A DNA stretch of 51,465 nucleotides from positions 1 through 51,465 of IMG/VR virus record IMGVR_UViG_3300025128_000057. The stretch is one strand, 5' to 3'. The position numbers and the translations under genes were made by a program. This DNA comes from a virus. Within the stretch, counting starts at the first letter, position 1; each line of letters opens with the position of its first letter. The notes beneath the pieces are model-generated. The model searched no databases and was not told the origin of the DNA. It worked only from the letters and a program-made list of their open reading frames with translations. Of this stretch, positions 1 through 51,465 are shown piece after piece.

Positions 1-14
1 ATTAGGGTTTTCAT
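1..14 (-). CDS. Partial gene cut by the left edge
   Basis: Only the first four codons (M-K-T-L) and two bases are present on the minus strand, read leftward off the window. The ATG follows a good Shine-Dalgarno (AAAGGAGCC) and a complete promoter-leader. Its right-end counterpart is the gene at 49597-50055, which begins M-N-T-I behind the same leader. The two start to differ immediately after the start codon. Product unknown. Confidence 0.45.
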
Positions 15-47
15 TTGACTGGCTCCTTTGAGGTTTGCGTTTGCTGC

Positions 48-86
48 CATGACAATAACTATACACACTAGGGGAACCCCTAGCAA
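48..86 (-). promoter_or_regulatory. Early promoter-leader with palindromic operator
   Basis: Read on the minus strand: -35 TTGCTA (86-81), 17-base spacer containing the perfect palindrome CTAGGGGTTCCCCTAG, and -10 TATAGT (63-58). An ATG at 50 follows seven bases after the -10, at the expected transcription start. The leader begins ATGGCAGCAA and is open in frame for 12 codons to the Shine-Dalgarno-preceded ATG at 14. The A/T-rich sequence upstream (87-130) could act as an UP element. A repressor sitting on the palindrome would block polymerase, but its identity is not known. Confidence 0.8.
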
Positions 87-132
87 CCAAAAAGGGTAAA
101 AAGATGAGAATATTTGAGATTATTTTCTAGGC

Positions 133-177
133 CCAAAAAATGAAGATCCCGTGACCGGTCAGGGGCCACGGGACCTT
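133..177 (-). terminator. Rho-independent terminator
   Basis: An 11-bp stem (143-153 with 167-177) is followed on the minus strand by CATTTTTTGG. It terminates transcripts of the 78-aa gene at 235. The left copy forms a G-U pair where the right copy (50174-50208) has A-U, so the RNA stem is kept in both. Confidence 0.85.
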
Positions 178-205
178 CTACTCGTTGGGAGTCAAGGAGG
201 GAGTT

Positions 206-319
206 ATGACAGCAACCGCCTCAACCAACGAGCGTTATGTTGTTCCCTGCACGATAGCAGGAACGTTCTCTTTCAGCCACTGGTCAGCGTGGCGCTGGAA
301 ACCTTCATCCATCATGTAA
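206..319 (+). CDS. Possible 37-aa antisense mini-ORF
   Basis: A plus-strand frame of 37 codons opens with ATGACAGCAACC, the same leader words used by the early promoters, behind a strong Shine-Dalgarno (AAGGAGGG). It runs antisense into the 3' end of the 78-aa minus-strand gene. Start, stop and length are the same in the right-end copy (50237-50350), with four residue changes. No promoter is visible in front of it, and conservation over the overlap may come from the opposite gene. Treat as tentative. Confidence 0.25.
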   Translation: MTATASTNERYVVPCTIAGTFSFSHWSAWRWKPSSIM

Positions 320-471
320 CGCCAGATTGCTTCAGCGTCGTTACCGGCTCTCGTTAGCAGCGTTTCTACAAACTCATCGGGAAGCTGTAGTGAACCAAGC
401 CGGTTCACCAACGTAACTACCGCGGCTTGTTGACGCTTCGACAGATCAGTGATGCGATGAACTACCGTCAT
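235..471 (-). CDS. Hypothetical protein, 78 aa
   Basis: Not recognised. It is a soluble, mostly helical 78-residue protein with the pattern KRQQAAVVTLVNRL and a central acidic helix ending in WRYMMD. It overlaps the upstream gene (468-911) by ATGA and is therefore translationally coupled to it. It is the last gene before the terminator at 133-177. A second copy at 50266-50502 has the same length and 69 of 78 identical residues, mostly conservative changes, so it is under coding selection. Confidence 0.75.
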   Translation of the reverse strand: MTVVHRITDLSKRQQAAVVTLVNRLGSLQLPDEFVETLLTRAGNDAEAIWRYMMDEGFQRHADQWLKENVPAIVQGTT

Positions 472-911
472 TCGATCACCAGCATTTCAAGCGTCGGCTC
501 AAACTCTTGGTCTGCTCTATCGCGTAGGCGTGGGTTCGTGAATCTGTCAACGAACTCGTCGCCGGTGCTGATTTCGCCGTTGTACTCAACCATCAGTTCA
601 TCAGGCATCTGCGTTCCGAACTTGCTGGTACGGGTAGTCCAGTAAACCTCTGGCGTTGGGTACTCAGGGTCAATTTCACTAATCCCGATTCCGAAGCCTT
701 TGTTGGTGCGGTCATCGCCTTGTAGTTCGTTGAAGATCATGCGAGTCAAATAATCTGGGTTGTTCCAAGCGTCACGGTTATCGTCAAGTGCTTTCGCAAG
801 TACCTGACAGATTTGGCTTCCTCTCCAATGTGTGTAAAAGAAGATGCTTGCTTCTCCGCTGGCTTCTCCGACTAGCGGTTGATTGATTTGGATGTTTCCT
901 CTATCACCCAT
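468..911 (-). CDS. MGDR-N type conserved phage hypothetical protein
   Basis: This 147-aa protein starts M-G-D-R-G-N and carries FFYTHWRGS, a run of helices, then GFGIG and PTPEVYWTT. That resembles a widespread family of small phage and bacterial proteins (MGDRAN...YTHWGG...) of unknown function. The start at 911 is preceded by AAAGGACTGTC. The same frame is open upstream into the tRNA-like element at 941-1008, but without an ATG. A right-end copy (50499-50942) has equal length. The divergence is largest near the C-terminus. Confidence 0.8.
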   Translation of the reverse strand: MGDRGNIQINQPLVGEASGEASIFFYTHWRGSQICQVLAKALDDNRDAWNNPDYLTRMIFNELQGDDRTNKGFGIGISEIDPEYPTPEVYWTTRTSKFGTQMPDELMVEYNGEISTGDEFVDRFTNPRLRDRADQEFEPTLEMLVIE

Positions 912-940
912 GACAGTCCTTTCTGTTGTTGTTGCTGTCG

Positions 941-1008
941 TACTGCGGAGAGGAATTGAACCTCTCACTTCCCCGAACGTCGGCAATTCGGAGGTAGCCT
1001 TTCGCAGC
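941..1008 (-). ncRNA. tRNA-like structure in operon leader (copy 1)
   Basis: On the minus strand the RNA folds as an acceptor stem (1008-1002 with 948-942; GCTGCGA/CCGCAGT, one mismatch, one G-U), an AGG-CTA-CCT mini-hairpin, a CCGAA/TTCGG hairpin, and a perfect 5-bp T-arm (AGAGG/CCTCT) with T-loop TTCAATT. A discriminator A at 941 follows; no CCA is encoded. It lacks a proper D-arm and the usual U33, so it is not a decoding tRNA. It lies 15 bases after the stop of the 1024-1311 gene. The sequence after the discriminator is CGACAGCAAC, matching the promoter-made leaders. RNase P or RNase Z processing is inferred. Confidence 0.6.
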
Positions 1009-1023
1009 CCTACCCTGTGTGAA

Positions 1024-1311
1024 TCAGGCGTTCACCCCGTTCATCCGCTTCAAGAAGAATTCAGCGTCTAAAGATTGGACCACTAGGTCGTAGATGTCGT
1101 GCATTTCGCCAAACAACATTTTGGAAGCCAGAGCCTGAGCTTCAGCCATAGTCTTGAAGCTCTTGGAGTGGTCTAGTTCAGGGCAACTCACGACGAAAGA
1201 ATGTTCCTTCTCGCCAGTGCCTGCGGTAACGGTTACGCCTTCAATGGTGACGTTGAAATCAAGATTTGTGCGATTTCCTGTGAAACTTAGTTTGCGTGTT
1301 TCTGTATTCAT
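1024..1311 (-). CDS. Hypothetical protein, 95 aa
   Basis: Not recognised. The protein is predicted beta-rich at its N-terminus (K-L-S-F-T-G-N-R-T-N...VTVTAGTGEKEHSFVVSC), followed by a helical segment ending in a Met/Glu-rich helix. The Shine-Dalgarno-preceded ATG at 1311 (TAGGAGGAACCGAA) is chosen. A second, promoter-proximal ATG at 1344 is in frame and would add 11 residues (M-T-A-T-G-T...) if translated leaderless. It is first in its operon, directly behind the promoter at 1342-1380 and directly before the tRNA-like element. Right-end copy at 51047-51334. Confidence 0.75.
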   Translation of the reverse strand: MNTETRKLSFTGNRTNLDFNVTIEGVTVTAGTGEKEHSFVVSCPELDHSKSFKTMAEAQALASKMLFGEMHDIYDLVVQSLDAEFFLKRMNGVNA

Positions 1312-1341
1312 TTCGGTTCCTCCTACGGTTCCGGTTGCTGT

Positions 1342-1380
1342 CATGTAATGAACTATACACACTAGGGCGGCCCCTAGCAA
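1342..1380 (-). promoter_or_regulatory. Early promoter-leader with near-palindromic operator
   Basis: -35 TTGCTA (1380-1375), 17-base spacer with CTAGGGGCCGCCCTAG (one mismatch from a palindrome), -10 TATAGT (1357-1352). An ATG at 1344 starts the leader ATGACAGCAACC seven bases later. It drives the 95-aa gene. It overlaps nothing coding except the tail of the leader frame. Confidence 0.8.
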
Positions 1381-1393
1381 CCTCATCCAGTAA

Positions 1394-1882
1394 TTAATTC
1401 GAAGATTTCCATTTACGGTCACCAGCACCCCCACGCAAACCAGCCTCCAACAAATATTGGCGCGTCTCCTCAGACTGAAATTCGGTTTCCTCAATATGAA
1501 TGTTCGTCGCCACCATGAAACCCTGCCTCGTTAGCACGTTCACGATCCCAGTGTTTCCCGGAGTTGTCTCACGCTCAACAGCGCGCCCCACCTCATCGTA
1601 AAGGTAAACCGCTAACCCTTGATCACGTAACTCACCTAAACGAGTACCAGCTTGGTTCGGTGAAATAGTGCGGCCAGCACCGTTCACAATATGTTCGCTC
1701 AACTCGTAAGCGGTCATGCCACGTTTCGGTTCACGAGCTAACGCTTTTATTGCTTGCGCTTTCTGGCCACCTGACTTGACGTTCCTCGCTGCGACTTGAC
1801 TCGTCTCCGGGTGATCGGCTCCGACTTTGCCGCCGACTTGGTCAGGGTTGAAGCCGAACAGGTTGTATTGCTCATTCGACAT
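1394..1882 (-). CDS. Winged-helix-like DNA-binding protein, 162 aa
   Basis: The N-terminus carries the phage-typical motif ADHPETSQVAARNV. A predicted helix-turn-helix/winged-helix segment follows (about residues 38-90: GGQKAQAIKALA, RGMTAYELSEHI, NQAGTRLGELRDQGL). This architecture is common in phage early proteins, often annotated as HTH or endonuclease-associated. The C-terminal third is basic with an unstructured tail. It is a candidate binder of the repeated CTAGGGG operator, purely by being an early DNA-binding protein. It overlaps the 39-aa gene upstream by 11 bases. A partial right-end copy starts at 51417. Confidence 0.65.
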   Translation of the reverse strand: MSNEQYNLFGFNPDQVGGKVGADHPETSQVAARNVKSGGQKAQAIKALAREPKRGMTAYELSEHIVNGAGRTISPNQAGTRLGELRDQGLAVYLYDEVGRAVERETTPGNTGIVNVLTRQGFMVATNIHIEETEFQSEETRQYLLEAGLRGGAGDRKWKSSN

Positions 1883-1991
1883 TTTGTTCTCGTTTCGCTT
1901 CGGCTGTTCGTAGCGCTCGTTCGACGTAAGGCATCAGGCGTTCCGGGTCAGCTTTCGCCCATTCCCTGAGGTGCTGTTCGTAGTCGTTCAT
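1872..1991 (-). CDS. Small hypothetical protein, 39 aa
   Basis: A 39-codon frame (M-N-D-Y-E-Q-H-L-R-E-W...) is linked by ATGA to the upstream gene (stop at 1988) and overlaps the start of the 162-aa gene. It encodes a highly charged amphipathic helix with no membrane segment. The tight coupling at both ends is the main reason to believe it. Function unknown. Confidence 0.55.
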   Translation of the reverse strand: MNDYEQHLREWAKADPERLMPYVERALRTAEAKREQNVE

Positions 1992-2281
1992 ATCGCTGTG
2001 TCCCAGTCCGGGTGGTCTCCCGCGTGTTCGTAACCGGTTGCTTCTTCAAATCTTCTTTGACCGAGCGAGATTGCTAGGTCTTTGAAGGGGAGATTTGATT
2101 CTTGGTAAATCTCTTCAAAGGATTTTCCGGCGTCATGTAACTGCTGCACTTTTCGGACTATGGCTCTTATAGCGTTGCCATCTTTTCTTTCCAACGCCTC
2201 AGCCGTTTCCTTAATTTCCTTCCGTAGTGAGACAAGTTCAGGGATTGTCATGTCTGCGTGATTGCGCTCAAAGTCCACCAT
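1988..2281 (-). CDS. Coiled-coil hypothetical protein, 97 aa
   Basis: Not firmly recognised. Residues about 12-60 form a charged helical/coiled-coil segment (LVSLRKEIKETAEALERK), followed by GKSFEEIYQ and a short acidic tail. The overall plan, an N-terminal oligomerising helix and a compact C-terminus, recalls H-NS-like modulators, but no DNA-binding loop is evident. The start at 2281 overlaps the upstream stop (TAATG). An internal ATG at 2251 is a less likely start. Confidence 0.65.
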   Translation of the reverse strand: MVDFERNHADMTIPELVSLRKEIKETAEALERKDGNAIRAIVRKVQQLHDAGKSFEEIYQESNLPFKDLAISLGQRRFEEATGYEHAGDHPDWDTAI

Positions 2282-2499
2282 TATGCCTCCAGTTCCCAGC
2301 CGTAAGACTTCAAGCCGGTGCGATACTTAGCTACGGTTCCGGTGATGTCTCGTTTAGTGAGTGTCGTGTTCCATGCTTTGTTTTGAATCCGATTCCAGTG
2401 GTCTGTTTCGGTTCGTGATTTAGCTATTTCGTGTTCACGAAGTTTCCACTTATCTTCTAGGCGTTCGTGAATTTCGATAGGTACGAATGCTCTCATCAT
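2281..2499 (-). CDS. Hypothetical protein with YxWELEA tail, 72 aa
   Basis: A basic 72-residue protein of unknown function. It ends in LKSYGWELEA. The adjacent upstream 50-aa protein ends in LKPYDWELEA, so the two share a duplicated C-terminal tag. It starts with two consecutive Met codons; the first overlaps the upstream stop codon (ATGA), giving translational coupling. No domain recognised. Confidence 0.6.
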   Translation of the reverse strand: MMRAFVPIEIHERLEDKWKLREHEIAKSRTETDHWNRIQNKAWNTTLTKRDITGTVAKYRTGLKSYGWELEA

Positions 2500-2648
2500 G
2501 CTTCTAGCTCCCAGTCGTATGGCTTCAACTCTGTGCCGTGATGGACACGATCTAAAGCCAACTGCATTTCGGCTGCTCGCTGTTCGTCGCGCCGGTCCAG
2601 ATAAACACCGGCACCCATAAGACCGAAGATGAAGATTGCTTCAATCAT
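2496..2648 (-). CDS. Small membrane-anchored protein with YxWELEA tail, 50 aa
   Basis: This 50-residue protein has an N-terminal hydrophobic helix (residues about 2-17, IEAIFIFGLMGAGVYL). A charged helix follows, then the C-terminal tag LKPYDWELEA, repeated in the next gene. The Shine-Dalgarno is strong (AGGAGGAACTGTCAAA). It is the first gene after the tRNA-like element at 2686-2737. The leader between them begins ACGACAGCAAC and is open until a TGA overlapping the ATG. The function is unknown; a small inner-membrane factor is inferred. Confidence 0.6.
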   Translation of the reverse strand: MIEAIFIFGLMGAGVYLDRRDEQRAAEMQLALDRVHHGTELKPYDWELEA

Positions 2649-2685
2649 TTTGACAGTTCCTCCTGTTTGGTTTTTGTTGCTGTCG

Positions 2686-2737
2686 TGCCCCGGTGCGGAA
2701 TCGAACCGCCGCTCGGGTAGGAGCGCCAGTCCGGGGC
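2686..2737 (-). ncRNA. Minimal tRNA-like structure in operon leader (copy 2, unrelated sequence)
   Basis: On the minus strand: a perfect 7-bp acceptor stem (2737-2731 GCCCCGG with 2693-2687 CCGGGGC) and a GCTC-CTACCC-GAGC hairpin in place of the D and anticodon arms. A T-arm (GGCGG/CCGCA, one mismatch) has the consensus T-loop TTCGATT, and the discriminator A is at 2686. It is about 52 nt long with no room for an anticodon loop. It starts seven bases after the stop of the 70-aa gene and is followed by CGACAGCAAC, exactly as in the first element, although the bodies are unrelated. RNase P/Z processing is inferred. Confidence 0.6.
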
Positions 2738-2744
2738 GAGCCGC

Positions 2745-2957
2745 CTAGAGGCATCCCTTAAGAAGGCTGACGGTCCTTTCCACTTGGATCAGCGTTTCTC
2801 GCGCTTCGTCGGTGCGAGCCGATAAGCGAGTTCGTGCAAAGCGAGTCAGTCCATCACCGGTTTCGGCAAGTTCGGCTTCTAACCTAGCGAGACGAGCTTC
2901 AAGGAACCCCATCATCATGGCAGCGCTGATTTCGTGATCTTCGATTGTCTTGTTCAT
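2745..2957 (-). CDS. Coiled-coil hypothetical protein, 70 aa
   Basis: An almost wholly helical 70-residue protein. It has a Met-rich N-terminal helix (ISAAMMMGFLEARLARLEAEL) and heptad-like charged helices to the end, so a small dimeric coiled coil is likely. The chosen ATG at 2957 follows AGGAGGAAATGTC. The promoter-proximal ATG at 2996 is in frame and would add 13 residues. It lies between promoter 2994-3031 and the second tRNA-like element, the same relative position as the 95-aa gene at 1024-1311. Confidence 0.7.
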   Translation of the reverse strand: MNKTIEDHEISAAMMMGFLEARLARLEAELAETGDGLTRFARTRLSARTDEARETLIQVERTVSLLKGCL

Positions 2958-2993
2958 GACATTTCCTCCTGAGTTTGAGTTTCGGTTTGCTGT

Positions 2994-3031
2994 CATATAA
3001 GAACTATACATACTAGGGGAACCCCTTGCAA
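2994..3031 (-). promoter_or_regulatory. Early promoter-leader with palindromic operator
   Basis: -35 TTGCAA (3031-3026), 17-base spacer AGGGGTTCCCCTAGTAT, -10 TATAGT (3008-3003). ATG at 2996 opens ATGACAGCAAACC in frame with the 70-aa gene. The operator half-site next to the -35 is altered relative to the CTAGGGG consensus. Confidence 0.8.
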
Positions 3032-3061
3032 CCTAATTCAGTAAAAAGATTGAAAAAGTTT

Positions 3062-3433
3062 TCAGTCCCAAGAATTACTCAACAACCCAAGCGACTTCGC
3101 CACATCAGGATGACCATGAATCCAGTCATGGCAGCGACGGCAAACAGCGATCGTGTTATCTACGTCAAGGATTGAACCACCGGCTGACCTTTGTAACGGC
3201 TCATGGATATCAGTAGCGCGACCTTGGCAACGATCAGTTCGCCGTTTCTCCTGAGCGTATTCTGCGCCGAAATTGTTTTGGTGCCACATATAGATCGGTT
3301 CACCAGCTTCGCAGAAGGGTCGGACAGCGAGTTGCTCACGAACAAGATTTCGGCGTTGCCCTTGAATCTTCTGCCGTTTCTTCGACACTGACCTGAGTGG
3401 TGTCTTGCGTTGAATCGGGCCGCTACGTTTCAT
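3062..3433 (-). CDS. HNH endonuclease, 123 aa
   Basis: This is a small HNH nuclease with a beta-beta-alpha-metal core: DIHEPL with His77, the Asn-bearing VDN at 91-93, and CRRCHDWIH (Cys98, Cys101, His102, His106). Extra cysteines at 41 and 69 may complete a structural zinc site. The N-terminus is strongly basic. Phage HNH proteins of this size can act with terminase or be free-standing nickases. This one lies in the early block, away from terminase, so a homing or recombination role is equally possible. It overlaps the next upstream gene by 11 bases. Confidence 0.85.
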   Translation of the reverse strand: MKRSGPIQRKTPLRSVSKKRQKIQGQRRNLVREQLAVRPFCEAGEPIYMWHQNNFGAEYAQEKRRTDRCQGRATDIHEPLQRSAGGSILDVDNTIAVCRRCHDWIHGHPDVAKSLGLLSNSWD

Positions 3434-4265
3434 TGGTTACATACCTATCAAGCGGATAGTTGTATTTGTGGTCTTCCCTCAGGTGAGGCGCTCGATCCGG
3501 TGCGATAACTTCATCGAACTCGTCAAGCACTCCGGGTATGTAGGTCCCGTCTTCGCCTTCTTCTGGGTCGTAATAGCCGAACAGTTCTTCTTCGGCTTTC
3601 GCTCGTGCTTCTTTTTCGTAAAGTTCGTATGTCACGAGGATCTTCAATTCGCGCTGCGCCATTAAAGACTGAATGAGCGGATCTACTTCTAGATCATCAT
3701 CATCGGTCGTGATTAGATAATCATCGTGATGGCGCGACAGTTTGCCTGTTTCCCAATTCCACGCGTAATGCTCGCCGTAGTCATGGACAAGGCCGGGTGT
3801 GACTTCTTCGTGCCAGTGGTTGTGGTGAGCGCGACAAAGCCAAGCCGTAGGCCAGTTGTGGTAGTCAGCAAAATAAGATTTAGGGCCAAAGTGGTGGTAT
3901 TCGATATCCGTGTTAGTGCATTGATTCTTTGTGTCAGCCCCGTGTGCGCATTGTCGTTCCTGCTGTGTTTCGTTTACCAACAACACGTCGTTCGCCCACG
4001 GAATATCCATTCGGATATCTTGTGCGTGCCAAACCAACAGATTCTTGATGTATTGACCGGTTCCGAAATACAAAAGTTTGCCGCACTCAGAACACTCTGG
4101 TCTGTTCTGTGTCGCTCCGTTACGAAGCAAACGCACTGTTAACACCGATGGCGCACCGTCGCATCTCTCACAAGTCGGAATTTTGTTGATGAAGTCTTCT
4201 TTGAATTGTTGTCCGGCTTCGGTTAAGTGAGGCAGTTCAGATCTCGTGTCGAATAGCTCAGTCAT
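3423..4265 (-). CDS. HNH-like nuclease with N-terminal zinc ribbon, 280 aa
   Basis: Residues 32-61 form a CxxC...CxxC zinc ribbon (CERC, CSEC). A second module has C106, C116, the HNH-type IEYHHFGP (H124, H125), NWPTAWLCRAHH (N137, C144, H147, H148) and NHWH. This pattern resembles a divergent HNH fold. The C-terminal 100 residues are acidic (DDDDLEVDP, EEGEDG) and may be a regulatory or protein-binding tail. The start is preceded by GAAAGGAAACGC. It is an adjacent pair with the 123-aa HNH protein. DNA cutting is inferred from motif only. Confidence 0.65.
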   Translation of the reverse strand: MTELFDTRSELPHLTEAGQQFKEDFINKIPTCERCDGAPSVLTVRLLRNGATQNRPECSECGKLLYFGTGQYIKNLLVWHAQDIRMDIPWANDVLLVNETQQERQCAHGADTKNQCTNTDIEYHHFGPKSYFADYHNWPTAWLCRAHHNHWHEEVTPGLVHDYGEHYAWNWETGKLSRHHDDYLITTDDDDLEVDPLIQSLMAQRELKILVTYELYEKEARAKAEEELFGYYDPEEGEDGTYIPGVLDEFDEVIAPDRAPHLREDHKYNYPLDRYVTNET

Positions 4266-4404
4266 TGGTTGCGTTTCCTTTCGTCATCCACGCTGTCGGG
4301 CAGATTTGGAGTTGATGACACGAACAGAATTGTTCGGCCAATAGTTCAGGGTGATCTTCTGTGAAAAGCGTTAACAAGGTTTTTGGGTCTGGTTTCTTCT
4401 TCAT
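4258..4404 (-). CDS. Small Cys-containing hypothetical protein, 48 aa
   Basis: A 48-codon frame links the lysozyme gene (ATGA overlap at 4401) to the HNH-like gene (8-base overlap). The protein has a basic start (M-K-K-K-P-D-P-K) and CSCHQLQIC in the second half, which could bind a metal. Coupling at both ends supports it. Function unknown. Confidence 0.55.
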   Translation of the reverse strand: MKKKPDPKTLLTLFTEDHPELLAEQFCSCHQLQICPTAWMTKGNATND

Positions 4405-4946
4405 GGTTGACACGTCCAGTAAAGCCACGAGTCGTTGCCGACTTTCCAAGCGTGATGCGCCATAGCGATGTTTGTTCGGGCAACAAAGATTCGGTCCCAC
4501 ACTTCAGGCGGCCACGCTTCTTCCCAAACATCATTCATCTGAAACAACCCTCTATCGATTGTTCCGTTCGTGTTCGGTTTACTGACTGCCCTCGGGTTCA
4601 TTCTCGATTCACAAGTAGCGACGGCGATGGCTTCCTCACAGTCCCATTCCCATTTCGGGTCACAGATCAACCGTTCCAACTCGGTGAGCGGTTCGTAACT
4701 TGCCAAAACAACTTTGATGGTTGTCGTTGGCATCGTCACCCACGGTTCAACGACCGTAGTGGTCGTAGGCGTTGCGATTGGGATGATTGCCACAGTTGTC
4801 GAAGGCGGTAATGCTATCGTCGTCACCACTGGGGCCGCTGTCGTGGGAATAACACCAGTAGCCACGGGACTTATGACCTGAGTCCTCTGGCCGCTAAACC
4901 CAAAAGCGAACACGACAAAGCACATGGCAGCGGCCACCAGTTTCAT
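4401..4946 (-). CDS. Exported SLT/Rpf-type lysozyme, 181 aa
   Basis: An N-terminal signal-like segment (residues 1-19, MKLVAAAMCFVVFAFGFSG) is followed by a Thr/Pro/Ala/Val-rich linker (about 20-85). The C-terminal domain is lysozyme-like: ATCESRMNP with catalytic Glu113, DRGLFQMN, and a closing WLYWTC. This matches secreted transglycosylase/resuscitation-promoting-factor-like domains of actinobacteria. The start at 4946 is chosen because its ATGA overlaps the upstream stop; ATGs at 4976 and 5009 are possible. An exported muralytic enzyme in the early operon is unexpected and may remodel the wall before lysis. Confidence 0.75.
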   Translation of the reverse strand: MKLVAAAMCFVVFAFGFSGQRTQVISPVATGVIPTTAAPVVTTIALPPSTTVAIIPIATPTTTTVVEPWVTMPTTTIKVVLASYEPLTELERLICDPKWEWDCEEAIAVATCESRMNPRAVSKPNTNGTIDRGLFQMNDVWEEAWPPEVWDRIFVARTNIAMAHHAWKVGNDSWLYWTCQP

Positions 4947-5308
4947 GATCGTGGCTCGTATTCGCCGCTTGCCCATTGACCGTAGCTGTCCGGTAAACAA
5001 TCTTCGCATGGTCGAAAAGTATCAGTCTTCGTCTCAACGAAACCGGAGTCGCATTTCGGGCACGCTTCCATTCGGTCACGCCTCCCGATCAACGATTGTT
5101 TGCTTGCTTCCTTTTCAGCTAACGCCATGAACTCATCTAAAGATGGGAACTTCGCTCCCGTCCGGGCAACCGTAACAGCCGTTCGGCTGATCACGCTGAT
5201 TGGATGTTGGCTCCATGTGTCTAACCACAGGGTTCGCATTTGCTCCGACGCGTAACTGGTTGGGAACGCCCCAAGGAGCTTGTCGAAGGCTTTCTCAAAT
5301 TGATTCAT
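4943..5308 (-). CDS. Helicase-loader-like (gp39P-type) protein with zinc ribbon, 121 aa
   Basis: The first 75 residues (FEKAFDKLLGAFP...WLDTWSQHPISVISRTAVTVA...KFPSLDEFMALAE) follow the helical pattern of phage replicative-helicase loaders/inhibitors of the gp39P type. The C-terminus is a zinc ribbon (CPKC...CEDC). The neighbouring upstream gene has the same helical pattern, so the two look like paralogues specialised by different tails. ATG at 5308 is chosen. With no helicase in the window, the likely partner is the host DnaB. Confidence 0.5.
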   Translation of the reverse strand: MNQFEKAFDKLLGAFPTSYASEQMRTLWLDTWSQHPISVISRTAVTVARTGAKFPSLDEFMALAEKEASKQSLIGRRDRMEACPKCDSGFVETKTDTFRPCEDCLPDSYGQWASGEYEPRS

Positions 5309-5831
5309 GGCTACCGCCTCGCCCAATCTGTTTCATGCCTTCCATAAGTTCGTCAGGCATTTCAAGTGTCGGATCAGCTTGCTGAAGGCGTCGGCGGTCA
5401 TCACGCTCTTTCGCTGCGTTAAAGGCTTTCACGAAGTGGAACCGATCGTTATCGGGTCGCTCCGAACGACAGAGGTCTCCCCAGCCGCCGCAGGACTTCA
5501 TAGCAGCCTTGATTTCATCATTCAGGTCACCCGGCCCTCCATTAAAACCAACTCGCCTTATACGTTCGCACACAAGCTCCCATGCCTGTTCGCCTGTCAT
5601 GGCCTCAGGGTCATGGATTGCGGCTCGCCGGATAGTCGTGATCGCAGGGAAATAGGCTTGTTCCGTAAGGAGCGTATTCTTCGTTGCTTCCCAAGACCTT
5701 GGGTGAAGATCCCATAGCAAGTTGATGTATTCATCAATCTGAGGGTCAGTCAGTTCCCGGTTGTAAATTTCAGATAGCTCTGTGATCGCTATTGCCGCTG
5801 CCCGTCGCCCTTGCCGTTCTGTCTCGTTCAT
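5295..5831 (-). CDS. Helicase-loader-like (gp39P-type) protein, 178 aa
   Basis: Residues about 10-80 (ITELSEIYNRELTDPQIDEYINLLW, then FPAITTIRRAA) match the helical layout of gp39P-type helicase loaders common in phages of Gram-positive bacteria. The C-terminal half is charged and helical. It sits directly downstream of the initiator gene (ATGA overlap), the classic initiator-loader order. It probably recruits the host replicative helicase to the phage origin. The overlapping downstream gene appears to be a shorter paralogue. Confidence 0.6.
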   Translation of the reverse strand: MNETERQGRRAAAIAITELSEIYNRELTDPQIDEYINLLWDLHPRSWEATKNTLLTEQAYFPAITTIRRAAIHDPEAMTGEQAWELVCERIRRVGFNGGPGDLNDEIKAAMKSCGGWGDLCRSERPDNDRFHFVKAFNAAKERDDRRRLQQADPTLEMPDELMEGMKQIGRGGSHESI

Positions 5832-6628
5832 AGTTCGCCCCGATCAACTTTGGCTTGCATTCGCTTAAAGGTTTTCTGGCCTGCTGACAACGGTTCGCTG
5901 CCAACGATCTCATCTTCCCAGCGTTTATCACGTACCCAGCGTTCAGGGTCTTGCCTGTATTGCTTCTCCCGTGACGCTGCATATTCCGTTGCCTTCGCAA
6001 TAACCAGTTCGGCCAGAGCCACATCCTTGATGTGTTTGGCCCAATGCTTTTGGGTGGCTGGCTTATTGACCTTCTTGCCATAAACATCCCAGAACTCATC
6101 AAACATTTCAGTGGCAAGTTGTTTCTCATCAACAAGTTCAATTTCGCCCGAATCAAAAAACTCCAGTATTTGAGTTCCTTTTTTATGAGTTTCTATTAAT
6201 GAGTTAATTGGGAGCGCGTTTTCACGCGCCTCGACCCGCGTGGTTTCACGCGCCTCGACCCGCGTGGTTTCGCGCTCCTCCCTTCGCGCGTTATCGCGCG
6301 CTTCCTCAACCACTTCTTTAGGGTAAAGAAGCTCGTACAGGTTGCTGGTCTGGCGTCCATCGTCATACTGAGATTGAACGATGAGCAAACCCTTTTCTTC
6401 TAGTTCAGCCCTCGCCCTGCGGAGTGTGCCTGAGTTGGTGCCTTCAGGTAGTAGTTCAAGTAATGAGCGGCTACTAGGAAAGCACTTGTTCGTTTTAGTG
6501 TTACGGAACTTTGCAAGAGCGATCCATAACCGTAGGGCGGTCGGTGACAATTTCACCTGTAGCAGGTCAACGGGTATGTGGATAGTGTTTGCATCCCACT
6601 TTGCCATTTTTGTGTTAGGCTGGTTCAT
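5828..6628 (-). CDS. Winged-helix replication initiator, 266 aa
   Basis: Residues about 15-105 form a replication-protein type winged helix (KLSPTALRLWIALAKF, CFPSSRSLLELLPEG, TLRRARAELEEKGLL). A linker with an exact tandem octapeptide repeat (ETTRVEAR, residues 120-135) follows. The C-terminal domain opens with FDEFWDVYGKKVNKP, typical of phage replication initiators. The linker DNA holds 24-bp repeats next to an A/T-rich tract, so the origin probably lies inside the gene as in lambda O. Start at 6628 with GGAGTG upstream. The gene follows the terminator at 6663-6701. Confidence 0.75.
   Translation of the reverse strand: MNQPNTKMAKWDANTIHIPVDLLQVKLSPTALRLWIALAKFRNTKTNKCFPSSRSLLELLPEGTNSGTLRRARAELEEKGLLIVQSQYDDGRQTSNLYELLYPKEVVEEARDNARREERETTRVEARETTRVEARENALPINSLIETHKKGTQILEFFDSGEIELVDEKQLATEMFDEFWDVYGKKVNKPATQKHWAKHIKDVALAELVIAKATEYAASREKQYRQDPERWVRDKRWEDEIVGSEPLSAGQKTFKRMQAKVDRGEL
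6140..6300. other. Candidate replication origin inside the initiator gene
   Basis: Two perfect 24-bp direct repeats (6221-6244 and 6245-6268) and a degenerate third share the words CACGCGCC and CCCGCGTGG. A CGCG-rich stretch extends to about 6300. Immediately beside them, 6140-6212 is strongly A/T-rich (runs of T and A, TTAATGAGTTAATT), suited to be an unwinding element. Iterons plus A/T tract within the initiator coding sequence mirrors the lambda O/ori layout. No DnaA box was seen. Confidence 0.5.
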
Positions 6629-6662
6629 ACCAGCACTCCTTCCATAGTGTTGGTTTCATTGG

Positions 6663-6701
6663 ACTGAAAATGACCCACCCGAGACTCTCACCTCGGGTGG
6701 G
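6663..6701 (-). terminator. Rho-independent terminator, possibly bidirectional
   Basis: A perfect 10-bp stem CCCACCCGAG/CTCGGGTGGG (6674-6683 with 6692-6701) has an 8-base loop. It is followed on the minus strand by TCATTTTCAG. A flanking ACTGAAA/TTTCAGT pair extends the structure. It separates the DUF932 gene from the initiator operon. Confidence 0.8.
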
Positions 6702-6715
6702 CCTTTCAGTTTAGC

Positions 6716-7750
6716 TCAGGCAGGGATTAGCTCGCGCCATGCCTTCTCAGTGAGGTTGCCTACACGGCCAACCGCTACCCGATCCATGAGCTTGTCGCCC
6801 TGAGCGGTAGCGTCACCTTGATTAGCGTGCTGCTCAATTTCGCTGATCGCTTGAACCAAGCCCCAACCGGTCATCCTTGCACTTGGCAGAATCGTTTCCG
6901 AATCCCTCCAGTTCGTCAGGATGGCTTCACGCTTGTTGCCACGCATCGTGATCGCTCGATCACTGAGCACCTTGCCAGCGTCATCCCGAAAGATTTGCTC
7001 GCCGTTCACAACTTCACCGTTCAATGGAACAAGTTTGTTCAAGATGATGTTTCCGCCTTCACGGGAAAGTGGGCGGTTCATCAAGACACCGATCTGCCGG
7101 TCCATTTCTTTGGCCCATTCAACCTGTAGGTGTAAGGCCTCTCGGGCAGCGTCGATACGGTTCCAGATGTTCGCGGTGTGCTTGAAGCTGAACACGCTTT
7201 TCGTGTTGTTGTTTTTGCCGTAGAAGGTTGTCGAAAGCGCATTGGTGCAGCTAGGCACCATCGCAGTCGAAGCGACCCTCAATGCCGTTGACCCGTCGAA
7301 TGAGTTAAGGAAACCCATGTACGGTTGAACGTCAGGCATGTTCTGCATCTCGTAAGGCAGTTTGCCGAACATGAAAGTTTGGGCACCGCCTTTACGTTTC
7401 CCGGCCCATTCAGGTGACCATCCGTCACCGACGAGAGCGTCCATCAATCCAACGACTTGCTCAGTCTGGATTACGTGGTAACCCTTTCCTACGATGCCGA
7501 GTATGTCTCCGGTTGTTTCGTTGACAGTTAAGCGACTGTCGGGCATTTCAACTTTACGGGGTAACCGTAAGGCTGGGTTGTTGCTCTCAGGGAGAGAAAC
7601 CTCAGCGACGTGCGGAACCTTAGCTACGGTGAAGTCAAGGCCAGCGACTTTGATCGCTTCGTTGATACCGAGGCCAGAGATGTCCTCTGCGTCGACCGAC
7701 TCCCAAGGCGCATGCCTGTGAGACGGGTTTCGGGTAATTTCTGTTGTCAT
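6716..7750 (-). CDS. DUF932 family protein, 344 aa
   Basis: This is a full-length member of the phage/plasmid DUF932 family. It shows LGIVGKGYHVIQTEQVVGLMDALV, then FMFGKLP, YMGFLNSFDGSTALRVA, PSCTNALSTTF and the WNRIDAAREAL helix. The family's activity is unknown, but it recurs beside recombination genes on plasmids and phages. Here it is ATGA-coupled to the RecT-like gene, which supports a recombination or DNA-repair context. A promoter variant lies within the end of that upstream gene. Confidence 0.85.
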   Translation of the reverse strand: MTTEITRNPSHRHAPWESVDAEDISGLGINEAIKVAGLDFTVAKVPHVAEVSLPESNNPALRLPRKVEMPDSRLTVNETTGDILGIVGKGYHVIQTEQVVGLMDALVGDGWSPEWAGKRKGGAQTFMFGKLPYEMQNMPDVQPYMGFLNSFDGSTALRVASTAMVPSCTNALSTTFYGKNNNTKSVFSFKHTANIWNRIDAAREALHLQVEWAKEMDRQIGVLMNRPLSREGGNIILNKLVPLNGEVVNGEQIFRDDAGKVLSDRAITMRGNKREAILTNWRDSETILPSARMTGWGLVQAISEIEQHANQGDATAQGDKLMDRVAVGRVGNLTEKAWRELIPA

Positions 7751-8499
7751 TGTGAATCCTCCGATTCGGTTGCTGTCACTTCATTATTACCGGTAGGGGC
7801 TACCCTGTCAAGTAAAGATGAGATAATAATTTCAAGTTCATCCTCGCTGACCGCTGAACTACCGTTCTCTCCCCACGCTTCAAGGGCTAATTCCTTATCC
7901 CCATTGGCCGCTTCAAGAACAAGGTGTTTCGCTTTCGCCGCCGAAACCAACGTGATCACATCACCTTCCGGCCCTACGTCTGCCCCTAGTTCCTCAGGCA
8001 CGTAACCAGCGCCAAGAACCACATCGCTAAACAGATTCCGGCACAGTTTGGACACAGCACGCCACGTCAACATTGATTCCTGATACTGCTTCCAATTCTT
8101 TTTGCCTGCGAGGCCAGCAGCTTCAGCATCATCCAACGTAAACGTCGCAGTGTGCTCATCACCAGTATCGCAGCGTTTACCAATCGCAGTAGCTGAACCA
8201 GCGCCATTCTCAATGGTGACTGAATGGCCAGCCTGACGCACAAGCCCGAGCATCGCTTCCGGCTTCATGGATGCGCTGCCTTCAATCACATGGAAGTTAC
8301 GCATAGATGCCATCACGTCCCAACCGAAAGCCCGTCCGGCTAGCCCAGCGGCGACGATGTCAGCTTCACGGTTACGGTAAGCAGCAGGAACGATCCGTGA
8401 ACTGGCGAGTACCGTAGCCTGCCGCATCACTAGATCGAAGTAGCGGCCATCATCGGCACGCGCTACCTGTCGTTCTTCAATGATTTCAATGTCGGTCAT
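7747..8499 (-). CDS. RecT-like single-strand annealing protein, 250 aa
   Basis: The first 170 residues show the RecT-superfamily layout seen in actinophages: LASSRIVPAAYRNREADIVAAGLAGRAFGWD, a segment around VIEGSASMKPEAMLGLVRQAGH, then WKQYQESMLTWRAVSKLCRNLFSD. The C-terminus is acidic and variable. It should anneal complementary single strands during phage recombination, with SSB (11089) and RusA (11545) as likely partners. No dedicated 5' exonuclease was recognised. The last 10 codons double as the leader peptide frame of the promoter at 7783-7811. Confidence 0.7.
   Translation of the reverse strand: MTDIEIIEERQVARADDGRYFDLVMRQATVLASSRIVPAAYRNREADIVAAGLAGRAFGWDVMASMRNFHVIEGSASMKPEAMLGLVRQAGHSVTIENGAGSATAIGKRCDTGDEHTATFTLDDAEAAGLAGKKNWKQYQESMLTWRAVSKLCRNLFSDVVLGAGYVPEELGADVGPEGDVITLVSAAKAKHLVLEAANGDKELALEAWGENGSSAVSEDELEIIISSLLDRVAPTGNNEVTATESEDSQ
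7783..7811 (-). promoter_or_regulatory. Variant promoter for the DUF932 gene
   Basis: -35 TTGACA (7811-7806) and an A/T-rich -10 (AATAAT at 7788-7783, 17-base spacer). The inter-box sequence GGGTAGCCCCTACC is a variant operator. The downstream GTGACAGCAACC resembles the standard leader but starts only three bases after the -10. It opens a 10-codon frame (shared with the end of the RecT-like gene) whose TGA overlaps the DUF932 ATG. Confidence 0.5.
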
Positions 8500-9092
8500 A
8501 GCTTTGCCCCTTTCTGGACATCAAGACTGAACGACGCTTCTTTCTTACAGAACTCATCGTCATTCAAACCAAGTTTCTTCAACTCAGACCAGCGCGGCTC
8601 GAAGCGGAATGCCCTTTTGAATAAACGCAGTTTGGCTACGTCGTAATCAAGTAGCTCCCCATCACCATTTGGGTCAAGGCGAAAAACGGGGTTAGCGGTC
8701 AACCGTTCAACCGCCTCCGCTAATTCATCTCGCCGGATCTCGGTTCGCTTAACAGTGTGTTTAGGTGTGCAAACAACTTGCTCACCGTTATCACTTTCGA
8801 TGACGACGGGTAACGGTTTGTTGCCGTTCGCCTCGAACAGTCGTGAAGCGATACGGGTGCTGTAACCGGAAATGCTTTCCCGTAGTTTGCCGTTTGCTTG
8901 TTTCCACTTAGGAATCAGCCTTGCCGCAACACGGTCACTCATTTCAATATGGTGAGTTGCTTCAGCGAGGTGTCCCATCGCAGTTGTGATTGCATCCGCT
9001 ATCTCGTCGGCAGTCGCGTCATCCGCGATTCCATCGAGAGCGGCGGCTGCATCATGGACAGGTCGTAGTTGCGACCATTGCATATTTGCCAT
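8496..9092 (-). CDS. Hypothetical protein in recombination operon, 198 aa
   Basis: Not recognised. The N-terminal half is helical (ATADEIADAITTAMGHLAEATHHIEMSDRV... split by polar turns). The middle is likely a small beta domain (VVIESDNGEQVVCTPKHTVKR), and the C-terminus is helical and charged (VAKLRLFKRAFRFEPRW). The start at 9092 has a strong AAGGAGGAGC. It is ATGA-coupled to the RecT-like gene, the place where many phages encode a partner nuclease, but no nuclease motif is visible. Confidence 0.7.
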   Translation of the reverse strand: MANMQWSQLRPVHDAAAALDGIADDATADEIADAITTAMGHLAEATHHIEMSDRVAARLIPKWKQANGKLRESISGYSTRIASRLFEANGNKPLPVVIESDNGEQVVCTPKHTVKRTEIRRDELAEAVERLTANPVFRLDPNGDGELLDYDVAKLRLFKRAFRFEPRWSELKKLGLNDDEFCKKEASFSLDVQKGAKL

Positions 9093-9133
9093 TGCTCCTC
9101 CTTGGAGATTGATTGATGTCTGATAACACCAGC

Positions 9134-9164
9134 CTGCCCACCGGGTGAGACACCCGATGAGCAG
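9134..9164. other. Perfect 14-bp hairpin between operon genes
   Basis: The sequence from 9134 to 9164 forms a 14-bp stem (two G-U pairs on the minus strand) with a 3-base TCT loop. No T-run follows on either strand, so it is not a standard terminator. It lies between the stop at 9175 and the Shine-Dalgarno of the gene at 9092. It may stabilise the upstream message or be a processing/partial termination site. Confidence 0.6.
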
Positions 9165-9174
9165 ATAGTTGGCA

Positions 9175-9618
9175 TCAGCCCCTATCCCAGCAGTCGCCCA
9201 CCTCCATCCAGTTGTCCACGGCGTACCCATCCGGAAGCGCAGCGACCCACTCTGAGCGAGTCATGTTGGTCACGTTGGTTGACAGCCCGATACGGTCTGC
9301 GAAGTGAAGGGTGTTAAGGCGCATCTTCCGATACACCAACTCGCCTTCGTGTTCTTCCCAGACGCCGACGCGATTGTCGTCACCGGTTGACAGGATGTGA
9401 TAGCGCTCCGCGACTTCGTACATATTGTCGGAAGTGATTTTGTTGATACCAAGGTTCGGCATCATCTGGATAACCGAAGTGGTTATCCGATGCTGGTTCC
9501 GTTGGTAATTGGTTGAGCCTTCAGTGAACACCTCCCCGTTTTGGCTTGGGTCGATGTACGTTTCAGCCAGAAGGCTGTCAGCGTTTCGACAATTTGCGAT
9601 GTTCCATGTGAGTGGCAT
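9175..9618 (-). CDS. Hypothetical protein, 147 aa
   Basis: Not recognised. It contains a helical N-terminus (WNIANCRNADSLLAET), the segment NYQRNQHRITTSVIQMMPNLGI and a Trp-rich C-terminus (NWMEVGDCWDRG). It is the first gene of the leftward arm behind the divergent control region. The ATG at 9618 follows GGAGATTCAAAT. The promoter-proximal ATG at 9654 is in frame and would add 12 residues. Confidence 0.7.
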   Translation of the reverse strand: MPLTWNIANCRNADSLLAETYIDPSQNGEVFTEGSTNYQRNQHRITTSVIQMMPNLGINKITSDNMYEVAERYHILSTGDDNRVGVWEEHEGELVYRKMRLNTLHFADRIGLSTNVTNMTRSEWVAALPDGYAVDNWMEVGDCWDRG

Positions 9619-9651
9619 ATTTGAATCTCCGATTCTTGTTGCGATTACTGC

Positions 9652-9701
9652 CATGACTTCACTTTATCATGAATCACCACCGTTGTCAAGGGGTAGCCCT
9701 A
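9652..9701 (-). promoter_or_regulatory. Leftward early promoter of the divergent region
   Basis: -35 TTGACA (9689-9684), 17-base spacer, -10 TAAAGT (9666-9661), and leader ATG at 9654 after six bases. Here the operator-like word TAGGGCTACCCC (9701-9690) lies upstream of, and abuts, the -35 instead of filling the spacer. This promoter may therefore respond differently to the regulator. Confidence 0.7.
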
Positions 9702-9717
9702 ATAATATGGTCAAGGA

Positions 9718-9742
9718 TTCTTGAAGAACAAAGTTTCTTGAA
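9718..9742. promoter_or_regulatory. Direct repeat in the divergent control region
   Basis: TTCTTGAA occurs at 9718-9725 and again at 9735-9742, 17 bases apart. It lies just upstream of the rightward promoter in the A/T-rich gap between the two transcription arms. It could be a regulator site or an UP-like element. No other copy was noted. Confidence 0.35.
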
Positions 9743-9749
9743 CAAATAG

Positions 9750-9787
9750 TTGCTAGTGGGTCCCCTATCATATATAGTTCAGGTATG
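9750..9787 (+). promoter_or_regulatory. Rightward early promoter of the divergent region
   Basis: -35 TTGCTA (9750-9755), 17-base spacer GTGGGTCCCCTATCATA, -10 TATAGT (9773-9778). Six bases then lead to ATG at 9785, opening ATGGCAGCAATC. The operator is imperfect (GTGGGTCCCCTA). It starts the plus-strand replication and modification arm. Confidence 0.8.
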
Positions 9788-9817
9788 GCAGCAATCACAA
9801 ACTCAAAAGGAGCTACC

Positions 9818-10009
9818 ATGACCCACTCATTCGACCAGACCGACAGCTACGTCTTCGACGATCGGCATGTCGCCCAAGGCGGACTCGAAGGTTGGACCGC
9901 AACCTGCGGAGCCTGCGGCTACCAGATGGGCACCTCACTGAGCGACAAGCACTTCATTGTCAAAGACATGAACGATCACGTTCGCTACATGATTAAAGAG
10001 GGCCGATAA
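9818..10009 (+). CDS. Small zinc-ribbon-like protein, 63 aa
   Basis: A 63-residue acidic protein with one CxxC knuckle (TCGACGYQMG) in a short beta-rich region and an amphipathic C-terminal helix (VKDMNDHVRYMIKEG). A single knuckle suggests a half zinc site or a dimer. The ATG at 9818 follows AAAAGGAGC. The in-frame upstream ATG at 9785 would add 11 residues. First gene of the rightward arm. Confidence 0.65.
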   Translation: MTHSFDQTDSYVFDDRHVAQGGLEGWTATCGACGYQMGTSLSDKHFIVKDMNDHVRYMIKEGR

Positions 10010-10261
10010 ATGGCAGTCGATTGGTCAGCTAAAGCGAAACTCACCAAGCTGCGTTTCGCCAGTGACATGCCGCAAGCGACACCACGAATAGTGAGTTGCC
10101 GTAACTGCGGTAAAGACGCACGAGCCGCAGGAACGCTTTACTGCGAAACCCATGCGGCAACTAAATCCACCACCGAGTTATTGGATGCCGGTGAGTATCA
10201 CGGTAACTGGCGAGTTGGTCGTAACCGTTTAGGTAATCCGGTCTGGGAGCGTGCGATATGA
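10010..10261 (+). CDS. Zinc-finger-like protein, 83 aa
   Basis: The middle of this basic protein has CRNCGKDARAAGTLYCETHA, a CxxC...CxxH pattern typical of small phage zinc-binding proteins. The C-terminus is Arg/Asn-rich (GNWRVGRNRLGN) and may contact nucleic acid. ATG directly follows the upstream stop codon. Function unknown. Confidence 0.65.
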   Translation: MAVDWSAKAKLTKLRFASDMPQATPRIVSCRNCGKDARAAGTLYCETHAATKSTTELLDAGEYHGNWRVGRNRLGNPVWERAI

Positions 10262-10551
10262 GCAGAGTAGGAACTCAATGCAAAACGCATCACGAGATTT
10301 CCGTAGGCGGCAAAAGGTCCGTCGTCATCAACGAGATCCTTGAAGAAGATGTTGATGGTGAATGGCTTTGGTACTTTCAAGTCATTGAATGTGAAGCGAA
10401 CAGATGGTACTCCGCTGAAACCCTCAACGAAGCAAAATGCCGAGCGGCAGATCTTGCGTTAGGTCTAGGTGTTAGCCGAGGTCGCTACCCATTCAAACTT
10501 GGTGAAGACCTTGAACAATGGGAAATAGAAATCTGGGGCAAAGAGTCATGA
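10258..10551 (+). CDS. Hypothetical protein, 97 aa
   Basis: Not recognised. Predicted alpha/beta with WLWYFQVIECEANRWYSAET and an acidic end (LEQWEIEIWGKES). It is ATGA-coupled on both sides, in the run of small early genes before SSB. Confidence 0.6.
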   Translation: MSRVGTQCKTHHEISVGGKRSVVINEILEEDVDGEWLWYFQVIECEANRWYSAETLNEAKCRAADLALGLGVSRGRYPFKLGEDLEQWEIEIWGKES

Positions 10552-10709
10552 GGTGTAAACGCTGTGACCGGCCCGTCCGCCTCGAATCAGAAATGTACGG
10601 GTTCGTCCGAACACAAAGCGGTCCACCTGATTGGCCTGTCCATATTTGGAACGGCCATGTGGATTGCAACAAAGCACCCACTGTTAAACAAGAAATGGAG
10701 AACGTATGA
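10548..10709 (+). CDS. Small Cys-rich protein, 53 aa
   Basis: It starts M-R-C-K-R-C with a CxxC at residues 3-6 and has a later single Cys in HVDCNK. A compact metal-binding fold is plausible. The ATG overlaps the upstream stop (ATGA), and its own stop overlaps the next ATG. Function unknown. Confidence 0.55.
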   Translation: MRCKRCDRPVRLESEMYGFVRTQSGPPDWPVHIWNGHVDCNKAPTVKQEMENV

Positions 10710-10915
10710 GCATTACACAAACAGATGCCGGTAAACGCATGCAGGCGTATCACCCTCGCCGTAACGAAATGGTCGAATGCGACATTTTGGATGTGCAAGT
10801 AAGTGAGGAATTCAATGACGGGCCAGAAGTTTGGGTCTGTCAGATTAACGAAGTCGGGGGTCATGAATGGCCTCCAGAACTGGTCCGCAAACAATTACTA
10901 GAGGAGGTTGTTTAA
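10706..10915 (+). CDS. Hypothetical protein, 69 aa
   Basis: A small acidic protein with YHPRRNEMVECDILDVQV and WVCQINEVGG. This suggests a short beta-barrel or SH3-like fold (a YxPxxxxxxxxxI-V pattern), which is only an impression. ATGA-coupled to the gene before it. Confidence 0.55.
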   Translation: MSITQTDAGKRMQAYHPRRNEMVECDILDVQVSEEFNDGPEVWVCQINEVGGHEWPPELVRKQLLEEVV

Positions 10916-10917
10916 CA

Positions 10918-11088
10918 ATGACAACAACAGATTGGTCAGAGATCACACACCTCGAAATAGAAGGCGATAACCCATTAGGGAATCACTGTTGGATTACTGC
11001 CGACTTGATGGCCCATTACGATCTCAAATCCGCCGAAGAACGACGTGACCAACTGGTTGCGAAGTTTCAAACAACAAAGGAGCCGTAA
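10918..11088 (+). CDS. Hypothetical protein, 56 aa
   Basis: Acidic 56-residue protein of unknown function, behind a strong GAGGAGG. The body contains EITHLEIEGDNPLGNHCW and a C-terminal charged helix. Its stop is immediately followed by the SSB start codon, so it is probably co-translated with SSB. Confidence 0.55.
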   Translation: MTTTDWSEITHLEIEGDNPLGNHCWITADLMAHYDLKSAEERRDQLVAKFQTTKEP

Positions 11089-11496
11089 ATGGCGTTCGAT
11101 AACACAACAACAATCATCGGGAACGTGAGTATCCCACCAGAGTTGAAGTTTCTGAATGATGGAACTGCGCTATGCACGTTTAGTGTCGCGTGGAACCAGA
11201 AGAAACAAAACGCTGAGGACGTTGCCCACTATTTCAAGGTCACGGCTTGGCGTCAGCTAGCAGAGAATGTGGCTGAGTCCTTCAATAAGGGTGACCGAGT
11301 TTGGGTATTCGGTCGGCTTGATTTCTCTAGATGGGAACAAGACGGTCAGACTCGTAGCTCAGTTGAGGTGAGCGCTGAGGATGCTGGACTTTCGGTTCAG
11401 TGGAGGCCAGCTACGGTTGGTGAAGCGTCACAGCCAGCGCGTCGTGAAGCTCCAAAGATGCCTGAGCAGAATGTGCCAGACCATGAACCGTTCTAA
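11089..11496 (+). CDS. ssb: Single-stranded DNA-binding protein
   Basis: This is a 135-aa OB-fold SSB with TIIGNVSIPPELKFLNDG, FSVAWNQKK, YFKVTAWRQLAENVAESFNKGDRVWVFGRL and a closing beta strand near residue 100. A Pro/Ala-rich linker follows, ending in PDHEPF. The acidic Pro-Phe tip corresponds to the partner-binding tail of bacterial SSBs. It should coat single strands at the phage fork and during RecT-type annealing. Confidence 0.9.
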   Translation: MAFDNTTTIIGNVSIPPELKFLNDGTALCTFSVAWNQKKQNAEDVAHYFKVTAWRQLAENVAESFNKGDRVWVFGRLDFSRWEQDGQTRSSVEVSAEDAGLSVQWRPATVGEASQPARREAPKMPEQNVPDHEPF

Positions 11497-11499
11497 ATG

Positions 11500-11547
11500 G
11501 GTAGGGGCCACCGCGTACCCCTTACCGTCTGTTATCATTACGGCATG
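11500..11547 (+). promoter_or_regulatory. Candidate weak promoter for the resolvase gene
   Basis: A TATCAT -10 (11533-11538) is followed by six bases and the ATG at 11545, the same geometry as the strong early promoters. Upstream are operator-like words GGTAGGGG (11500-11507) and TACCCC (11516-11521). No good -35 is present at 17 bases, so activity would need help or is absent. Confidence 0.35.
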
Positions 11548-11922
11548 GCTAGTTACGTTCTCGAACTTCATGGCAACAGGCCGTGGACTAGTAACGCTGA
11601 ACGGTCGTGGCATCACATGAAACGGGCAGCGAAAGTCAAAGATCAACGGGAAGCGTTCGGCTGGTTAGCGAAAGCACACGAAGTGCCGAAACTGAAAGCG
11701 GTTGTTGTTCATGCGACACCGCTCGCTAAAGACCGGCGATGGAAACAGGATGTAGGTGGTTGTTTCCCTGCGGTGAAAGCTGCGATTGACGGTTTAGTTG
11801 ATCGAGGCGTTTTAGAAGATGACAACCCTACGTTCTTGAAGGCGTTGACGTTTTACCCAGCAGAAATCGGTGACGTTGATGGTTTACGGATTGAGCTTGT
11901 GGAGGTTGTGTCGTGTCAATGA
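11545..11922 (+). CDS. rusA: RusA-family Holliday junction resolvase
   Basis: A 125-aa RusA-like protein. It begins YVLELHGNRPWTSNAER and has the family core KQDVGGCFPAVKAAIDGLVDRG followed by LEDDN. This gives the acidic residues (Asp of QDVGG, Asp-Asp of LEDD) that bind metal in RusA. It should cut four-way junctions made during recombination or replication so that packaged DNA is unbranched. The start at 11545 matches the family N-terminus. An in-frame ATG at 11497 directly after the SSB stop would add 16 odd residues. Confidence 0.85.
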   Translation: MASYVLELHGNRPWTSNAERSWHHMKRAAKVKDQREAFGWLAKAHEVPKLKAVVVHATPLAKDRRWKQDVGGCFPAVKAAIDGLVDRGVLEDDNPTFLKALTFYPAEIGDVDGLRIELVEVVSCQ

Positions 11923-12257
11923 CAGAACCGATGTATCAGGTCAATGTTGAACAGAAACTGTTGGATCTTGGCGATCAACTCGAATACGAAGTTGAGCAGT
12001 ACGGTTTGTTGACGGTTGAGCGCGCTGAAGCTGAATCCGAATATAAACGCCAATACAACAGGGCGATCCTGCGTTTGAGTGAGGGAACGGTTGCGAAACA
12101 AACAGCGATCGCTCATTTGAAAGCAGCGAACGCCTATCACGCTTGGAAGATCGCGGAAGCGCAAGAGAAAGCAACGCAACAGAAACTGATTGCGGTACGT
12201 ACCCAGATTGAATCAGCACGCACTATCTCAGCGAACGTGCGAGCTTCAGGAGGTTGA
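11913..12257 (+). CDS. Coiled-coil hypothetical protein, 114 aa
   Basis: Helical throughout, with long heptad-like stretches (EYEVEQYGLLTVERAEAES, AYHAWKIAEAQEKATQQKL). Such short coiled-coil proteins are common near replication genes in actinophages, without a known role. The GTG at 11913 is favoured because GGAGG sits seven bases upstream; the ATG at 11919 is too far. It overlaps the resolvase by 10 bases. Confidence 0.6.
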   Translation: MSMTEPMYQVNVEQKLLDLGDQLEYEVEQYGLLTVERAEAESEYKRQYNRAILRLSEGTVAKQTAIAHLKAANAYHAWKIAEAQEKATQQKLIAVRTQIESARTISANVRASGG

Positions 12258-12258
12258 A

Positions 12259-12498
12259 ATGAGTGACGACGAAGTTCAAGCGTTACTAGTTGAGGTGTCT
12301 CGGCAAACAATCGAGATTGATCATCACCGGAAACGTGTCACTGAGTTAGGTGAGTTACGGCGAAGTTTGTTCGCAGAACTACGCCAACGCAAGGTCACAA
12401 TTCCGACGATCGCTAAGGCGACAGGTTTACATAAGATGACAATTCAGCAAGACATGCAGCGTTTACGTAAGGCGAAGGATGTATCAAAGGATGCATGA
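12259..12498 (+). CDS. Helix-turn-helix protein, 79 aa
   Basis: An N-terminal helix (residues 1-45) is followed by a clear HTH: VTIPTIAKATGLHKMTIQQD, then a basic helix (MQRLRKAK). It resembles sigma region 4-type or small phage DNA-binding proteins. It is a candidate for control of the modification or late genes just downstream. Shine-Dalgarno AGGAGG before ATG. Confidence 0.7.
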   Translation: MSDDEVQALLVEVSRQTIEIDHHRKRVTELGELRRSLFAELRQRKVTIPTIAKATGLHKMTIQQDMQRLRKAKDVSKDA

Positions 12499-12656
12499 AA
12501 CATGGATTGCAAAGTTTTCGTGAGTTGGGTTGCCGATGCGATGTTTGTTTGGCAGCGATGCTTCATTTCATGCGTTCAGGCCATTCATCAAACGTCAATG
12601 GTGAAGCGGATAGCTGGACACGTGAGGAGATCATCCGCTCTAACCAACGAAAATAG
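12495..12656 (+). CDS. Small CxC-xx-C protein, 53 aa
   Basis: ATGA-coupled to the HTH gene. The protein begins M-K-H-G-L-Q-S-F and contains GCRCDVCLAAM, a pattern (HGT...GCRCxxCxxA) recurrent in short actinophage proteins that probably bind a metal. Function unknown. The longer frame starting at 12502 is a shadow. Confidence 0.65.
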   Translation: MKHGLQSFRELGCRCDVCLAAMLHFMRSGHSSNVNGEADSWTREEIIRSNQRK

Positions 12657-12676
12657 TTCTATCGTTTGCGACCGAA

Positions 12677-12952
12677 ATGTATATGGGACCAAACATATTG
12701 AAAGACTGGCGTCCCACCAGCCCTTTGCCGCAACAAATTCGCAGCGAAGCGCGGTGTGCCGGAGCGCCAATCGACTGGTTCTATCCAGACAAAGGGAAAT
12801 GGGCTATCGGCAGGCAACTGTGCCGGATGTGCCCGGTACAAGAGGAATGTTTGCAATATGCGTTGGATAACAAAATCCGACACGGAACTTGGGGCGGATA
12901 CACCTCCCGAGAACGCTACCGAATGGGAAAGCAACGGAATGACGGAACTTGA
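12677..12952 (+). CDS. WhiB-family Fe-S transcription factor
   Basis: A 91-aa WhiB-like protein with four cysteines (27, 49, 52, 58) in the order C...CxxC...C that binds a 4Fe-4S cluster, then the family turn GTWGG (70-74) and a basic C-terminus. WhiB proteins are confined to actinobacteria and their phages, and act by binding the host primary sigma factor. This is the strongest host indicator in the window. A phage WhiB may redirect host transcription or block superinfection. No clear Shine-Dalgarno precedes it. Confidence 0.92.
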   Translation: MYMGPNILKDWRPTSPLPQQIRSEARCAGAPIDWFYPDKGKWAIGRQLCRMCPVQEECLQYALDNKIRHGTWGGYTSRERYRMGKQRNDGT

Positions 12953-13574
12953 AACTGAACTTGTGAGCGTGGAATCGGCTGTGTTGTCAACTCATCCTGA
13001 TAATGCTCGCCGTGGAAATGTTGATGCGATCAGAGAGTCGATACGCACGAACGGTTTTTATGGGGCGATCATCGCCCAGAAATCTACGGGCCACATCATT
13101 GTAGGTAACCACCGTTACACGGCTGCTGTGCAGGAGGGCATCACTGAGATCCCTGTTATTTGGCGTGATTGCACGGATGATGAGGCTCGGAAGTTGTTGC
13201 TAGTCGATAACCGTTCTAGTGACGCTGGTTCGTATGACGAGGAATCGTTACGTGATCTGCTTGCTTTGACCCTCGATTCGACTGGCGACCTGCTTGGCAC
13301 CGGTTACGAACAGGATGATCTTGAAGCGTTAATGTTTTCGCTTGAAATTAGTAGCACCGATTTCGGTGAGTTGTTGCCGGACGCTCTCACTCCAGATGAG
13401 GCGGCTGATAGTTATCAAGCTGCCGGTATACGTTCAATCATTTTGCCTTATGATCTTGATGACTACAACAGCATCGTAGAGATGTTCGAAAAGGCACGCT
13501 CCGGTTTAAGCGTTGACTCGAACGCTGACGTAGTTCGGGTGTTGTTGGCTGGTTACACAGATGCAAATAGTTGA
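12939..13574 (+). CDS. ParB/Srx-like N-terminal domain protein, 211 aa
   Basis: Residues about 10-95 match the ParB-like nuclease/sulfiredoxin domain: NARRGNVDAIRESIRTNGFYGAIIAQ, then IIVGNHRYTAAVQEG (GNHR box at 56-59) and LLLVDNRSSD. The rest is acidic and lacks ParB's HTH, so it is not a partition protein. In phages this domain is known to be linked to DNA-modification enzymes and terminase, as here. A CTP-binding/NTPase switch or nuclease role is inferred. It overlaps whiB by 14 bases. Confidence 0.8.
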   Translation: MTELETELVSVESAVLSTHPDNARRGNVDAIRESIRTNGFYGAIIAQKSTGHIIVGNHRYTAAVQEGITEIPVIWRDCTDDEARKLLLVDNRSSDAGSYDEESLRDLLALTLDSTGDLLGTGYEQDDLEALMFSLEISSTDFGELLPDALTPDEAADSYQAAGIRSIILPYDLDDYNSIVEMFEKARSGLSVDSNADVVRVLLAGYTDANS

Positions 13575-14430
13575 GGTTGACCGTGTTGACTGGTCACCTG
13601 ATGAGAAGAACCAGCGCGTAGACGAACTCCCTGACGGTGTTCGCCTTATCGATGGTGACGCTGTTCTGGTTGACGGGGAACGGGAAACGGTTGCCGCTCA
13701 AATTATTGCTGGCCCTGAAAGTAGTGGCCGTCTAGCGTGGTTTGGTCGCGAGATGCACAGCAAACCAAAGGTATGGCACGATGATCGCCATACAGCGAAC
13801 GCTTCATCTCGGTTATCAGGCGTTCTTTACCCGAACAGGACGTTCGGGACAGCGGCACCGTCAGCTTTACGTCGCCGGTTTTGGTGTAGTGCGGCTACGT
13901 TCGATCAGCAGCACCCTAAGATCGCTGCGGAGTTACGGAATCTCGCGGTCGTGGCTTGGGAAACGTGCCAGAAGGTGATGCCTGAAGCGGCAGAACACAC
14001 AGCGGAAACGGTTTACCCCAAAATCCATGATGATTGGTTGCTGTTCGATGCGCCTTGGACAAGCGGAATCATCAATAAGAGCGCAGCTTTGCCATATCAC
14101 CGTGATTCAGGCAACATCAAGGGAGCTATTTCAGCGATGTGGGTTGTCCGTTCACGCATCAAGGGCGGCTATTTACATATCCCTGAATACAACGTCGCTT
14201 TCACTTGCCCAAACAAATCGTTACTCATGTTCGATGGGCAAAGCCTGTGGCATGGGGTAACACCATTCGAAACTGAGAGCCATCCTGAGGCTTTCCGGTT
14301 CAGCGTCGTGTATTACGCCAAGACTGGTTGCCAGAAATGCGGACCGGCCCATAGCGAAGCTGAACGAGCGCAACTGAAACGCACAGAAGAACACGAAACA
14401 CACCGTGACGAAATGATCGACAACTCATGA
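13561..14430 (+). CDS. TET/JBP-like 2OG-Fe(II) oxygenase, 289 aa
   Basis: The double-stranded beta-helix core shows LPYHRDSGNIKGAIS (His180, Asp182 iron ligands), GGYLHIPEYNVAF, LLMFDGQSLWHGVTPF (His231, third ligand) and FRFSVVYYA with Arg246 to hold 2-oxoglutarate. Spacing and the HGVTP motif match TET/JBP-type nucleic-acid oxygenases, which oxidise 5-methylcytosine or thymine in DNA. Its neighbours (ParB-like domain, P-loop kinase, helical modification protein, terminase) are those reported for phage TET/JBP loci. No cytosine-5 methyltransferase is seen, so thymine or host-made 5mC would be the substrate. A C-terminal CxxC and charged tail follow. Confidence 0.7.
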   Translation: MQIVEVDRVDWSPDEKNQRVDELPDGVRLIDGDAVLVDGERETVAAQIIAGPESSGRLAWFGREMHSKPKVWHDDRHTANASSRLSGVLYPNRTFGTAAPSALRRRFWCSAATFDQQHPKIAAELRNLAVVAWETCQKVMPEAAEHTAETVYPKIHDDWLLFDAPWTSGIINKSAALPYHRDSGNIKGAISAMWVVRSRIKGGYLHIPEYNVAFTCPNKSLLMFDGQSLWHGVTPFETESHPEAFRFSVVYYAKTGCQKCGPAHSEAERAQLKRTEEHETHRDEMIDNS

Positions 14431-15410
14431 TGGCTGAAACGCATTTACGGTTCTTGGCTGACTTCACTCGATATGAGCGTGCTGTTGGTGGACCTGACCC
14501 ACATATGCGCATCGTTTGTGAAGGCATCATCGAACCTGAGTGGGCACCGGTGGATAAGGCGTGGATGATTGGCTGCTATCTTGCGCCATACAACGTGCCG
14601 ACTGGTGAAGTGATTTTCCATCACTGGCCTACCGCTAGTTCAGTGTTAAATAATCCTGATGGGTTGAAGCGTTGGATCAAAGAAGCATGGCCAGCGATGT
14701 CGCTACGTAGGGAACGCCGAGCGATACGCACCCCAGTGAAACTCGCTGACCATTTAATCAATTACGCAGAATGGTGTGTTGTTCGTTCAGGAAAGATTCA
14801 CGCCGAACTGGACGCTGATCGGGTTTGGCGCGAGTTGATGACAATTCAGGGAAACGGTCGTTACGCAACTATCAAAACGTATGAAGCGTTGCAGCGCGTA
14901 GGTGTTGTCGGTCCACCGTTCCCTGATATCCGACCGCATGGCGGCTGGTCACCGAGGGAAATGCTTGCGAAACTACACCCAGACGTTCAAGCTGCTTTGA
15001 ATGGCGGTAATACCGCTGTCCTCTGCCAGCTTGCTAACGACCGAGCCGAAATATCAAAAAAAGATCTTGAAGCTGAACTGTCAGACACCGTGGACTGGTA
15101 CACGATGGAAGTCGTGCTCTGCGAATATAAGCAGGCATGGGATGGCGGCCAATATCCGGGCAGAGCACATGACTCAGAACTAGGCCACATCATCAAAGTG
15201 GAACCCCAATGGCCTGACGTACCGTTCCGGTCCCTCGAAATCCGTTCCAACATGTTCCCCCATTTGGCTTTAGGGGAGCTAAACGGTTGGGAAGGTAGGC
15301 GTGATGGCTTAGGCGGTTGCCCTTCACAACACGGGTATATGTGGACAGACACACTGTACGAGTGGACACCTGAAATGGATTTATCAGACCCTGAAAAGAG
15401 GTCTAAATGA
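14427..15410 (+). CDS. Helical DNA-hypermodification-type protein (aGPT-PPlase/HMUDK-helical-like), 327 aa
   Basis: A mostly helical protein with FLADFTRYERAVGGPDP, MIGCYLAPYNVPTGEVIFHHW, a basic segment SLRRERRAIRTP, then NGRYATIKTYEALQRVG and DIRPHGGWSPREML. The look is that of the helical proteins that act with P-loop DNA kinases in thymidine hypermodification (alpha-glutamyl/putrescinyl-thymine pyrophosphorylase or the 5-hmdU-kinase helical domain). I cannot tell which clade. It is ATGA-coupled to the oxygenase. If correct, it would transfer a group onto a phosphorylated hydroxymethyl base. Confidence 0.45.
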   Translation: MMAETHLRFLADFTRYERAVGGPDPHMRIVCEGIIEPEWAPVDKAWMIGCYLAPYNVPTGEVIFHHWPTASSVLNNPDGLKRWIKEAWPAMSLRRERRAIRTPVKLADHLINYAEWCVVRSGKIHAELDADRVWRELMTIQGNGRYATIKTYEALQRVGVVGPPFPDIRPHGGWSPREMLAKLHPDVQAALNGGNTAVLCQLANDRAEISKKDLEAELSDTVDWYTMEVVLCEYKQAWDGGQYPGRAHDSELGHIIKVEPQWPDVPFRSLEIRSNMFPHLALGELNGWEGRRDGLGGCPSQHGYMWTDTLYEWTPEMDLSDPEKRSK

Positions 15411-16054
15411 TCTTGTATCAAGAAGCCCGTAACCAGTGGGCTGAGAATTTGCTTTATCGTGAAGCCGGTCCAGATATTGACTGTATACGTGAACAAAGAC
15501 GTGAGTATGGTTTGATTGATTGGGCTAACCATGACGTACTTGACCTCGGTGCGAACATCGGAGCGTTTGCACGTTTCGCAGTGATGCATGGCGCAGAGTT
15601 TGTGACTTGCGTCGAGCCTGATAAACGAAATATTGAAGTCTTCAAAGCAAACATGATGACTGACGTCATGTATCTGTATGAAGCTGCGGTCAACAATGAT
15701 GGGCAGTCAGGTGAGCTTTACCTCGCTAACAATGATCAACATTGGTCGCATACAACGGTCCCCTTACGTGGAAGGGAATCAGTTTCTGTTAATGGCGTCG
15801 CCTTGAAGAATTTGGTTTGGAATCAAACGGCAATCAAATGCGATATCGAAGGCGGCGAATACGGCCTCGACTGGTCGGTACTCGCTGATACCGAAGTTCG
15901 TACAGTGATTATGGAACTTCATTTAACGAAACGAGAGTGGCGTCGGGTTGAAGCACCCAAACTATTTGAGGCCTTCGCTGAGCTTGGCTTCACTATCAAT
16001 AACCCTGAAATACCTGAAAAGAGTTGGAACATGGTAAGGAGTTGGACCAGATGA
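15407..16054 (+). CDS. FkbM-like SAM-dependent methyltransferase, 215 aa
   Basis: A Rossmann methyltransferase. Motif I is VLDLGANIGAFARFA, the acidic residue after strand two is in VEPDKRNIEVFKANM, and the FkbM signature is IKCDIEGGEYGLDW. FkbM enzymes usually O-methylate sugars or hydroxyls. In this context a modified base, or a sugar attached to it, is a plausible acceptor. ATGA overlaps join it to both neighbours. A lipid or glycan target is the alternative. Confidence 0.75.
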   Translation: MILYQEARNQWAENLLYREAGPDIDCIREQRREYGLIDWANHDVLDLGANIGAFARFAVMHGAEFVTCVEPDKRNIEVFKANMMTDVMYLYEAAVNNDGQSGELYLANNDQHWSHTTVPLRGRESVSVNGVALKNLVWNQTAIKCDIEGGEYGLDWSVLADTEVRTVIMELHLTKREWRRVEAPKLFEAFAELGFTINNPEIPEKSWNMVRSWTR

Positions 16055-16524
16055 AAATGTATTACTACGGACACAGCCTGTACACGAGAGGTAAACCACT
16101 ACCTCAGCACGTCGATTGGTTAAAGAAACACAACTTCCTTGTTGTCTCACTTTCACCGGCTTACCCGGAACACCTCGAAGCGTTAGGCGACAAATCAATC
16201 CACATTCCGTTACCAGACGGCAAACTCACCGACGAAGTGATCAAAGAAGTGACACGCGCCAAAGAACACGTCGTTGAGTACGCAAAAACAAACGAACCAG
16301 TCCTCACCCACTGCAACGCCGGACGTAACCGCGCAGCCCTAGTCACCGGCCTCGCATACGCCGATCTAGCCGAAACATCAGGCAACATTGCTTTAACCCA
16401 CGTAAGGCAGATACGACCCAACTCGCTAGCCAACGAAGAATTCGCTACCTACCTACAACATTACCGCCCATACCAAAACATCGCAGCGCTACACAAAGCA
16501 GGCGTCAAATTCACAAGCCTATGA
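16051..16524 (+). CDS. Dual-specificity/tyrosine-type Cys phosphatase, 157 aa
   Basis: A compact phosphatase with the CX5R signature HCNAGRNR (Cys88 nucleophile, Arg94) and the preceding beta strand EPVLTHC. A general-acid Asp may be in LPDGKL (about residue 56). The family removes phosphate from proteins, nucleotides or inositides. Within a kinase-transferase cassette it might proofread or discharge a phosphorylated intermediate. That role is inference. It is ATGA-coupled to the kinase gene that follows. Confidence 0.75.
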   Translation: MKMYYYGHSLYTRGKPLPQHVDWLKKHNFLVVSLSPAYPEHLEALGDKSIHIPLPDGKLTDEVIKEVTRAKEHVVEYAKTNEPVLTHCNAGRNRAALVTGLAYADLAETSGNIALTHVRQIRPNSLANEEFATYLQHYRPYQNIAALHKAGVKFTSL

Positions 16525-17090
16525 CAACAACCGTTTACTTAATCGGAGTACCGGGAGCCGGTAAATCAACCGCTCTCGCAGCAGCAATAGATCACCTCGG
16601 CTGGGATACACCCGAACTACGCACACAACCCTTCGCCCATTCATGGTATGAGCGACCCAACGCAGCGGTGCTAGGCAAACAGCGTTCCACATTCCCCGGC
16701 ACAGACACCCTCGCCTTAGGCGTCAACCCTAAAGCAATCCAATTCATCCAAACCACTGACGCAAAACTCGTACTAGGCGAAGGCGACCGTTTAGCCAACG
16801 TGAAGTTCCTCACCGCCGCAACCCAGACAGGGGAAACAGTGTTAATCAACCTTCACCTACCAGCCACTGTCGCATACCAGCGCATGCTCAACAGAGCCGA
16901 CAACCTCGACATACCACCACAGAAAGAATCATGGTGGAACGGTAGAGCCACCAAAACACACAACCTCAAACAACTCAAACTCCCCGGACTACGACACGAA
17001 ACAGTTAACGGCACCCAAACCGTAGAACACATCGCAGAACAAATAGCCGACATAATCGACTACGCCACACCCAAAACAACAAGAAAGTAA
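16521..17090 (+). CDS. P-loop kinase, 189 aa
   Basis: A Walker A motif GVPGAGKST lies at residues 9-17. Strands around LVLGEGDRLANVKF and TVLINLHLP and a lid-like basic segment (RATKTHNLKQL) suggest a nucleotide/nucleoside or DNA-base kinase of the adenylate-kinase-like group. Given the oxygenase and helical protein upstream, phosphorylation of a 5-hydroxymethyl base in DNA (as by 5-hmdU DNA kinases) is the leading hypothesis. A free-nucleotide kinase is the alternative. Confidence 0.7.
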   Translation: MTTTVYLIGVPGAGKSTALAAAIDHLGWDTPELRTQPFAHSWYERPNAAVLGKQRSTFPGTDTLALGVNPKAIQFIQTTDAKLVLGEGDRLANVKFLTAATQTGETVLINLHLPATVAYQRMLNRADNLDIPPQKESWWNGRATKTHNLKQLKLPGLRHETVNGTQTVEHIAEQIADIIDYATPKTTRK

Positions 17091-17116
17091 CTCCGGACAC
17101 TAAGCTCCGGACAAAT

Positions 17117-17680
17117 ATGGGACCACGACCAACAAACCTCACACCAGAAGTAGCCGCCAAATACCGGCAAGTCGTAAACATGCGCGTACAGGGAGCGACG
17201 TTCGATCAAATCGCTGACCGTGTTGGTTACGCCGGACGGCAGGGTGCTTATGATGCTTATCGTGCTGCGTTGAAGTGGTGGGGTAGAGATGGGGTTGAGG
17301 AGGCACGCCAGCTTGAATCGGAGCGGCTTGACCGTTTACATCAGTCAACGACGTTGATGTTGGAAGCTGCACAGCAGGAGTCGATTCAGGTTAGTTACGC
17401 TGCTGATGGAACTGAGATTCGTACGCCGACGTTTGCTCCTGAGGTTTTGGCTGCGGTGAATACGGCTGTGAATGTTTCTCGTCGCCGTTCTTCTTTGCTT
17501 GGTTTGGATGCACCGAAACAGGTTGAGGTTGCTGGTGCGGATGGTGGCCCGGTGGTCACGGACATCGGAGAGCTTCTGAGAGAGCGTATGGAGGCCGTTA
17601 AGCCCGGATCGACGGTAAATGCCACATTGGATACAACGGCATCTCAGAATGGCTTACATTCGGAGCAGGGTGATGGCTGA
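17117..17680 (+). CDS. Terminase small subunit, 187 aa
   Basis: The N-terminal HTH (residues about 10-55: VNMRVQGATFDQIADRVGYA, GAYDAYRAALKWW) and a helical oligomerisation region with RRRSSLLGLDAPKQVEV are typical of actinophage small terminases. It recognises the packaging site and hands DNA to the large subunit, which it overlaps by 8 bases. The 26-base gap before it contains a direct repeat CTCCGGACA (17091 and 17106 region) that could be part of the recognition site. Confidence 0.85.
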   Translation: MGPRPTNLTPEVAAKYRQVVNMRVQGATFDQIADRVGYAGRQGAYDAYRAALKWWGRDGVEEARQLESERLDRLHQSTTLMLEAAQQESIQVSYAADGTEIRTPTFAPEVLAAVNTAVNVSRRRSSLLGLDAPKQVEVAGADGGPVVTDIGELLRERMEAVKPGSTVNATLDTTASQNGLHSEQGDG

Positions 17681-19004
17681 GGAATCTCTGTGGCAGTGTT
17701 TAATAACGGAGATGTCATATGAGGAACGCGAGAAAGTCATATCAGACTTCAATGATGAACACGCTCAGAGTTTCCTGCATTCATGGGGCGTGTATCGCAG
17801 GCCTTCGCAAGCAACCCCTGTAGGTGATTGGCGTGTTTGGCTGATTCTCGCTGGCCGTGGCTGGGGTAAGACCCGTACTGGTGCTGAATTCATCCGTGAA
17901 CAAGTAGATGCCGGAAACGCTGAACATATCGCCCTTGTCGGTCCGACCGCTGGTGACGTTAGGGACACCATGATTGAGGGTGAGTCCGGCCTTCTAGGTA
18001 TTTACCCTGCGAGCCAAAGACCGAAATACGAGCCATCGAAACGTAGGGTCACGTTCCATAACGGGGCAGTCGCTACAGCTTTCTCCGCTGATGAGCCTGA
18101 TCGTTTACGTGGACCTAACCATGATTTGGCGTGGGCTGATGAACTTGCCGCATGGAGGTATGCCGATGCGTGGGATATGTTGCAGTTCGGTTTACGTATA
18201 GGTAAACAACCCCGAACCGTAGTCACGACAACACCGAAACCCATCCCGATAGTGAAACGGCTAGTAGCGACTGATGATGGCACTGTCCACATCACGAAAG
18301 GCAGCACATTCGATAACTCCCTGAACCTTGCTGGCTCGTTCCTTGATGAAGTTACCGCACGCTATGAGGGGACAAGGTTGGGGCAGCAAGAACTTTACGC
18401 AGAAATCCTTGATGACGTTGAGGGCGCACTATGGGATCGTGACCAGATCGAGGAACACAGGGTTACCGTTCACCCACCGTTGAAACGCATCGTTGTTGGC
18501 GTTGATCCTTCTGCTGGGTCGAAAGCTACGAGCGATGAGACAGGCATCGTGGTAGTTGGCCTTGGTGAGAACGGTGAAGGCTACGTGCTTGATGACGTTT
18601 CGCTTCGTGGAACACCTAACGACTGGGGCCGTGCGGCGGTAGCTGCCTACCACAAGTTCAGCGCTGACAGGATCGTCGCAGAATCCAACCAAGGCGGAGA
18701 AATGGTTTCGCACACGCTGAGAACAGTTGACGAGAACGTGCCTATCAAACTGGTTCACGCGTCGAAAGGGAAACGAACAAGAGCGGAACCAGTGTCAGCG
18801 CTATATGAACAAGGCAGAATCCACCATCATGGCTTTCACGCTAATCTTGAAGATCAAATGTGTAGCTGGGTTCCTGATTTCTCGGATTCACCTGACAGGG
18901 TAGATGCGTTGGTTTGGGGATTAACTGAACTGATGTTGGGGCATAAGCAACAGCCAGTAGTTGCACCGACCGGCATTACTGGCGCTAGCCAGTGGAGGTT
19001 GTGA
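17673..19004 (+). CDS. Terminase large subunit, 443 aa
   Basis: ATPase: Walker A GRGWGKT at 61-67, Walker B LAWADE at 152-157, and a coupling segment TTTPKPIPIVK. C-terminal RNase H-like nuclease: VGVDPSAG near residue 277, a middle acidic strand in IVAESNQGG, and DRVDALVWGLTEL near the end. It powers DNA entry into proheads and cuts the concatemer. The start at 17673 follows GGAG by eight bases. An in-frame ATG at 17649 is possible. Confidence 0.93.
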   Translation: MAEESLWQCLITEMSYEEREKVISDFNDEHAQSFLHSWGVYRRPSQATPVGDWRVWLILAGRGWGKTRTGAEFIREQVDAGNAEHIALVGPTAGDVRDTMIEGESGLLGIYPASQRPKYEPSKRRVTFHNGAVATAFSADEPDRLRGPNHDLAWADELAAWRYADAWDMLQFGLRIGKQPRTVVTTTPKPIPIVKRLVATDDGTVHITKGSTFDNSLNLAGSFLDEVTARYEGTRLGQQELYAEILDDVEGALWDRDQIEEHRVTVHPPLKRIVVGVDPSAGSKATSDETGIVVVGLGENGEGYVLDDVSLRGTPNDWGRAAVAAYHKFSADRIVAESNQGGEMVSHTLRTVDENVPIKLVHASKGKRTRAEPVSALYEQGRIHHHGFHANLEDQMCSWVPDFSDSPDRVDALVWGLTELMLGHKQQPVVAPTGITGASQWRL

Positions 19005-19168
19005 TGGATCAGGCTGAATGGTTGGAGTACGGAATGGCAAATGGTTTCTGTACGCCTCCGTATTGCGATAACCATGACGGATATCACGCTGAGGATTGGG
19101 GTTTAATCCAAGATCTTCAGGGGCAGTATGGCGATGATTTCTGTTTGTCTGTTGTTCGAGTGAAATAG
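19004..19168 (+). CDS. Small conserved actinophage protein, 54 aa
   Basis: A 54-residue protein with WLEYGMANGFCTPPYCDNHDG and an acidic end. It matches a pattern (WLEYG...GFC...C..H.G) recurrent as a short ORF near terminase or structural genes in actinophages. The two Cys and one His may bind a metal. It starts one base before the terminase stop. Role unknown. Confidence 0.65.
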   Translation: MDQAEWLEYGMANGFCTPPYCDNHDGYHAEDWGLIQDLQGQYGDDFCLSVVRVK

Positions 19169-19237
19169 TTCTTCTTGTTAAGAAGGTCGGCTATTTGCGG
19201 TAGAGGGAAAAGATTCTCAAATAATCCGTAAATAAGG

Positions 19238-19276
19238 TTGCTAGGGTGTCCCCTAGTAGGTATAGTTATTCTCATG
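19238..19276 (+). promoter_or_regulatory. Early-type promoter inside the late operon
   Basis: -35 TTGCTA (19238-19243), 17-base spacer GGGTGTCCCCTAGTAGG, -10 TATAGT (19261-19266). After seven bases, ATG at 19274 opens ATGGCAGCAAACG. Together with the gene at 19313 and the terminator at 19549-19578 it forms a self-contained one-gene cassette between terminase and portal. Confidence 0.85.
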
Positions 19277-19312
19277 GCAGCAAACGAAACCTCAAATCAA
19301 GGAGCCAGCCAA

Positions 19313-19522
19313 ATGAACACCTCAGTAACCACAACCCTAACGCTAGTAGAAGATCTAAGAGAAGGAGACGTTTGCAGATTCATCGGCACCGACGCGACCG
19401 TCGCAACCCTTACAAGAAGCAGCGACAGGTTGACCGTAACCTTCGAGTCCGGTGTTGAGACAAGTTTCTGGTTCCAAGAAGGTGTCTTTAACTTGTGTGA
19501 AGTTGTGGAGGCTGCTGTTTGA
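19313..19522 (+). CDS. Cassette-borne hypothetical protein, 69 aa
   Basis: A small beta-rich protein (VEDLREGDVCRFIGTD, TVATLTRSSDRLTVTFE, SFWFQEG) of unknown function, perhaps an SH3- or KOW-like barrel. The ATG at 19313 follows AAGGAGCCAGCCAA. The promoter-proximal ATG at 19274 is in frame and adds 13 residues. Its own promoter and terminator mark it as a moron expressed independently of the late genes. Confidence 0.7.
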   Translation: MNTSVTTTLTLVEDLREGDVCRFIGTDATVATLTRSSDRLTVTFESGVETSFWFQEGVFNLCEVVEAAV

Positions 19523-19548
19523 GACCTAGCCGAAACTAATCAACGATT

Positions 19549-19578
19549 GAGCCGCCCTTCGGGGCGGTTCTTTCTTTT
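19549..19578 (+). terminator. Rho-independent terminator
   Basis: A 9-bp stem with a TTCG loop (GAGCCGCCC/GGGCGGTTC, one G-U) runs into TTCTTTCTTTT. The 3' side GGGGCGGTTCTTTCT is nearly identical to the minus-strand terminator at 49549-49581, suggesting a common origin of the cassettes. Confidence 0.9.
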
Positions 19579-19589
19579 GTGACGGTTCC

Positions 19590-19645
19590 GTAACGCTACA
19601 CAATGAGTTACGCTTGAAGGTATAGGGTCGTAACAATTCCGTAAC
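19590..19645 (+). promoter_or_regulatory. Cluster of four GTAAC half-sites before the portal gene
   Basis: GTAAC occurs at 19590-19594, 19630-19634 and 19641-19645, and inverted at 19607-19611. The first pair forms CGTAACG...GTTACG; two copies share TTCCGTAACG. A TATAGG at 19621 could be a -10, with no good -35. The arrangement suggests an activator- or repressor-controlled late start for portal and downstream genes. Confidence 0.45.
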
Positions 19646-19657
19646 GGAGGTTGTCAC

Positions 19658-20986
19658 ATGGCTGACGACGGCTATCAGCGCACAATCGGTAAAGCGAAAC
19701 CATCCTCGACTGATTTCATGGAGGTTGGGACCTCTGGTCTTGTCCAGTACGGCGGAAAGATTCAAGAGGATTTCCTACGGCAGCTACAAGGCAGGCAAGG
19801 TGTAGCTAACTACCGGGAAATGGCTGACAACGATCCTGTAGTTGGCGCGATCCTCCATGCAGTCGAAATGATGATGCGCAGTGTTGACTGGTCCGTTGAT
19901 GCGTCCGATGTTGATGATGAGCAAGCCGTAGCGTACGCATCGTTCATCGCTGAATGCATGCAGGACATGACGCAAAGCTGGGAAGACACAATCTCGGCAA
20001 TCCTTTCGTTCCTGACTTACGGCTTTTCTGTTCACGAGATTGTGTACAAGAGGCGTCAAGGCGAGCACGGTGACGCCCCATCGAAATACAGTGACGGCCT
20101 GATCGGCTGGAAGAAACTCCCGATCCGGGGGCAGTCCACCATTTATGAATGGGATATCGACGCTAATGGCGGTATCAACGGTGTCGTTCAAGAACAGTTC
20201 CTCGGCGACACGTTCGGCAGAGACAATGTTCATATCCAGATTGAGAAGCTGCTCCTGTTCAGAACTTCAACGAAATACAACAACCCGCGTGGCCGTTCCG
20301 TATTACGAAACGCCTTCCTGCCTTGGTATTTCAAATCAAAGATCCAAGAGATCGAAGCAATCGGTATCGAACGTGATCTGGCTGGTATGCCTGTCGCTTA
20401 TGTGCCGCCACAACTGTTGAGTGATAACGCTACGCAAGCTGAATCGTCAGCGCTTAATGCGATCAAAGAACTCGTCAGAAACATCAAACGTGATGAGCAG
20501 GAAGGCATTGTCTTTCCCCTTGCCTACGACCCAGACACAGGCCAACCGGCCTACGACCTGAAACTGTTATCGACAGGTGGCCGTCGCCAGTTCGACACGA
20601 ACGCCATTATTCAGCGGTATGACCAGCGTATTGCCATGACGCTCTTAGCTGATTTTGTTTTGCTTGGCCACCAAGCAACGGGTACGCAGGCTTTATCAGT
20701 ATCTAAGGTTCAGTTGTTCGTTGATTCGTTGACAGCGTGGCTGAGCGCGATCGCTGAGGTGTTTAACTCTCACGGCATTCCACGGCTAATGCGGTTGAAT
20801 GGTTTTGACACAATGAAGATGCCACGACTCAATTTCTCACCGCCACGGAACGTGGACCTTGGCGAACTGGGAGAATTCATCGCCCAACTCGCTGGGGCCG
20901 GAGCACCGCTGTTCCCAGACGAGAACCTCGAAAGCTACCTACGGGAAACGGCTGGACTGCCTCGCCCAATGGCTGAGGAAGTGTGA
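19658..20986 (+). CDS. Portal protein, 442 aa
   Basis: A portal of the Mu/SPP1-like (DUF935-type) group: YREMADNDPVVGAILHAVEM, WSVDASD, ILSFLTYGFSVHEIVYKRR and GWKKLPIRGQSTIYEWD. The middle holds the TNYNNPRG-like loop (TKYNNPRGRSVLRNAFLPW). It makes the dodecameric ring at one capsid vertex through which terminase pumps DNA. Shine-Dalgarno CGGAGG before ATG. It overlaps the MuF gene by GTGA. Confidence 0.9.
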   Translation: MADDGYQRTIGKAKPSSTDFMEVGTSGLVQYGGKIQEDFLRQLQGRQGVANYREMADNDPVVGAILHAVEMMMRSVDWSVDASDVDDEQAVAYASFIAECMQDMTQSWEDTISAILSFLTYGFSVHEIVYKRRQGEHGDAPSKYSDGLIGWKKLPIRGQSTIYEWDIDANGGINGVVQEQFLGDTFGRDNVHIQIEKLLLFRTSTKYNNPRGRSVLRNAFLPWYFKSKIQEIEAIGIERDLAGMPVAYVPPQLLSDNATQAESSALNAIKELVRNIKRDEQEGIVFPLAYDPDTGQPAYDLKLLSTGGRRQFDTNAIIQRYDQRIAMTLLADFVLLGHQATGTQALSVSKVQLFVDSLTAWLSAIAEVFNSHGIPRLMRLNGFDTMKMPRLNFSPPRNVDLGELGEFIAQLAGAGAPLFPDENLESYLRETAGLPRPMAEEV

Positions 20987-22182
20987 TCCACAACACTGGT
21001 TGTAGTTGCTGTTCTAAGTCGCCTCGTTCAGCTATCGGCGTAACGTCAGGTGTACGTAAAGCGAAACGCATACCGGTCACTTCGCCGCAGAAACGCACTA
21101 GGAGCCAGCCCGGATTCAGGCCAGCCGGAAAACCAAGGCTCAACAAGTTCGAGAAACAAGTTGTTGATCTCATGGATGAGGCTTGGGCTTCTGTGCCTGA
21201 GGAAGCAATCGAACAGATGTGGGTTGATCCGGGAGGCGGCACATCTGGGTTAGCGTTAGCGGTTCATTTCGCTGCGTATGAACAGCCACTGCAAACTATT
21301 TTGCAGAACCAGATCAACCAGTCAGGCAACTCAATGTTCAACGAGATTGGGCGTGACGTGAAAGCTGAGTGGGAGAGCCTCACTAAAGAAGTGAAGATCG
21401 GCTTTCCGATTGAACAAGCGGACGGCAGCACCCGAACCATTTACCAGAGTTACGCTTTCAATGAAGCAAGCCCAACGGCAACGCAATACGCAGCACAGAA
21501 CTCAATCAAAATGATTAGGGACTTGACAACCTCAACTCAGGTTGGTGTGCAGCAAGTTATCCTGTCGTCGTTCACTGATGGGTTGACGCGTGGGCAGACA
21601 ACCAAACCGTTGATCGTGTTGCTGCAAGACAGCATCGCCCCGAATGTTGCGCCGAGGCGTGCGCTGTTTGATTTGTTTGGTTCCGCTACGAATGGTTTGA
21701 CTGAGCGATACGCAGTTGCTGTTTATCATCGGGCCGAGAAACTGATGGAAGCTAACCCGAACGCCACGCTCTCAACATTGAGGCAGCGAATCAACACGTA
21801 CGGCGCACGTTTACGGCGATCAAGAGCACGCACGATCGCACGTACCGAGATTATGCGTGCCTCAAACTTTGGTCGCCTTGAAGCAATGGAGCAGGCAGCT
21901 AATCAGGGTTTAGTGAATCCGGCGACGGCACGTAAGCAGTGGTCTACGTCTCGGTTTGATGTTTGTGAGGTTTGTGTTCCGTTGAATGGGCAGACGCAGC
22001 CGCTTCGTGGGGGTTTGTTTCTTGCCGGTAATGGTTGGACTGGCCCTTCACCGCCAGCGCATCCGAATTGTCGTTGTGTGGTGCGGATGTTGCCTGCCCC
22101 GAATATGTATGGGACTCCGTTGCCGACTAGTTCTCGGGTTTCGGGTTTGGGGCTGCGTTCGCCTCAGTTTCCTGCTATCTAA
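20983..22182 (+). CDS. MuF-like capsid morphogenesis protein, 399 aa
   Basis: The C-terminal 120 residues are a MuF domain: ARTIARTEIMRASNFGRLEAM, WSTSRFDVCEVCVPLNGQ, and the closing PPAHPNCRCVVRM. MuF proteins are minor head proteins ejected or assembled with the portal. The start is GTG overlapping the portal stop. The N-terminus carries a Cys cluster (CSCC), and the middle is helical and unassigned. Confidence 0.85.
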   Translation: MIHNTGCSCCSKSPRSAIGVTSGVRKAKRIPVTSPQKRTRSQPGFRPAGKPRLNKFEKQVVDLMDEAWASVPEEAIEQMWVDPGGGTSGLALAVHFAAYEQPLQTILQNQINQSGNSMFNEIGRDVKAEWESLTKEVKIGFPIEQADGSTRTIYQSYAFNEASPTATQYAAQNSIKMIRDLTTSTQVGVQQVILSSFTDGLTRGQTTKPLIVLLQDSIAPNVAPRRALFDLFGSATNGLTERYAVAVYHRAEKLMEANPNATLSTLRQRINTYGARLRRSRARTIARTEIMRASNFGRLEAMEQAANQGLVNPATARKQWSTSRFDVCEVCVPLNGQTQPLRGGLFLAGNGWTGPSPPAHPNCRCVVRMLPAPNMYGTPLPTSSRVSGLGLRSPQFPAI

Positions 22183-22210
22183 AATATTTCAACAAATGTG
22201 ACAAATAAGG

Positions 22211-22249
22211 TTGCAAGGGGTGTCCCTACACCGTATAGTTATTACTATG
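22211..22249 (+). promoter_or_regulatory. Early-type promoter with leaderless gene start
   Basis: -35 TTGCAA (22211-22216), 17-base spacer GGGGTGTCCCTACACCG, -10 TATAGT (22234-22239). Seven bases then lead to ATG at 22247 (ATGACAGCAACC). There is no second Shine-Dalgarno start downstream, so the gene must initiate at this ATG. It is the best internal evidence that the leader ATGs are translated. Confidence 0.85.
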
Positions 22250-22549
22250 ACAGCAACCACAAAAATCACCAAATCCGGTCCGGGTAACTACATCCTCACC
22301 AGCGGCGAAGAAACCGAAAAGACATTCGGTGACGAGACGTACATGCAATCTGCTTACGAGTTGCAAATCACTAAGATGGACATTCATCGCTGCTTCGCTG
22401 ATTGGCGCATCGGAACTTGGGCAGTCGAAATCGTAAGGAACAACGGCTACTACGCACCCGAACTAACCGACTTTGAATTCAAGACCTATCGCGAAGCCAA
22501 AGCATACGCCCAACAGCTACTCGGCTGGATAACAGAAGGGGCGGTCTGA
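22247..22549 (+). CDS. Leaderless cassette protein, 100 aa
   Basis: It starts directly at the promoter's ATG without a Shine-Dalgarno. The protein opens M-T-A-T-T-K-I-T-K and contains WRIGTWAVEIVRNNGYYAPELT plus a C-terminal helix, suggesting a small alpha/beta fold. It is not recognised. The stop overlaps the start of the next gene (TGATG), so the two form an early cassette inserted after the MuF gene. Confidence 0.7.
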   Translation: MTATTKITKSGPGNYILTSGEETEKTFGDETYMQSAYELQITKMDIHRCFADWRIGTWAVEIVRNNGYYAPELTDFEFKTYREAKAYAQQLLGWITEGAV

Positions 22550-22890
22550 TGAATATCTTTGAGAAGCTCACTGAAGACGGCCTGCTCGTAGCGTTACCCC
22601 CATCAACGCTAGTCAACGAACTTGACTGGCTCGAAATGACCCGGACCGACCGGAGCGGTAAGCGCTACCGCCACTACTACCGGGTATGGGATTTCCCTTG
22701 GGGTAAGAAACCTATGCAAAGCCAGTTCAGTGTCCAGTTTCAGGGCTGGAGAAATCTAGCTAACGGAACTTTCGCTGAGTTCGCTGCTGATTTCGAGTTT
22801 ATGACGCTTCCCCGAGCCAACGATGACGGCTCGCTCAATAGAGCGCAGTGTGGGATCACGCGTATTTACCGAATGTCGGACGGGTGCTAA
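22549..22890 (+). CDS. Hypothetical protein, 113 aa
   Basis: A basic, aromatic-rich protein (GKRYRHYYRVWDFPWGKK, FSVQFQGW, FEFMTLPRANDDG) of unknown function, second in the early-type cassette started at 22211. It is coupled to its upstream neighbour by TGATG. No domain recognised. Confidence 0.65.
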   Translation: MNIFEKLTEDGLLVALPPSTLVNELDWLEMTRTDRSGKRYRHYYRVWDFPWGKKPMQSQFSVQFQGWRNLANGTFAEFAADFEFMTLPRANDDGSLNRAQCGITRIYRMSDGC

Positions 22891-22954
22891 CCTGATTCAA
22901 ACAACTGAACGGCTCCGCTGACCCGAATCGCGTCGAGCCAAACAGGAGGAACTC

Positions 22955-23149
22955 ATGTCATCATTATCGGAAACTCTTAGCCGAATCGCTAACCAAGCTG
23001 ATTCCGCTGCGGCAGAAGCTCAGGCGTCCGCTATCAACGGAACGCCAGCAAAGTATTGTTCGGCGCTTGGGCGAACTATCGAGGATCTGCTTGGGGAAAT
23101 ACGAACCAAGCTGTCCACTAAGGAGTTATCGCATCCAAGTGAACCGTAG
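22955..23149 (+). CDS. Small helical protein, 64 aa
   Basis: A strong AGGAGGA precedes the ATG. The 64 residues form Ala/Ser-rich amphipathic helices (SETLSRIANQADSAAAEAQ, LGRTIEDLLGEIRTKL). Unknown; it may pair with the membrane protein downstream. The 123-base gap after it shows no confident promoter or terminator. Confidence 0.6.
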   Translation: MSSLSETLSRIANQADSAAAEAQASAINGTPAKYCSALGRTIEDLLGEIRTKLSTKELSHPSEP

Positions 23150-23272
23150 AGCGCAGGGCAATCAGCTTCATGTTTCATGGTTTCGCAACACCAGACGCAG
23201 CTTATTGTCATACCCGTAGGCTAGTCTTGACGATGTAGTAGTGACCTTCAGTGTCCGAAGCAGGAGAGATCC

Positions 23273-23716
23273 ATGTCGGACGCCGATGATTTGGTTGCCA
23301 AGATTAGAGCCATAGCCGATGAAGTCGAAGGCACAGCTACGTCAGTAACAGAACGTGCTCAGGCAGCAGTAGACAAAGCCGAGCAAGCTGTATCTAAGTT
23401 CAGAGCGGCGCTTCAGTCGGTCATGGACAACATCGCTTGGATCGCTGGGTTACCAGCAGTGTTAGGTGGTGGCTTCGGTTTCTTGAAGTCGAATGCGGAT
23501 GACACAGCAGCGGCTGACTGGCAAATGGAACAATTAACTGAACGTGTCGCTGAGTTAGAGTCATCGAACAATTTGCTTGGCGGCGATACGAAAAACTTTT
23601 CACTGAACTTGGGCGACGCTCCGGGCGGCAGCATGACCGCAGCATTGGTTTTCGTAATCCTTGGCGCTCTGATCTGTGGAGCAGTCATTTGGCAACAAAG
23701 AAGGCGACGGCGTTAA
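23273..23716 (+). CDS. Coiled-coil membrane protein, 147 aa
   Basis: The first 50 residues are an Ala/Glu-rich coiled coil, followed by a weakly hydrophobic Gly-rich stretch (IAWIAGLPAVLGGGFGFL). A second coiled region (MEQLTERVAELE) and a C-terminal transmembrane helix (MTAALVFVILGALICGAVIW) end in QQRRRRRR. The polyarginine stop-transfer puts the C-terminus inside. It overlaps the lipoprotein gene by 28 bases, so the two may act as a pair at the membrane. A second holin or tape-like role cannot be excluded. Confidence 0.65.
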   Translation: MSDADDLVAKIRAIADEVEGTATSVTERAQAAVDKAEQAVSKFRAALQSVMDNIAWIAGLPAVLGGGFGFLKSNADDTAAADWQMEQLTERVAELESSNNLLGGDTKNFSLNLGDAPGGSMTAALVFVILGALICGAVIWQQRRRRR

Positions 23717-26700
23717 GCCGTGTCATAGGTGCCCTGCTTGGGGCAGCAGTCTTAGTAACCGGTTGCAGCGGTGGAACTTCGCCGCGTCCTGAAACGAGTA
23801 CGCAACAAACAGCGCAAGCGATCACGGTTGACACAACACCGCCAGTAGAAACTGGGTTGGAAGTTAGCCAAGTAGTCACATTGGATTACCAACCAAACGA
23901 TGACGGGTTCGGTTTCGCTAACTACGGAGGCGGAAACGCTCCTGCTGCTTTAACTGTGAACCTTGCTCGCCGCTTGTATGGAGATGCTCAGGTTTGCGCG
24001 TCGGTGAGCGCTGATGATGAATGCACACCGCAGCCCGTGATCTTGCAGTTGATTGATCAAGCGAACCGGGCGATGGCCGGTGGGCTTTGTGAAGGGTTCG
24101 CTGTCCTGTCCCTACGCTTATATCAGGAGGGTGCGACAACGAGCTTGCTAGGGCAGGAAGCGCTTGTTGCTGCGTTGGAGCAAGGCGACCCTCGTGTGGC
24201 CGCAGAGTTGGCGTTCTGGTTTGTTACACAGTTCGCCTCGGAGACGCAAGCTGCCGCAGCGTTTTATCGAGAACAAAGCCCTAGTGAAATCGTCGCAACG
24301 CTTGCCGACGACTTTGCTAATCCGCTTACGAGCGCTGGTTACACGCTTGGTTTGTATTCTGCGGAAGGTGGGCACGCTGTAACTCCTTACGCAGTTGAAG
24401 CGGTGGACGGCGGTTCCCGTATTTACATTTACGATTCTAACTGGCCTAACGAGACACGCTGGATCGATGTTGTGGACAACGTGTGGACCTATGCGCTAGC
24501 TGCAACAAACCCAACAGAAACAGCCTCTGCATGGACGGGCAGCACAGGAACACTTGAACTGACACCGATGGCTTCACGGCAACCACCGTTTGCTTGTGCG
24601 TTCTGCCCTCAACCTGACGGCACGAAATCGATGACGCTACTCACAGCGGCAGGGTCGAACGATACGCAGCTTGCTTTACAGGTCACCGATGATCAAGGGA
24701 ACCGGCTTGGTGTGTTTGACGGTGAACTCGTCAACGAAATCCCGGGTTCTGTTTATCGGTATATAGCGACATCGAACACGGCTGATCCGGTAATGATCCT
24801 GTTGCCTGCTTCTGTGGAGAACTACACGGCGGATGTTGCGACGGTTGGCCCTCAGGCTGTCAATGAGGACGGTTCTTCAGTGGAAGAAACTGGGGCCGTA
24901 TCGATCTTTGTTGCTCAGGATGGGGCAGCGGCACGGGTTGAAACATCGATCGCCGACGTAACAGACGAAGCGGACGATGAACCCGTGCTCGCCGTCAGCG
25001 AAGACGCAGGCTACGAAGTCAACGACCTTGAAGAAGCCGCTATCGACATAGCCGACCAGAACGTGGCGGTGAGCGTCACAATCCAAGACGACCAAGAACT
25101 AGCGTTCCAGTTCACGCCCCCACCAGCGCCTGTAGGAACGCCTGACAGCAGCGAAACACCAGACACGGGTGACAATACCCCAGAATCACCCGAACCCGTT
25201 ACAGCGCCACAGATCATGCTCTCAATCGCAACTGACGACGGTGAACAGGTAGCAGAGATCGAAATCATCCAAACCGAGGACAGTGAAGCACCTGAAGAAA
25301 TCGTCATCGAAATCGATGAGGAGGGCGAAGTTGAACTGGTTGTTGAAGAAATTGAGGCGCGTCCTGCGACGATTGTGGCTGAGTTACGAGAGTTGGTGGA
25401 AGAACGCCTAGAAGCCGACCCTGAACAACAAGACGACTGGTTCGTAGCACCAGATGAGAGTGAGGGCGAACCGTTCATCCTTGACCTTGAAGACGACTTC
25501 TGGGATGAAGAAGTTTGGGAAGAAGACTGGCACGAAGAAGACGATGACTGGGTATGGGTCGAATCAGACGACTTTGTTGAATGGGTCGAAGAAGAAGGCG
25601 ACGACAGTTTCCTCGCCGCGATTGTTGACGACACATTTATCGAAGAAATGGAGGAACTCATCACACGTACCGAAGATCGGATCGATGAGCTACCCGACCG
25701 TATCGAAGGTGAGTGGGGTGATGACGGGTTCGTAGTCGAAATCGTGATCGTTGAAGAAGACGACGAAGTGTTAATCGTTATCGAAGATCCGTTGCCACCA
25801 ATCGAGGAACGGCCCGAAGACCCAGAAGACGACACGCATACCCCCAATATAGATCCACCTGACATGACGATGCCTGATTGGTTGATACCAGACGACGACG
25901 GCGAAATCTGGTGGGATGACGACGACGACTGGGGAGGCGGCGGCGATGTTGATGACGGGATGTGGCTCGATATCCCTGACATCACGTTGCCTGAATGGAA
26001 CACTGATGATGACGACGATTGGCCCGATGATGCACCTGACCTCAACGACATCCCAGACGAAACCAACGGAACTGACACCGATGACTCTGATGACCAAGAT
26101 CAAGATGATGACGATCAACCGGATACAGGCACGCAGGTGGGAGAAGGCCCAGAGCCGCCGGAACCACCCGACGAAGTGGATTCCGATGACGACCTATCTG
26201 GAGGAGAACCCGGAGATGACACACCTGACGCCCCAGTAATCGAAGATCCTCCGCCACCACCTCCGCAACCTTCTTGGAGCGGTGGACAAGACTCGTATTT
26301 AGAAACACTGCCCGATGAAACCAGCACAGCAACAGACACGACAACAACAACGAACGTCACCTCAGCGCTTGGTTTCAATTCGAGTGATGGCTACTGGTAT
26401 CAAACAGTCACTACAGCGACGACGGTTACGGAAACAGAAACCGTTAGCACTATTTCTGCCACAAGACTCCGCACCTATTCATGGTCCTGTTACGACGACG
26501 GACTTGGGAACAGTTCATGCGATGACGCAACCAGTTACAGCAACACGCAATCCACCACAGCCGTCGCTGATCCGACCGTCGTCGATACCACCACAACTTC
26601 AGTTATCACAACGATTCCGGCTAGCTGTTCGCAAGGCGGCTGGACTGGGTTCGGTGACTGGTGCATTGTCGGCGGCTGCTCAGTTTGTAATTCGAGTACG

Positions 26701-27231
26701 CCACAAACTCCGGCGAACCGTAACCAGCGAGACATAATCCAGTTCACAGTTCCCGATGATCCTGACGTGGTAGGGGAAACACGTCGAATCGTGATTGAAG
26801 CTGAAACGAATCTGCGACGTGACCAGTTCGGCCAAAACAATCAGCACGCCGACCCGTACGTCTACCTGTACAACGACACAGACGCCGACGTGGGTGACCA
26901 CACTGGCGACACTGACGAATACACCCGTGGCACGCTGATCGATCAGGACGACGACGGAGGCCGAGACTGTTCCGTTGGCGGTGACTCATGGAATTGCGCT
27001 AGTCCACCAGCCGATGCTGAGGACGAAGCTGAGTTCCCGAACGACACGATTGTTGGATACTCAACGCCACGACCAGTTATCCAGAACGTACAAAACCAGT
27101 GGGACGCTGAGATCGACCGATTAATGGAACCCGGCGACTACGCTGTTGAAGCAACTGTCTACAACGCTGCAAATGCTGGCTGGTATCGCTTAACTATTAG
27201 CGATGAGACAGTGGAAAGCGATGGTTCCTGA
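23689..27231 (+). CDS. Giant predicted lipoprotein with papain-like protease domain, 1180 aa
   Basis: A TTG start with GGAG upstream gives a signal peptide ending in lipobox LVTGC (Cys26). Residues about 85-260 look papain-like: GGLCEGFAVLSL (Cys134), GGHAVTPYAV (His229), YDSNWPN (Asp249/Asn251). A beta-rich part follows. A very acidic stretch (about 530-870) is dense in Asp, Glu and Trp and probably disordered or calcium-binding. A Thr/Cys region (about 890-1000) and a C-terminal domain resembling PPC-type beta-sandwiches (about 1010-1175) end the protein. It should be lipid-anchored outside the host membrane. Superinfection exclusion or surface remodelling is inferred; it is unlike any virion protein I know. 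Confidence 0.7.
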   Translation: MATKKATALSRVIGALLGAAVLVTGCSGGTSPRPETSTQQTAQAITVDTTPPVETGLEVSQVVTLDYQPNDDGFGFANYGGGNAPAALTVNLARRLYGDAQVCASVSADDECTPQPVILQLIDQANRAMAGGLCEGFAVLSLRLYQEGATTSLLGQEALVAALEQGDPRVAAELAFWFVTQFASETQAAAAFYREQSPSEIVATLADDFANPLTSAGYTLGLYSAEGGHAVTPYAVEAVDGGSRIYIYDSNWPNETRWIDVVDNVWTYALAATNPTETASAWTGSTGTLELTPMASRQPPFACAFCPQPDGTKSMTLLTAAGSNDTQLALQVTDDQGNRLGVFDGELVNEIPGSVYRYIATSNTADPVMILLPASVENYTADVATVGPQAVNEDGSSVEETGAVSIFVAQDGAAARVETSIADVTDEADDEPVLAVSEDAGYEVNDLEEAAIDIADQNVAVSVTIQDDQELAFQFTPPPAPVGTPDSSETPDTGDNTPESPEPVTAPQIMLSIATDDGEQVAEIEIIQTEDSEAPEEIVIEIDEEGEVELVVEEIEARPATIVAELRELVEERLEADPEQQDDWFVAPDESEGEPFILDLEDDFWDEEVWEEDWHEEDDDWVWVESDDFVEWVEEEGDDSFLAAIVDDTFIEEMEELITRTEDRIDELPDRIEGEWGDDGFVVEIVIVEEDDEVLIVIEDPLPPIEERPEDPEDDTHTPNIDPPDMTMPDWLIPDDDGEIWWDDDDDWGGGGDVDDGMWLDIPDITLPEWNTDDDDDWPDDAPDLNDIPDETNGTDTDDSDDQDQDDDDQPDTGTQVGEGPEPPEPPDEVDSDDDLSGGEPGDDTPDAPVIEDPPPPPPQPSWSGGQDSYLETLPDETSTATDTTTTTNVTSALGFNSSDGYWYQTVTTATTVTETETVSTISATRLRTYSWSCYDDGLGNSSCDDATSYSNTQSTTAVADPTVVDTTTTSVITTIPASCSQGGWTGFGDWCIVGGCSVCNSSTPQTPANRNQRDIIQFTVPDDPDVVGETRRIVIEAETNLRRDQFGQNNQHADPYVYLYNDTDADVGDHTGDTDEYTRGTLIDQDDDGGRDCSVGGDSWNCASPPADAEDEAEFPNDTIVGYSTPRPVIQNVQNQWDAEIDRLMEPGDYAVEATVYNAANAGWYRLTISDETVESDGS

Positions 27232-27581
27232 TGTACGAATACGCAGCGACAGTAGATCGAGTTGTTGACGGCGACACAGTTGACGTAACACTTGACCTTG
27301 GTTTCTCAATTCAATATCAAGCCCGTGTTCGTTTGCTTGGCATCAACACGCCTGAAAGCAGGACACGCGACAAAGCAGAGAAAGCGCGTGGCCTCGCTGC
27401 GAAAGATTACGTTGTGGATTGGTGCGCTGCTCAGGAAGCGATCAGAATCGCAACGAGTCTCGATAAGCGAGGCAAGTTCGGGCGAGTCCTTGGCCGTGTT
27501 ATCGGTGATGACGATGGCTGCTTGAATGATGTGCTAGTTGATGTGGGCCACGCTGAGGTTTATGACGGTGGCAAAAGATGA
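27231..27581 (+). CDS. Staphylococcal-nuclease-like (thermonuclease) protein, 116 aa
   Basis: A single SNase OB-fold: VDGDTVDVTLDL (Asp13, Asp15), RVRLLGINTPES (Arg34, Glu42) and KFGRVLGRV (Arg85), matching the Arg-Glu-Arg catalytic set. It is short for the family and has no signal peptide, so it acts inside the cell. Host-DNA degradation or a head-maturation role are both possible. It overlaps the lipoprotein stop (TGATG). Confidence 0.85.
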   Translation: MYEYAATVDRVVDGDTVDVTLDLGFSIQYQARVRLLGINTPESRTRDKAEKARGLAAKDYVVDWCAAQEAIRIATSLDKRGKFGRVLGRVIGDDDGCLNDVLVDVGHAEVYDGGKR

Positions 27582-27820
27582 CCGATGCTATCGCTGCAAT
27601 CGGAGCGGTCACCGCAGCGATAGTCACAGGTGCGTTTACGTTGTTGGCGTCAGCGATGCGACGGGAGAATAATCAGTCCCACGCTGAAAACACCGTAATC
27701 CTGCGGTCGATTGACGAGCGAACACAGCGGCTTGATGAACGCACCGATGCTCATGGTGTGTGGATGGCACGTCACGCTGACTGGCACGCCAACAAAGGCG
27801 ATTCAATTCCGCAGCCTTAA
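27578..27820 (+). CDS. Small membrane protein, 80 aa (DUF2746-like)
   Basis: An N-terminal transmembrane helix (AIAAIGAVTAAIVTGAFTLL) is followed by a charged coiled-coil tail with RSIDERTQRLDERTDAHG and a His/Trp-rich end. Similar single-pass proteins in actinophages are annotated DUF2746 or holin-like. A stronger holin candidate lies next to the endolysin at 49029. The gene ends tail-to-tail with a minus-strand gene, overlapping by 4 bases. Confidence 0.65.
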   Translation: MTDAIAAIGAVTAAIVTGAFTLLASAMRRENNQSHAENTVILRSIDERTQRLDERTDAHGVWMARHADWHANKGDSIPQP

Positions 27821-28098
27821 CCTCGTGGCGGAAGGTGGTGGATTGTGGCGTCTTGATCGGCAGGCGCGTCGTCAACTAGTTCGTTGATGATTTGTTCGGT
27901 GTGGTGATCGCTGCCTGATGGAGTTAACTGGTCATCTAAATGATCTTGTAAACACAGGTAGCAGATCAGTCTGCCGAACACCGATATTTCGATACCTCTC
28001 GGCAGGTCACGTTCTTCTAGGCAATCCGCGCAAGGTTCTTGGGCTGTTCGTTCGGGTGGCAGGAAGTCACCCATGCCGGGTAGGTCGTAATCGCTCAT
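27817..28098 (-). CDS. Cys-rich hypothetical protein in reversed cassette, 93 aa
   Basis: An acidic protein with CADCLEE and a second knuckle CYLC about 25 residues later, consistent with a zinc-binding site. The C-terminal half is His/Asp-rich. It is ATGA-coupled to the 104-aa gene upstream. The pair is an early-type cassette pointing against the late genes. No terminator was recognised after it. Confidence 0.65.
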   Translation of the reverse strand: MSDYDLPGMGDFLPPERTAQEPCADCLEERDLPRGIEISVFGRLICYLCLQDHLDDQLTPSGSDHHTEQIINELVDDAPADQDATIHHLPPRG

Positions 28099-28409
28099 GA
28101 GAAGTAAAGGCTATAGGTGCGGCCATTGTCGGGACGGTTATCGGTGACGCTGACAAGCTCATCAGTCATGTAGACATCAATGTCTGGCCGATTGTTCTTG
28201 AATGCTTGTTCGGCGATCAACTCGAAGATTTTGTTGGCGATGCGCTTGATGTTGGTAGCGGCTCGCTTCGCATCATTGATGCTGTCACCGTTTGCGTAGT
28301 TACATGCACCGTCAGCGTAGTAGTAGGTGCCTAAGCAGCCGCAAGCGCAGCCACGTTCACCTGAGTAGGCCTGAACTGTGTTGTTGATCATGGTTTCTTT
28401 GAGATTCAT
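28095..28409 (-). CDS. Hypothetical protein in reversed cassette, 104 aa
   Basis: The N-terminal third has a cysteine-rich turn (GERGCACGCLGTYYYADGAC); the rest is helical (AKRAATNIKRIANKIFELIAE). Not recognised. The ATG at 28409 follows GGAAGGGAATGTC. The promoter-proximal ATG at 28442 is in frame (11 extra residues). Confidence 0.7.
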   Translation of the reverse strand: MNLKETMINNTVQAYSGERGCACGCLGTYYYADGACNYANGDSINDAKRAATNIKRIANKIFELIAEQAFKNNRPDIDVYMTDELVSVTDNRPDNGRTYSLYFS

Positions 28410-28439
28410 GACATTCCCTTCCTGAGTTTGAGTTGCTGT

Positions 28440-28477
28440 CATAAGATAATCATACACACTAGGGGCCACCCTAGCAA
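28440..28477 (-). promoter_or_regulatory. Early-type promoter-leader, reversed in late region
   Basis: -35 TTGCTA (28477-28472), 17-base spacer with CTAGGGTGGCCCCTAG (near-palindrome), -10 TATGAT (28454-28449). After six bases, ATG at 28442 opens ATGACAGCAAC. It fires away from the protease gene at 28523 and transcribes the two minus-strand genes. Confidence 0.8.
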
Positions 28478-28522
28478 CCTAAGATGGGAATTATTTTGAT
28501 GTTTATAGATTAAGCTCAAACT

Positions 28523-30415
28523 ATGGTTGCCGTCCCTGCGTACATTTCAGCGAACGCAAGACGAGCGCTGGACAACATTGACCGTAAAGGTGACGGTGTC
28601 ACAGACAAGACCCTCCGTGAAGCACGTCTCCTAGCGCAAGGTGAAGCGAGCGAAAACAAGATCATGCGAATGGCTGCTTGGTTCGCTCGTCACAAATCAG
28701 ACTTACAGTCCCCGAGCGCTGCTGCTTATTTGAGTGGTGATGGGAAGATGACTGCCGGACAATGGGCATGGCTCGCATGGGGTGGAGATCTGGCAGCAAG
28801 TAATCGGATGCGCGCTATGGAATGGGCCGAACGCAAACGAGATCAGTTAAACAAACAGTTAAGCCCATCAGTTACGGCTGGGCTTGAACGCAAAGTTGAG
28901 GAACACAACAAGAAGCATGGGGATAACCCGAAGAAACGGGTGAACCTCAGAATGCTTTCCGCCGTGTTTCGCCGTGGCGTTGGCGCATACAACACGAACC
29001 CCGGATCCGTACGGCCAAATGTGTCGTCATCAGACCAATGGGCATATGCCCGAGTCAACGCTTTTTTGCAAGCTGTTCGCACCGGTAGCTTCCCGAGGGC
29101 TAAGTTTGATACTGACCTGTTACCTGAGGGGCATTCATTGTCAACCCGTAAACGACTAGCCACCTTGTTCAATAAACAGGAAACCAAAAGGGAAGACGGC
29201 GAAGATTTCCCGGAAGAAGCCTTTGCCTACGTTCCTGATCCTGAAAAGGTATCTACATGGAAGCTGCGATTGTGGGACAGCCTTACTGAGCGAACCACAG
29301 CAGCACAAGTAGGGCGAGCATTAGCAGCGCTCGGTCCCGGCGGTTTCCGTGGTAACCGTGTACAAATACCTGCTGAAGATCTACCCGGCGTTAAACGAAA
29401 AGTATTGGAGGCGTGGCGCATGACACACCCAGACGCAACAACCGACGAAGAACCCGAAGTCCTAAAAGGATACGGGTACTACGACGAAAACAAAGATTAC
29501 GGCAGCACGGCTAGCGGTGAAGACGCTATGACGCATTTGTTGATGGCGTATCGTTTGATGCTTGATCATCCGGAGTGCGCTCCAGTGTTACAGCCGTTGA
29601 TGGAAGTGATCCACATGAAGGAAGCAATCATGTTGGAACACGCTGACGAAACACACATCGTTGTGGATGTTGAGATGGGTGACGATGACGAACGGGAACA
29701 AATGATTTACCGTCAGTCCACCCGGAAAGTAGTACGTCAAGAAGATGGTCAGTTTTGTGTTTATTCTGAAACGGGACGCTCATTTGGCTGTTACGGCACC
29801 AAAGATCAAGCTGACGCTCGGTTAGCGCAAATTGAATCTTTCGCTGACCGGCGTGTGACTTACGCTGCTGACAAAGAACTCAATGATTGGCATGATTCGT
29901 TGCACACGCAGAAAGTGGTGACCGATGGCATGGTCATATGCCATGACATCATTGAAGAAGAACTCGAAGCACGTAAAAGTACTTTAGAGATGGTCAAAGC
30001 TATGACTGGCACAGTCCCGGTAACTAAAGCGGACGAGCAGCGTTTTACCCTCGGCCCTGTTTACGTACCCGGCGTAGAAGATGCCCACGGTGAATTTACT
30101 GACAAAGAAACTTTGCAAAAAGCCTTATGGGATTGGATGCGTGCCGGTGATCGAACCATTTACCTCCAGCACTCAGAAAAACCTGCTGGTGAAATGGTCG
30201 AAATGTTGACGTGGCCTATGCCGATTGAAACGGCGTTAGCTGTGCCCGGACAAGGCATCACGAAGTATGCGTTCCCTCCTGACACTCCATTTATGGGTGT
30301 GGTTTGGGAGCCTTGGGCTTGGAAAATGGTCAAAGCTGGTGAGTTACGTGGCTACTCAATAGGCGGTAAAGCGCAGCGAATGGAAGCTGATCTTCCAGAA
30401 TTGGTAACCGTCTGA
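28523..30415 (+). CDS. XkdF-like prohead protease with N-terminal extension, 630 aa
   Basis: The C-terminal ~140 residues match the XkdF-type phage serine protease: GPVYVPGVEDAHGEFTDKET, HSEKPAGEMVEML, then FPPDTPFMGVVWEPWAW and LRGYSIGGKAQRM. The first ~110 residues form a helical Lys/Arg-rich domain (ARRALDNIDRKGDGVTDKTL; AGQWAWLAWGG) often fused to phage head proteins. The middle is unassigned. It probably cleaves scaffold and capsid during maturation. No clear Shine-Dalgarno is visible, so leaderless initiation or coupling from an unseen transcript is possible. Confidence 0.75.
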   Translation: MVAVPAYISANARRALDNIDRKGDGVTDKTLREARLLAQGEASENKIMRMAAWFARHKSDLQSPSAAAYLSGDGKMTAGQWAWLAWGGDLAASNRMRAMEWAERKRDQLNKQLSPSVTAGLERKVEEHNKKHGDNPKKRVNLRMLSAVFRRGVGAYNTNPGSVRPNVSSSDQWAYARVNAFLQAVRTGSFPRAKFDTDLLPEGHSLSTRKRLATLFNKQETKREDGEDFPEEAFAYVPDPEKVSTWKLRLWDSLTERTTAAQVGRALAALGPGGFRGNRVQIPAEDLPGVKRKVLEAWRMTHPDATTDEEPEVLKGYGYYDENKDYGSTASGEDAMTHLLMAYRLMLDHPECAPVLQPLMEVIHMKEAIMLEHADETHIVVDVEMGDDDEREQMIYRQSTRKVVRQEDGQFCVYSETGRSFGCYGTKDQADARLAQIESFADRRVTYAADKELNDWHDSLHTQKVVTDGMVICHDIIEEELEARKSTLEMVKAMTGTVPVTKADEQRFTLGPVYVPGVEDAHGEFTDKETLQKALWDWMRAGDRTIYLQHSEKPAGEMVEMLTWPMPIETALAVPGQGITKYAFPPDTPFMGVVWEPWAWKMVKAGELRGYSIGGKAQRMEADLPELVTV

Positions 30416-30437
30416 AACAAAGATGCATAGATTTAGG

Positions 30438-30455
30438 TAGTAGTTGGGACTACTA
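30438..30455 (+). other. Perfect hairpin before the scaffold gene
   Basis: TAGTAGT-TGGG-ACTACTA forms a 7-bp stem with a 4-base loop, 22 bases after the protease stop and just upstream of the scaffold-like gene. It has no T-run. It may slow translation or decay between the protease and the more abundant capsid genes. Confidence 0.45.
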
Positions 30456-30482
30456 TGCGTCATGTCTGCATCGGGAGGCATG

Positions 30483-31205
30483 ATGGCGAAATCGACCAAG
30501 CTGACTGAACTCACCATTAAAGAAACATCAGGCGTGGATCATCCCGCGCATCTGCATGAAGGCTGGCTGGTGATGAAGTCTGAAGACGATCTCGACATTT
30601 CTCTCGATCAGGTAATTAATCCCGACTCACAGGAGAACACTGTGGAACTCAATGCCACTCCAGAAGTCGAGGACGTAATTGAAGAAGCAACTGAAGTTGA
30701 AGCTGCCCCAGAAATGGCGACAGAAGCAACTCCGGTAGCCGCATCAGTTGACGGCCCCGATCACACAGAGGTGCAGAAGGAACTTACAGACCTGCGGAAA
30801 CAACTCGATATGGCTAAAGAAGCCCACCGTGAACTCGTAGAGGAACGGGAACTGGAAAAGGCAGCTACCGCTGCTCACCAGTGGGCAATTCTTCCCGGCT
30901 TAAATCCAGTTGATTTCGCCAAGGTACTTGTACGCCTTCGCGCCACCGACCAAGAGGTTGCTAAAGAAATAGAAGCAGTCCTCAGCGCATCAAGCGTTGC
31001 TCTTTCCGAGGCCGGTGTGTTCACCGAGCTTGGAGCCGAGGGCGACGAAGATGGAGCGATGGATGCTTATGGCCGAATCGAGAAGGCAGCGCAAGCCCTT
31101 CTTGATAACGGCGAAGTGACCTCCATAGCTAAAGGAATCAGCGTCGTAGCTGAACGGAATCCTTCGCTTTACAACGACTACATCAACGAAAGGGCCGGTA
31201 GCTGA
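30483..31205 (+). CDS. Scaffold-like prohead assembly protein, 240 aa
   Basis: It opens with LTIKETSGVDHPAHLHEGWL and VMKS, a segment typical of the XkdF/scaffold group. An acidic Glu/Ala linker and a long coiled coil (EVQKELTDLRKQLDMAKEAH) follow, with a helical C-terminus. Acidic coiled-coil proteins just before the cement and capsid genes are usually scaffolds. ATGs at 30462, 30480 and 30483 are in frame; 30483 best fits the GGGAGG. Confidence 0.7.
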   Translation: MAKSTKLTELTIKETSGVDHPAHLHEGWLVMKSEDDLDISLDQVINPDSQENTVELNATPEVEDVIEEATEVEAAPEMATEATPVAASVDGPDHTEVQKELTDLRKQLDMAKEAHRELVEERELEKAATAAHQWAILPGLNPVDFAKVLVRLRATDQEVAKEIEAVLSASSVALSEAGVFTELGAEGDEDGAMDAYGRIEKAAQALLDNGEVTSIAKGISVVAERNPSLYNDYINERAGS

Positions 31206-31207
31206 TC

Positions 31208-31600
31208 ATGGCTGCATACACAGAAGGCCAGATGAAGATCGGTACGCTGAAAGCTGCCGCAGACCTGTCAGCAAAGCAGTATCACATCGTGAAACTCGCT
31301 TCCGCCACGACAGTCAATGTCTGCTCGGCGATCACCGACATACCAATCGGCGTCTTGCTCAACAAACCAGAATCTGGCGAAGTTGCAGAAATCTGCTTCA
31401 TCGGCGTTACCAAGATCATTGCTGACGGCACTGTTGCCGCTGGCGCTAACATTGGTACGTCTGCTGATGGTCAAGCTGATTCAATCGCTGCTGGAAGTGA
31501 CACCACGGTTCGTCTCATTGGGACGGCCATCGGAGCAGCTTCCGCAGGTGAAACCTTCACCGCTCTTATCAACTGTGCCGGCGCTGGCCGAGCGGCTTAG
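31208..31600 (+). CDS. Capsid decoration (cement, DUF2190-like) protein, 130 aa
   Basis: A Gly/Ala/Thr-rich beta protein (AAADLSAKQYHIVKL, IPIGVLLNKPESGEVAEI, DTTVRLIGTAIGAASAGE). This matches the DUF2190/cement pattern of one residue block per strand. It sits directly before the major capsid gene, the usual place. It likely trimerises on the capsid surface to stabilise it. Confidence 0.8.
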   Translation: MAAYTEGQMKIGTLKAAADLSAKQYHIVKLASATTVNVCSAITDIPIGVLLNKPESGEVAEICFIGVTKIIADGTVAAGANIGTSADGQADSIAAGSDTTVRLIGTAIGAASAGETFTALINCAGAGRAA

Positions 31601-31614
31601 GAAGGATTACTTAA

Positions 31615-32565
31615 ATGCCACAACCAACAGTAAGTGACGTACACGTAGACGCGATCCTGACAAATATGTCAGTCGCCTACATGCAGGAAAGCTTCGCATT
31701 CGTAGCTTCCCGTGCGTTCCCACAGGTAAACGTCCAGAAGCAGTCAGACAAGTACTTCACGTACTCGCAAGCTGACTTTTTCCGTGATCAGGTTCAACTA
31801 CGTGCAGACGGAACACAATCCGCCGGTACCGGTTACAGCCTGTCCACTGAGACATACTCTGCTGAGGTTTACGCACTACACAAAGACATCGGTGACCAAG
31901 TACGCGCCAACTCGGACGCACCACTTGACCCAGACATGGACGCCACTCGCTTCCTGACCCAGCAAATGCTGATTCGTCAAGAAGTTGAATGGGCATCAGC
32001 CGCTTTCACAACCGGCATCTGGGGCAGCGATGTAACACCGGGCACCCTTTGGAGTGCCGCCAACTCCACACCGATTGCGGATGTCGAAACTGGCAAGAAC
32101 ACTGTGCTCACAAACACTGGTTACGTGCCAAACACGTTAATCATGAGCTACAAGGTGTTCTCTGCTTTGATGGACAACGCAGACATCGTGGACCGTATCA
32201 AATACACCTCACAAGAATCAGTAACCGAGGATCTCCTCGCACGCTTGTTCAACGTGGATCGTGTCTTGATTATGGCTGGCACCTACAACACCGCTGCTGA
32301 AGGAGCTACCGCTTCTTACAGCCAGATCGGTGACAGGGATGCCCTCCTTTGCTACACGCCTGCCAATCCCGGCCTCATGGTCCCCTCTGCGGGGTACACA
32401 ATGGTTTGGAGTGGTTTGAGCGCTGGCTTGGGCACCTCATCTGCGATTAGTCGCTTCCGTATGGAAGCCGAAAAGGCTGACCGCATTGAAATTGAAGCGG
32501 CTTGGGATACCAAGATTGTTTCTTCAGCGCTTGGGTACTTCCTGAGCAACTGTGTAGCAGCGTAA
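31615..32565 (+). CDS. Major capsid protein, 316 aa
   Basis: A HK97-fold capsid protein of the E-family type: it starts at residue ~1 without a long delta domain. It shows FVASRAFPQVNVQKQSDKYF, SAEVYALHKDIGDQVRAN, TRFLTQQMLIRQEVEWA, NTLIMSYKVFSALMDNADIV and a C-terminal RIEIEAAWDTKIVSSALGYF. Position after cement and scaffold, and the terminator behind it, fit a highly expressed capsid gene. Confidence 0.88.
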   Translation: MPQPTVSDVHVDAILTNMSVAYMQESFAFVASRAFPQVNVQKQSDKYFTYSQADFFRDQVQLRADGTQSAGTGYSLSTETYSAEVYALHKDIGDQVRANSDAPLDPDMDATRFLTQQMLIRQEVEWASAAFTTGIWGSDVTPGTLWSAANSTPIADVETGKNTVLTNTGYVPNTLIMSYKVFSALMDNADIVDRIKYTSQESVTEDLLARLFNVDRVLIMAGTYNTAAEGATASYSQIGDRDALLCYTPANPGLMVPSAGYTMVWSGLSAGLGTSSAISRFRMEAEKADRIEIEAAWDTKIVSSALGYFLSNCVAA

Positions 32566-32590
32566 ACCCACCTTTACGCATAAACACACC

Positions 32591-32636
32591 AGAGGGTCGG
32601 GTCGGCACTTCCGACCCGGCCCTCTAACTCTTTCTA
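32591..32636 (+). terminator. Probable terminator after the capsid gene
   Basis: Stem AGAGGG/CCCTCT and inner stem GGGTCGG/CCGACCC are separated by a 2x2 internal loop, with a 5-base loop (32591-32625). CTCTTTCT follows. The T-tract is short, so partial termination that boosts capsid over downstream genes is likely. Confidence 0.65.
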
Positions 32637-32645
32637 AGGACGCAC

Positions 32646-33017
32646 ATGGCAAGGATTGTTCCGCCGTACGCAGCGAGGAAACAACACTTCGTTAATGAGG
32701 TAGTAGTAACGAGGAACAGCGCCCTTTTCATGGGTGGCTGTTTCACTTGCGGTACCGGCGGCTTCACTTTGGACAGTGCTACAGAAGGTGTGCTCAATAC
32801 GAGCACTCTTGGTGGGACCGGATCAGTAGTGGTAAAAGCGTTCAACGGTGTTGATAACACTGGAACACTGATCTATCAGCAAGCTATAGCGGAAGATGCG
32901 TCTGAGAACATTAACTATGATAGTGGCGTGGCCTGTCCCGATGGCTTATATCTCGAAGTGCTTGAAAGCGGCGCTGGAAATCAAACGGGCACAATTCTTG
33001 CCCACTGGAACGATTAA
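32646..33017 (+). CDS. Head-associated protein, tandem paralogue 1, 123 aa
   Basis: A beta-rich protein with ALFMGGCFTCGTGGF, GTLIYQQAIAEDASENINY and GVACPDGLYLEV. The next gene repeats the same plan (IFFGGCFTSTG, GTLIYQVTLAADESANYRV, GIACTNGIYVSL), so the two are tandem paralogues. Given the location between capsid and connectors, a head or neck decoration role is inferred. Family not recognised. Confidence 0.65.
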   Translation: MARIVPPYAARKQHFVNEVVVTRNSALFMGGCFTCGTGGFTLDSATEGVLNTSTLGGTGSVVVKAFNGVDNTGTLIYQQAIAEDASENINYDSGVACPDGLYLEVLESGAGNQTGTILAHWND

Positions 33018-33026
33018 GGAACGATC

Positions 33027-33326
33027 ATGGGTGCAATCCCTCCACCATACGCGGCGACCATCGAAGCGGTCGCAGATGCGTCAAAAGTAATCGTAAACGG
33101 CGACGCCATATTCTTTGGCGGCTGTTTTACTTCGACTGGCGCTAAGACGATAAAGATTTATGACAACGGCTCCGCAGCTTCTGGCACCTTGATCTATCAG
33201 GTCACGTTGGCTGCTGACGAATCAGCTAACTACAGAGTTGCTGGCGGTATTGCTTGCACTAACGGTATCTATGTTTCTTTAAGTGGCGCAGGAACCCACG
33301 TCGGCTCTGTGTTCTATGCAACATGA
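33027..33326 (+). CDS. Head-associated protein, tandem paralogue 2, 99 aa
   Basis: A shorter paralogue of the preceding 123-aa protein, sharing GGCF, GTLIYQ and the GxACxxGxY block. It lacks the longer middle of paralogue 1. Its stop overlaps the start of the head-tail adaptor gene (ATGA), so it is translated with the connector genes. Confidence 0.65.
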   Translation: MGAIPPPYAATIEAVADASKVIVNGDAIFFGGCFTSTGAKTIKIYDNGSAASGTLIYQVTLAADESANYRVAGGIACTNGIYVSLSGAGTHVGSVFYAT

Positions 33327-33799
33327 CTTGGACCTACTCAGGTGATCCGGCGACGAATGCGCGTGATGCGGTTCGGTTCCTAACCGGAGACACCGACACA
33401 AACGATCAACTCGTAAACGATGAGGAAATAGCGTGGACCAATAATCAGGTCACTGGTTCTGACACGGCCACAACGGCTCTCTACGAAGTCTCGTATCGGG
33501 TGATGGTTGCCATAGCCTCAAAGTTCAGTCGTCTCGCAGATCAAGCCGTGGGCGATCTGAAGGTTGATATGTTCCAGAAAGCGACGAACGCTCGGGAACA
33601 AGCGAAACTTTTGTACGCTCAGGCCTCACGGGAAGGCAACACGCCTACTCCATACGCCGGCGGCATCAGTGTCTCTGACAAGGAGATTGATGAGGACAAC
33701 AGCGACATTGTTCAGCCGTACTTCTCGCGTGGTCAGTGGACTAACAGCAGAGGCGGCGCTAACGATGTGATCGCTAACTTTGGAGCCGGAGCGGACTGA
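33323..33799 (+). CDS. Head-tail adaptor (connector), 158 aa
   Basis: A gp6-like adaptor: RDAVRFLTGDTDTNDQLVNDEEI, then ALYEVSYRVMVAIASKFSRL and DMFQKATNAREQAKLLYAQA. The N-terminal TNDQLVxDEEI helix and helical bundle are typical. It docks under the portal. The C-terminus is a Gly/Asp-rich tail. Confidence 0.8.
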   Translation: MTWTYSGDPATNARDAVRFLTGDTDTNDQLVNDEEIAWTNNQVTGSDTATTALYEVSYRVMVAIASKFSRLADQAVGDLKVDMFQKATNAREQAKLLYAQASREGNTPTPYAGGISVSDKEIDEDNSDIVQPYFSRGQWTNSRGGANDVIANFGAGAD

Positions 33800-34167
33800 T
33801 GGCTTCGCAGTCGCAGCAGTTCATGACTGACCTGAAGGTCAACATGACGCCGGACACGGTGTCGATCCGTACGACTTCCACGGTGAACAGCTACGGCGAA
33901 CGCACCTACAGTGGTGGAGCTACAACCTACGACGCTTATATCATTAGGGTTGAAGAAGCGCGAAGGACAGCAGACGAAAATCTGAGTGATGTTGATTACA
34001 TCGCTTATATTCCGAACGCCACCATAGCTGTAGACATCACGAGTCAAATAACTTTGCCTGCGCCGATCTCCGAAACACGACCGATTGTGAGGGTGAACAC
34101 GAAACGTGATCCCCTCGGTCAGGTAGCGCAGGTTATCTATGTTGGCTCGAAATCAAAGCGAGGCTGA
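33799..34167 (+). CDS. Head-closure/tail-completion protein, 122 aa
   Basis: A beta-barrel-like protein with DTVSIRTTSTVNSYGERTYSG, YDAYIIRVEEARRTADE, and TRPIVRVNTKRDPLGQV. Length and order (after adaptor, before the gp10-like gene) match the head-closure or stopper position. Start overlaps the adaptor stop by one base. Confidence 0.7.
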   Translation: MASQSQQFMTDLKVNMTPDTVSIRTTSTVNSYGERTYSGGATTYDAYIIRVEEARRTADENLSDVDYIAYIPNATIAVDITSQITLPAPISETRPIVRVNTKRDPLGQVAQVIYVGSKSKRG

Positions 34168-34170
34168 CAA

Positions 34171-34554
34171 GTGGCTGGGAAAGATTTCGACAACCTAGAC
34201 AACGTGTTTAAGCAGATAGGAATTGACGCGCGCCTTTCCCTTTCAGCAGCCTTGTTTGCTTCAGCAGTAGACGTGGCAAATAAGGCAGACACTCTTGTCC
34301 CTGTTGATGAAGGCATCCTCAGAGCTTCACAATCGATTACGCCACCAAAAACTCTCGGCACAAATCCGACAGCACGCATCACTTATGGAGGGCCATCAGC
34401 GCCATACGCTTTGGTGCAGCACGAACGGCTTGATTACGATCACCCTAAAGGTGGGCAAGCAAAGTATTTGGAAGAACCGTTCCTAGAAGAAGTAGGTGCA
34501 TGGCCAACTCGGTTCTCAGCACGACTCAAATTAGCAAGTAGATACCTGAGGTAA
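34171..34554 (+). CDS. HK97 gp10-like neck protein, 127 aa
   Basis: It matches the gp10-like tail-completion family: LVPVDEGILRASQSITPP, ITYGGPSAPYALVQHERLDYD, GGQAKYLEEPFLE. GTG start. It likely joins head and tail at the neck. Confidence 0.8.
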   Translation: MAGKDFDNLDNVFKQIGIDARLSLSAALFASAVDVANKADTLVPVDEGILRASQSITPPKTLGTNPTARITYGGPSAPYALVQHERLDYDHPKGGQAKYLEEPFLEEVGAWPTRFSARLKLASRYLR

Positions 34555-34557
34555 TCA

Positions 34558-34965
34558 ATGGCGTTCCTACCTGAAATCGGCACATACCTAGCAGCGACCG
34601 TGACTGACACCACACTCACGCTTGGAACGAACCTGTTTCTTGGGCGGCTTCCAGATACACCTGATACCTGCGTTGCACTGTTCGAGACTGGTGGGTTAAT
34701 CCCAGAAGAAACAATGGGTGGTTCATCGCTACCTGCTTACACTCAGCCGAGATGCCAGATTCTGGTGCGAGCCGCTGATTACGCTAGCGCCTCGTCGCTC
34801 GCTGAGGATTGCTTTAAGAAGGTGACGTTGATCGACAACGAAGCATTATCAGGAGTGCGCTATTTGCGTGCTGCTGGAATTCAATCACCGTTCTACCTTG
34901 AACGTGACGGACAGGAACGGGTGGTTTTCGTATGCAACTACCAGACCCAAAGAGTCCTGACGTAG
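34558..34965 (+). CDS. Tail terminator protein, 135 aa
   Basis: Alpha/beta protein with GTNLFLGRLPDTPDTCVALFE, PRCQILVRAADYASASSLAE and a C-terminal FYLERDGQERVVFVCNYQ. This is the minor-capsid/terminator pattern placed before the tail-tube genes. It caps the tube at the neck. It overlaps the Com-like gene by 34 bases. Confidence 0.75.
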   Translation: MAFLPEIGTYLAATVTDTTLTLGTNLFLGRLPDTPDTCVALFETGGLIPEETMGGSSLPAYTQPRCQILVRAADYASASSLAEDCFKKVTLIDNEALSGVRYLRAAGIQSPFYLERDGQERVVFVCNYQTQRVLT

Positions 34966-35123
34966 CGGATGCGTATGGCGAGATTCGTCGTACGCCTGAG
35001 CATCAACGTGAAACTCGTACCGAGGTTCGTTGCGGTAACTGCGTGAAGAAACTTGCGTTGATGGTTACAGCCCCTTGGCGGATTCAATGCCCACGCTGCA
35101 AACAGATCAACGAATCTGGCTAG
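34932..35123 (+). CDS. Com-like zinc ribbon protein, 63 aa
   Basis: The C-terminal half is a zinc ribbon (RCGNC ... IQCPRCKQIN) like Mu Com, a translational activator of mom. In Mu, Com enables expression of a DNA-modification enzyme by binding its mRNA. Here it is encoded in a second frame over the end of the tail terminator gene. A link to the modification cassette is only suggestive. Confidence 0.65.
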   Translation: MQLPDPKSPDVADAYGEIRRTPEHQRETRTEVRCGNCVKKLALMVTAPWRIQCPRCKQINESG

Positions 35124-35234
35124 GCACCCGGTGCTTATTTCTGTCAAGCAACATAGATAGCTGCTCGCATGCGAAACTGCTGCTGGACTTCCGAGGTGAT
35201 TCAAGCACGGGCCTGCCTTTCGCCTCGGAGGTCC
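35124..35234. other. Structured non-coding gap
   Basis: This gap between convergent transcription units has no ORF. A 12-bp stem (35185-35196 with 35223-35234, one G-U) encloses a 26-base loop, and a palindrome TCGCATGCGA precedes it. No T-run follows on the plus strand. It could be a 3' structured end, a small RNA, or a decaying element. Confidence 0.4.
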
Positions 35235-35241
35235 AAGTAAA

Positions 35242-35269
35242 AAGCAAAAGAGCCGCCTCCGTAGAGGCG
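35242..35269 (-). terminator. Rho-independent terminator
   Basis: CGCCTC-CGTA-GAGGCG stem (35254-35269) followed on the minus strand by GCTCTTTTGCTTTTT. It ends the single-gene reversed cassette at 35286-35699. Confidence 0.85.
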
Positions 35270-35285
35270 ACCCCTCAGCTTAGGT

Positions 35286-35699
35286 TTAGAGAACTACTAC
35301 GAACTCTTGAACGAAAGTTGATGCAACGGGCATGCAAGAGTAAACGCTTTCACCTGTTTCGACGTTGAAGAATTCCCGTGGGGGTTCTTGACCGCATGGG
35401 TAGCTTGCGGCTGCGTGCCAGTCTTTGCAATCGCACTTGACGCAACGTGCATCGTCGCCGTCGAAAGCGAAGCGGTGAGTGTCGAAATGTTCACGTGATT
35501 CAGCGGCGGTGCCGTCAAATTCGATTGGGCGAGTGCCGCAGGTTTCAGCTAGCAGTTCTTGGCCGGGACGTGAGCAGAGGTACATATTCCAAGCTATTTC
35601 TGGCATGGGTGAAGGGTCAGTGGTGAATGCTTGACGGGTTCGTCCAGTGTCATCCACAACCTTCATTTGTTGTTTTTCGGTTAGATCGGCAAACTTCAT
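35286..35699 (-). CDS. Hypothetical protein in reversed cassette, 137 aa
   Basis: A soluble protein with a helical N-terminus (KFADLTEKQQMKVVDDTGR), a Cys/His-rich middle (RCVKCDCKDWHAAASYPCGQ) that may bind zinc, and a hydrophobic end. Not recognised. The ATG at 35699 follows ATAGGAGAAATCAC and overlaps the stop of a 30-codon upstream ORF. With its own promoter and terminator it is an independent cassette between the connector and tail-tube genes. Confidence 0.7.
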   Translation of the reverse strand: MKFADLTEKQQMKVVDDTGRTRQAFTTDPSPMPEIAWNMYLCSRPGQELLAETCGTRPIEFDGTAAESREHFDTHRFAFDGDDARCVKCDCKDWHAAASYPCGQEPPREFFNVETGESVYSCMPVASTFVQEFVVVL

Positions 35700-35788
35700 G
35701 TGATTTCTCCTATTGTTCGGGTCACCCACAGAATCAAGTCGAACCAGATGCTCTGGTGAACTTTGACTGAGGTGATGATTGCTGCCAT
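35696..35788 (-). CDS. Leader ORF coupled to the 137-aa gene, 30 aa
   Basis: From the promoter-proximal ATG (ATGGCAGCAATC at 35788) a 30-codon frame runs to a TGA that overlaps the ATG of the 137-aa gene (ATGA). Unlike the other leaders it is not in frame with the gene, but the overlap preserves translational coupling. The middle is hydrophobic (IWFDLILWV). This supports translation from the leader ATG. Confidence 0.5.
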   Translation of the reverse strand: MAAIITSVKVHQSIWFDLILWVTRTIGEIT

Positions 35789-35823
35789 ATAATAATTATG
35801 CCTGCTAGGGGTCCCCCTGTCAA
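35786..35823 (-). promoter_or_regulatory. Early-type promoter-leader, reversed in late region
   Basis: -35 TTGACA (35823-35818), 17-base spacer GGGGGACCCCTAGCAGG, -10 CATAAT (35800-35795). After six bases, ATG at 35788 opens ATGGCAGCAATC. The palindrome has drifted. The 140 bases on the far side, before 35966, hold A/T-rich sequence and no confident rightward promoter. Confidence 0.8.
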
Positions 35824-35965
35824 GTCAATCAAGTAAAAAGCTCAAAATAATTTGAACGTACGCAAGCAGCACAAACGCATGGACTACACTCGCCAGCAGT
35901 GACCCCTGTGTCCAGTGCCCAATCGTGGCCGGTCCTTTGGCCGCGCCATTCCCAGAAGGAGCGCG

Positions 35966-36163
35966 ATGACAAAGTACAAAGTGACCGGTGGAGATGACGG
36001 CCAATCTGGGATTGAGTTCTCAGGTAAGCGTTACGAAGCTGGCCAAACTGTGGAGATGCCACCGAAGAAGGCCGAATGGCTTATCGAGATCGGCATTCTT
36101 GAAGTAGCTGGCAAAGCAGCTTCTGAATCAAAGATCGAAACACCGAAAGCTGAGGACGCATAA
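35966..36163 (+). CDS. Small tail-region protein, 65 aa
   Basis: A short basic/acidic protein (KYKVTGGDDGQSGIEFSGKR, EMPPKKAEWLIEIGILEV) with the look of a small SH3-like domain seen near phage tail genes. Shine-Dalgarno AGAAGGAGCGCG. Its stop overlaps the tail-tube start (TAATG). Function unknown. Confidence 0.65.
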   Translation: MTKYKVTGGDDGQSGIEFSGKRYEAGQTVEMPPKKAEWLIEIGILEVAGKAASESKIETPKAEDA

Positions 36164-36918
36164 TGCCTACCTTCATTCACGGCAAAGGGACCAAAACCTA
36201 CATTGATGAGTTCGACCTGAGCGATTATTTCAATGCTGCGGACAGTACCTTCTCAGTAGAGACAGCGGATATTACTTCTTTCGGAGCCTCATCAAGATCT
36301 TTCCTTCCCGGATTACAGACTGCCACGATGGGCCTCACTGGTTTATGGTCCGCCGATACTGACGGGTCAGACGAAGAACTCAACGCTCTGTTAGCTAACG
36401 CAACCAGCCCACTGTCAACAGTAGCGATACAAGCTGGAACGATTGGCAACAAAGCAATCCTGATGCAATCAGACGAACTGACTTACAACATTTCGTCACC
36501 AGTATCAGATGTCGTGTCAGTCAGCGCAGATTTCCAAGCAACAACCGATGGCACAACGAACCTGACATATTCAGGTCAAAGTGGAGTGCAGCTAACAACT
36601 GGAGCTTCATTAGCCTTTGGTGCCCTTGGCAATCTGGCAGGAGTTGATAACGCAGCGTCAAGCGCCAACGGCGGTTTCGCAATTCTTCACGTTCCCACCA
36701 ACTCGATTGGTGGCGGCGTAACAACAATCAAGGTTCAGCACTCGGCAGACGACTCTACCTACGCTGACCTGATTACGTTCTCAACGGTTGCGGCTTCCAC
36801 CAAAACCTCTGAGTTAAAGGCGGTCTCTGGGACCGTCAACCGATACATCCGTGCCACGGCCTCAACCGCTGGCTCATCCGGGGCGATAACTTACATGTTG
36901 TCGTTCGCTAGGTTCTGA
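36163..36918 (+). CDS. Major tail tube protein A with extra C-terminal domain, 251 aa
   Basis: It begins M-P-T-F-I-H-G-K and has TADITSFGASSRSFLPGLQTA, TGLWSADTDG and YNISSPVSDVVSVSADFQAT, the pattern of siphophage tail-tube proteins. The C-terminal ~110 residues (TTGASLAFGAL...VQHSADDSTYADLITF) form an added surface-type beta domain. It is paralogous to the next gene over the tube domain. Confidence 0.8.
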   Translation: MPTFIHGKGTKTYIDEFDLSDYFNAADSTFSVETADITSFGASSRSFLPGLQTATMGLTGLWSADTDGSDEELNALLANATSPLSTVAIQAGTIGNKAILMQSDELTYNISSPVSDVVSVSADFQATTDGTTNLTYSGQSGVQLTTGASLAFGALGNLAGVDNAASSANGGFAILHVPTNSIGGGVTTIKVQHSADDSTYADLITFSTVAASTKTSELKAVSGTVNRYIRATASTAGSSGAITYMLSFARF

Positions 36919-36930
36919 GGAGGACCATAA

Positions 36931-37341
36931 ATGCCTACATTCGTACACGGTAAAAGTGTTGACTTTGCTCTCGATGACACGGGAGGCACGAGCCGCAACA
37001 TTTCCGACACTCTAAATTCTGTTGACTTCCCCGAAGTTACGGAGACAGCTGATACCACCGCATTTGGTTCAAGCAGCCGTTCATTCATCGTTGGTTTGGA
37101 GAGCGCTACGTTCTCAATCAGTGGACTCTGGGACGCAACTGTTGACGGTTACATGAAAGGCGGCACAGAGCCAGCCTCACGTTCGTTTATTTACGGTCCT
37201 GCTGGATCAACTGGCGGCAACGTGAAATACACCGGCGAAGCGATCATGACGAACTATTCGATCTCATCGCCTGTCGGTGACGTAGTCACTTACTCGGCTG
37301 ACCTTCAGGTCACCGGTGCGGTAACTCGCGGAACATACTGA
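36931..37341 (+). CDS. Major tail tube protein B, 136 aa
   Basis: Tube domain only: M-P-T-F-V-H-G-K start, TADTTAFGSSSRSFIVGLESA, SGLWDATVDG, NYSISSPVGDVVTYSADLQV. Length equals the tube domain of the preceding 251-aa paralogue, which carries an extra domain. The phage could build a tube of mixed subunits, the longer one decorating the surface. Confidence 0.8.
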   Translation: MPTFVHGKSVDFALDDTGGTSRNISDTLNSVDFPEVTETADTTAFGSSSRSFIVGLESATFSISGLWDATVDGYMKGGTEPASRSFIYGPAGSTGGNVKYTGEAIMTNYSISSPVGDVVTYSADLQVTGAVTRGTY

Positions 37342-37366
37342 TCCCAACAAACAAGGAGTGACCTAA

Positions 37367-37798
37367 GTGTCCAGACTTGCAGAACAAATAAGAGCCGCCC
37401 ACGATGTGAGCGCAGACCTATACGAGATCCCTGAATGGGATGTCACATTGGAACTGCGTTCTATGTCGGCACGACAGCGAGCAGCGTTTGCTTCAAACGT
37501 TGACTTTACTGCCGACGGCAGCGTACAAATGGATGCGAACCGCGTTGAACTGATGTGGGGTTCGGTTATCCAAGCATGCTGTTTCGATCCAGATAACGGC
37601 GAAAAAGTGTTTTCTGAAGAAGATATTGAATGGGTAATGGAAGAAAAAAATGCCAACGTAGTTGATTCGTTGGCGAACGCTTGCCTAGCGGTGTCCGGTA
37701 TGGGCGCAGACAGCGATGGTGACGCGGGAAAAGATTCCTCGGATTCCCAGACTCCAGAGGACGAGTTGCCCCTGAGCGACGCTTCTACTTCCAGTTAG
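37367..37798 (+). CDS. Tail assembly chaperone, unshifted product (gpG-type), 143 aa
   Basis: A helical chaperone with EWDVTLELRSMSARQRAAFASN and an acidic Ser/Asp-rich end. GTG start behind AAGGAGTGACCTAA. It lies directly before the tape measure gene, as the G/GT pair does in lambda. Ribosomes that do not slip stop at 37796-37798. Confidence 0.85.
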   Translation: MSRLAEQIRAAHDVSADLYEIPEWDVTLELRSMSARQRAAFASNVDFTADGSVQMDANRVELMWGSVIQACCFDPDNGEKVFSEEDIEWVMEEKNANVVDSLANACLAVSGMGADSDGDAGKDSSDSQTPEDELPLSDASTSS

Positions 37799-37944
37799 CA
37801 AGAGAGCTTGGTATGACCGTTAGTGAACTCCTAGACCGGATGACTGCGAGTGAACTAACGGAATGGGCTGCCTTGTATTCGTTGGAGAACAGCGAACGAG
37901 AGCAGGCGCAGAATCGCGCCCGAAATAAAGCGAGGATGGGCTAA
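37367..37944 (+). CDS. Tail assembly chaperone, -1 frameshift product (gpGT-type), 192 aa
   Basis: A -1 slip at GGGAAAA (37726-37732) continues in an open frame to TAA at 37942-37944. The added 70 residues include FYFQLARELGMTVSELLDRM and ELTEWAALYSLEN, the conserved gpT-type domain that contacts the tape measure. The join is 37367-37732 then 37732-37944. The stop overlaps the tape-measure ATG. Confidence 0.88.
37726..37732 (+). other. Programmed -1 frameshift slippery site
   Basis: G GGA AAA in the zero frame of the chaperone gene is a canonical X XXY YYZ heptamer, also used in many phage tail-chaperone genes. No stop lies in the -1 frame from here to 37942. Confidence 0.88.
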
Positions 37945-40900
37945 TGGCTGACCAAGTTGTTAGTTCAGTATCCGTTGATTTCAATGCGAAAGATGGTGTC
38001 ACTGGCACCATCAATCGGATGCGTGGGCAGTTCAAGACCCTACGCAAAGATATAGACGGCACGTCAGCTAAGTTTAAGAAACTTGGCGATTCGGCAATGG
38101 CTGTTGGCAAACAAATGTCAATGAGGATGACGTTGCCGATAGTTGCTGCTGGCGGCGCATCAATCAAAATGGCTTCAGATTTTGAGTCATCAATGACGAA
38201 AATCCAAAGTTTGGTTGGTCGCTCAGAGCAAGAAGTTAAAGGCTTAACTGAGAGCGTATTGAAGCTGTCGGGTGAAACGGCAAGAGCGCCACAAGAACTG
38301 GCTGACGCTATGTTCTTCATTACCTCAGCAGGTATCGAAGGCGCTGACGCCGCAAGCGTGTTGGAAGCCTCTGCGAAAGCAGCAGCGGTTGGGTTAGGTG
38401 AAGCGGCAACCATCGCTGATCTTGCTACGTCCGCCATGAATGCTTATGGCAAAGAGAACCTCGGAGCGAGCGACGCTACTGACGTAATGGTCGCAGCGGT
38501 GCGTGAAGGTAAACTCGAAGCCTCAGAACTTGCTGGATCAATGGGGCGTGTGCTCCCAGTCGCGTCAGCGATGGGTGTCAGCTTCAACGAAGTCGGTGCA
38601 GCATTCGCAGCGCTATCACGTACTGGTACCAACGCAGCAGAAGCAGCCACACAAGTTCGTGGCATCATGACTTCTTTATTGAAACCGACTCAGCAAGCTG
38701 AAGAAGCGCTGGCAGAGATGGGCCTCTCATCTGAAGGGTTACGTAAACAGATCGCAGATGAAGGGTTGCTTTCTACTCTCCAGACGTTGGCGACGGAGTT
38801 TGATGGTAACGCTGCTGCTTCGGCATCAGTGTTCGGTAACGTGCGCGCCCTTTCAGGTGTTATGGACTTGATGGGTAAAAACGTGGCTGGTACTGAAGCC
38901 ATTTTTGAGAGCATGAACAACACGCTCGGTGCCACTGATAAAGCGTTTGCTGTTACGGCAGAAACCACTGAATTCAAGATGAATCAAGCTATATCCGATT
39001 TTAAGGTGGCGATGATTGCGGTAGGGCAGGAGATCATCCCTGTCGTGTTACCAATGATTCAGAAGTTCGCAGAATTTGTTACCAAGGTTGTTAAAGCGTT
39101 TAGTGATTTACCCGGACCAGTAAAAACAGCAGTCGTAGTATTCGGTGGGTTGTTGGCGGTTGCTGGGCCGCTTCTCATTGCTGCTGGTGCAATGGTTAAA
39201 GCCTTTCTCGCCATTAAGGTTGCAATGGCTGGGATGCTTGGCCCCATCGGGTTAGGGATTGCCGCTGTCGGGTTACTTACGGTTGCAATCGTCAAACTTA
39301 CGGGTGCGGATAAAGAAGCCGAGACACGACAGCAAGCGTTAAATGAGCAACTGAAAGCTGCTGGCGATCCTTTACAAATGGTTCAGGAGCGTACGGCTGC
39401 GCTTACCGAAGAATACGAAAGGCTTGCTGGTACAACCCAAACGGTTGATGAGGGTATTGAAAAGCTCAACGGATCGAATGTTCTGTTGGGTGAGTTGATT
39501 GCTCGGGATGTTGCCCCTGAGTTTGAGAATCTTGATATCCGTATGCACGATGTCAACCGCACTGTTCGCACAGGTACGGACGAATATCAGCGCCTAGCTG
39601 GTCGTGCAAAAGTGCTTAGGGGCGACAACGCTCGTTTGGCTGACGTGCTCGAAGATGTTGACGAGTTCACATTAAAAGTAACGGGTTCGATGGCGAAGAA
39701 GCTGCGTGCTGGGGAACTGGACTCTGAACAAGTCGCTGAAATGCTTATTGCGTTAGACGAAACGGCTGACGCTTACGACGACAACAACGAGAAACTTGAC
39801 GAGCAAGCGAAGAAGTTCCTTACCAATAAAGACAACGCTGCCAAATATGCTCGGATGGTTGGTGTTGAGGTATTCGACTCGCTAGTTGATACGGCAAAGC
39901 TAACTGGTGAATGGAACCATGCGCAAGACGAGTTAAACAGAACTATCGCCAATGCCACTACTGACTACGCAATTATGGCGGATGGCATTAACGCTCTTGC
40001 GAGGGAAACCGAAGTAACAACCGATGCAGTAGCGGCGCAAGCAAAACAAGTAGAGAACGTCCGCTTGACATGGGAAGAACTACGGGATGCTGCCGAAGGG
40101 CGAGCGCTGTTCTTCACTTTGGCGCTTGACACCGCTGGCCTGTATGAGCAGTTGAACGAAGCGATGAACGCCATTATTGATGTCGGTTCGCTTATGCCGG
40201 GTGGTGACTCAGCGGCACTTGATACACAGCTTGCAATCTCTCGCCGTATTTCGGCAAAGCTCGTGGACACGAAAGCCGCTGATCGTAGAACAATGTCGTC
40301 GGCAGCTAAGGCTGCTACAGCGGAGTTTGAAAACTTTATTAAAAACACAACAAGTCTTGGTAGCTCTGTACTAACAGATTCGTTTGCTGAAGCGATTGTG
40401 GGATCACCAGAGCAAATCGGTAAAGCATTCGACAAGCTCTTTGATGATGCGTTCGATACGGGAATGACGCAAATCCCACAACTGCGCTCCACATTCGAGA
40501 AAGCCATTGAACAAAAAGGTGGCTTAATAAATCTCGCGAATATTCGCACCAAGCTAACCGAGGATCTTGTTACTGCTGAAGATCGGTTAGCACAAGCAAT
40601 CCAGAATCAAGCATCGGCGCAAAGCCGTGTCAATTCGTTAATGGATCAACGCTCACAGACAGCACAAAAAACTGCGTCAGCGTTTGGGTTTACGTTCGGG
40701 GAAACCCCCGGCGCTAATGCGAGCGGACGAGCCAAACAACTGCTCGCTCAATACACAGCGTTTCAGCTTAACCTTACCAAGCTCCGTGACCGTGGTTTCC
40801 CTGTAGACATAATCAGTCAAGTCATCGGGCTTGGTGCTTTTGAAGGCAACCAGACAGCACAAGCGCTCTTGGCGATGGGCGACACTGATTTCGGTGAGTT

Positions 40901-41714
40901 TGTAAGTTCGCTTGCTGGGATTAGCCGGATCGGTGCTGCAATCGGAAATCTGCAAGCTGGCATGATGTTCGACTCTGCGATTACCGGAGCAAACGATCAG
41001 CTTGGAGCAGCGACAAGTGGTGTTAGCGCTGCTCAGTTAGGAGTAACACAAGCAAATCTAGCTTTGGGTGAAAACGCTCAATCCATGACGCTTCTCGCTC
41101 GGGTGATGCAGGAAGATTTTGCTGGTGGAATCAAAGACTTCATCACCACGCTTGGTCCTTTGCCTGACAATCTTGATCGAGTTTTCGAGTTATTTATTGC
41201 GAAGTTTAACGCTTTAACTGAAGGCCAGTCACGAGGCATTTTCGACGTGTTGCAGAACCCTGCGATGGGGACTGTGCCTTCAATGATGCGACAGATGGCT
41301 AAATCATCAACAGGTATCGCAGGTATAAACAGCGGCGGTGGCGGTGGCGCTGGTGGTGGCGGTGGGCCTGCGCCGGGATCAAGATCTAACCCGATAGCGA
41401 TTGTTCCTATTGCTGCGCCTTCCGCAGCGATGTCAGCGCTGATTGACGCTGGGTCTTTAGACACTATTCAAAGCGTGCGACAACGCGATGCGATGCGGAA
41501 ACAAGGCGCAGGCTTTGCTTTTGCTGACGCTGGGTCAATGGGCCTGATGAGCGGCAGTGGCCGAGGCGGTACTACCGTAGATGCTTTGCCGGGTGGCGTT
41601 GTTATCAATGTTCAAGGCTCAGTTGTTACCGAGAAAGAACTACTCGAAACAATCCGCCAAGGAGCGTTGGAGATGCAGCGTTCAGGTAAATCGTGGTCAG
41701 TGGATGTGTTGTAA
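37944..41714 (+). CDS. Tape measure protein, 1256 aa
   Basis: The core TP901-type tape-measure domain: FESSMTKIQSLVGRSEQEVK, then LSGETARAPQELADAMFFIT and AGIEGADAASVLEASAKAAA. It is followed by hydrophobic helices (about residues 390-455: VVVFGGLLAVAGPLLIAAGA) and long helical stretches. A Gly-rich linker lies near residue 1130. It sets tail length and probably helps DNA enter the cell. It is the longest gene in the window. Confidence 0.92.
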   Translation: MADQVVSSVSVDFNAKDGVTGTINRMRGQFKTLRKDIDGTSAKFKKLGDSAMAVGKQMSMRMTLPIVAAGGASIKMASDFESSMTKIQSLVGRSEQEVKGLTESVLKLSGETARAPQELADAMFFITSAGIEGADAASVLEASAKAAAVGLGEAATIADLATSAMNAYGKENLGASDATDVMVAAVREGKLEASELAGSMGRVLPVASAMGVSFNEVGAAFAALSRTGTNAAEAATQVRGIMTSLLKPTQQAEEALAEMGLSSEGLRKQIADEGLLSTLQTLATEFDGNAAASASVFGNVRALSGVMDLMGKNVAGTEAIFESMNNTLGATDKAFAVTAETTEFKMNQAISDFKVAMIAVGQEIIPVVLPMIQKFAEFVTKVVKAFSDLPGPVKTAVVVFGGLLAVAGPLLIAAGAMVKAFLAIKVAMAGMLGPIGLGIAAVGLLTVAIVKLTGADKEAETRQQALNEQLKAAGDPLQMVQERTAALTEEYERLAGTTQTVDEGIEKLNGSNVLLGELIARDVAPEFENLDIRMHDVNRTVRTGTDEYQRLAGRAKVLRGDNARLADVLEDVDEFTLKVTGSMAKKLRAGELDSEQVAEMLIALDETADAYDDNNEKLDEQAKKFLTNKDNAAKYARMVGVEVFDSLVDTAKLTGEWNHAQDELNRTIANATTDYAIMADGINALARETEVTTDAVAAQAKQVENVRLTWEELRDAAEGRALFFTLALDTAGLYEQLNEAMNAIIDVGSLMPGGDSAALDTQLAISRRISAKLVDTKAADRRTMSSAAKAATAEFENFIKNTTSLGSSVLTDSFAEAIVGSPEQIGKAFDKLFDDAFDTGMTQIPQLRSTFEKAIEQKGGLINLANIRTKLTEDLVTAEDRLAQAIQNQASAQSRVNSLMDQRSQTAQKTASAFGFTFGETPGANASGRAKQLLAQYTAFQLNLTKLRDRGFPVDIISQVIGLGAFEGNQTAQALLAMGDTDFGEFVSSLAGISRIGAAIGNLQAGMMFDSAITGANDQLGAATSGVSAAQLGVTQANLALGENAQSMTLLARVMQEDFAGGIKDFITTLGPLPDNLDRVFELFIAKFNALTEGQSRGIFDVLQNPAMGTVPSMMRQMAKSSTGIAGINSGGGGGAGGGGGPAPGSRSNPIAIVPIAAPSAAMSALIDAGSLDTIQSVRQRDAMRKQGAGFAFADAGSMGLMSGSGRGGTTVDALPGGVVINVQGSVVTEKELLETIRQGALEMQRSGKSWSVDVL

Positions 41715-42950
41715 ATGGCGACCGCTGCGACAGTCAAAGTAGTTGTCAGGTTCTCTACTAGCGCCTCGTTCGGTCCGCCTCTTGTATTGAATGACGCATC
41801 AACACCTCTTGATACTGGTGTGCTGGCTGATTCAACTGTCACGATCCTTGATCTCACTAGCAACGTTCAAAATATTTCTATTAGCCGTGGCCGATCCAGA
41901 GTCCTAGACACTTTTGAAGGCGGGGTCGCCACAATTTCTTGTATCGATACGACAGGCGTTCTTGACCCTGACAACGGTACGTACGCTAACGAAATTAAAC
42001 CGATGATTCAGGTGGTGATCTCTGCCACGCATGGCGGCACAGAACGCTTCCTGTTCAGCGGATATATCGAAGCATGGAACTACACCTATCAGCAAGATAT
42101 TGACGCCTCCTACGTGACGATCAATGCTGTAGATGGTGAACGTATTCTGAACTTGGCGAACGTCAGCACCGTGGCAGGGCAAGCAGCCGGTCAAGATACT
42201 GGTACACGCATCAACAAAATCTTGAACACAGTCGGTTGGCCTAGCTCGGAGCGTTCTATTGATACGGGCGACACAACTTGTCAAGCAGATCCGGGTACCG
42301 CTCGTTCTGCTTTGACGGCGATTAGGACTTGCGCTACTACTGAGATTGGTGGGTTCTATTTAGATTCTGACGGCAAAACAAAGTTTGTGAGCCGAGAAAA
42401 CACGATCAAAGCGTTGGCTACTACACCGACACAGTTCAACGACACAGGCACACAAATTCCTTATGTTTCACTTGATTTCAATACTGATGACACGGTGTTG
42501 GCTAACAAGATCAGTGTGACTCGTACTGGTGGAACAACTCAAACCGCTTCCGATGCGACATCAATCAGCACCTATTTTGAGCGCAACCTTGTCCGCAATA
42601 ATTTGTTGATGGAAACAGATTCTGTTGCCCTCGATTACGCAAACGCAGTGTTAGCAACTCGTAAGGATGCTGATTTGCGTATCAAAGGAATCACTATCGA
42701 TTCAACCGCTGATGTGACTGCAACTGTGAACGCTGCGTTGGATACGGATTTCTTTCAACCGATTCAAGTGACCAGAGCACAACCGGGCGGCGGAACTATT
42801 ACGCGTAACCTGACAGTTCAAGGCATACGGCATAATATTACGACTACAAGATTTCTGACAACGTTCAATACGGCTGAACCTCTGGTGACAGGATTCATTC
42901 TGAACGACTCACAATATGGCGTGCTCGATACGAGTGCGCTGGGATATTAA
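41715..42950 (+). CDS. Distal tail/hub protein, 411 aa
   Basis: A beta-rich protein directly after the tape measure: SRGRSRVLDTFEGGVATISC, RFLFSGYIEAWNYTYQQD, then FYLDSDGKTKFVSRENTI and a C-terminal RNLTVQGIRHNITTT. The RGR...L..FxxGxATxxL pattern is that of distal tail or baseplate-hub proteins of actinophages. It likely forms the ring joining tube and fibres. Confidence 0.75.
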   Translation: MATAATVKVVVRFSTSASFGPPLVLNDASTPLDTGVLADSTVTILDLTSNVQNISISRGRSRVLDTFEGGVATISCIDTTGVLDPDNGTYANEIKPMIQVVISATHGGTERFLFSGYIEAWNYTYQQDIDASYVTINAVDGERILNLANVSTVAGQAAGQDTGTRINKILNTVGWPSSERSIDTGDTTCQADPGTARSALTAIRTCATTEIGGFYLDSDGKTKFVSRENTIKALATTPTQFNDTGTQIPYVSLDFNTDDTVLANKISVTRTGGTTQTASDATSISTYFERNLVRNNLLMETDSVALDYANAVLATRKDADLRIKGITIDSTADVTATVNAALDTDFFQPIQVTRAQPGGGTITRNLTVQGIRHNITTTRFLTTFNTAEPLVTGFILNDSQYGVLDTSALGY

Positions 42951-42959
42951 GGAGAAAAT

Positions 42960-43601
42960 ATGGCTGCACCTCTCGGTTGGAAGGATTTCGCTTCCGGTGA
43001 CGTTTTAACTGCCGCCGACATGGACGGCTATGTGATGGCGCAAATTATTGCAGTTTTCGCTGACGCTACCGCTCGTGATGCTGCTATCACTTCGCCACAA
43101 GAAGGGCAGCACGCGTGGCTTAAGTCAGACAACAGCCTGTATTTTTACACCGGATCTGCATGGGAGGCTTCGCCTGTTGGCGATATTACGGGAGTCACGG
43201 CTGGCACTGCCATGAGCGGAGGTGGCGCCAGTGGAGCGATTACGGTAAATGTTGACGTGCAATCGGCAAGTGTTGTGACCGCTACTACCTCGGATTATCT
43301 ACTGATTCAAGATGTCACGGACAACACAACCAAGAAGGCTTTGGCTTCTGATATTGCGGCTGCTGGTTCGATCACCTCAATCACTACGGCTTCTAACTCG
43401 GGTTTGGCTGGCGGCACGTCAAGCGGCGCCGCCACGTTGACCGCTGACGCAAACAACCTAAGCACGGCAACAGCGGTCGCTACGGACTACGTGATCATTG
43501 AAGACGTGACAGACAACTCCACAAAGAAAGCATTGATCAGTGATATCACGGCGCTGGTCCCACCATCAGATCCAATTCCGCTTATTCTGGCTCTTAGTTA
43601 A
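42960..43601 (+). CDS. Tail fibre with two internal repeats, 213 aa
   Basis: An N-terminal attachment segment (residues 1-70, TARDAAITSPQEGQHAWL then SLYFYTGSAWE) is followed by two tandem repeats of about 60 residues. Each runs ITxxTAG(T)xxSGGxxSGAxT to a conserved DVTDN(T/S)TKKAL. Such repeats are typical of trimeric tail-fibre shafts. Shine-Dalgarno AAGGAGAAAAT. Confidence 0.75.
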   Translation: MAAPLGWKDFASGDVLTAADMDGYVMAQIIAVFADATARDAAITSPQEGQHAWLKSDNSLYFYTGSAWEASPVGDITGVTAGTAMSGGGASGAITVNVDVQSASVVTATTSDYLLIQDVTDNTTKKALASDIAAAGSITSITTASNSGLAGGTSSGAATLTADANNLSTATAVATDYVIIEDVTDNSTKKALISDITALVPPSDPIPLILALS

Positions 43602-43610
43602 GGAACAAAA

Positions 43611-43937
43611 ATGGCAAATACGTTTAAGAACAAAGGCGCAGCTTTAACCAACTCGCTAGTGACTTATTACACCGCACCGGGTGGTACCACTTCGATTGTG
43701 TTGCTAGCTCAACTCACGAATGTGGACAACACAGGAGCGCAAGCTGGAACGGTGTGCTGGTACGACTCATCGGCAAGCGCAAAATATGATCTTGTGAAAG
43801 CTCTGTCGGTACCATCAAACGCTGCTGTTGGTGTGATAGCAGGCAAACTTGTGTTGGAGCCGGGGGACTACATTCAAGCCTCCTCCACCGCCAGTAGCCT
43901 CTTGGAGCTGTCACTTTCCGTTTTGGAAATTACCTGA
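43611..43937 (+). CDS. Small tail-tip/fibre protein, 108 aa
   Basis: A beta-sandwich-like protein (ANTFKNKGAALTNSLVTYYT, GTTSIVLLAQLTNVDNTG, VLEPGDYIQASSTASSLLEL) of a kind common among marine and freshwater phage tail genes. Role unproven; it ends one base into the next fibre gene. Confidence 0.65.
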   Translation: MANTFKNKGAALTNSLVTYYTAPGGTTSIVLLAQLTNVDNTGAQAGTVCWYDSSASAKYDLVKALSVPSNAAVGVIAGKLVLEPGDYIQASSTASSLLELSLSVLEIT

Positions 43938-44614
43938 TGCCAACTGGTTACGAGTCGGGCAAAACGTGGTCACCGATTGGCGCACAACCAGCGGTTTCTA
44001 CTTCTGCCGCGTCTCGTGTTTGGACTATGAATGAGGTTGCTTCTTATGTGAGCGCTGGCACTTGGCCACCAGTTTTAGAGTTTGTATTTGATCCTATTGC
44101 TACTCACACTTTTGATGGCAGCACTGCCTCATATACTTTTACGTCTATTCCTCAGACCTACGCTGACTTGCGTCTCATTACAAAAACAGCAGTAAGCGGT
44201 TCACATAGCAACGACTACCATGTTGCTGTTCAAATTAACGGTGACACGGGTAGCAACTATCGCTACTACTACTCGTATATTTACTCGTATAGCACTCAGT
44301 CGTCTGGCGGTTCGGGAGCTAGTCGGTGGCTCGTCGGGATGAACTTTGGTTCAACTACGTTGCCATACACTTGCATCATGGACATGCCTGATTATTCTTC
44401 TAGCGATAACGTGCCTGCTTTCACGTCACGGTACGGTCAAACTTCGCTCGACACCGGAACTAATGCTTACAACAGAACCGGGTGGGCGTCAGGATCTTTT
44501 GAAGGAACGATTGCAGCGGTAACGAGTCTGACGGTGGGAACGATGGGGTACGGCAGTTCAAATTATCCAAACGGGACGACCGCCACGTTGTATGGCATGG
44601 GAACGGCAAGCTGA
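43937..44614 (+). CDS. Fibre cassette A, gene 1 (receptor-binding-like), 225 aa
   Basis: The N-terminus TSAASRVWTMNEVASYVSAG is a virion-attachment type segment. A beta-sandwich follows, starting HTFDGSTASYTFTSIPQTYA and including INGDTGSNYRYYYSY. The same plan recurs at 45955-46602 (TSAASGVWSLGEL; HTFDGSTSSYEFTSIPQTYN). It is the first gene of a four-gene block that is repeated next door. Likely contacts the host surface. Confidence 0.7.
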   Translation: MPTGYESGKTWSPIGAQPAVSTSAASRVWTMNEVASYVSAGTWPPVLEFVFDPIATHTFDGSTASYTFTSIPQTYADLRLITKTAVSGSHSNDYHVAVQINGDTGSNYRYYYSYIYSYSTQSSGGSGASRWLVGMNFGSTTLPYTCIMDMPDYSSSDNVPAFTSRYGQTSLDTGTNAYNRTGWASGSFEGTIAAVTSLTVGTMGYGSSNYPNGTTATLYGMGTAS

Positions 44615-45180
44615 TGGCTGTAGGTGACCAACTCCAATTTGTTGGCGAAGTTCAAGGCGATGGCAGCGCTAACAGTCTTACTATTTCAGACATTCCTACT
44701 GACAGTCAGTCGTTTATTTTGACGGGCATTGCTGCTCATGTTCACTCCAGTTACAGCAGCGACCTAGTAGTACGATTCAATAACGACTCCAATACTCGCT
44801 ACAGGTGGACTCAATACCTGTCTAGTTGGGGCGGTAATCCTGCTGTGGGTCAATACCAGACTTCTTACATAACCATTGTGGCAGTGCCACCTAACACTTT
44901 GAACTCTGGAAAAGCTCGATCATGGTTCTACGCAGAGTTTTGGAACCTGTCTCAGAAAAGTACTTCTCCGGGGTCACCATCGATGATGGCTGAGGTCGGC
45001 GGCAAAAACAACACTACTGGTGACACGCCTTACAGCGGTATGCAGGGTTGCGGTTCGTACGTGTATTCAGATGGCGCACCAACCGGCACCGATGTGACCA
45101 GTCTTACTTTTACTCTCACGGCAGGTGGAGCGTTTACCGCTGAATCTAAATTACGTCTATACAAAAGGCCGACATCGTAA
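44614..45180 (+). CDS. Fibre cassette A, gene 2, 188 aa
   Basis: A single beta-sandwich of the same family: LQFVGEVQGDGSANSLTISD, IPTDSQSFILTGIA, VRFNNDSNTRYRWTQYL. Its counterpart in cassette B (46605-47135) shares VRFNxDSNxxY and the opening GxVxGxGSA block. It overlaps gene 1 by one base and gene 3 by one base. Confidence 0.7.
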   Translation: MAVGDQLQFVGEVQGDGSANSLTISDIPTDSQSFILTGIAAHVHSSYSSDLVVRFNNDSNTRYRWTQYLSSWGGNPAVGQYQTSYITIVAVPPNTLNSGKARSWFYAEFWNLSQKSTSPGSPSMMAEVGGKNNTTGDTPYSGMQGCGSYVYSDGAPTGTDVTSLTFTLTAGGAFTAESKLRLYKRPTS

Positions 45181-45737
45181 TGGCTTCAACATATGAACTT
45201 CTTGGTGTTGCGACTGCTGATGGCAGTAGCCCAACCTCGCTGACTGTCGGAAGTATTCCCCAAACTTTTAAGGATCTGGAAATTATTGCGCTTCTTCAAG
45301 GCGTTACAACTAGCAACTTCGGCACCGAGGTTAAATTCCGTATTAACGGTCAAAGTGGTGGATATTACAACTACGGGCGCTATCGGAACTTAGGCAACGC
45401 ATCGGCCCCCACCTCAACACTCAGTGGCGACGACGGCATAGCTGTGACCGAAGGAGTGGGTGGGGGCACCGAGTCTTATAACTACTCAGCGACCTTAAAC
45501 AAGCTCTATATAGCTGGCTATACCGAAGCGTCAGGTGGCACACCAGAAACGGGTTTCACCTGCGGCACTCTAGTCTCATCAATGTTCTATGAAACTGGCT
45601 ACACAATGGAAGTGAATAACTGTCACTGGACGACAATAAATGCTGCCTGCGATCCAGTGACACAAATCTCGGCGCATACCACTATTGGTCTAATAGAAAA
45701 TTCTATCCTTGCCGTCTATGGAATTAGTAGGAGTTAA
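45180..45737 (+). CDS. Fibre cassette A, gene 3, 185 aa
   Basis: Beta-sandwich with TYELLGVATADGSSPTSLTV and IPQTFKDLEIIALLQG, then RINGQSGGYYNYGRYR and a closing SILAVYGISRS. The partner in cassette B (47138-47656) is TYKFLGKVTADGSSTVMTL, IPQTHRDIEIIFQA. Probable fibre or receptor-binding subunit. Confidence 0.7.
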   Translation: MASTYELLGVATADGSSPTSLTVGSIPQTFKDLEIIALLQGVTTSNFGTEVKFRINGQSGGYYNYGRYRNLGNASAPTSTLSGDDGIAVTEGVGGGTESYNYSATLNKLYIAGYTEASGGTPETGFTCGTLVSSMFYETGYTMEVNNCHWTTINAACDPVTQISAHTTIGLIENSILAVYGISRS

Positions 45738-45739
45738 TT

Positions 45740-45958
45740 ATGGCAACCGTTATCGAATTTAATTGTGCAACTGGCAAGCAAACTTCACGGGAAGAAACCA
45801 GCGAAGAAAAAACGCAACGAGAAACCGATGCAGCGAACTTCAAAACCCAACGTGAAGCTGACGAAGCTGCTGAAGCTAAACGGGTAGCAGACAAGGCTTC
45901 AGGTGATGCGAAGCTGAAAGAGCTTGGTTTAACTGATGACGAGATTGCTGCACGATGA
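45740..45958 (+). CDS. Fibre cassette A, gene 4 (small helical, chaperone-like), 72 aa
   Basis: An N-terminal strand (TVIEFNCATGKQT) is followed by a long charged helix and the C-terminal tag ASGDAKLKELGLTDDEIAAR. The cassette B copy (47665-47883) ends in the same tag with one change. Small proteins with a GLTDEEI end follow fibre genes in many phages and may be assembly factors. Confidence 0.7.
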   Translation: MATVIEFNCATGKQTSREETSEEKTQRETDAANFKTQREADEAAEAKRVADKASGDAKLKELGLTDDEIAAR

Positions 45959-46602
45959 GTTATGGCGTCAATGGGGGTGTGATTGGGCCAGAAAATGCGC
46001 CCACGACTTCTGCTGCTTCTGGCGTGTGGTCCTTAGGTGAACTGGCCGAAGCGGAACGTGACAGCCTATGGCCGGCCCCTTTCACTTCCCAATATGAATA
46101 CATAGCTGGCCATACGTTTGATGGATCAACCAGTAGCTACGAATTTACGAGCATTCCGCAGACCTATAACAGTTTAAGAATCGTTGCTACCGAGCTTGGG
46201 CAAAGCTCAAACATCGCCAGTCCTCGCATCCAATTAAACGGTGATACAGGGGCTTATTACGGATTTGCTTGGACTGGTTCTCACGGAGGAAGCATTACAA
46301 GCAGATTTGGTGGTCAGACAGGTCAAACCAGTATCGGCACTTATGACACGAACGAGGCCAGTACGCCGTCGGCACGGGAAATATTGCTTGACGGATACAC
46401 GCTTTCCAACATGGTAAGTCCAGTTCAATACCAGTTTGCGACTTGTGCCACTTCAGGAACCTCGAATATGTCAGCGAACTCAGCAGCAGCAGTGTTGCTA
46501 AACGGAACCGCAGCGATCACATCTCTCAAATATTTTGATCTCACCGGCTACACATTTGCTTCTGGTTCAACAATTCAGCTTTTCGGATTTAAGGACGCAT
46601 AG
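45955..46602 (+). CDS. Fibre cassette B, gene 1 (receptor-binding-like), 215 aa
   Basis: Diverged copy of cassette A gene 1: TSAASGVWSLGELAEAERDS, then HTFDGSTSSYEFTSIPQTYN and IQLNGDTGAYYGFAW. The variable middle is wholly different from A, as expected for receptor-contact loops. ATGA overlap with cassette A gene 4 shows the blocks are translated as one run. Confidence 0.7.
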   Translation: MSYGVNGGVIGPENAPTTSAASGVWSLGELAEAERDSLWPAPFTSQYEYIAGHTFDGSTSSYEFTSIPQTYNSLRIVATELGQSSNIASPRIQLNGDTGAYYGFAWTGSHGGSITSRFGGQTGQTSIGTYDTNEASTPSAREILLDGYTLSNMVSPVQYQFATCATSGTSNMSANSAAAVLLNGTAAITSLKYFDLTGYTFASGSTIQLFGFKDA

Positions 46603-46604
46603 CG

Positions 46605-47135
46605 ATGGAACACATTGGCTCAGTTAGCGGCACCGGATCAGCGGCAACAATATCGCTGACAAGCATCCCGAACACGTACAACTCTCTTGTCCTCAAAGGC
46701 GTAGGGCACAGCACAAATACAGGTATAAATTCTGCCAATATTCGTTTCAACAGCGATTCAAACAGCAACTACGACTTCAACCGTGGTGGCCGTTACGACA
46801 ACGCAAACCTTGCTTTTCAAAGCGAAAACCAAACTGCTGCCAACTTCGCATATCTTCCCAACGCTAGTGACAACGTGGGAACAATGCTGATGCAACTTGA
46901 AATGAACATTTGGTCTTATCAAAAAGCTTCCACTCGTCCCGGTCGTGTTTGTTTCATGTGTCAAGCCAACTACCATTATTCGGGCACTAAACAAATCAAC
47001 TTCTTGTACACCGGCTGGTTTGACGGCAGCGGACCGGGCAACGCCGATGATGTGACCTCAATTCAGTTAGACATGGTGACAGGGAACTGGGGATCAAACA
47101 CCAAGTTTGATTTGTACGGAAGGGTGGACTCGTAA
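46605..47135 (+). CDS. Fibre cassette B, gene 2, 176 aa
   Basis: Counterpart of cassette A gene 2: IGSVSGTGSAATISLTSIPN, TYNSLVLKGVG, IRFNSDSNSNYDFNRGG. It is beta-sandwich-like, with Cys-containing central strands (RVCFMCQANY) not found in A. Two bases separate it from gene 1. Confidence 0.7.
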   Translation: MEHIGSVSGTGSAATISLTSIPNTYNSLVLKGVGHSTNTGINSANIRFNSDSNSNYDFNRGGRYDNANLAFQSENQTAANFAYLPNASDNVGTMLMQLEMNIWSYQKASTRPGRVCFMCQANYHYSGTKQINFLYTGWFDGSGPGNADDVTSIQLDMVTGNWGSNTKFDLYGRVDS

Positions 47136-47137
47136 CG

Positions 47138-47656
47138 ATGGCGACAGCGACTTACAAATTTCTTGGGAAAGTCACAGCCGATGGTTCGTCAACAGTAATG
47201 ACTCTTTCAGGCATTCCACAAACACATCGAGATATTGAGATCATTTTTCAAGCAAAAACTGGTACGTCAAATGGAGCGGCTGGTGCTGACATCACTTTGA
47301 ATGGCGACACTGGATCGAACTACAGACAAAATGGTTGGGGCATAAACGGAACAACTCAATTAGGTAACGCTCAGGCCACTACTCATTTTGACATTAACTA
47401 CGGTTCAGGTCCGGGTACGGGTTCGGAAATGATGGGGTGGTGTCGAATGTATTTACTGAACTACGCCAACGCTGTTGACCATCCGGGCTGGTACATGAAC
47501 TCCAGTTGGGATAACTACACGACTGGCGCTCAGTGGTGGAGTGGCGCTCTTTATAACCCTTCAAGCGCAGCGGCGATTACCTCAGTGACATGGACCGCTG
47601 TTTACACACTTGAAGCAAATTGTTCAATCGCTGCGTACGGAATTGACTACAGCTAG
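47138..47656 (+). CDS. Fibre cassette B, gene 3, 172 aa
   Basis: Counterpart of cassette A gene 3: TYKFLGKVTADGSSTVMTLS, GIPQTHRDIEIIFQ, ITLNGDTGSNYRQNGW and a closing SIAAYGIDYS. The core strands are conserved while the middle Trp-rich loops (WYMNSSWDNYTTGAQWWSG) are unlike A. Confidence 0.7.
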   Translation: MATATYKFLGKVTADGSSTVMTLSGIPQTHRDIEIIFQAKTGTSNGAAGADITLNGDTGSNYRQNGWGINGTTQLGNAQATTHFDINYGSGPGTGSEMMGWCRMYLLNYANAVDHPGWYMNSSWDNYTTGAQWWSGALYNPSSAAAITSVTWTAVYTLEANCSIAAYGIDYS

Positions 47657-47664
47657 GAGTTGTA

Positions 47665-47883
47665 ATGACAAAAATAGTTGAAATGAATTGTGAGACAGGT
47701 GTTGAAACTGTCCGTGATATGACGGACGAGGAAGAAACCGCGCATGCCACAATGCTGACGGCACACAACGAGCAAGTTGCTGCTGAACAAGCAGAAGCAG
47801 ATGCTAAAGCAGCAGCGAAAGCATCAGGTGACGCAAAGCTGAAAGAGCTTGGTTTAACTGACGAAGAAATTGCTGCTCGCTAG
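47665..47883 (+). CDS. Fibre cassette B, gene 4 (small helical, chaperone-like), 72 aa
   Basis: Counterpart of the 72-aa gene at 45740, same length. N-terminal strand KIVEMNCETGVETVRD, a Glu/Ala helix, and the tag ASGDAKLKELGLTDEEIAAR. The tag's DNA is nearly identical in both copies, which marks the edge of the duplicated block and a possible recombination point. Confidence 0.7.
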   Translation: MTKIVEMNCETGVETVRDMTDEEETAHATMLTAHNEQVAAEQAEADAKAAAKASGDAKLKELGLTDEEIAAR

Positions 47884-47892
47884 GAGAAGCTA

Positions 47893-49020
47893 ATGGCGAA
47901 CGTTCTGGAAGTGTTGCAAGCCGCCGGTTTGGATGTTGAGGCGGAACCGGGTTGGGAAACACGGCGCGGTTCTAAGTATTCGTTTGATCACAGGCCGGGT
48001 GGCACGTTGGGGATGATTGTGCATCACACGGCTGCTGGCGGTTCAGCGGACATGCCGTGTCGCAACATCTGTGTGAACGGTCGATCAGATTTGAAGGGAC
48101 CGCTCGTTCAGTTCCTCCTCGGTCGATCCGGCAAACTGCTGTTGATCTCACAGAACCGTTGTAACCATGCTGGTCGTGGCTCATCCGAAGTCATCAAAGA
48201 CTTAGAAGCGAGCCGGGACATCACAACAGAGTTCGATGCTGGGCAAAGTGCATACAACGCACGCAACTTCGGTCGGGACAACGACTACCGCAAGGCTAAT
48301 GGCCGGTTCTGGGGTGTCGAAGTTGAGAACAACGGTATTGGTGAGGAATATTCCCAAGCCCAAATCAAAGCGCTAGTGAAACTTTGCGCTGCCATGTGTA
48401 AATGGCAAGGCTGGAATCACAACCGAATCATTCATCATCGTGAGTGGACTAGTCGTAAATACGACATGAGCTATACCGGGCCGTTGCGCGAGTACGTGCA
48501 GAAGATGATGGTTTCCAGCCAGTGGCGTGTACCCAAGAGTGCGGTCCAGAGTGGCACCACTCCGCCTGTAACGCCCCCTAAGCGATCCGCAGTGTTGAAA
48601 CAGGGAAGCGTGGGGGAAGAAGTTAAAGAGCTTCAGCAGGCGCTCTCAAAGCTCGGGTACCGAGTTGAGGTAACCGGCGATTTCGACACCGCTACTCATT
48701 ACGGGGTTGTCAGGTTCCAACGTAAACACCGATTGACGATTGACGGCATCGTTGGGCCTCAAACTTTGAGCAAGATTCGCTCTACACAGAAGCGACCATC
48801 AGTCACAACTGAAGTGCGCGAGTTTCCCGGCACGCTCATTAAGCGAGGTAGCCGTGGCCCGGATGTAAGATGGGTGCAACAACATATAGGAGTCAAGCTG
48901 ATTGATGGCGTGTTCGGTCGGGGAACCGAGCGTGCTGTAAAAGATTTCCAGAAGCGTCGTCGCCTGAAGGCGGACGGCATTATCGGTCGTCAAACTTGGT
49001 CGGCCATCCATAACGCATAG
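47893..49020 (+). CDS. Endolysin: amidase with two peptidoglycan-binding domains, 375 aa
   Basis: N-terminal Amidase_2/PGRP-type domain: MIVHHTAAGG (His44/His45), NRCNHAGRG (His92), WGVEVENNG (Glu143/Glu145), IIHHREWTSRKYD (His181/His182, Lys189), giving the zinc site and catalytic residues. Two PG_binding_1 repeats follow (about 233-295, LKQGSVGEEVKELQ...DGIVGPQTL; about 313-373, IKRGSRGPDVRWVQ...DGIIGRQTW). It cuts the amide between muramic acid and L-Ala at lysis. The holin is next. Confidence 0.92.
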   Translation: MANVLEVLQAAGLDVEAEPGWETRRGSKYSFDHRPGGTLGMIVHHTAAGGSADMPCRNICVNGRSDLKGPLVQFLLGRSGKLLLISQNRCNHAGRGSSEVIKDLEASRDITTEFDAGQSAYNARNFGRDNDYRKANGRFWGVEVENNGIGEEYSQAQIKALVKLCAAMCKWQGWNHNRIIHHREWTSRKYDMSYTGPLREYVQKMMVSSQWRVPKSAVQSGTTPPVTPPKRSAVLKQGSVGEEVKELQQALSKLGYRVEVTGDFDTATHYGVVRFQRKHRLTIDGIVGPQTLSKIRSTQKRPSVTTEVREFPGTLIKRGSRGPDVRWVQQHIGVKLIDGVFGRGTERAVKDFQKRRRLKADGIIGRQTWSAIHNA

Positions 49021-49028
49021 GAGTAACA

Positions 49029-49241
49029 ATGTTCAATAAAGTATTTCTCACGGACCTCGCAGAGCGAGCAGTATCAACTGCGCTTCAAGCATGGGCAGCG
49101 GCTTTCGCAGTTCCCGGTCCTGACGTTCTAGACTCAATCAAGATTGGTGCTGTCGCCGGTTTGGTTTCAGTCGCTAAAGCAATATCGGCTCGCAAAGTCG
49201 GTGACGACTCTGCATCTATAGCAAGGGTAAGTGAACAGTAA
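49029..49241 (+). CDS. Holin (r1t-type), 70 aa
   Basis: FLTDLAERAVSTALQAWAAA and KIGAVAGLVSVAKAISARKV give the two short hydrophobic helices and the ERA..T..QA pattern of the actinophage r1t holin family. The Ser/Ala-rich end (DDSASIARVSEQ) also fits. It lies 8 bases after the endolysin. It would permeabilise the membrane at the lysis time. Confidence 0.82.
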   Translation: MFNKVFLTDLAERAVSTALQAWAAAFAVPGPDVLDSIKIGAVAGLVSVAKAISARKVGDDSASIARVSEQ

Positions 49242-49242
49242 A

Positions 49243-49557
49243 ATGAGTGACGCGTGGCTTAGTCCAACAAACAATTCCAATAAACGATCTATCCGTGAAG
49301 TTCAAATGGCTTTAGGTTTGCATGCTGATGGGCAATATGGCCCTCGGCTTGTTGCTGCTGTTTCTGAATTTCAGGCGACGAATGATTTAGTTGCCGATGG
49401 ATTGGTTGGCCCGTTGACGTGGGCTGCGCTCAATGGTGAGAAGCCGAAAGCTAAGAAGAAGGCTCCAGCCAAGAAGAAGGCTGAACCGAAAGAAGCCGAA
49501 GCGAAAGCACCAGCGAAAAAGAAAGCACCAGCCAAAAAGAAAGCTGCCGCAAAATAG
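49243..49557 (+). CDS. Peptidoglycan-binding protein with H1-like Lys/Ala/Pro tail, 104 aa
   Basis: One PG_binding_1 domain (residues about 15-65: REVQMALGLHADGQYGPRLV, LVADGLVGPLTWAAL) is fused to about 40 residues of KKAPAKKKA-type repeats, like histone H1 or actinobacterial HU tails. There is no signal peptide or catalytic domain. The tail could bind DNA, teichoic acid or wall polymers. It may anchor or protect the lysis machinery, or be a virion protein. ATG at 49243; a GTG at 49231 is less likely. Confidence 0.75.
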   Translation: MSDAWLSPTNNSNKRSIREVQMALGLHADGQYGPRLVAAVSEFQATNDLVADGLVGPLTWAALNGEKPKAKKKAPAKKKAEPKEAEAKAPAKKKAPAKKKAAAK

Positions 49558-49581
49558 AAAGAACCGCCCCCGAAGGAGCGG
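49549..49581 (-). terminator. Rho-independent terminator
   Basis: On the minus strand CCGCTCC-TTCG-GGGGCGG is followed by TTCTTTCTATTTT. It ends the 152-aa gene. The 3' arm matches the terminator at 19549-19578. The plus-strand end of the lysis genes has no T-run. Confidence 0.85.
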
Positions 49582-49596
49582 CCCCTCTACTTAGAT

Positions 49597-50055
49597 TTAG
49601 TAGTCGTAGGTGCTTCCACGAAGGTCAGCGCGAACGAGGTTCTCGCTGTACAGGCTGTCCTTGACCTTGATGCCGTTGTCGATGAACGCATCTCGAAGCC
49701 GGTATGAACCACTAGCGTGGTCGAACTTGTTCAGTTCAACGTGCATGCCAAGGTTTTCCAAGACGAAGATCGGTGCGTCGTATTCGTGCGCTGTTTTCTC
49801 AGTCTGGTATCCGTTGCGATTTACGGTTTCAACAGCGAAGCTCGTGCTGCTATCGCCGAGGGCGTAGTTGAATTCAAAGTAGTGGCAGCTAACGGCGCTG
49901 CAAGCGGTCCATGCTGGGCGACCGGCTCCGGGGAGAACGGTCAAGTTTCCGGTTCCTCCGCACTGGTCGTTCTGGACGATCAGGTGAGCTAGTTCCGCTG
50001 GGTCTACTTTGCGAGCGGTCTTGCTGGCGGTGCTGTAGTTAGGGATAGTGTTCAT
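49597..50055 (-). CDS. Hypothetical early protein, 152 aa
   Basis: Not recognised. It has Cys/Gly segments (NDQCGGTGNLTV, WTACSAVSCHYFEFNYALGD) and a mixed alpha/beta body. The ATG at 50055 follows AAAGGAGCCAACGAA. The promoter-proximal ATG at 50091 is in frame and adds 12 residues. The gene is convergent with the lysis genes and separated from them by the terminator at 49549. Its left-end equivalent is cut off after four codons. Confidence 0.7.
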   Translation of the reverse strand: MNTIPNYSTASKTARKVDPAELAHLIVQNDQCGGTGNLTVLPGAGRPAWTACSAVSCHYFEFNYALGDSSTSFAVETVNRNGYQTEKTAHEYDAPIFVLENLGMHVELNKFDHASGSYRLRDAFIDNGIKVKDSLYSENLVRADLRGSTYDY

Positions 50056-50088
50056 TTCGTTGGCTCCTTTGAGGTTTGGGGTTGCTGC

Positions 50089-50127
50089 CATGACAATAAC
50101 TATACACACTAGGGGGACCCCTTGCAA
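50089..50127 (-). promoter_or_regulatory. Early promoter-leader (right copy)
   Basis: -35 TTGCAA (50127-50122), 17-base spacer with AGGGGTCCCCCTAG, -10 TATAGT (50104-50099), ATG at 50091. It differs from the left copy (48-86) by changes in the palindrome, so the operator is not under strict identity. Confidence 0.8.
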
Positions 50128-50164
50128 CCAAAACAGGAGAATATTTGAGATTAATTTCTAAGCC

Positions 50165-50208
50165 CAAAAAATGAAGATCCCGTGACCGGTCAGGGGCCAC
50201 GGGATCTT
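50165..50208 (-). terminator. Rho-independent terminator (right copy)
   Basis: A perfect 11-bp stem AAGATCCCGTG/CACGGGATCTT (50174-50184 with 50198-50208) is followed on the minus strand by CATTTTTTGG. Counterpart of 133-177. Confidence 0.85.
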
Positions 50209-50236
50209 CTACTCGTTGGGAGTCAAGGAGGGAGTT

Positions 50237-50350
50237 ATGACAGCAACCGCCTCAACCAACGAGCGTTATGTTGTTTCCTGCACGATAGCAGGAACGTTCT
50301 CCTTCAGCCACTCATCAGCGTGGCGTGCGAAACCCGCGTCCATCATGTAA
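50237..50350 (+). CDS. Possible 37-aa antisense mini-ORF (right copy)
   Basis: Same start, stop and length as 206-319, with a strong AAGGAGGG before ATGACAGCAACC. No promoter is seen. It is antisense to the 78-aa gene and may be only a by-product of that gene's constraint. Confidence 0.25.
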   Translation: MTATASTNERYVVSCTIAGTFSFSHSSAWRAKPASIM

Positions 50351-50502
50351 CGCCAGATCGCTTCCGCATCATTACCTGATCTCCGTAGCAGCGTTTCCAC
50401 AAACTCATCAGGAAGCTGTAACGAGGCAAGCCGGTTCACTAACGTGACTACCGCAGCTTGCTGACGCTTCGGCAGGTCAGTGATGCGATGAATCACCGTC
50501 AC
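50266..50502 (-). CDS. Hypothetical protein, 78 aa (right copy)
   Basis: Copy of the gene at 235-471 with nine residue differences, several conservative. Same ATGA coupling to the upstream gene and same terminator behind. Function unknown. Confidence 0.75.
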   Translation of the reverse strand: MTVIHRITDLPKRQQAAVVTLVNRLASLQLPDEFVETLLRRSGNDAEAIWRYMMDAGFARHADEWLKENVPAIVQETT

Positions 50503-50942
50503 TCGATCACCAGCATTTCAAGCGTCGGCTCAAATTCATGGCCTGCCCTCGTGCGTTCCGCTGTTCGAAGTTTAAGATCAATGAACTCGTCGCCGGTCAT
50601 CAGGTCGCCGTTGTATTGGACCATCAGTTCATCAGCCATCTGCGTACCGAACTTGCTGGTACGGGTAGTCCAGTAAACCTCTGGCGTTGGGTGCTCAGGG
50701 TCAATCTCGCAGGTGCCGATTCCGAAGCCTTTGTTGCTGCGATCGTCGCCTTGAAGTTCGTTGAAGATCATCCGTGACAAGTAGTCCGGGTTGTTCCAAG
50801 CGTCACGGTTATCGTCAAGCGCTTTCGCTAAGACTTGGCAAATTTCGCTGCCGCGCCAGTGCGTATAGAAGTAGATATCTGATTCGCCGCTGACTTGTCC
50901 GACTAGCGGTTGATTGATTTGGATGTTTCCTCTATCACCCAT
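50499..50942 (-). CDS. MGDR-N type conserved phage hypothetical protein (right copy)
   Basis: A 147-aa copy of 468-911. The M-G-D-R-G-N start and YTHWRGS core are unchanged. The largest change is near the C-terminus (DEFIDLKLRTAERTRAGHEF replaces a different segment of equal length), while the last residues LEMLVIE are restored. The Shine-Dalgarno AAAGGACTGTC is kept. Confidence 0.8.
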   Translation of the reverse strand: MGDRGNIQINQPLVGQVSGESDIYFYTHWRGSEICQVLAKALDDNRDAWNNPDYLSRMIFNELQGDDRSNKGFGIGTCEIDPEHPTPEVYWTTRTSKFGTQMADELMVQYNGDLMTGDEFIDLKLRTAERTRAGHEFEPTLEMLVIE

Positions 50943-50971
50943 GACAGTCCTTTCTGTTGTTGTTGCTGTCG

Positions 50972-51031
50972 TACTGCGGAGAGGAATTGAACCTCTCACT
51001 TCCCCGAACTTCGGAGGTAGCCTTTCGCAGC
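50972..51031 (-). ncRNA. tRNA-like structure in operon leader (right copy, shortened)
   Basis: Identical to 941-1008 in acceptor stem (51031-51025 with 50979-50973), T-arm and discriminator A, but with exactly eight bases deleted from the central hairpin loop. CTCCGA/TCGGGG can still pair around a 3-base loop. The deletion removes any anticodon loop and leaves the acceptor/T-arm minihelix intact. This supports a processing or structural role rather than decoding. Confidence 0.6.
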
Positions 51032-51046
51032 CCTACCCTGTGTGAA

Positions 51047-51334
51047 TCAGGCGTTCACCTCGTTCATGCGATCCAAGAAGCATTGAGCTTCTTCAGAGTG
51101 GACCACTAGGTTGTAGATGTCGTGCATTTCGCCAAACAACATTTTGGTAGCCAGAGCCTGAGCTTCAGCCATAGTCTTGAAGCTCTTGGAATGGCCTAGT
51201 TCAGGGCAACTCACGACGAAAGAATATTCTTTCTCGCCAGTGTCTGCGGTAACGGTTACGCCTTCAATGATGACGTTCAAATCAATGTTTGTCCGATTGC
51301 CTGTGAAACTTAGTTTGCGTGTTTCTGTATTCAT
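51047..51334 (-). CDS. Hypothetical protein, 95 aa (right copy)
   Basis: Copy of 1024-1311. The N-terminal beta-rich half is conserved; the last 20 residues differ more (HSEEAQCFLDRMNEVNA). Start at 51334 with AGGAGGAACCGAA; the in-frame leader ATG is at 51367. It precedes the shortened tRNA-like element. Confidence 0.75.
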   Translation of the reverse strand: MNTETRKLSFTGNRTNIDLNVIIEGVTVTADTGEKEYSFVVSCPELGHSKSFKTMAEAQALATKMLFGEMHDIYNLVVHSEEAQCFLDRMNEVNA

Positions 51335-51364
51335 TTCGGTTCCTCCTGAGGTTCCGGTTGCTGT

Positions 51365-51403
51365 CATGTAATGAACTATACACACTAGGGCGGCCCCTAG
51401 CAA
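51365..51403 (-). promoter_or_regulatory. Early promoter-leader (right copy)
   Basis: -35 TTGCTA (51403-51398), 17-base spacer with CTAGGGGCCGCCCTAG, -10 TATAGT (51380-51375), ATG at 51367. Identical in its boxes to 1342-1380. Confidence 0.8.
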
Positions 51404-51416
51404 CCTCATCCAGTAA

Positions 51417-51465
51417 TTAATTCGAAGATTTCCATTTACGGTCACCAGCACCCCCACGCAAACCA
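51417..51465 (-). CDS. Partial winged-helix-like gene cut by the right edge
   Basis: Only the last 15 codons (G-L-R-G-G-A-G-D-R-K-W-K-S-S-N) and stop are present. They equal the C-terminus of the 162-aa protein at 1394-1882. The gene continues beyond the window or, if the genome is circular, is completed by the left end. Confidence 0.7.
   Translation of the reverse strand, partial: GLRGGAGDRKWKSSN

Follow-up and report, generated by a model that had tools for sequence, protein, structure and literature searches.

Organization of the gene cassette

The window (the whole stretch of viral DNA analysed, 51,465 nucleotides) contains six open reading frames between 12939 and 17090, neighbours overlapping by 4-14 nt, followed by two terminase genes:

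12939-13574, + strand: ParB-like domain protein; ATG at 12939, first gene of the cassette
13561-14430, + strand: TET/JBP 2OG-Fe(II) dioxygenase (Tet_JBP; H180/D182/H231/R246)
14427-15410, + strand: putative ADDT (amino acid:DNA transferase, aGPT-Pplase2) of a divergent clade (PF18724, hhalign)
15407-16054, + strand: FkbM-family SAM methyltransferase (PF05050, TIGR01444, motifs)
16051-16524, + strand: dual-specificity Cys-X5-Arg phosphatase (DSPc, HCNAGRNR)
16521-17090, + strand: P-loop nucleotide kinase 3, predicted 5-hydroxymethyl-base kinase (PF18751, Walker A)
17117-17680, + strand: TerS-like terminase small subunit (phrog_645)
17619-19004, + strand: TerL, terminase large subunit (phrog_979, E 7e-43)

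The preliminary description had recognized a six-gene base-modification cassette just 5' of the terminase; the six reading frames are where it placed them, and every domain name it gave was borne out by Pfam, NCBIfam, or profile comparisons. Gene identities, intact catalytic motifs, and conserved gene associations can be read directly from the sequence. The terminase genes are neighbours of the cassette and lie outside the pathway considered below. The complete six-gene order also occurs in another phage contig (L010/L011) whose backbone differs and where no terminase was seen adjoining it, and because the order is kept on that different backbone, the arrangement is not due to chance. GenBank phages gave no nucleotide match to the window, and a search of genome contigs found no relatives.

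ParB, the TET dioxygenase, and the target base

The first protein matches ParB_N (Pfam, E 7.9e-8) and phrog_723 (5.9e-39); a ParB gene lies 5' of TET in most of 87 TET loci, and its product is probably a DNA-handling or targeting partner. The oxygenase matches Tet_JBP in Pfam (2.2e-10, 40.5 bits vs. a cut-off of 34.9), and the residues H180, D182, H231, and R246, already named at the outset, are not only intact but invariant across 11 diverse homologues. Its profile also matches Naegleria Tet and human TET2 in the PDB (E 8e-4 to 2e-3). On this homology, the enzyme is predicted to make a 5-hydroxymethyl base in DNA.

The target might be cytosine rather than thymine, with TET converting host- or phage-made 5-methylcytosine to 5hmC before phosphorylation and decoration. 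Characterised phage TETs reportedly use 5mC and have C5-methylases co-encoded (work by Burke in 2021), and a C5-methylase is present in 9/50 TET contigs. However, neither the window nor any of seven TET actinophages with complete genomes, ADDT-bearing ones included, was found to encode a C5-cytosine methylase, and the characterised kinase/amine-transfer pathways use 5hmU as substrate (PMC6449724). We consider cytosine less likely than thymine, and the cytosine route as a whole unlikely.

The putative ADDT and its kinase

Two profiles had been put forward for the 14427-15410 protein. One, ADDT (formerly aGPT-Pplase2), was matched, but the other, HMUDK_hel (PF18723), was not among its Pfam matches. 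The ADDT match of the window protein (PF18724, E 2.5e-5) scores 24.6 bits, just under the Pfam cut-off of 26.2, while homologues in L003, L010, and L011 exceed the cut-off at 28.6-31.7 bits (E 1e-9 to 1e-10). The same family includes proteins of ViI (E 5e-60), M6 (2e-48), and phiW-14 (4e-12). When the window-type helical protein was compared by hhalign with a ViI/M6/Gordonia ADDT set, the probability was 97.7% (E 1.7e-12), and R98, G144, E228, and C232 of the window protein are invariant and common to the ViI, M6, and phiW-14 proteins. The resemblance to proteins of thymidine hypermodification proposed at the outset is thus upheld by profile-profile comparison and by invariant residues. When only window-type ADDTs went into the profile, HMMER did not recover the solved glycinyltransferase 8z2m/25qc; a profile that included M6 and ViI did match the solved ADDT, but this was partly due to M6 and ViI themselves and was discounted for the window. 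AlphaFold models of ADDT and TET from five-sequence alignments were poor (pLDDT 56 and 40), and Foldseek with the low-confidence ADDT model returned nothing informative. By homology, the ADDT would swap a base phosphate for an amino acid or amine.

The kinase is a Ploopntkinase3 protein (Pfam PF18751, E 1.6e-18, 67.4 bits vs. a cut-off of 27) with a conserved Walker A motif, GVPGAGKST, and a conserved GEGDRL. Over 88 TET loci, this kinase is present in all 25 cassettes with an ADDT but in only 10 of the 63 without (Fisher 3e-14; 5e-11 and 3e-8 when TETs are grouped at 90% and 60% identity, respectively). An ADDT was never found together with a glycosyltransferase (0/40). Both patterns are expected if phosphate activates the hydroxymethyl group, and they suggest that amino-acid transfer and glycosylation may be alternative fates of one hydroxymethyl group. 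The originally proposed sequence of oxidation, phosphorylation, and group transfer gains support from the strict ADDT-kinase co-occurrence and from the ADDT homology to the ViI/M6 family.

The methyltransferase and phosphatase

The fourth gene had been called FkbM-like, and its product scores above the cut-offs of both Methyltransf_21 (Pfam PF05050, 2.8e-5) and NCBIfam fkbM_fam (TIGR01444, 43.3 bits vs. 37.7) and carries the SAM motifs DLGANIGAFA, EP, and KCDIEGGEY. A separate FkbM clade adjoins TET or HMUDK_hel in 72/80 viral loci, against 0/60 for generic FkbM controls. Membership of the window enzyme in this large clade was considered and rejected: it falls on the opposite side of a 96/85 branch, grouping with L010, L014, L015, L074, L251, and generic FkbMs. 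FkbM enzymes were thus recruited into such cassettes at least two times. A close relative of the window cassette, L003, lacks FkbM, so methylation would be optional, and since related FkbMs accompany TET alone, the enzyme may act directly on the hydroxymethyl group. We infer that it methylates either the decoration or the hydroxymethyl.

The phosphatase matches DSPc (Pfam, E 2.1e-10, 41 bits vs. a cut-off of 33.5), and the Cys-X5-Arg motif for which it had been named, HCNAGRNR, is invariant in three relatives, as is the PDG loop. It is found only within one ADDT clade, the DSP-associated clade that includes the window ADDT (support 100/99), where it adjoins the ADDT in eight of nine phosphatase loci. 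In L251, where FkbM adjoins ADDT and phosphatase, the phosphatase relative and the kinase form a single fusion protein, in which each partner keeps its catalytic motif. The phosphatase therefore probably acts on the base phosphate, as judged from this gene context.

FkbM and phosphatase families both have many non-DNA substrates, and the two genes could of course be unrelated operon passengers with host proteins, sugars, or nucleotides as their targets; the absence of FkbM from L003 would fit. The restriction of the phosphatase to one ADDT clade, the L251 arrangement, and the 72/80 vs. 0/60 association of another FkbM clade all argue against passengers, and we regard this explanation as improbable, a little more so than the cytosine route. 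That FkbM and phosphatase genes are found again in other phages, next to base-modification genes of the kinds seen here, strengthens the case for a functional cassette and points to uncharacterised DNA decorations in phages.

Adjacency to the terminase

The kinase also adjoins the terminase in mycobacteriophages Boehler, Hashim76, and Funsized, where neither TET nor ADDT was matched, so the kinase may have a wider role. Terminase adjacency was also considered as a mark of a modification gene, but is weakened as such by these TET-less phages. An alternative in which the kinase assists packaging or the terminase, with the phosphatase as its antagonist and the DNA modified by TET, ADDT, and FkbM only, would suit those three phages and the PHROG 800 label of the kinase (terminase small subunit), but is very improbable given the presence of the kinase in every ADDT cassette, its movement with the cassette in L010 with no terminase seen adjoining, and the separate TerS-like gene in the window.

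Comparison with known systems

The ParB-TET-aGPT-Pplase2-5hmU kinase core is already annotated in Gordonia phages. Gordonia phages Wooper and LittleMunchkin and Rhodococcus phage Tonitrus share the four core genes and their order, near the terminase, but have a Rossmann/FAD-type oxidoreductase as the extra enzyme, lack FkbM and phosphatase, and carry an ADDT of a different clade. The Tonitrus cassette has been discussed as a thymine hypermodification system (PMC11955845). We found no paper describing the FkbM and phosphatase additions; the combination with them had been thought undescribed, and what is new are the additions and not the core.

ViI, M6, and phiW-14 share with the window the ADDT family and the hydroxymethyl-phosphate-amine logic of thymidine hypermodification, but make 5hmU before replication; for ViI and M6, this is reportedly the picture in Lee's work of 2018 and 2022. 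None of the three has a match to TET or to the window's kinase family, and in M6 a PLP-type enzyme, judged by eye, adjoins the ADDT. In the subset of window proteins that was scanned, no dUMP hydroxymethylase of the thymidylate-synthase family, the enzyme expected of a pre-replicative route, turned up. Cassettes of TET and a TET-associated glycosyltransferase (TAGT, PF20691; 34/87 loci) likewise have a ParB-TET-decorating enzyme-terminase layout, but carry a sugar where the window would carry an amino acid or methyl, and ADDT is never present. At loci of HMUDK_hel, a 5-hmdU DNA kinase, FkbM adjoins a hydroxymethyl-base kinase domain, sometimes with an ADDT, but the kinase family differs from that of the window; TET was looked for at these loci and not found, and many of those tested have a thymidylate-synthase-family gene.

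Predicted pathway and implications

We put the probability that TET, kinase, ADDT, FkbM, phosphatase, and ParB form a post-replicative DNA base hypermodification cassette at about 0.78; the chemistry, substrate base, order of late steps, and purpose are predictions from sequence. TET would act on phage DNA, oxidising a 5-methylpyrimidine, with thymine the likeliest, to the 5-hydroxymethyl form (probably 5hmU), and the P-loop kinase would phosphorylate the hydroxymethyl. With phosphate as leaving group, the ADDT would couple the base to the nitrogen of an amino acid or a similar amine. FkbM might then O- (or N-) methylate the attached group or cap leftover hydroxymethyls, and the phosphatase might strip phosphate from activated, unconverted bases or from the decoration; methylation following substitution, and the editing role of the phosphatase, stay as conjectural as when first proposed. 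A pyrophosphorylated hydroxymethyluracil intermediate accumulates in phiW-14 (PMC5977210). ParB probably aids engagement of DNA, and the likely purpose would be protection from host restriction, perhaps linked to packaging.

More tentatively, FkbM-family enzymes could be a dedicated and so far undescribed class of DNA-base methyltransferase for hydroxymethylpyrimidines or their amino-acid derivatives, TET-FkbM giving 5-methoxymethyl pyrimidine. The product of the window cassette would then be a methylated amino-acid-substituted pyrimidine, and unreacted phosphorylated bases would be reset by a phosphatase dedicated to that task. To the known slots on phage hydroxymethyl bases, glycosylation and aminoacylation, the cassette probably adds one for methylation, and probably also a step that resets phosphate. 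New nucleosides are predicted in virion DNA of TET-FkbM or HMUDK-FkbM phages, and the phosphatase is predicted to work on DNA in which a base carries phosphate. DNA labelling would profit from enzymes of this kind, as would work on how phages escape restriction.

Cassette layout and suggested host

The six overlapping genes of the preliminary description were recovered in the 51,465-base IMG/VR virus record, with each identity backed by Pfam, PHROGs, and NCBIfam between them. Neighboring genes overlap pairwise by 4-14 nt.

Genes of the cassette, in order
12939-13574: ParB
13561-14430: TET/JBP, a 2OG-Fe(II) dioxygenase
14427-15410: helical protein, an amino acid:DNA transferase (ADDT)
15407-16054: FkbM methyltransferase
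16051-16524: Cys-X5-Arg phosphatase
16521-17090: P-loop kinase

Because a WhiB transcription factor gene (12677-12952, E 1e-16) lies immediately upstream, overlapping the start of ParB, and relatives occur among phages of Mycobacterium, Gordonia, Microbacterium, Arthrobacter, and Rhodococcus, an actinobacterial host is suggested. Elsewhere in the window, a 1180 amino acid ORF of the structural region (23689-27231) had no Pfam or PHROG matches, and a 24-bp tandem repeat (2.5 copies, 6220-6280) lies within a replication-initiation-like gene (5828-6628).

The order ParB-TET-ADDT-kinase, then a further gene and terminase, also occurs in Gordonia phages Wooper and LittleMunchkin. Rhodococcus phage Tonitrus has it too, apart from a few small insertions, and there it is described as thymine hypermodification (PMC11955845). 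The window cassette is thus a variant and not a new system, and novelty is confined to two add-ons, FkbM and the phosphatase. All six genes occur in identical order in IMG/VR contig 3300009149_000273 (L010), where TET and ADDT are 40-66%, and FkbM and phosphatase 60-68%, identical to those of the window, and where no terminase was seen beside the cassette; the order is likewise kept in a second locus, L011. L003, whose ADDT is 81% identical to that of the window, lacks FkbM alone, and L002, which has neither FkbM nor phosphatase, carries the kinase and TET along with a different type of ADDT; FkbM is therefore an optional part of the cassette. In other ADDT cassettes, the tailoring position is taken by Rossmann/FAD-type oxidoreductases or by a PLP enzyme of the PALP fold (L004:3054-3926, L161:2503-3330, L110:8862-9770), and in three loci (L248, L249, L250) the cassette is split in two, ADDT-phosphatase being convergent with kinase-TET-ParB on the opposite strand.

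Core enzymes and the substrate base

The helical protein, previously likened to those of thymidine hypermodification, is by profile comparison a divergent ADDT. It matches PF18724 at E 2.5e-5, 1.6 bits under the curated cut-off, and its orthologues in L003, L010, and L011 score above that cut-off; in profile-profile comparison, the window group matched the ADDTs of ViI, M6, phiW-14, Gordonia, Rhodococcus, and Microbacterium with 97.7% probability over 260 columns. ViI, M6, and phiW-14, whose genes match PF18724 at 5e-60, 2e-48, and 4e-12, respectively, are phages with hypermodified thymine (PMC6449724, PMC5977210).

Residues H180, D182, H231, and R246 are invariant across 11 aligned TETs from diverse cassettes. 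When a profile of these 11 was run against the PDB, Naegleria Tet and human TET2 matched at E 8e-4 to 2e-3 and were outranked by no other oxygenase family. The TET/JBP assignment stands: the enzyme does not group with hydroxylases of proteins or small molecules. PHROG 6059 and many GenBank records label this family (window:13561-14430; L005:810-1766) "queuine tRNA-ribosyltransferase", apparently a misannotation. Searches of the window and of the complete records of seven TET actinophages turned up no C5-cytosine methylase, and just 9/50 TET contigs have one. On these grounds thymine, which is also the substrate of JBP, is the more probable target; oxidation of host-made 5mC is the less likely alternative.

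Walker A and the GEGxRL motif are intact in the kinase. Its family (PF18751) also adjoins terminase in Boehler, Hashim76, and Funsized, where a TET or ADDT match is absent, and this terminase-side kinase is a weak point of the mechanism proposed below. PF18751 kinases directly precede terminase in mycobacteriophages without a TET or ADDT match (L078:1-567, L076:1515-2060, L077:4948-5517), one of which has a deazaguanine pathway; PHROG 800 labels the kinase "terminase small subunit".

TET loci were gathered and their neighbors scored by profiles built for this analysis. Directly after TET in the 87 loci were a TET-associated glycosyltransferase (34), ADDT (24), kinase (7), FkbM (5), and a second putative glycosyltransferase type, assigned by eye with no Pfam match (6). 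A ~330 amino acid family right after TET (L093:7834-8826 and five relatives), without a Pfam match, has by eye the look of a GT-B glycosyltransferase. The loci are fragments and mutually related, making co-occurrence numbers indicative: a kinase accompanies ADDT in 25/25 loci versus 10/63 without ADDT (87 loci plus the window; Fisher 3e-14), and after grouping by TET the association remains at 5e-11 (90% identity) and 3e-8 (60% identity). Glycosyltransferase and ADDT never share a cassette (0/40). That ADDT always occurs with kinase and never with glycosyltransferase matches the expectation for one hydroxymethyl group with two alternative fates, transfer of a sugar or phosphate-activated transfer of an amine.

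The methyltransferase and the phosphatase

The window FkbM keeps its SAM motifs. In the five TET loci with FkbM right after TET, ADDT or kinase was not found elsewhere in the contig. Scanning with this TET-adjacent FkbM clade yielded 80 viral loci (L167-L246), 72 of them with FkbM beside TET or HMUDK_hel, the helical domain of 5-hmdU DNA kinase. TET adjoins FkbM in 56/80 (upstream in 46, downstream in 10) and HMUDK_hel in 16/80, six of the latter also with ADDT; given the TET-adjacent queries, the TET association is partly built in, a bias that does not extend to HMUDK_hel and ADDT. HMUDK_hel was identified at Pfam E 1e-35 to 1e-51 in 5/5 representatives tested. Five loci lacked such neighbors and three were cut off; among 60 generic viral FkbM control loci, none had such neighbors. 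On the tree, a 96/85 split separates the window FkbM from the TET-adjacent clade, so FkbM entered such cassettes at least twice. The region around an FkbM relative in MW202657 includes a gene that carries the annotation pyrimidine hydroxymethylase and matches the thymidylate synthase family. The open-access papers searched, which do not include several key ones, gave no report that connects FkbM to TET or to base hypermodification.

The window phosphatase keeps HCNAGRNR and the PDG loop. Among the 87 TET loci, phosphatases are limited to ADDT-plus-kinase cassettes; the adjoining ADDTs form a single clade (support 100/99), and a search with that clade gave nine loci, in eight of which a phosphatase adjoins ADDT. 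At L251:6071-7135, one 354-residue protein fuses phosphatase (DSPc, residues 29-145, E 7e-14) and kinase (Ploopntkinase3, residues 152-305, E 2e-6) with both motifs intact, and its gene adjoins ADDT and FkbM. Because of this fusion, phosphatase and base kinase likely act on a shared substrate, and the phosphatase may proofread phosphorylated bases or dephosphorylate the transferred group. In L253, a weak phosphatase-like gene without a Pfam match has ADDT on one side and, on the other, an HMUD-like P-loop kinase with HMUDK_hel.

Proposed pathway

The base-hypermodification reading of the preliminary description is supported in its core by the TET catalytic residues, ADDT homology, and ADDT-kinase co-occurrence. 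TET would generate a 5-hydroxymethyl base; its family and residues are observed, DNA and thymine being the predicted substrate. The kinase would activate the 5-hydroxymethyl group, as suggested by its family, its co-occurrence with ADDT, and the phosphorylated intermediate known from phiW-14 (PMC5977210). By homology, ADDT would then add an amino acid or amine. FkbM would methylate either the ADDT-attached group, favored for the window enzyme because FkbM-ADDT pairs exist, or the free hydroxymethyl, favored for the TET-adjacent clade because TET-FkbM pairs occur without a kinase; the phosphatase would reset the base phosphate. Predicted structures were of poor quality, a weak point of the mechanism, and the chemistry steps rest on sequence comparison.

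Comparative evidence shows that FkbM and the phosphatase recur in DNA hypermodification loci as components and not as passengers, and the L167-L246 FkbM clade likely represents a new family of DNA-modification methyltransferases.
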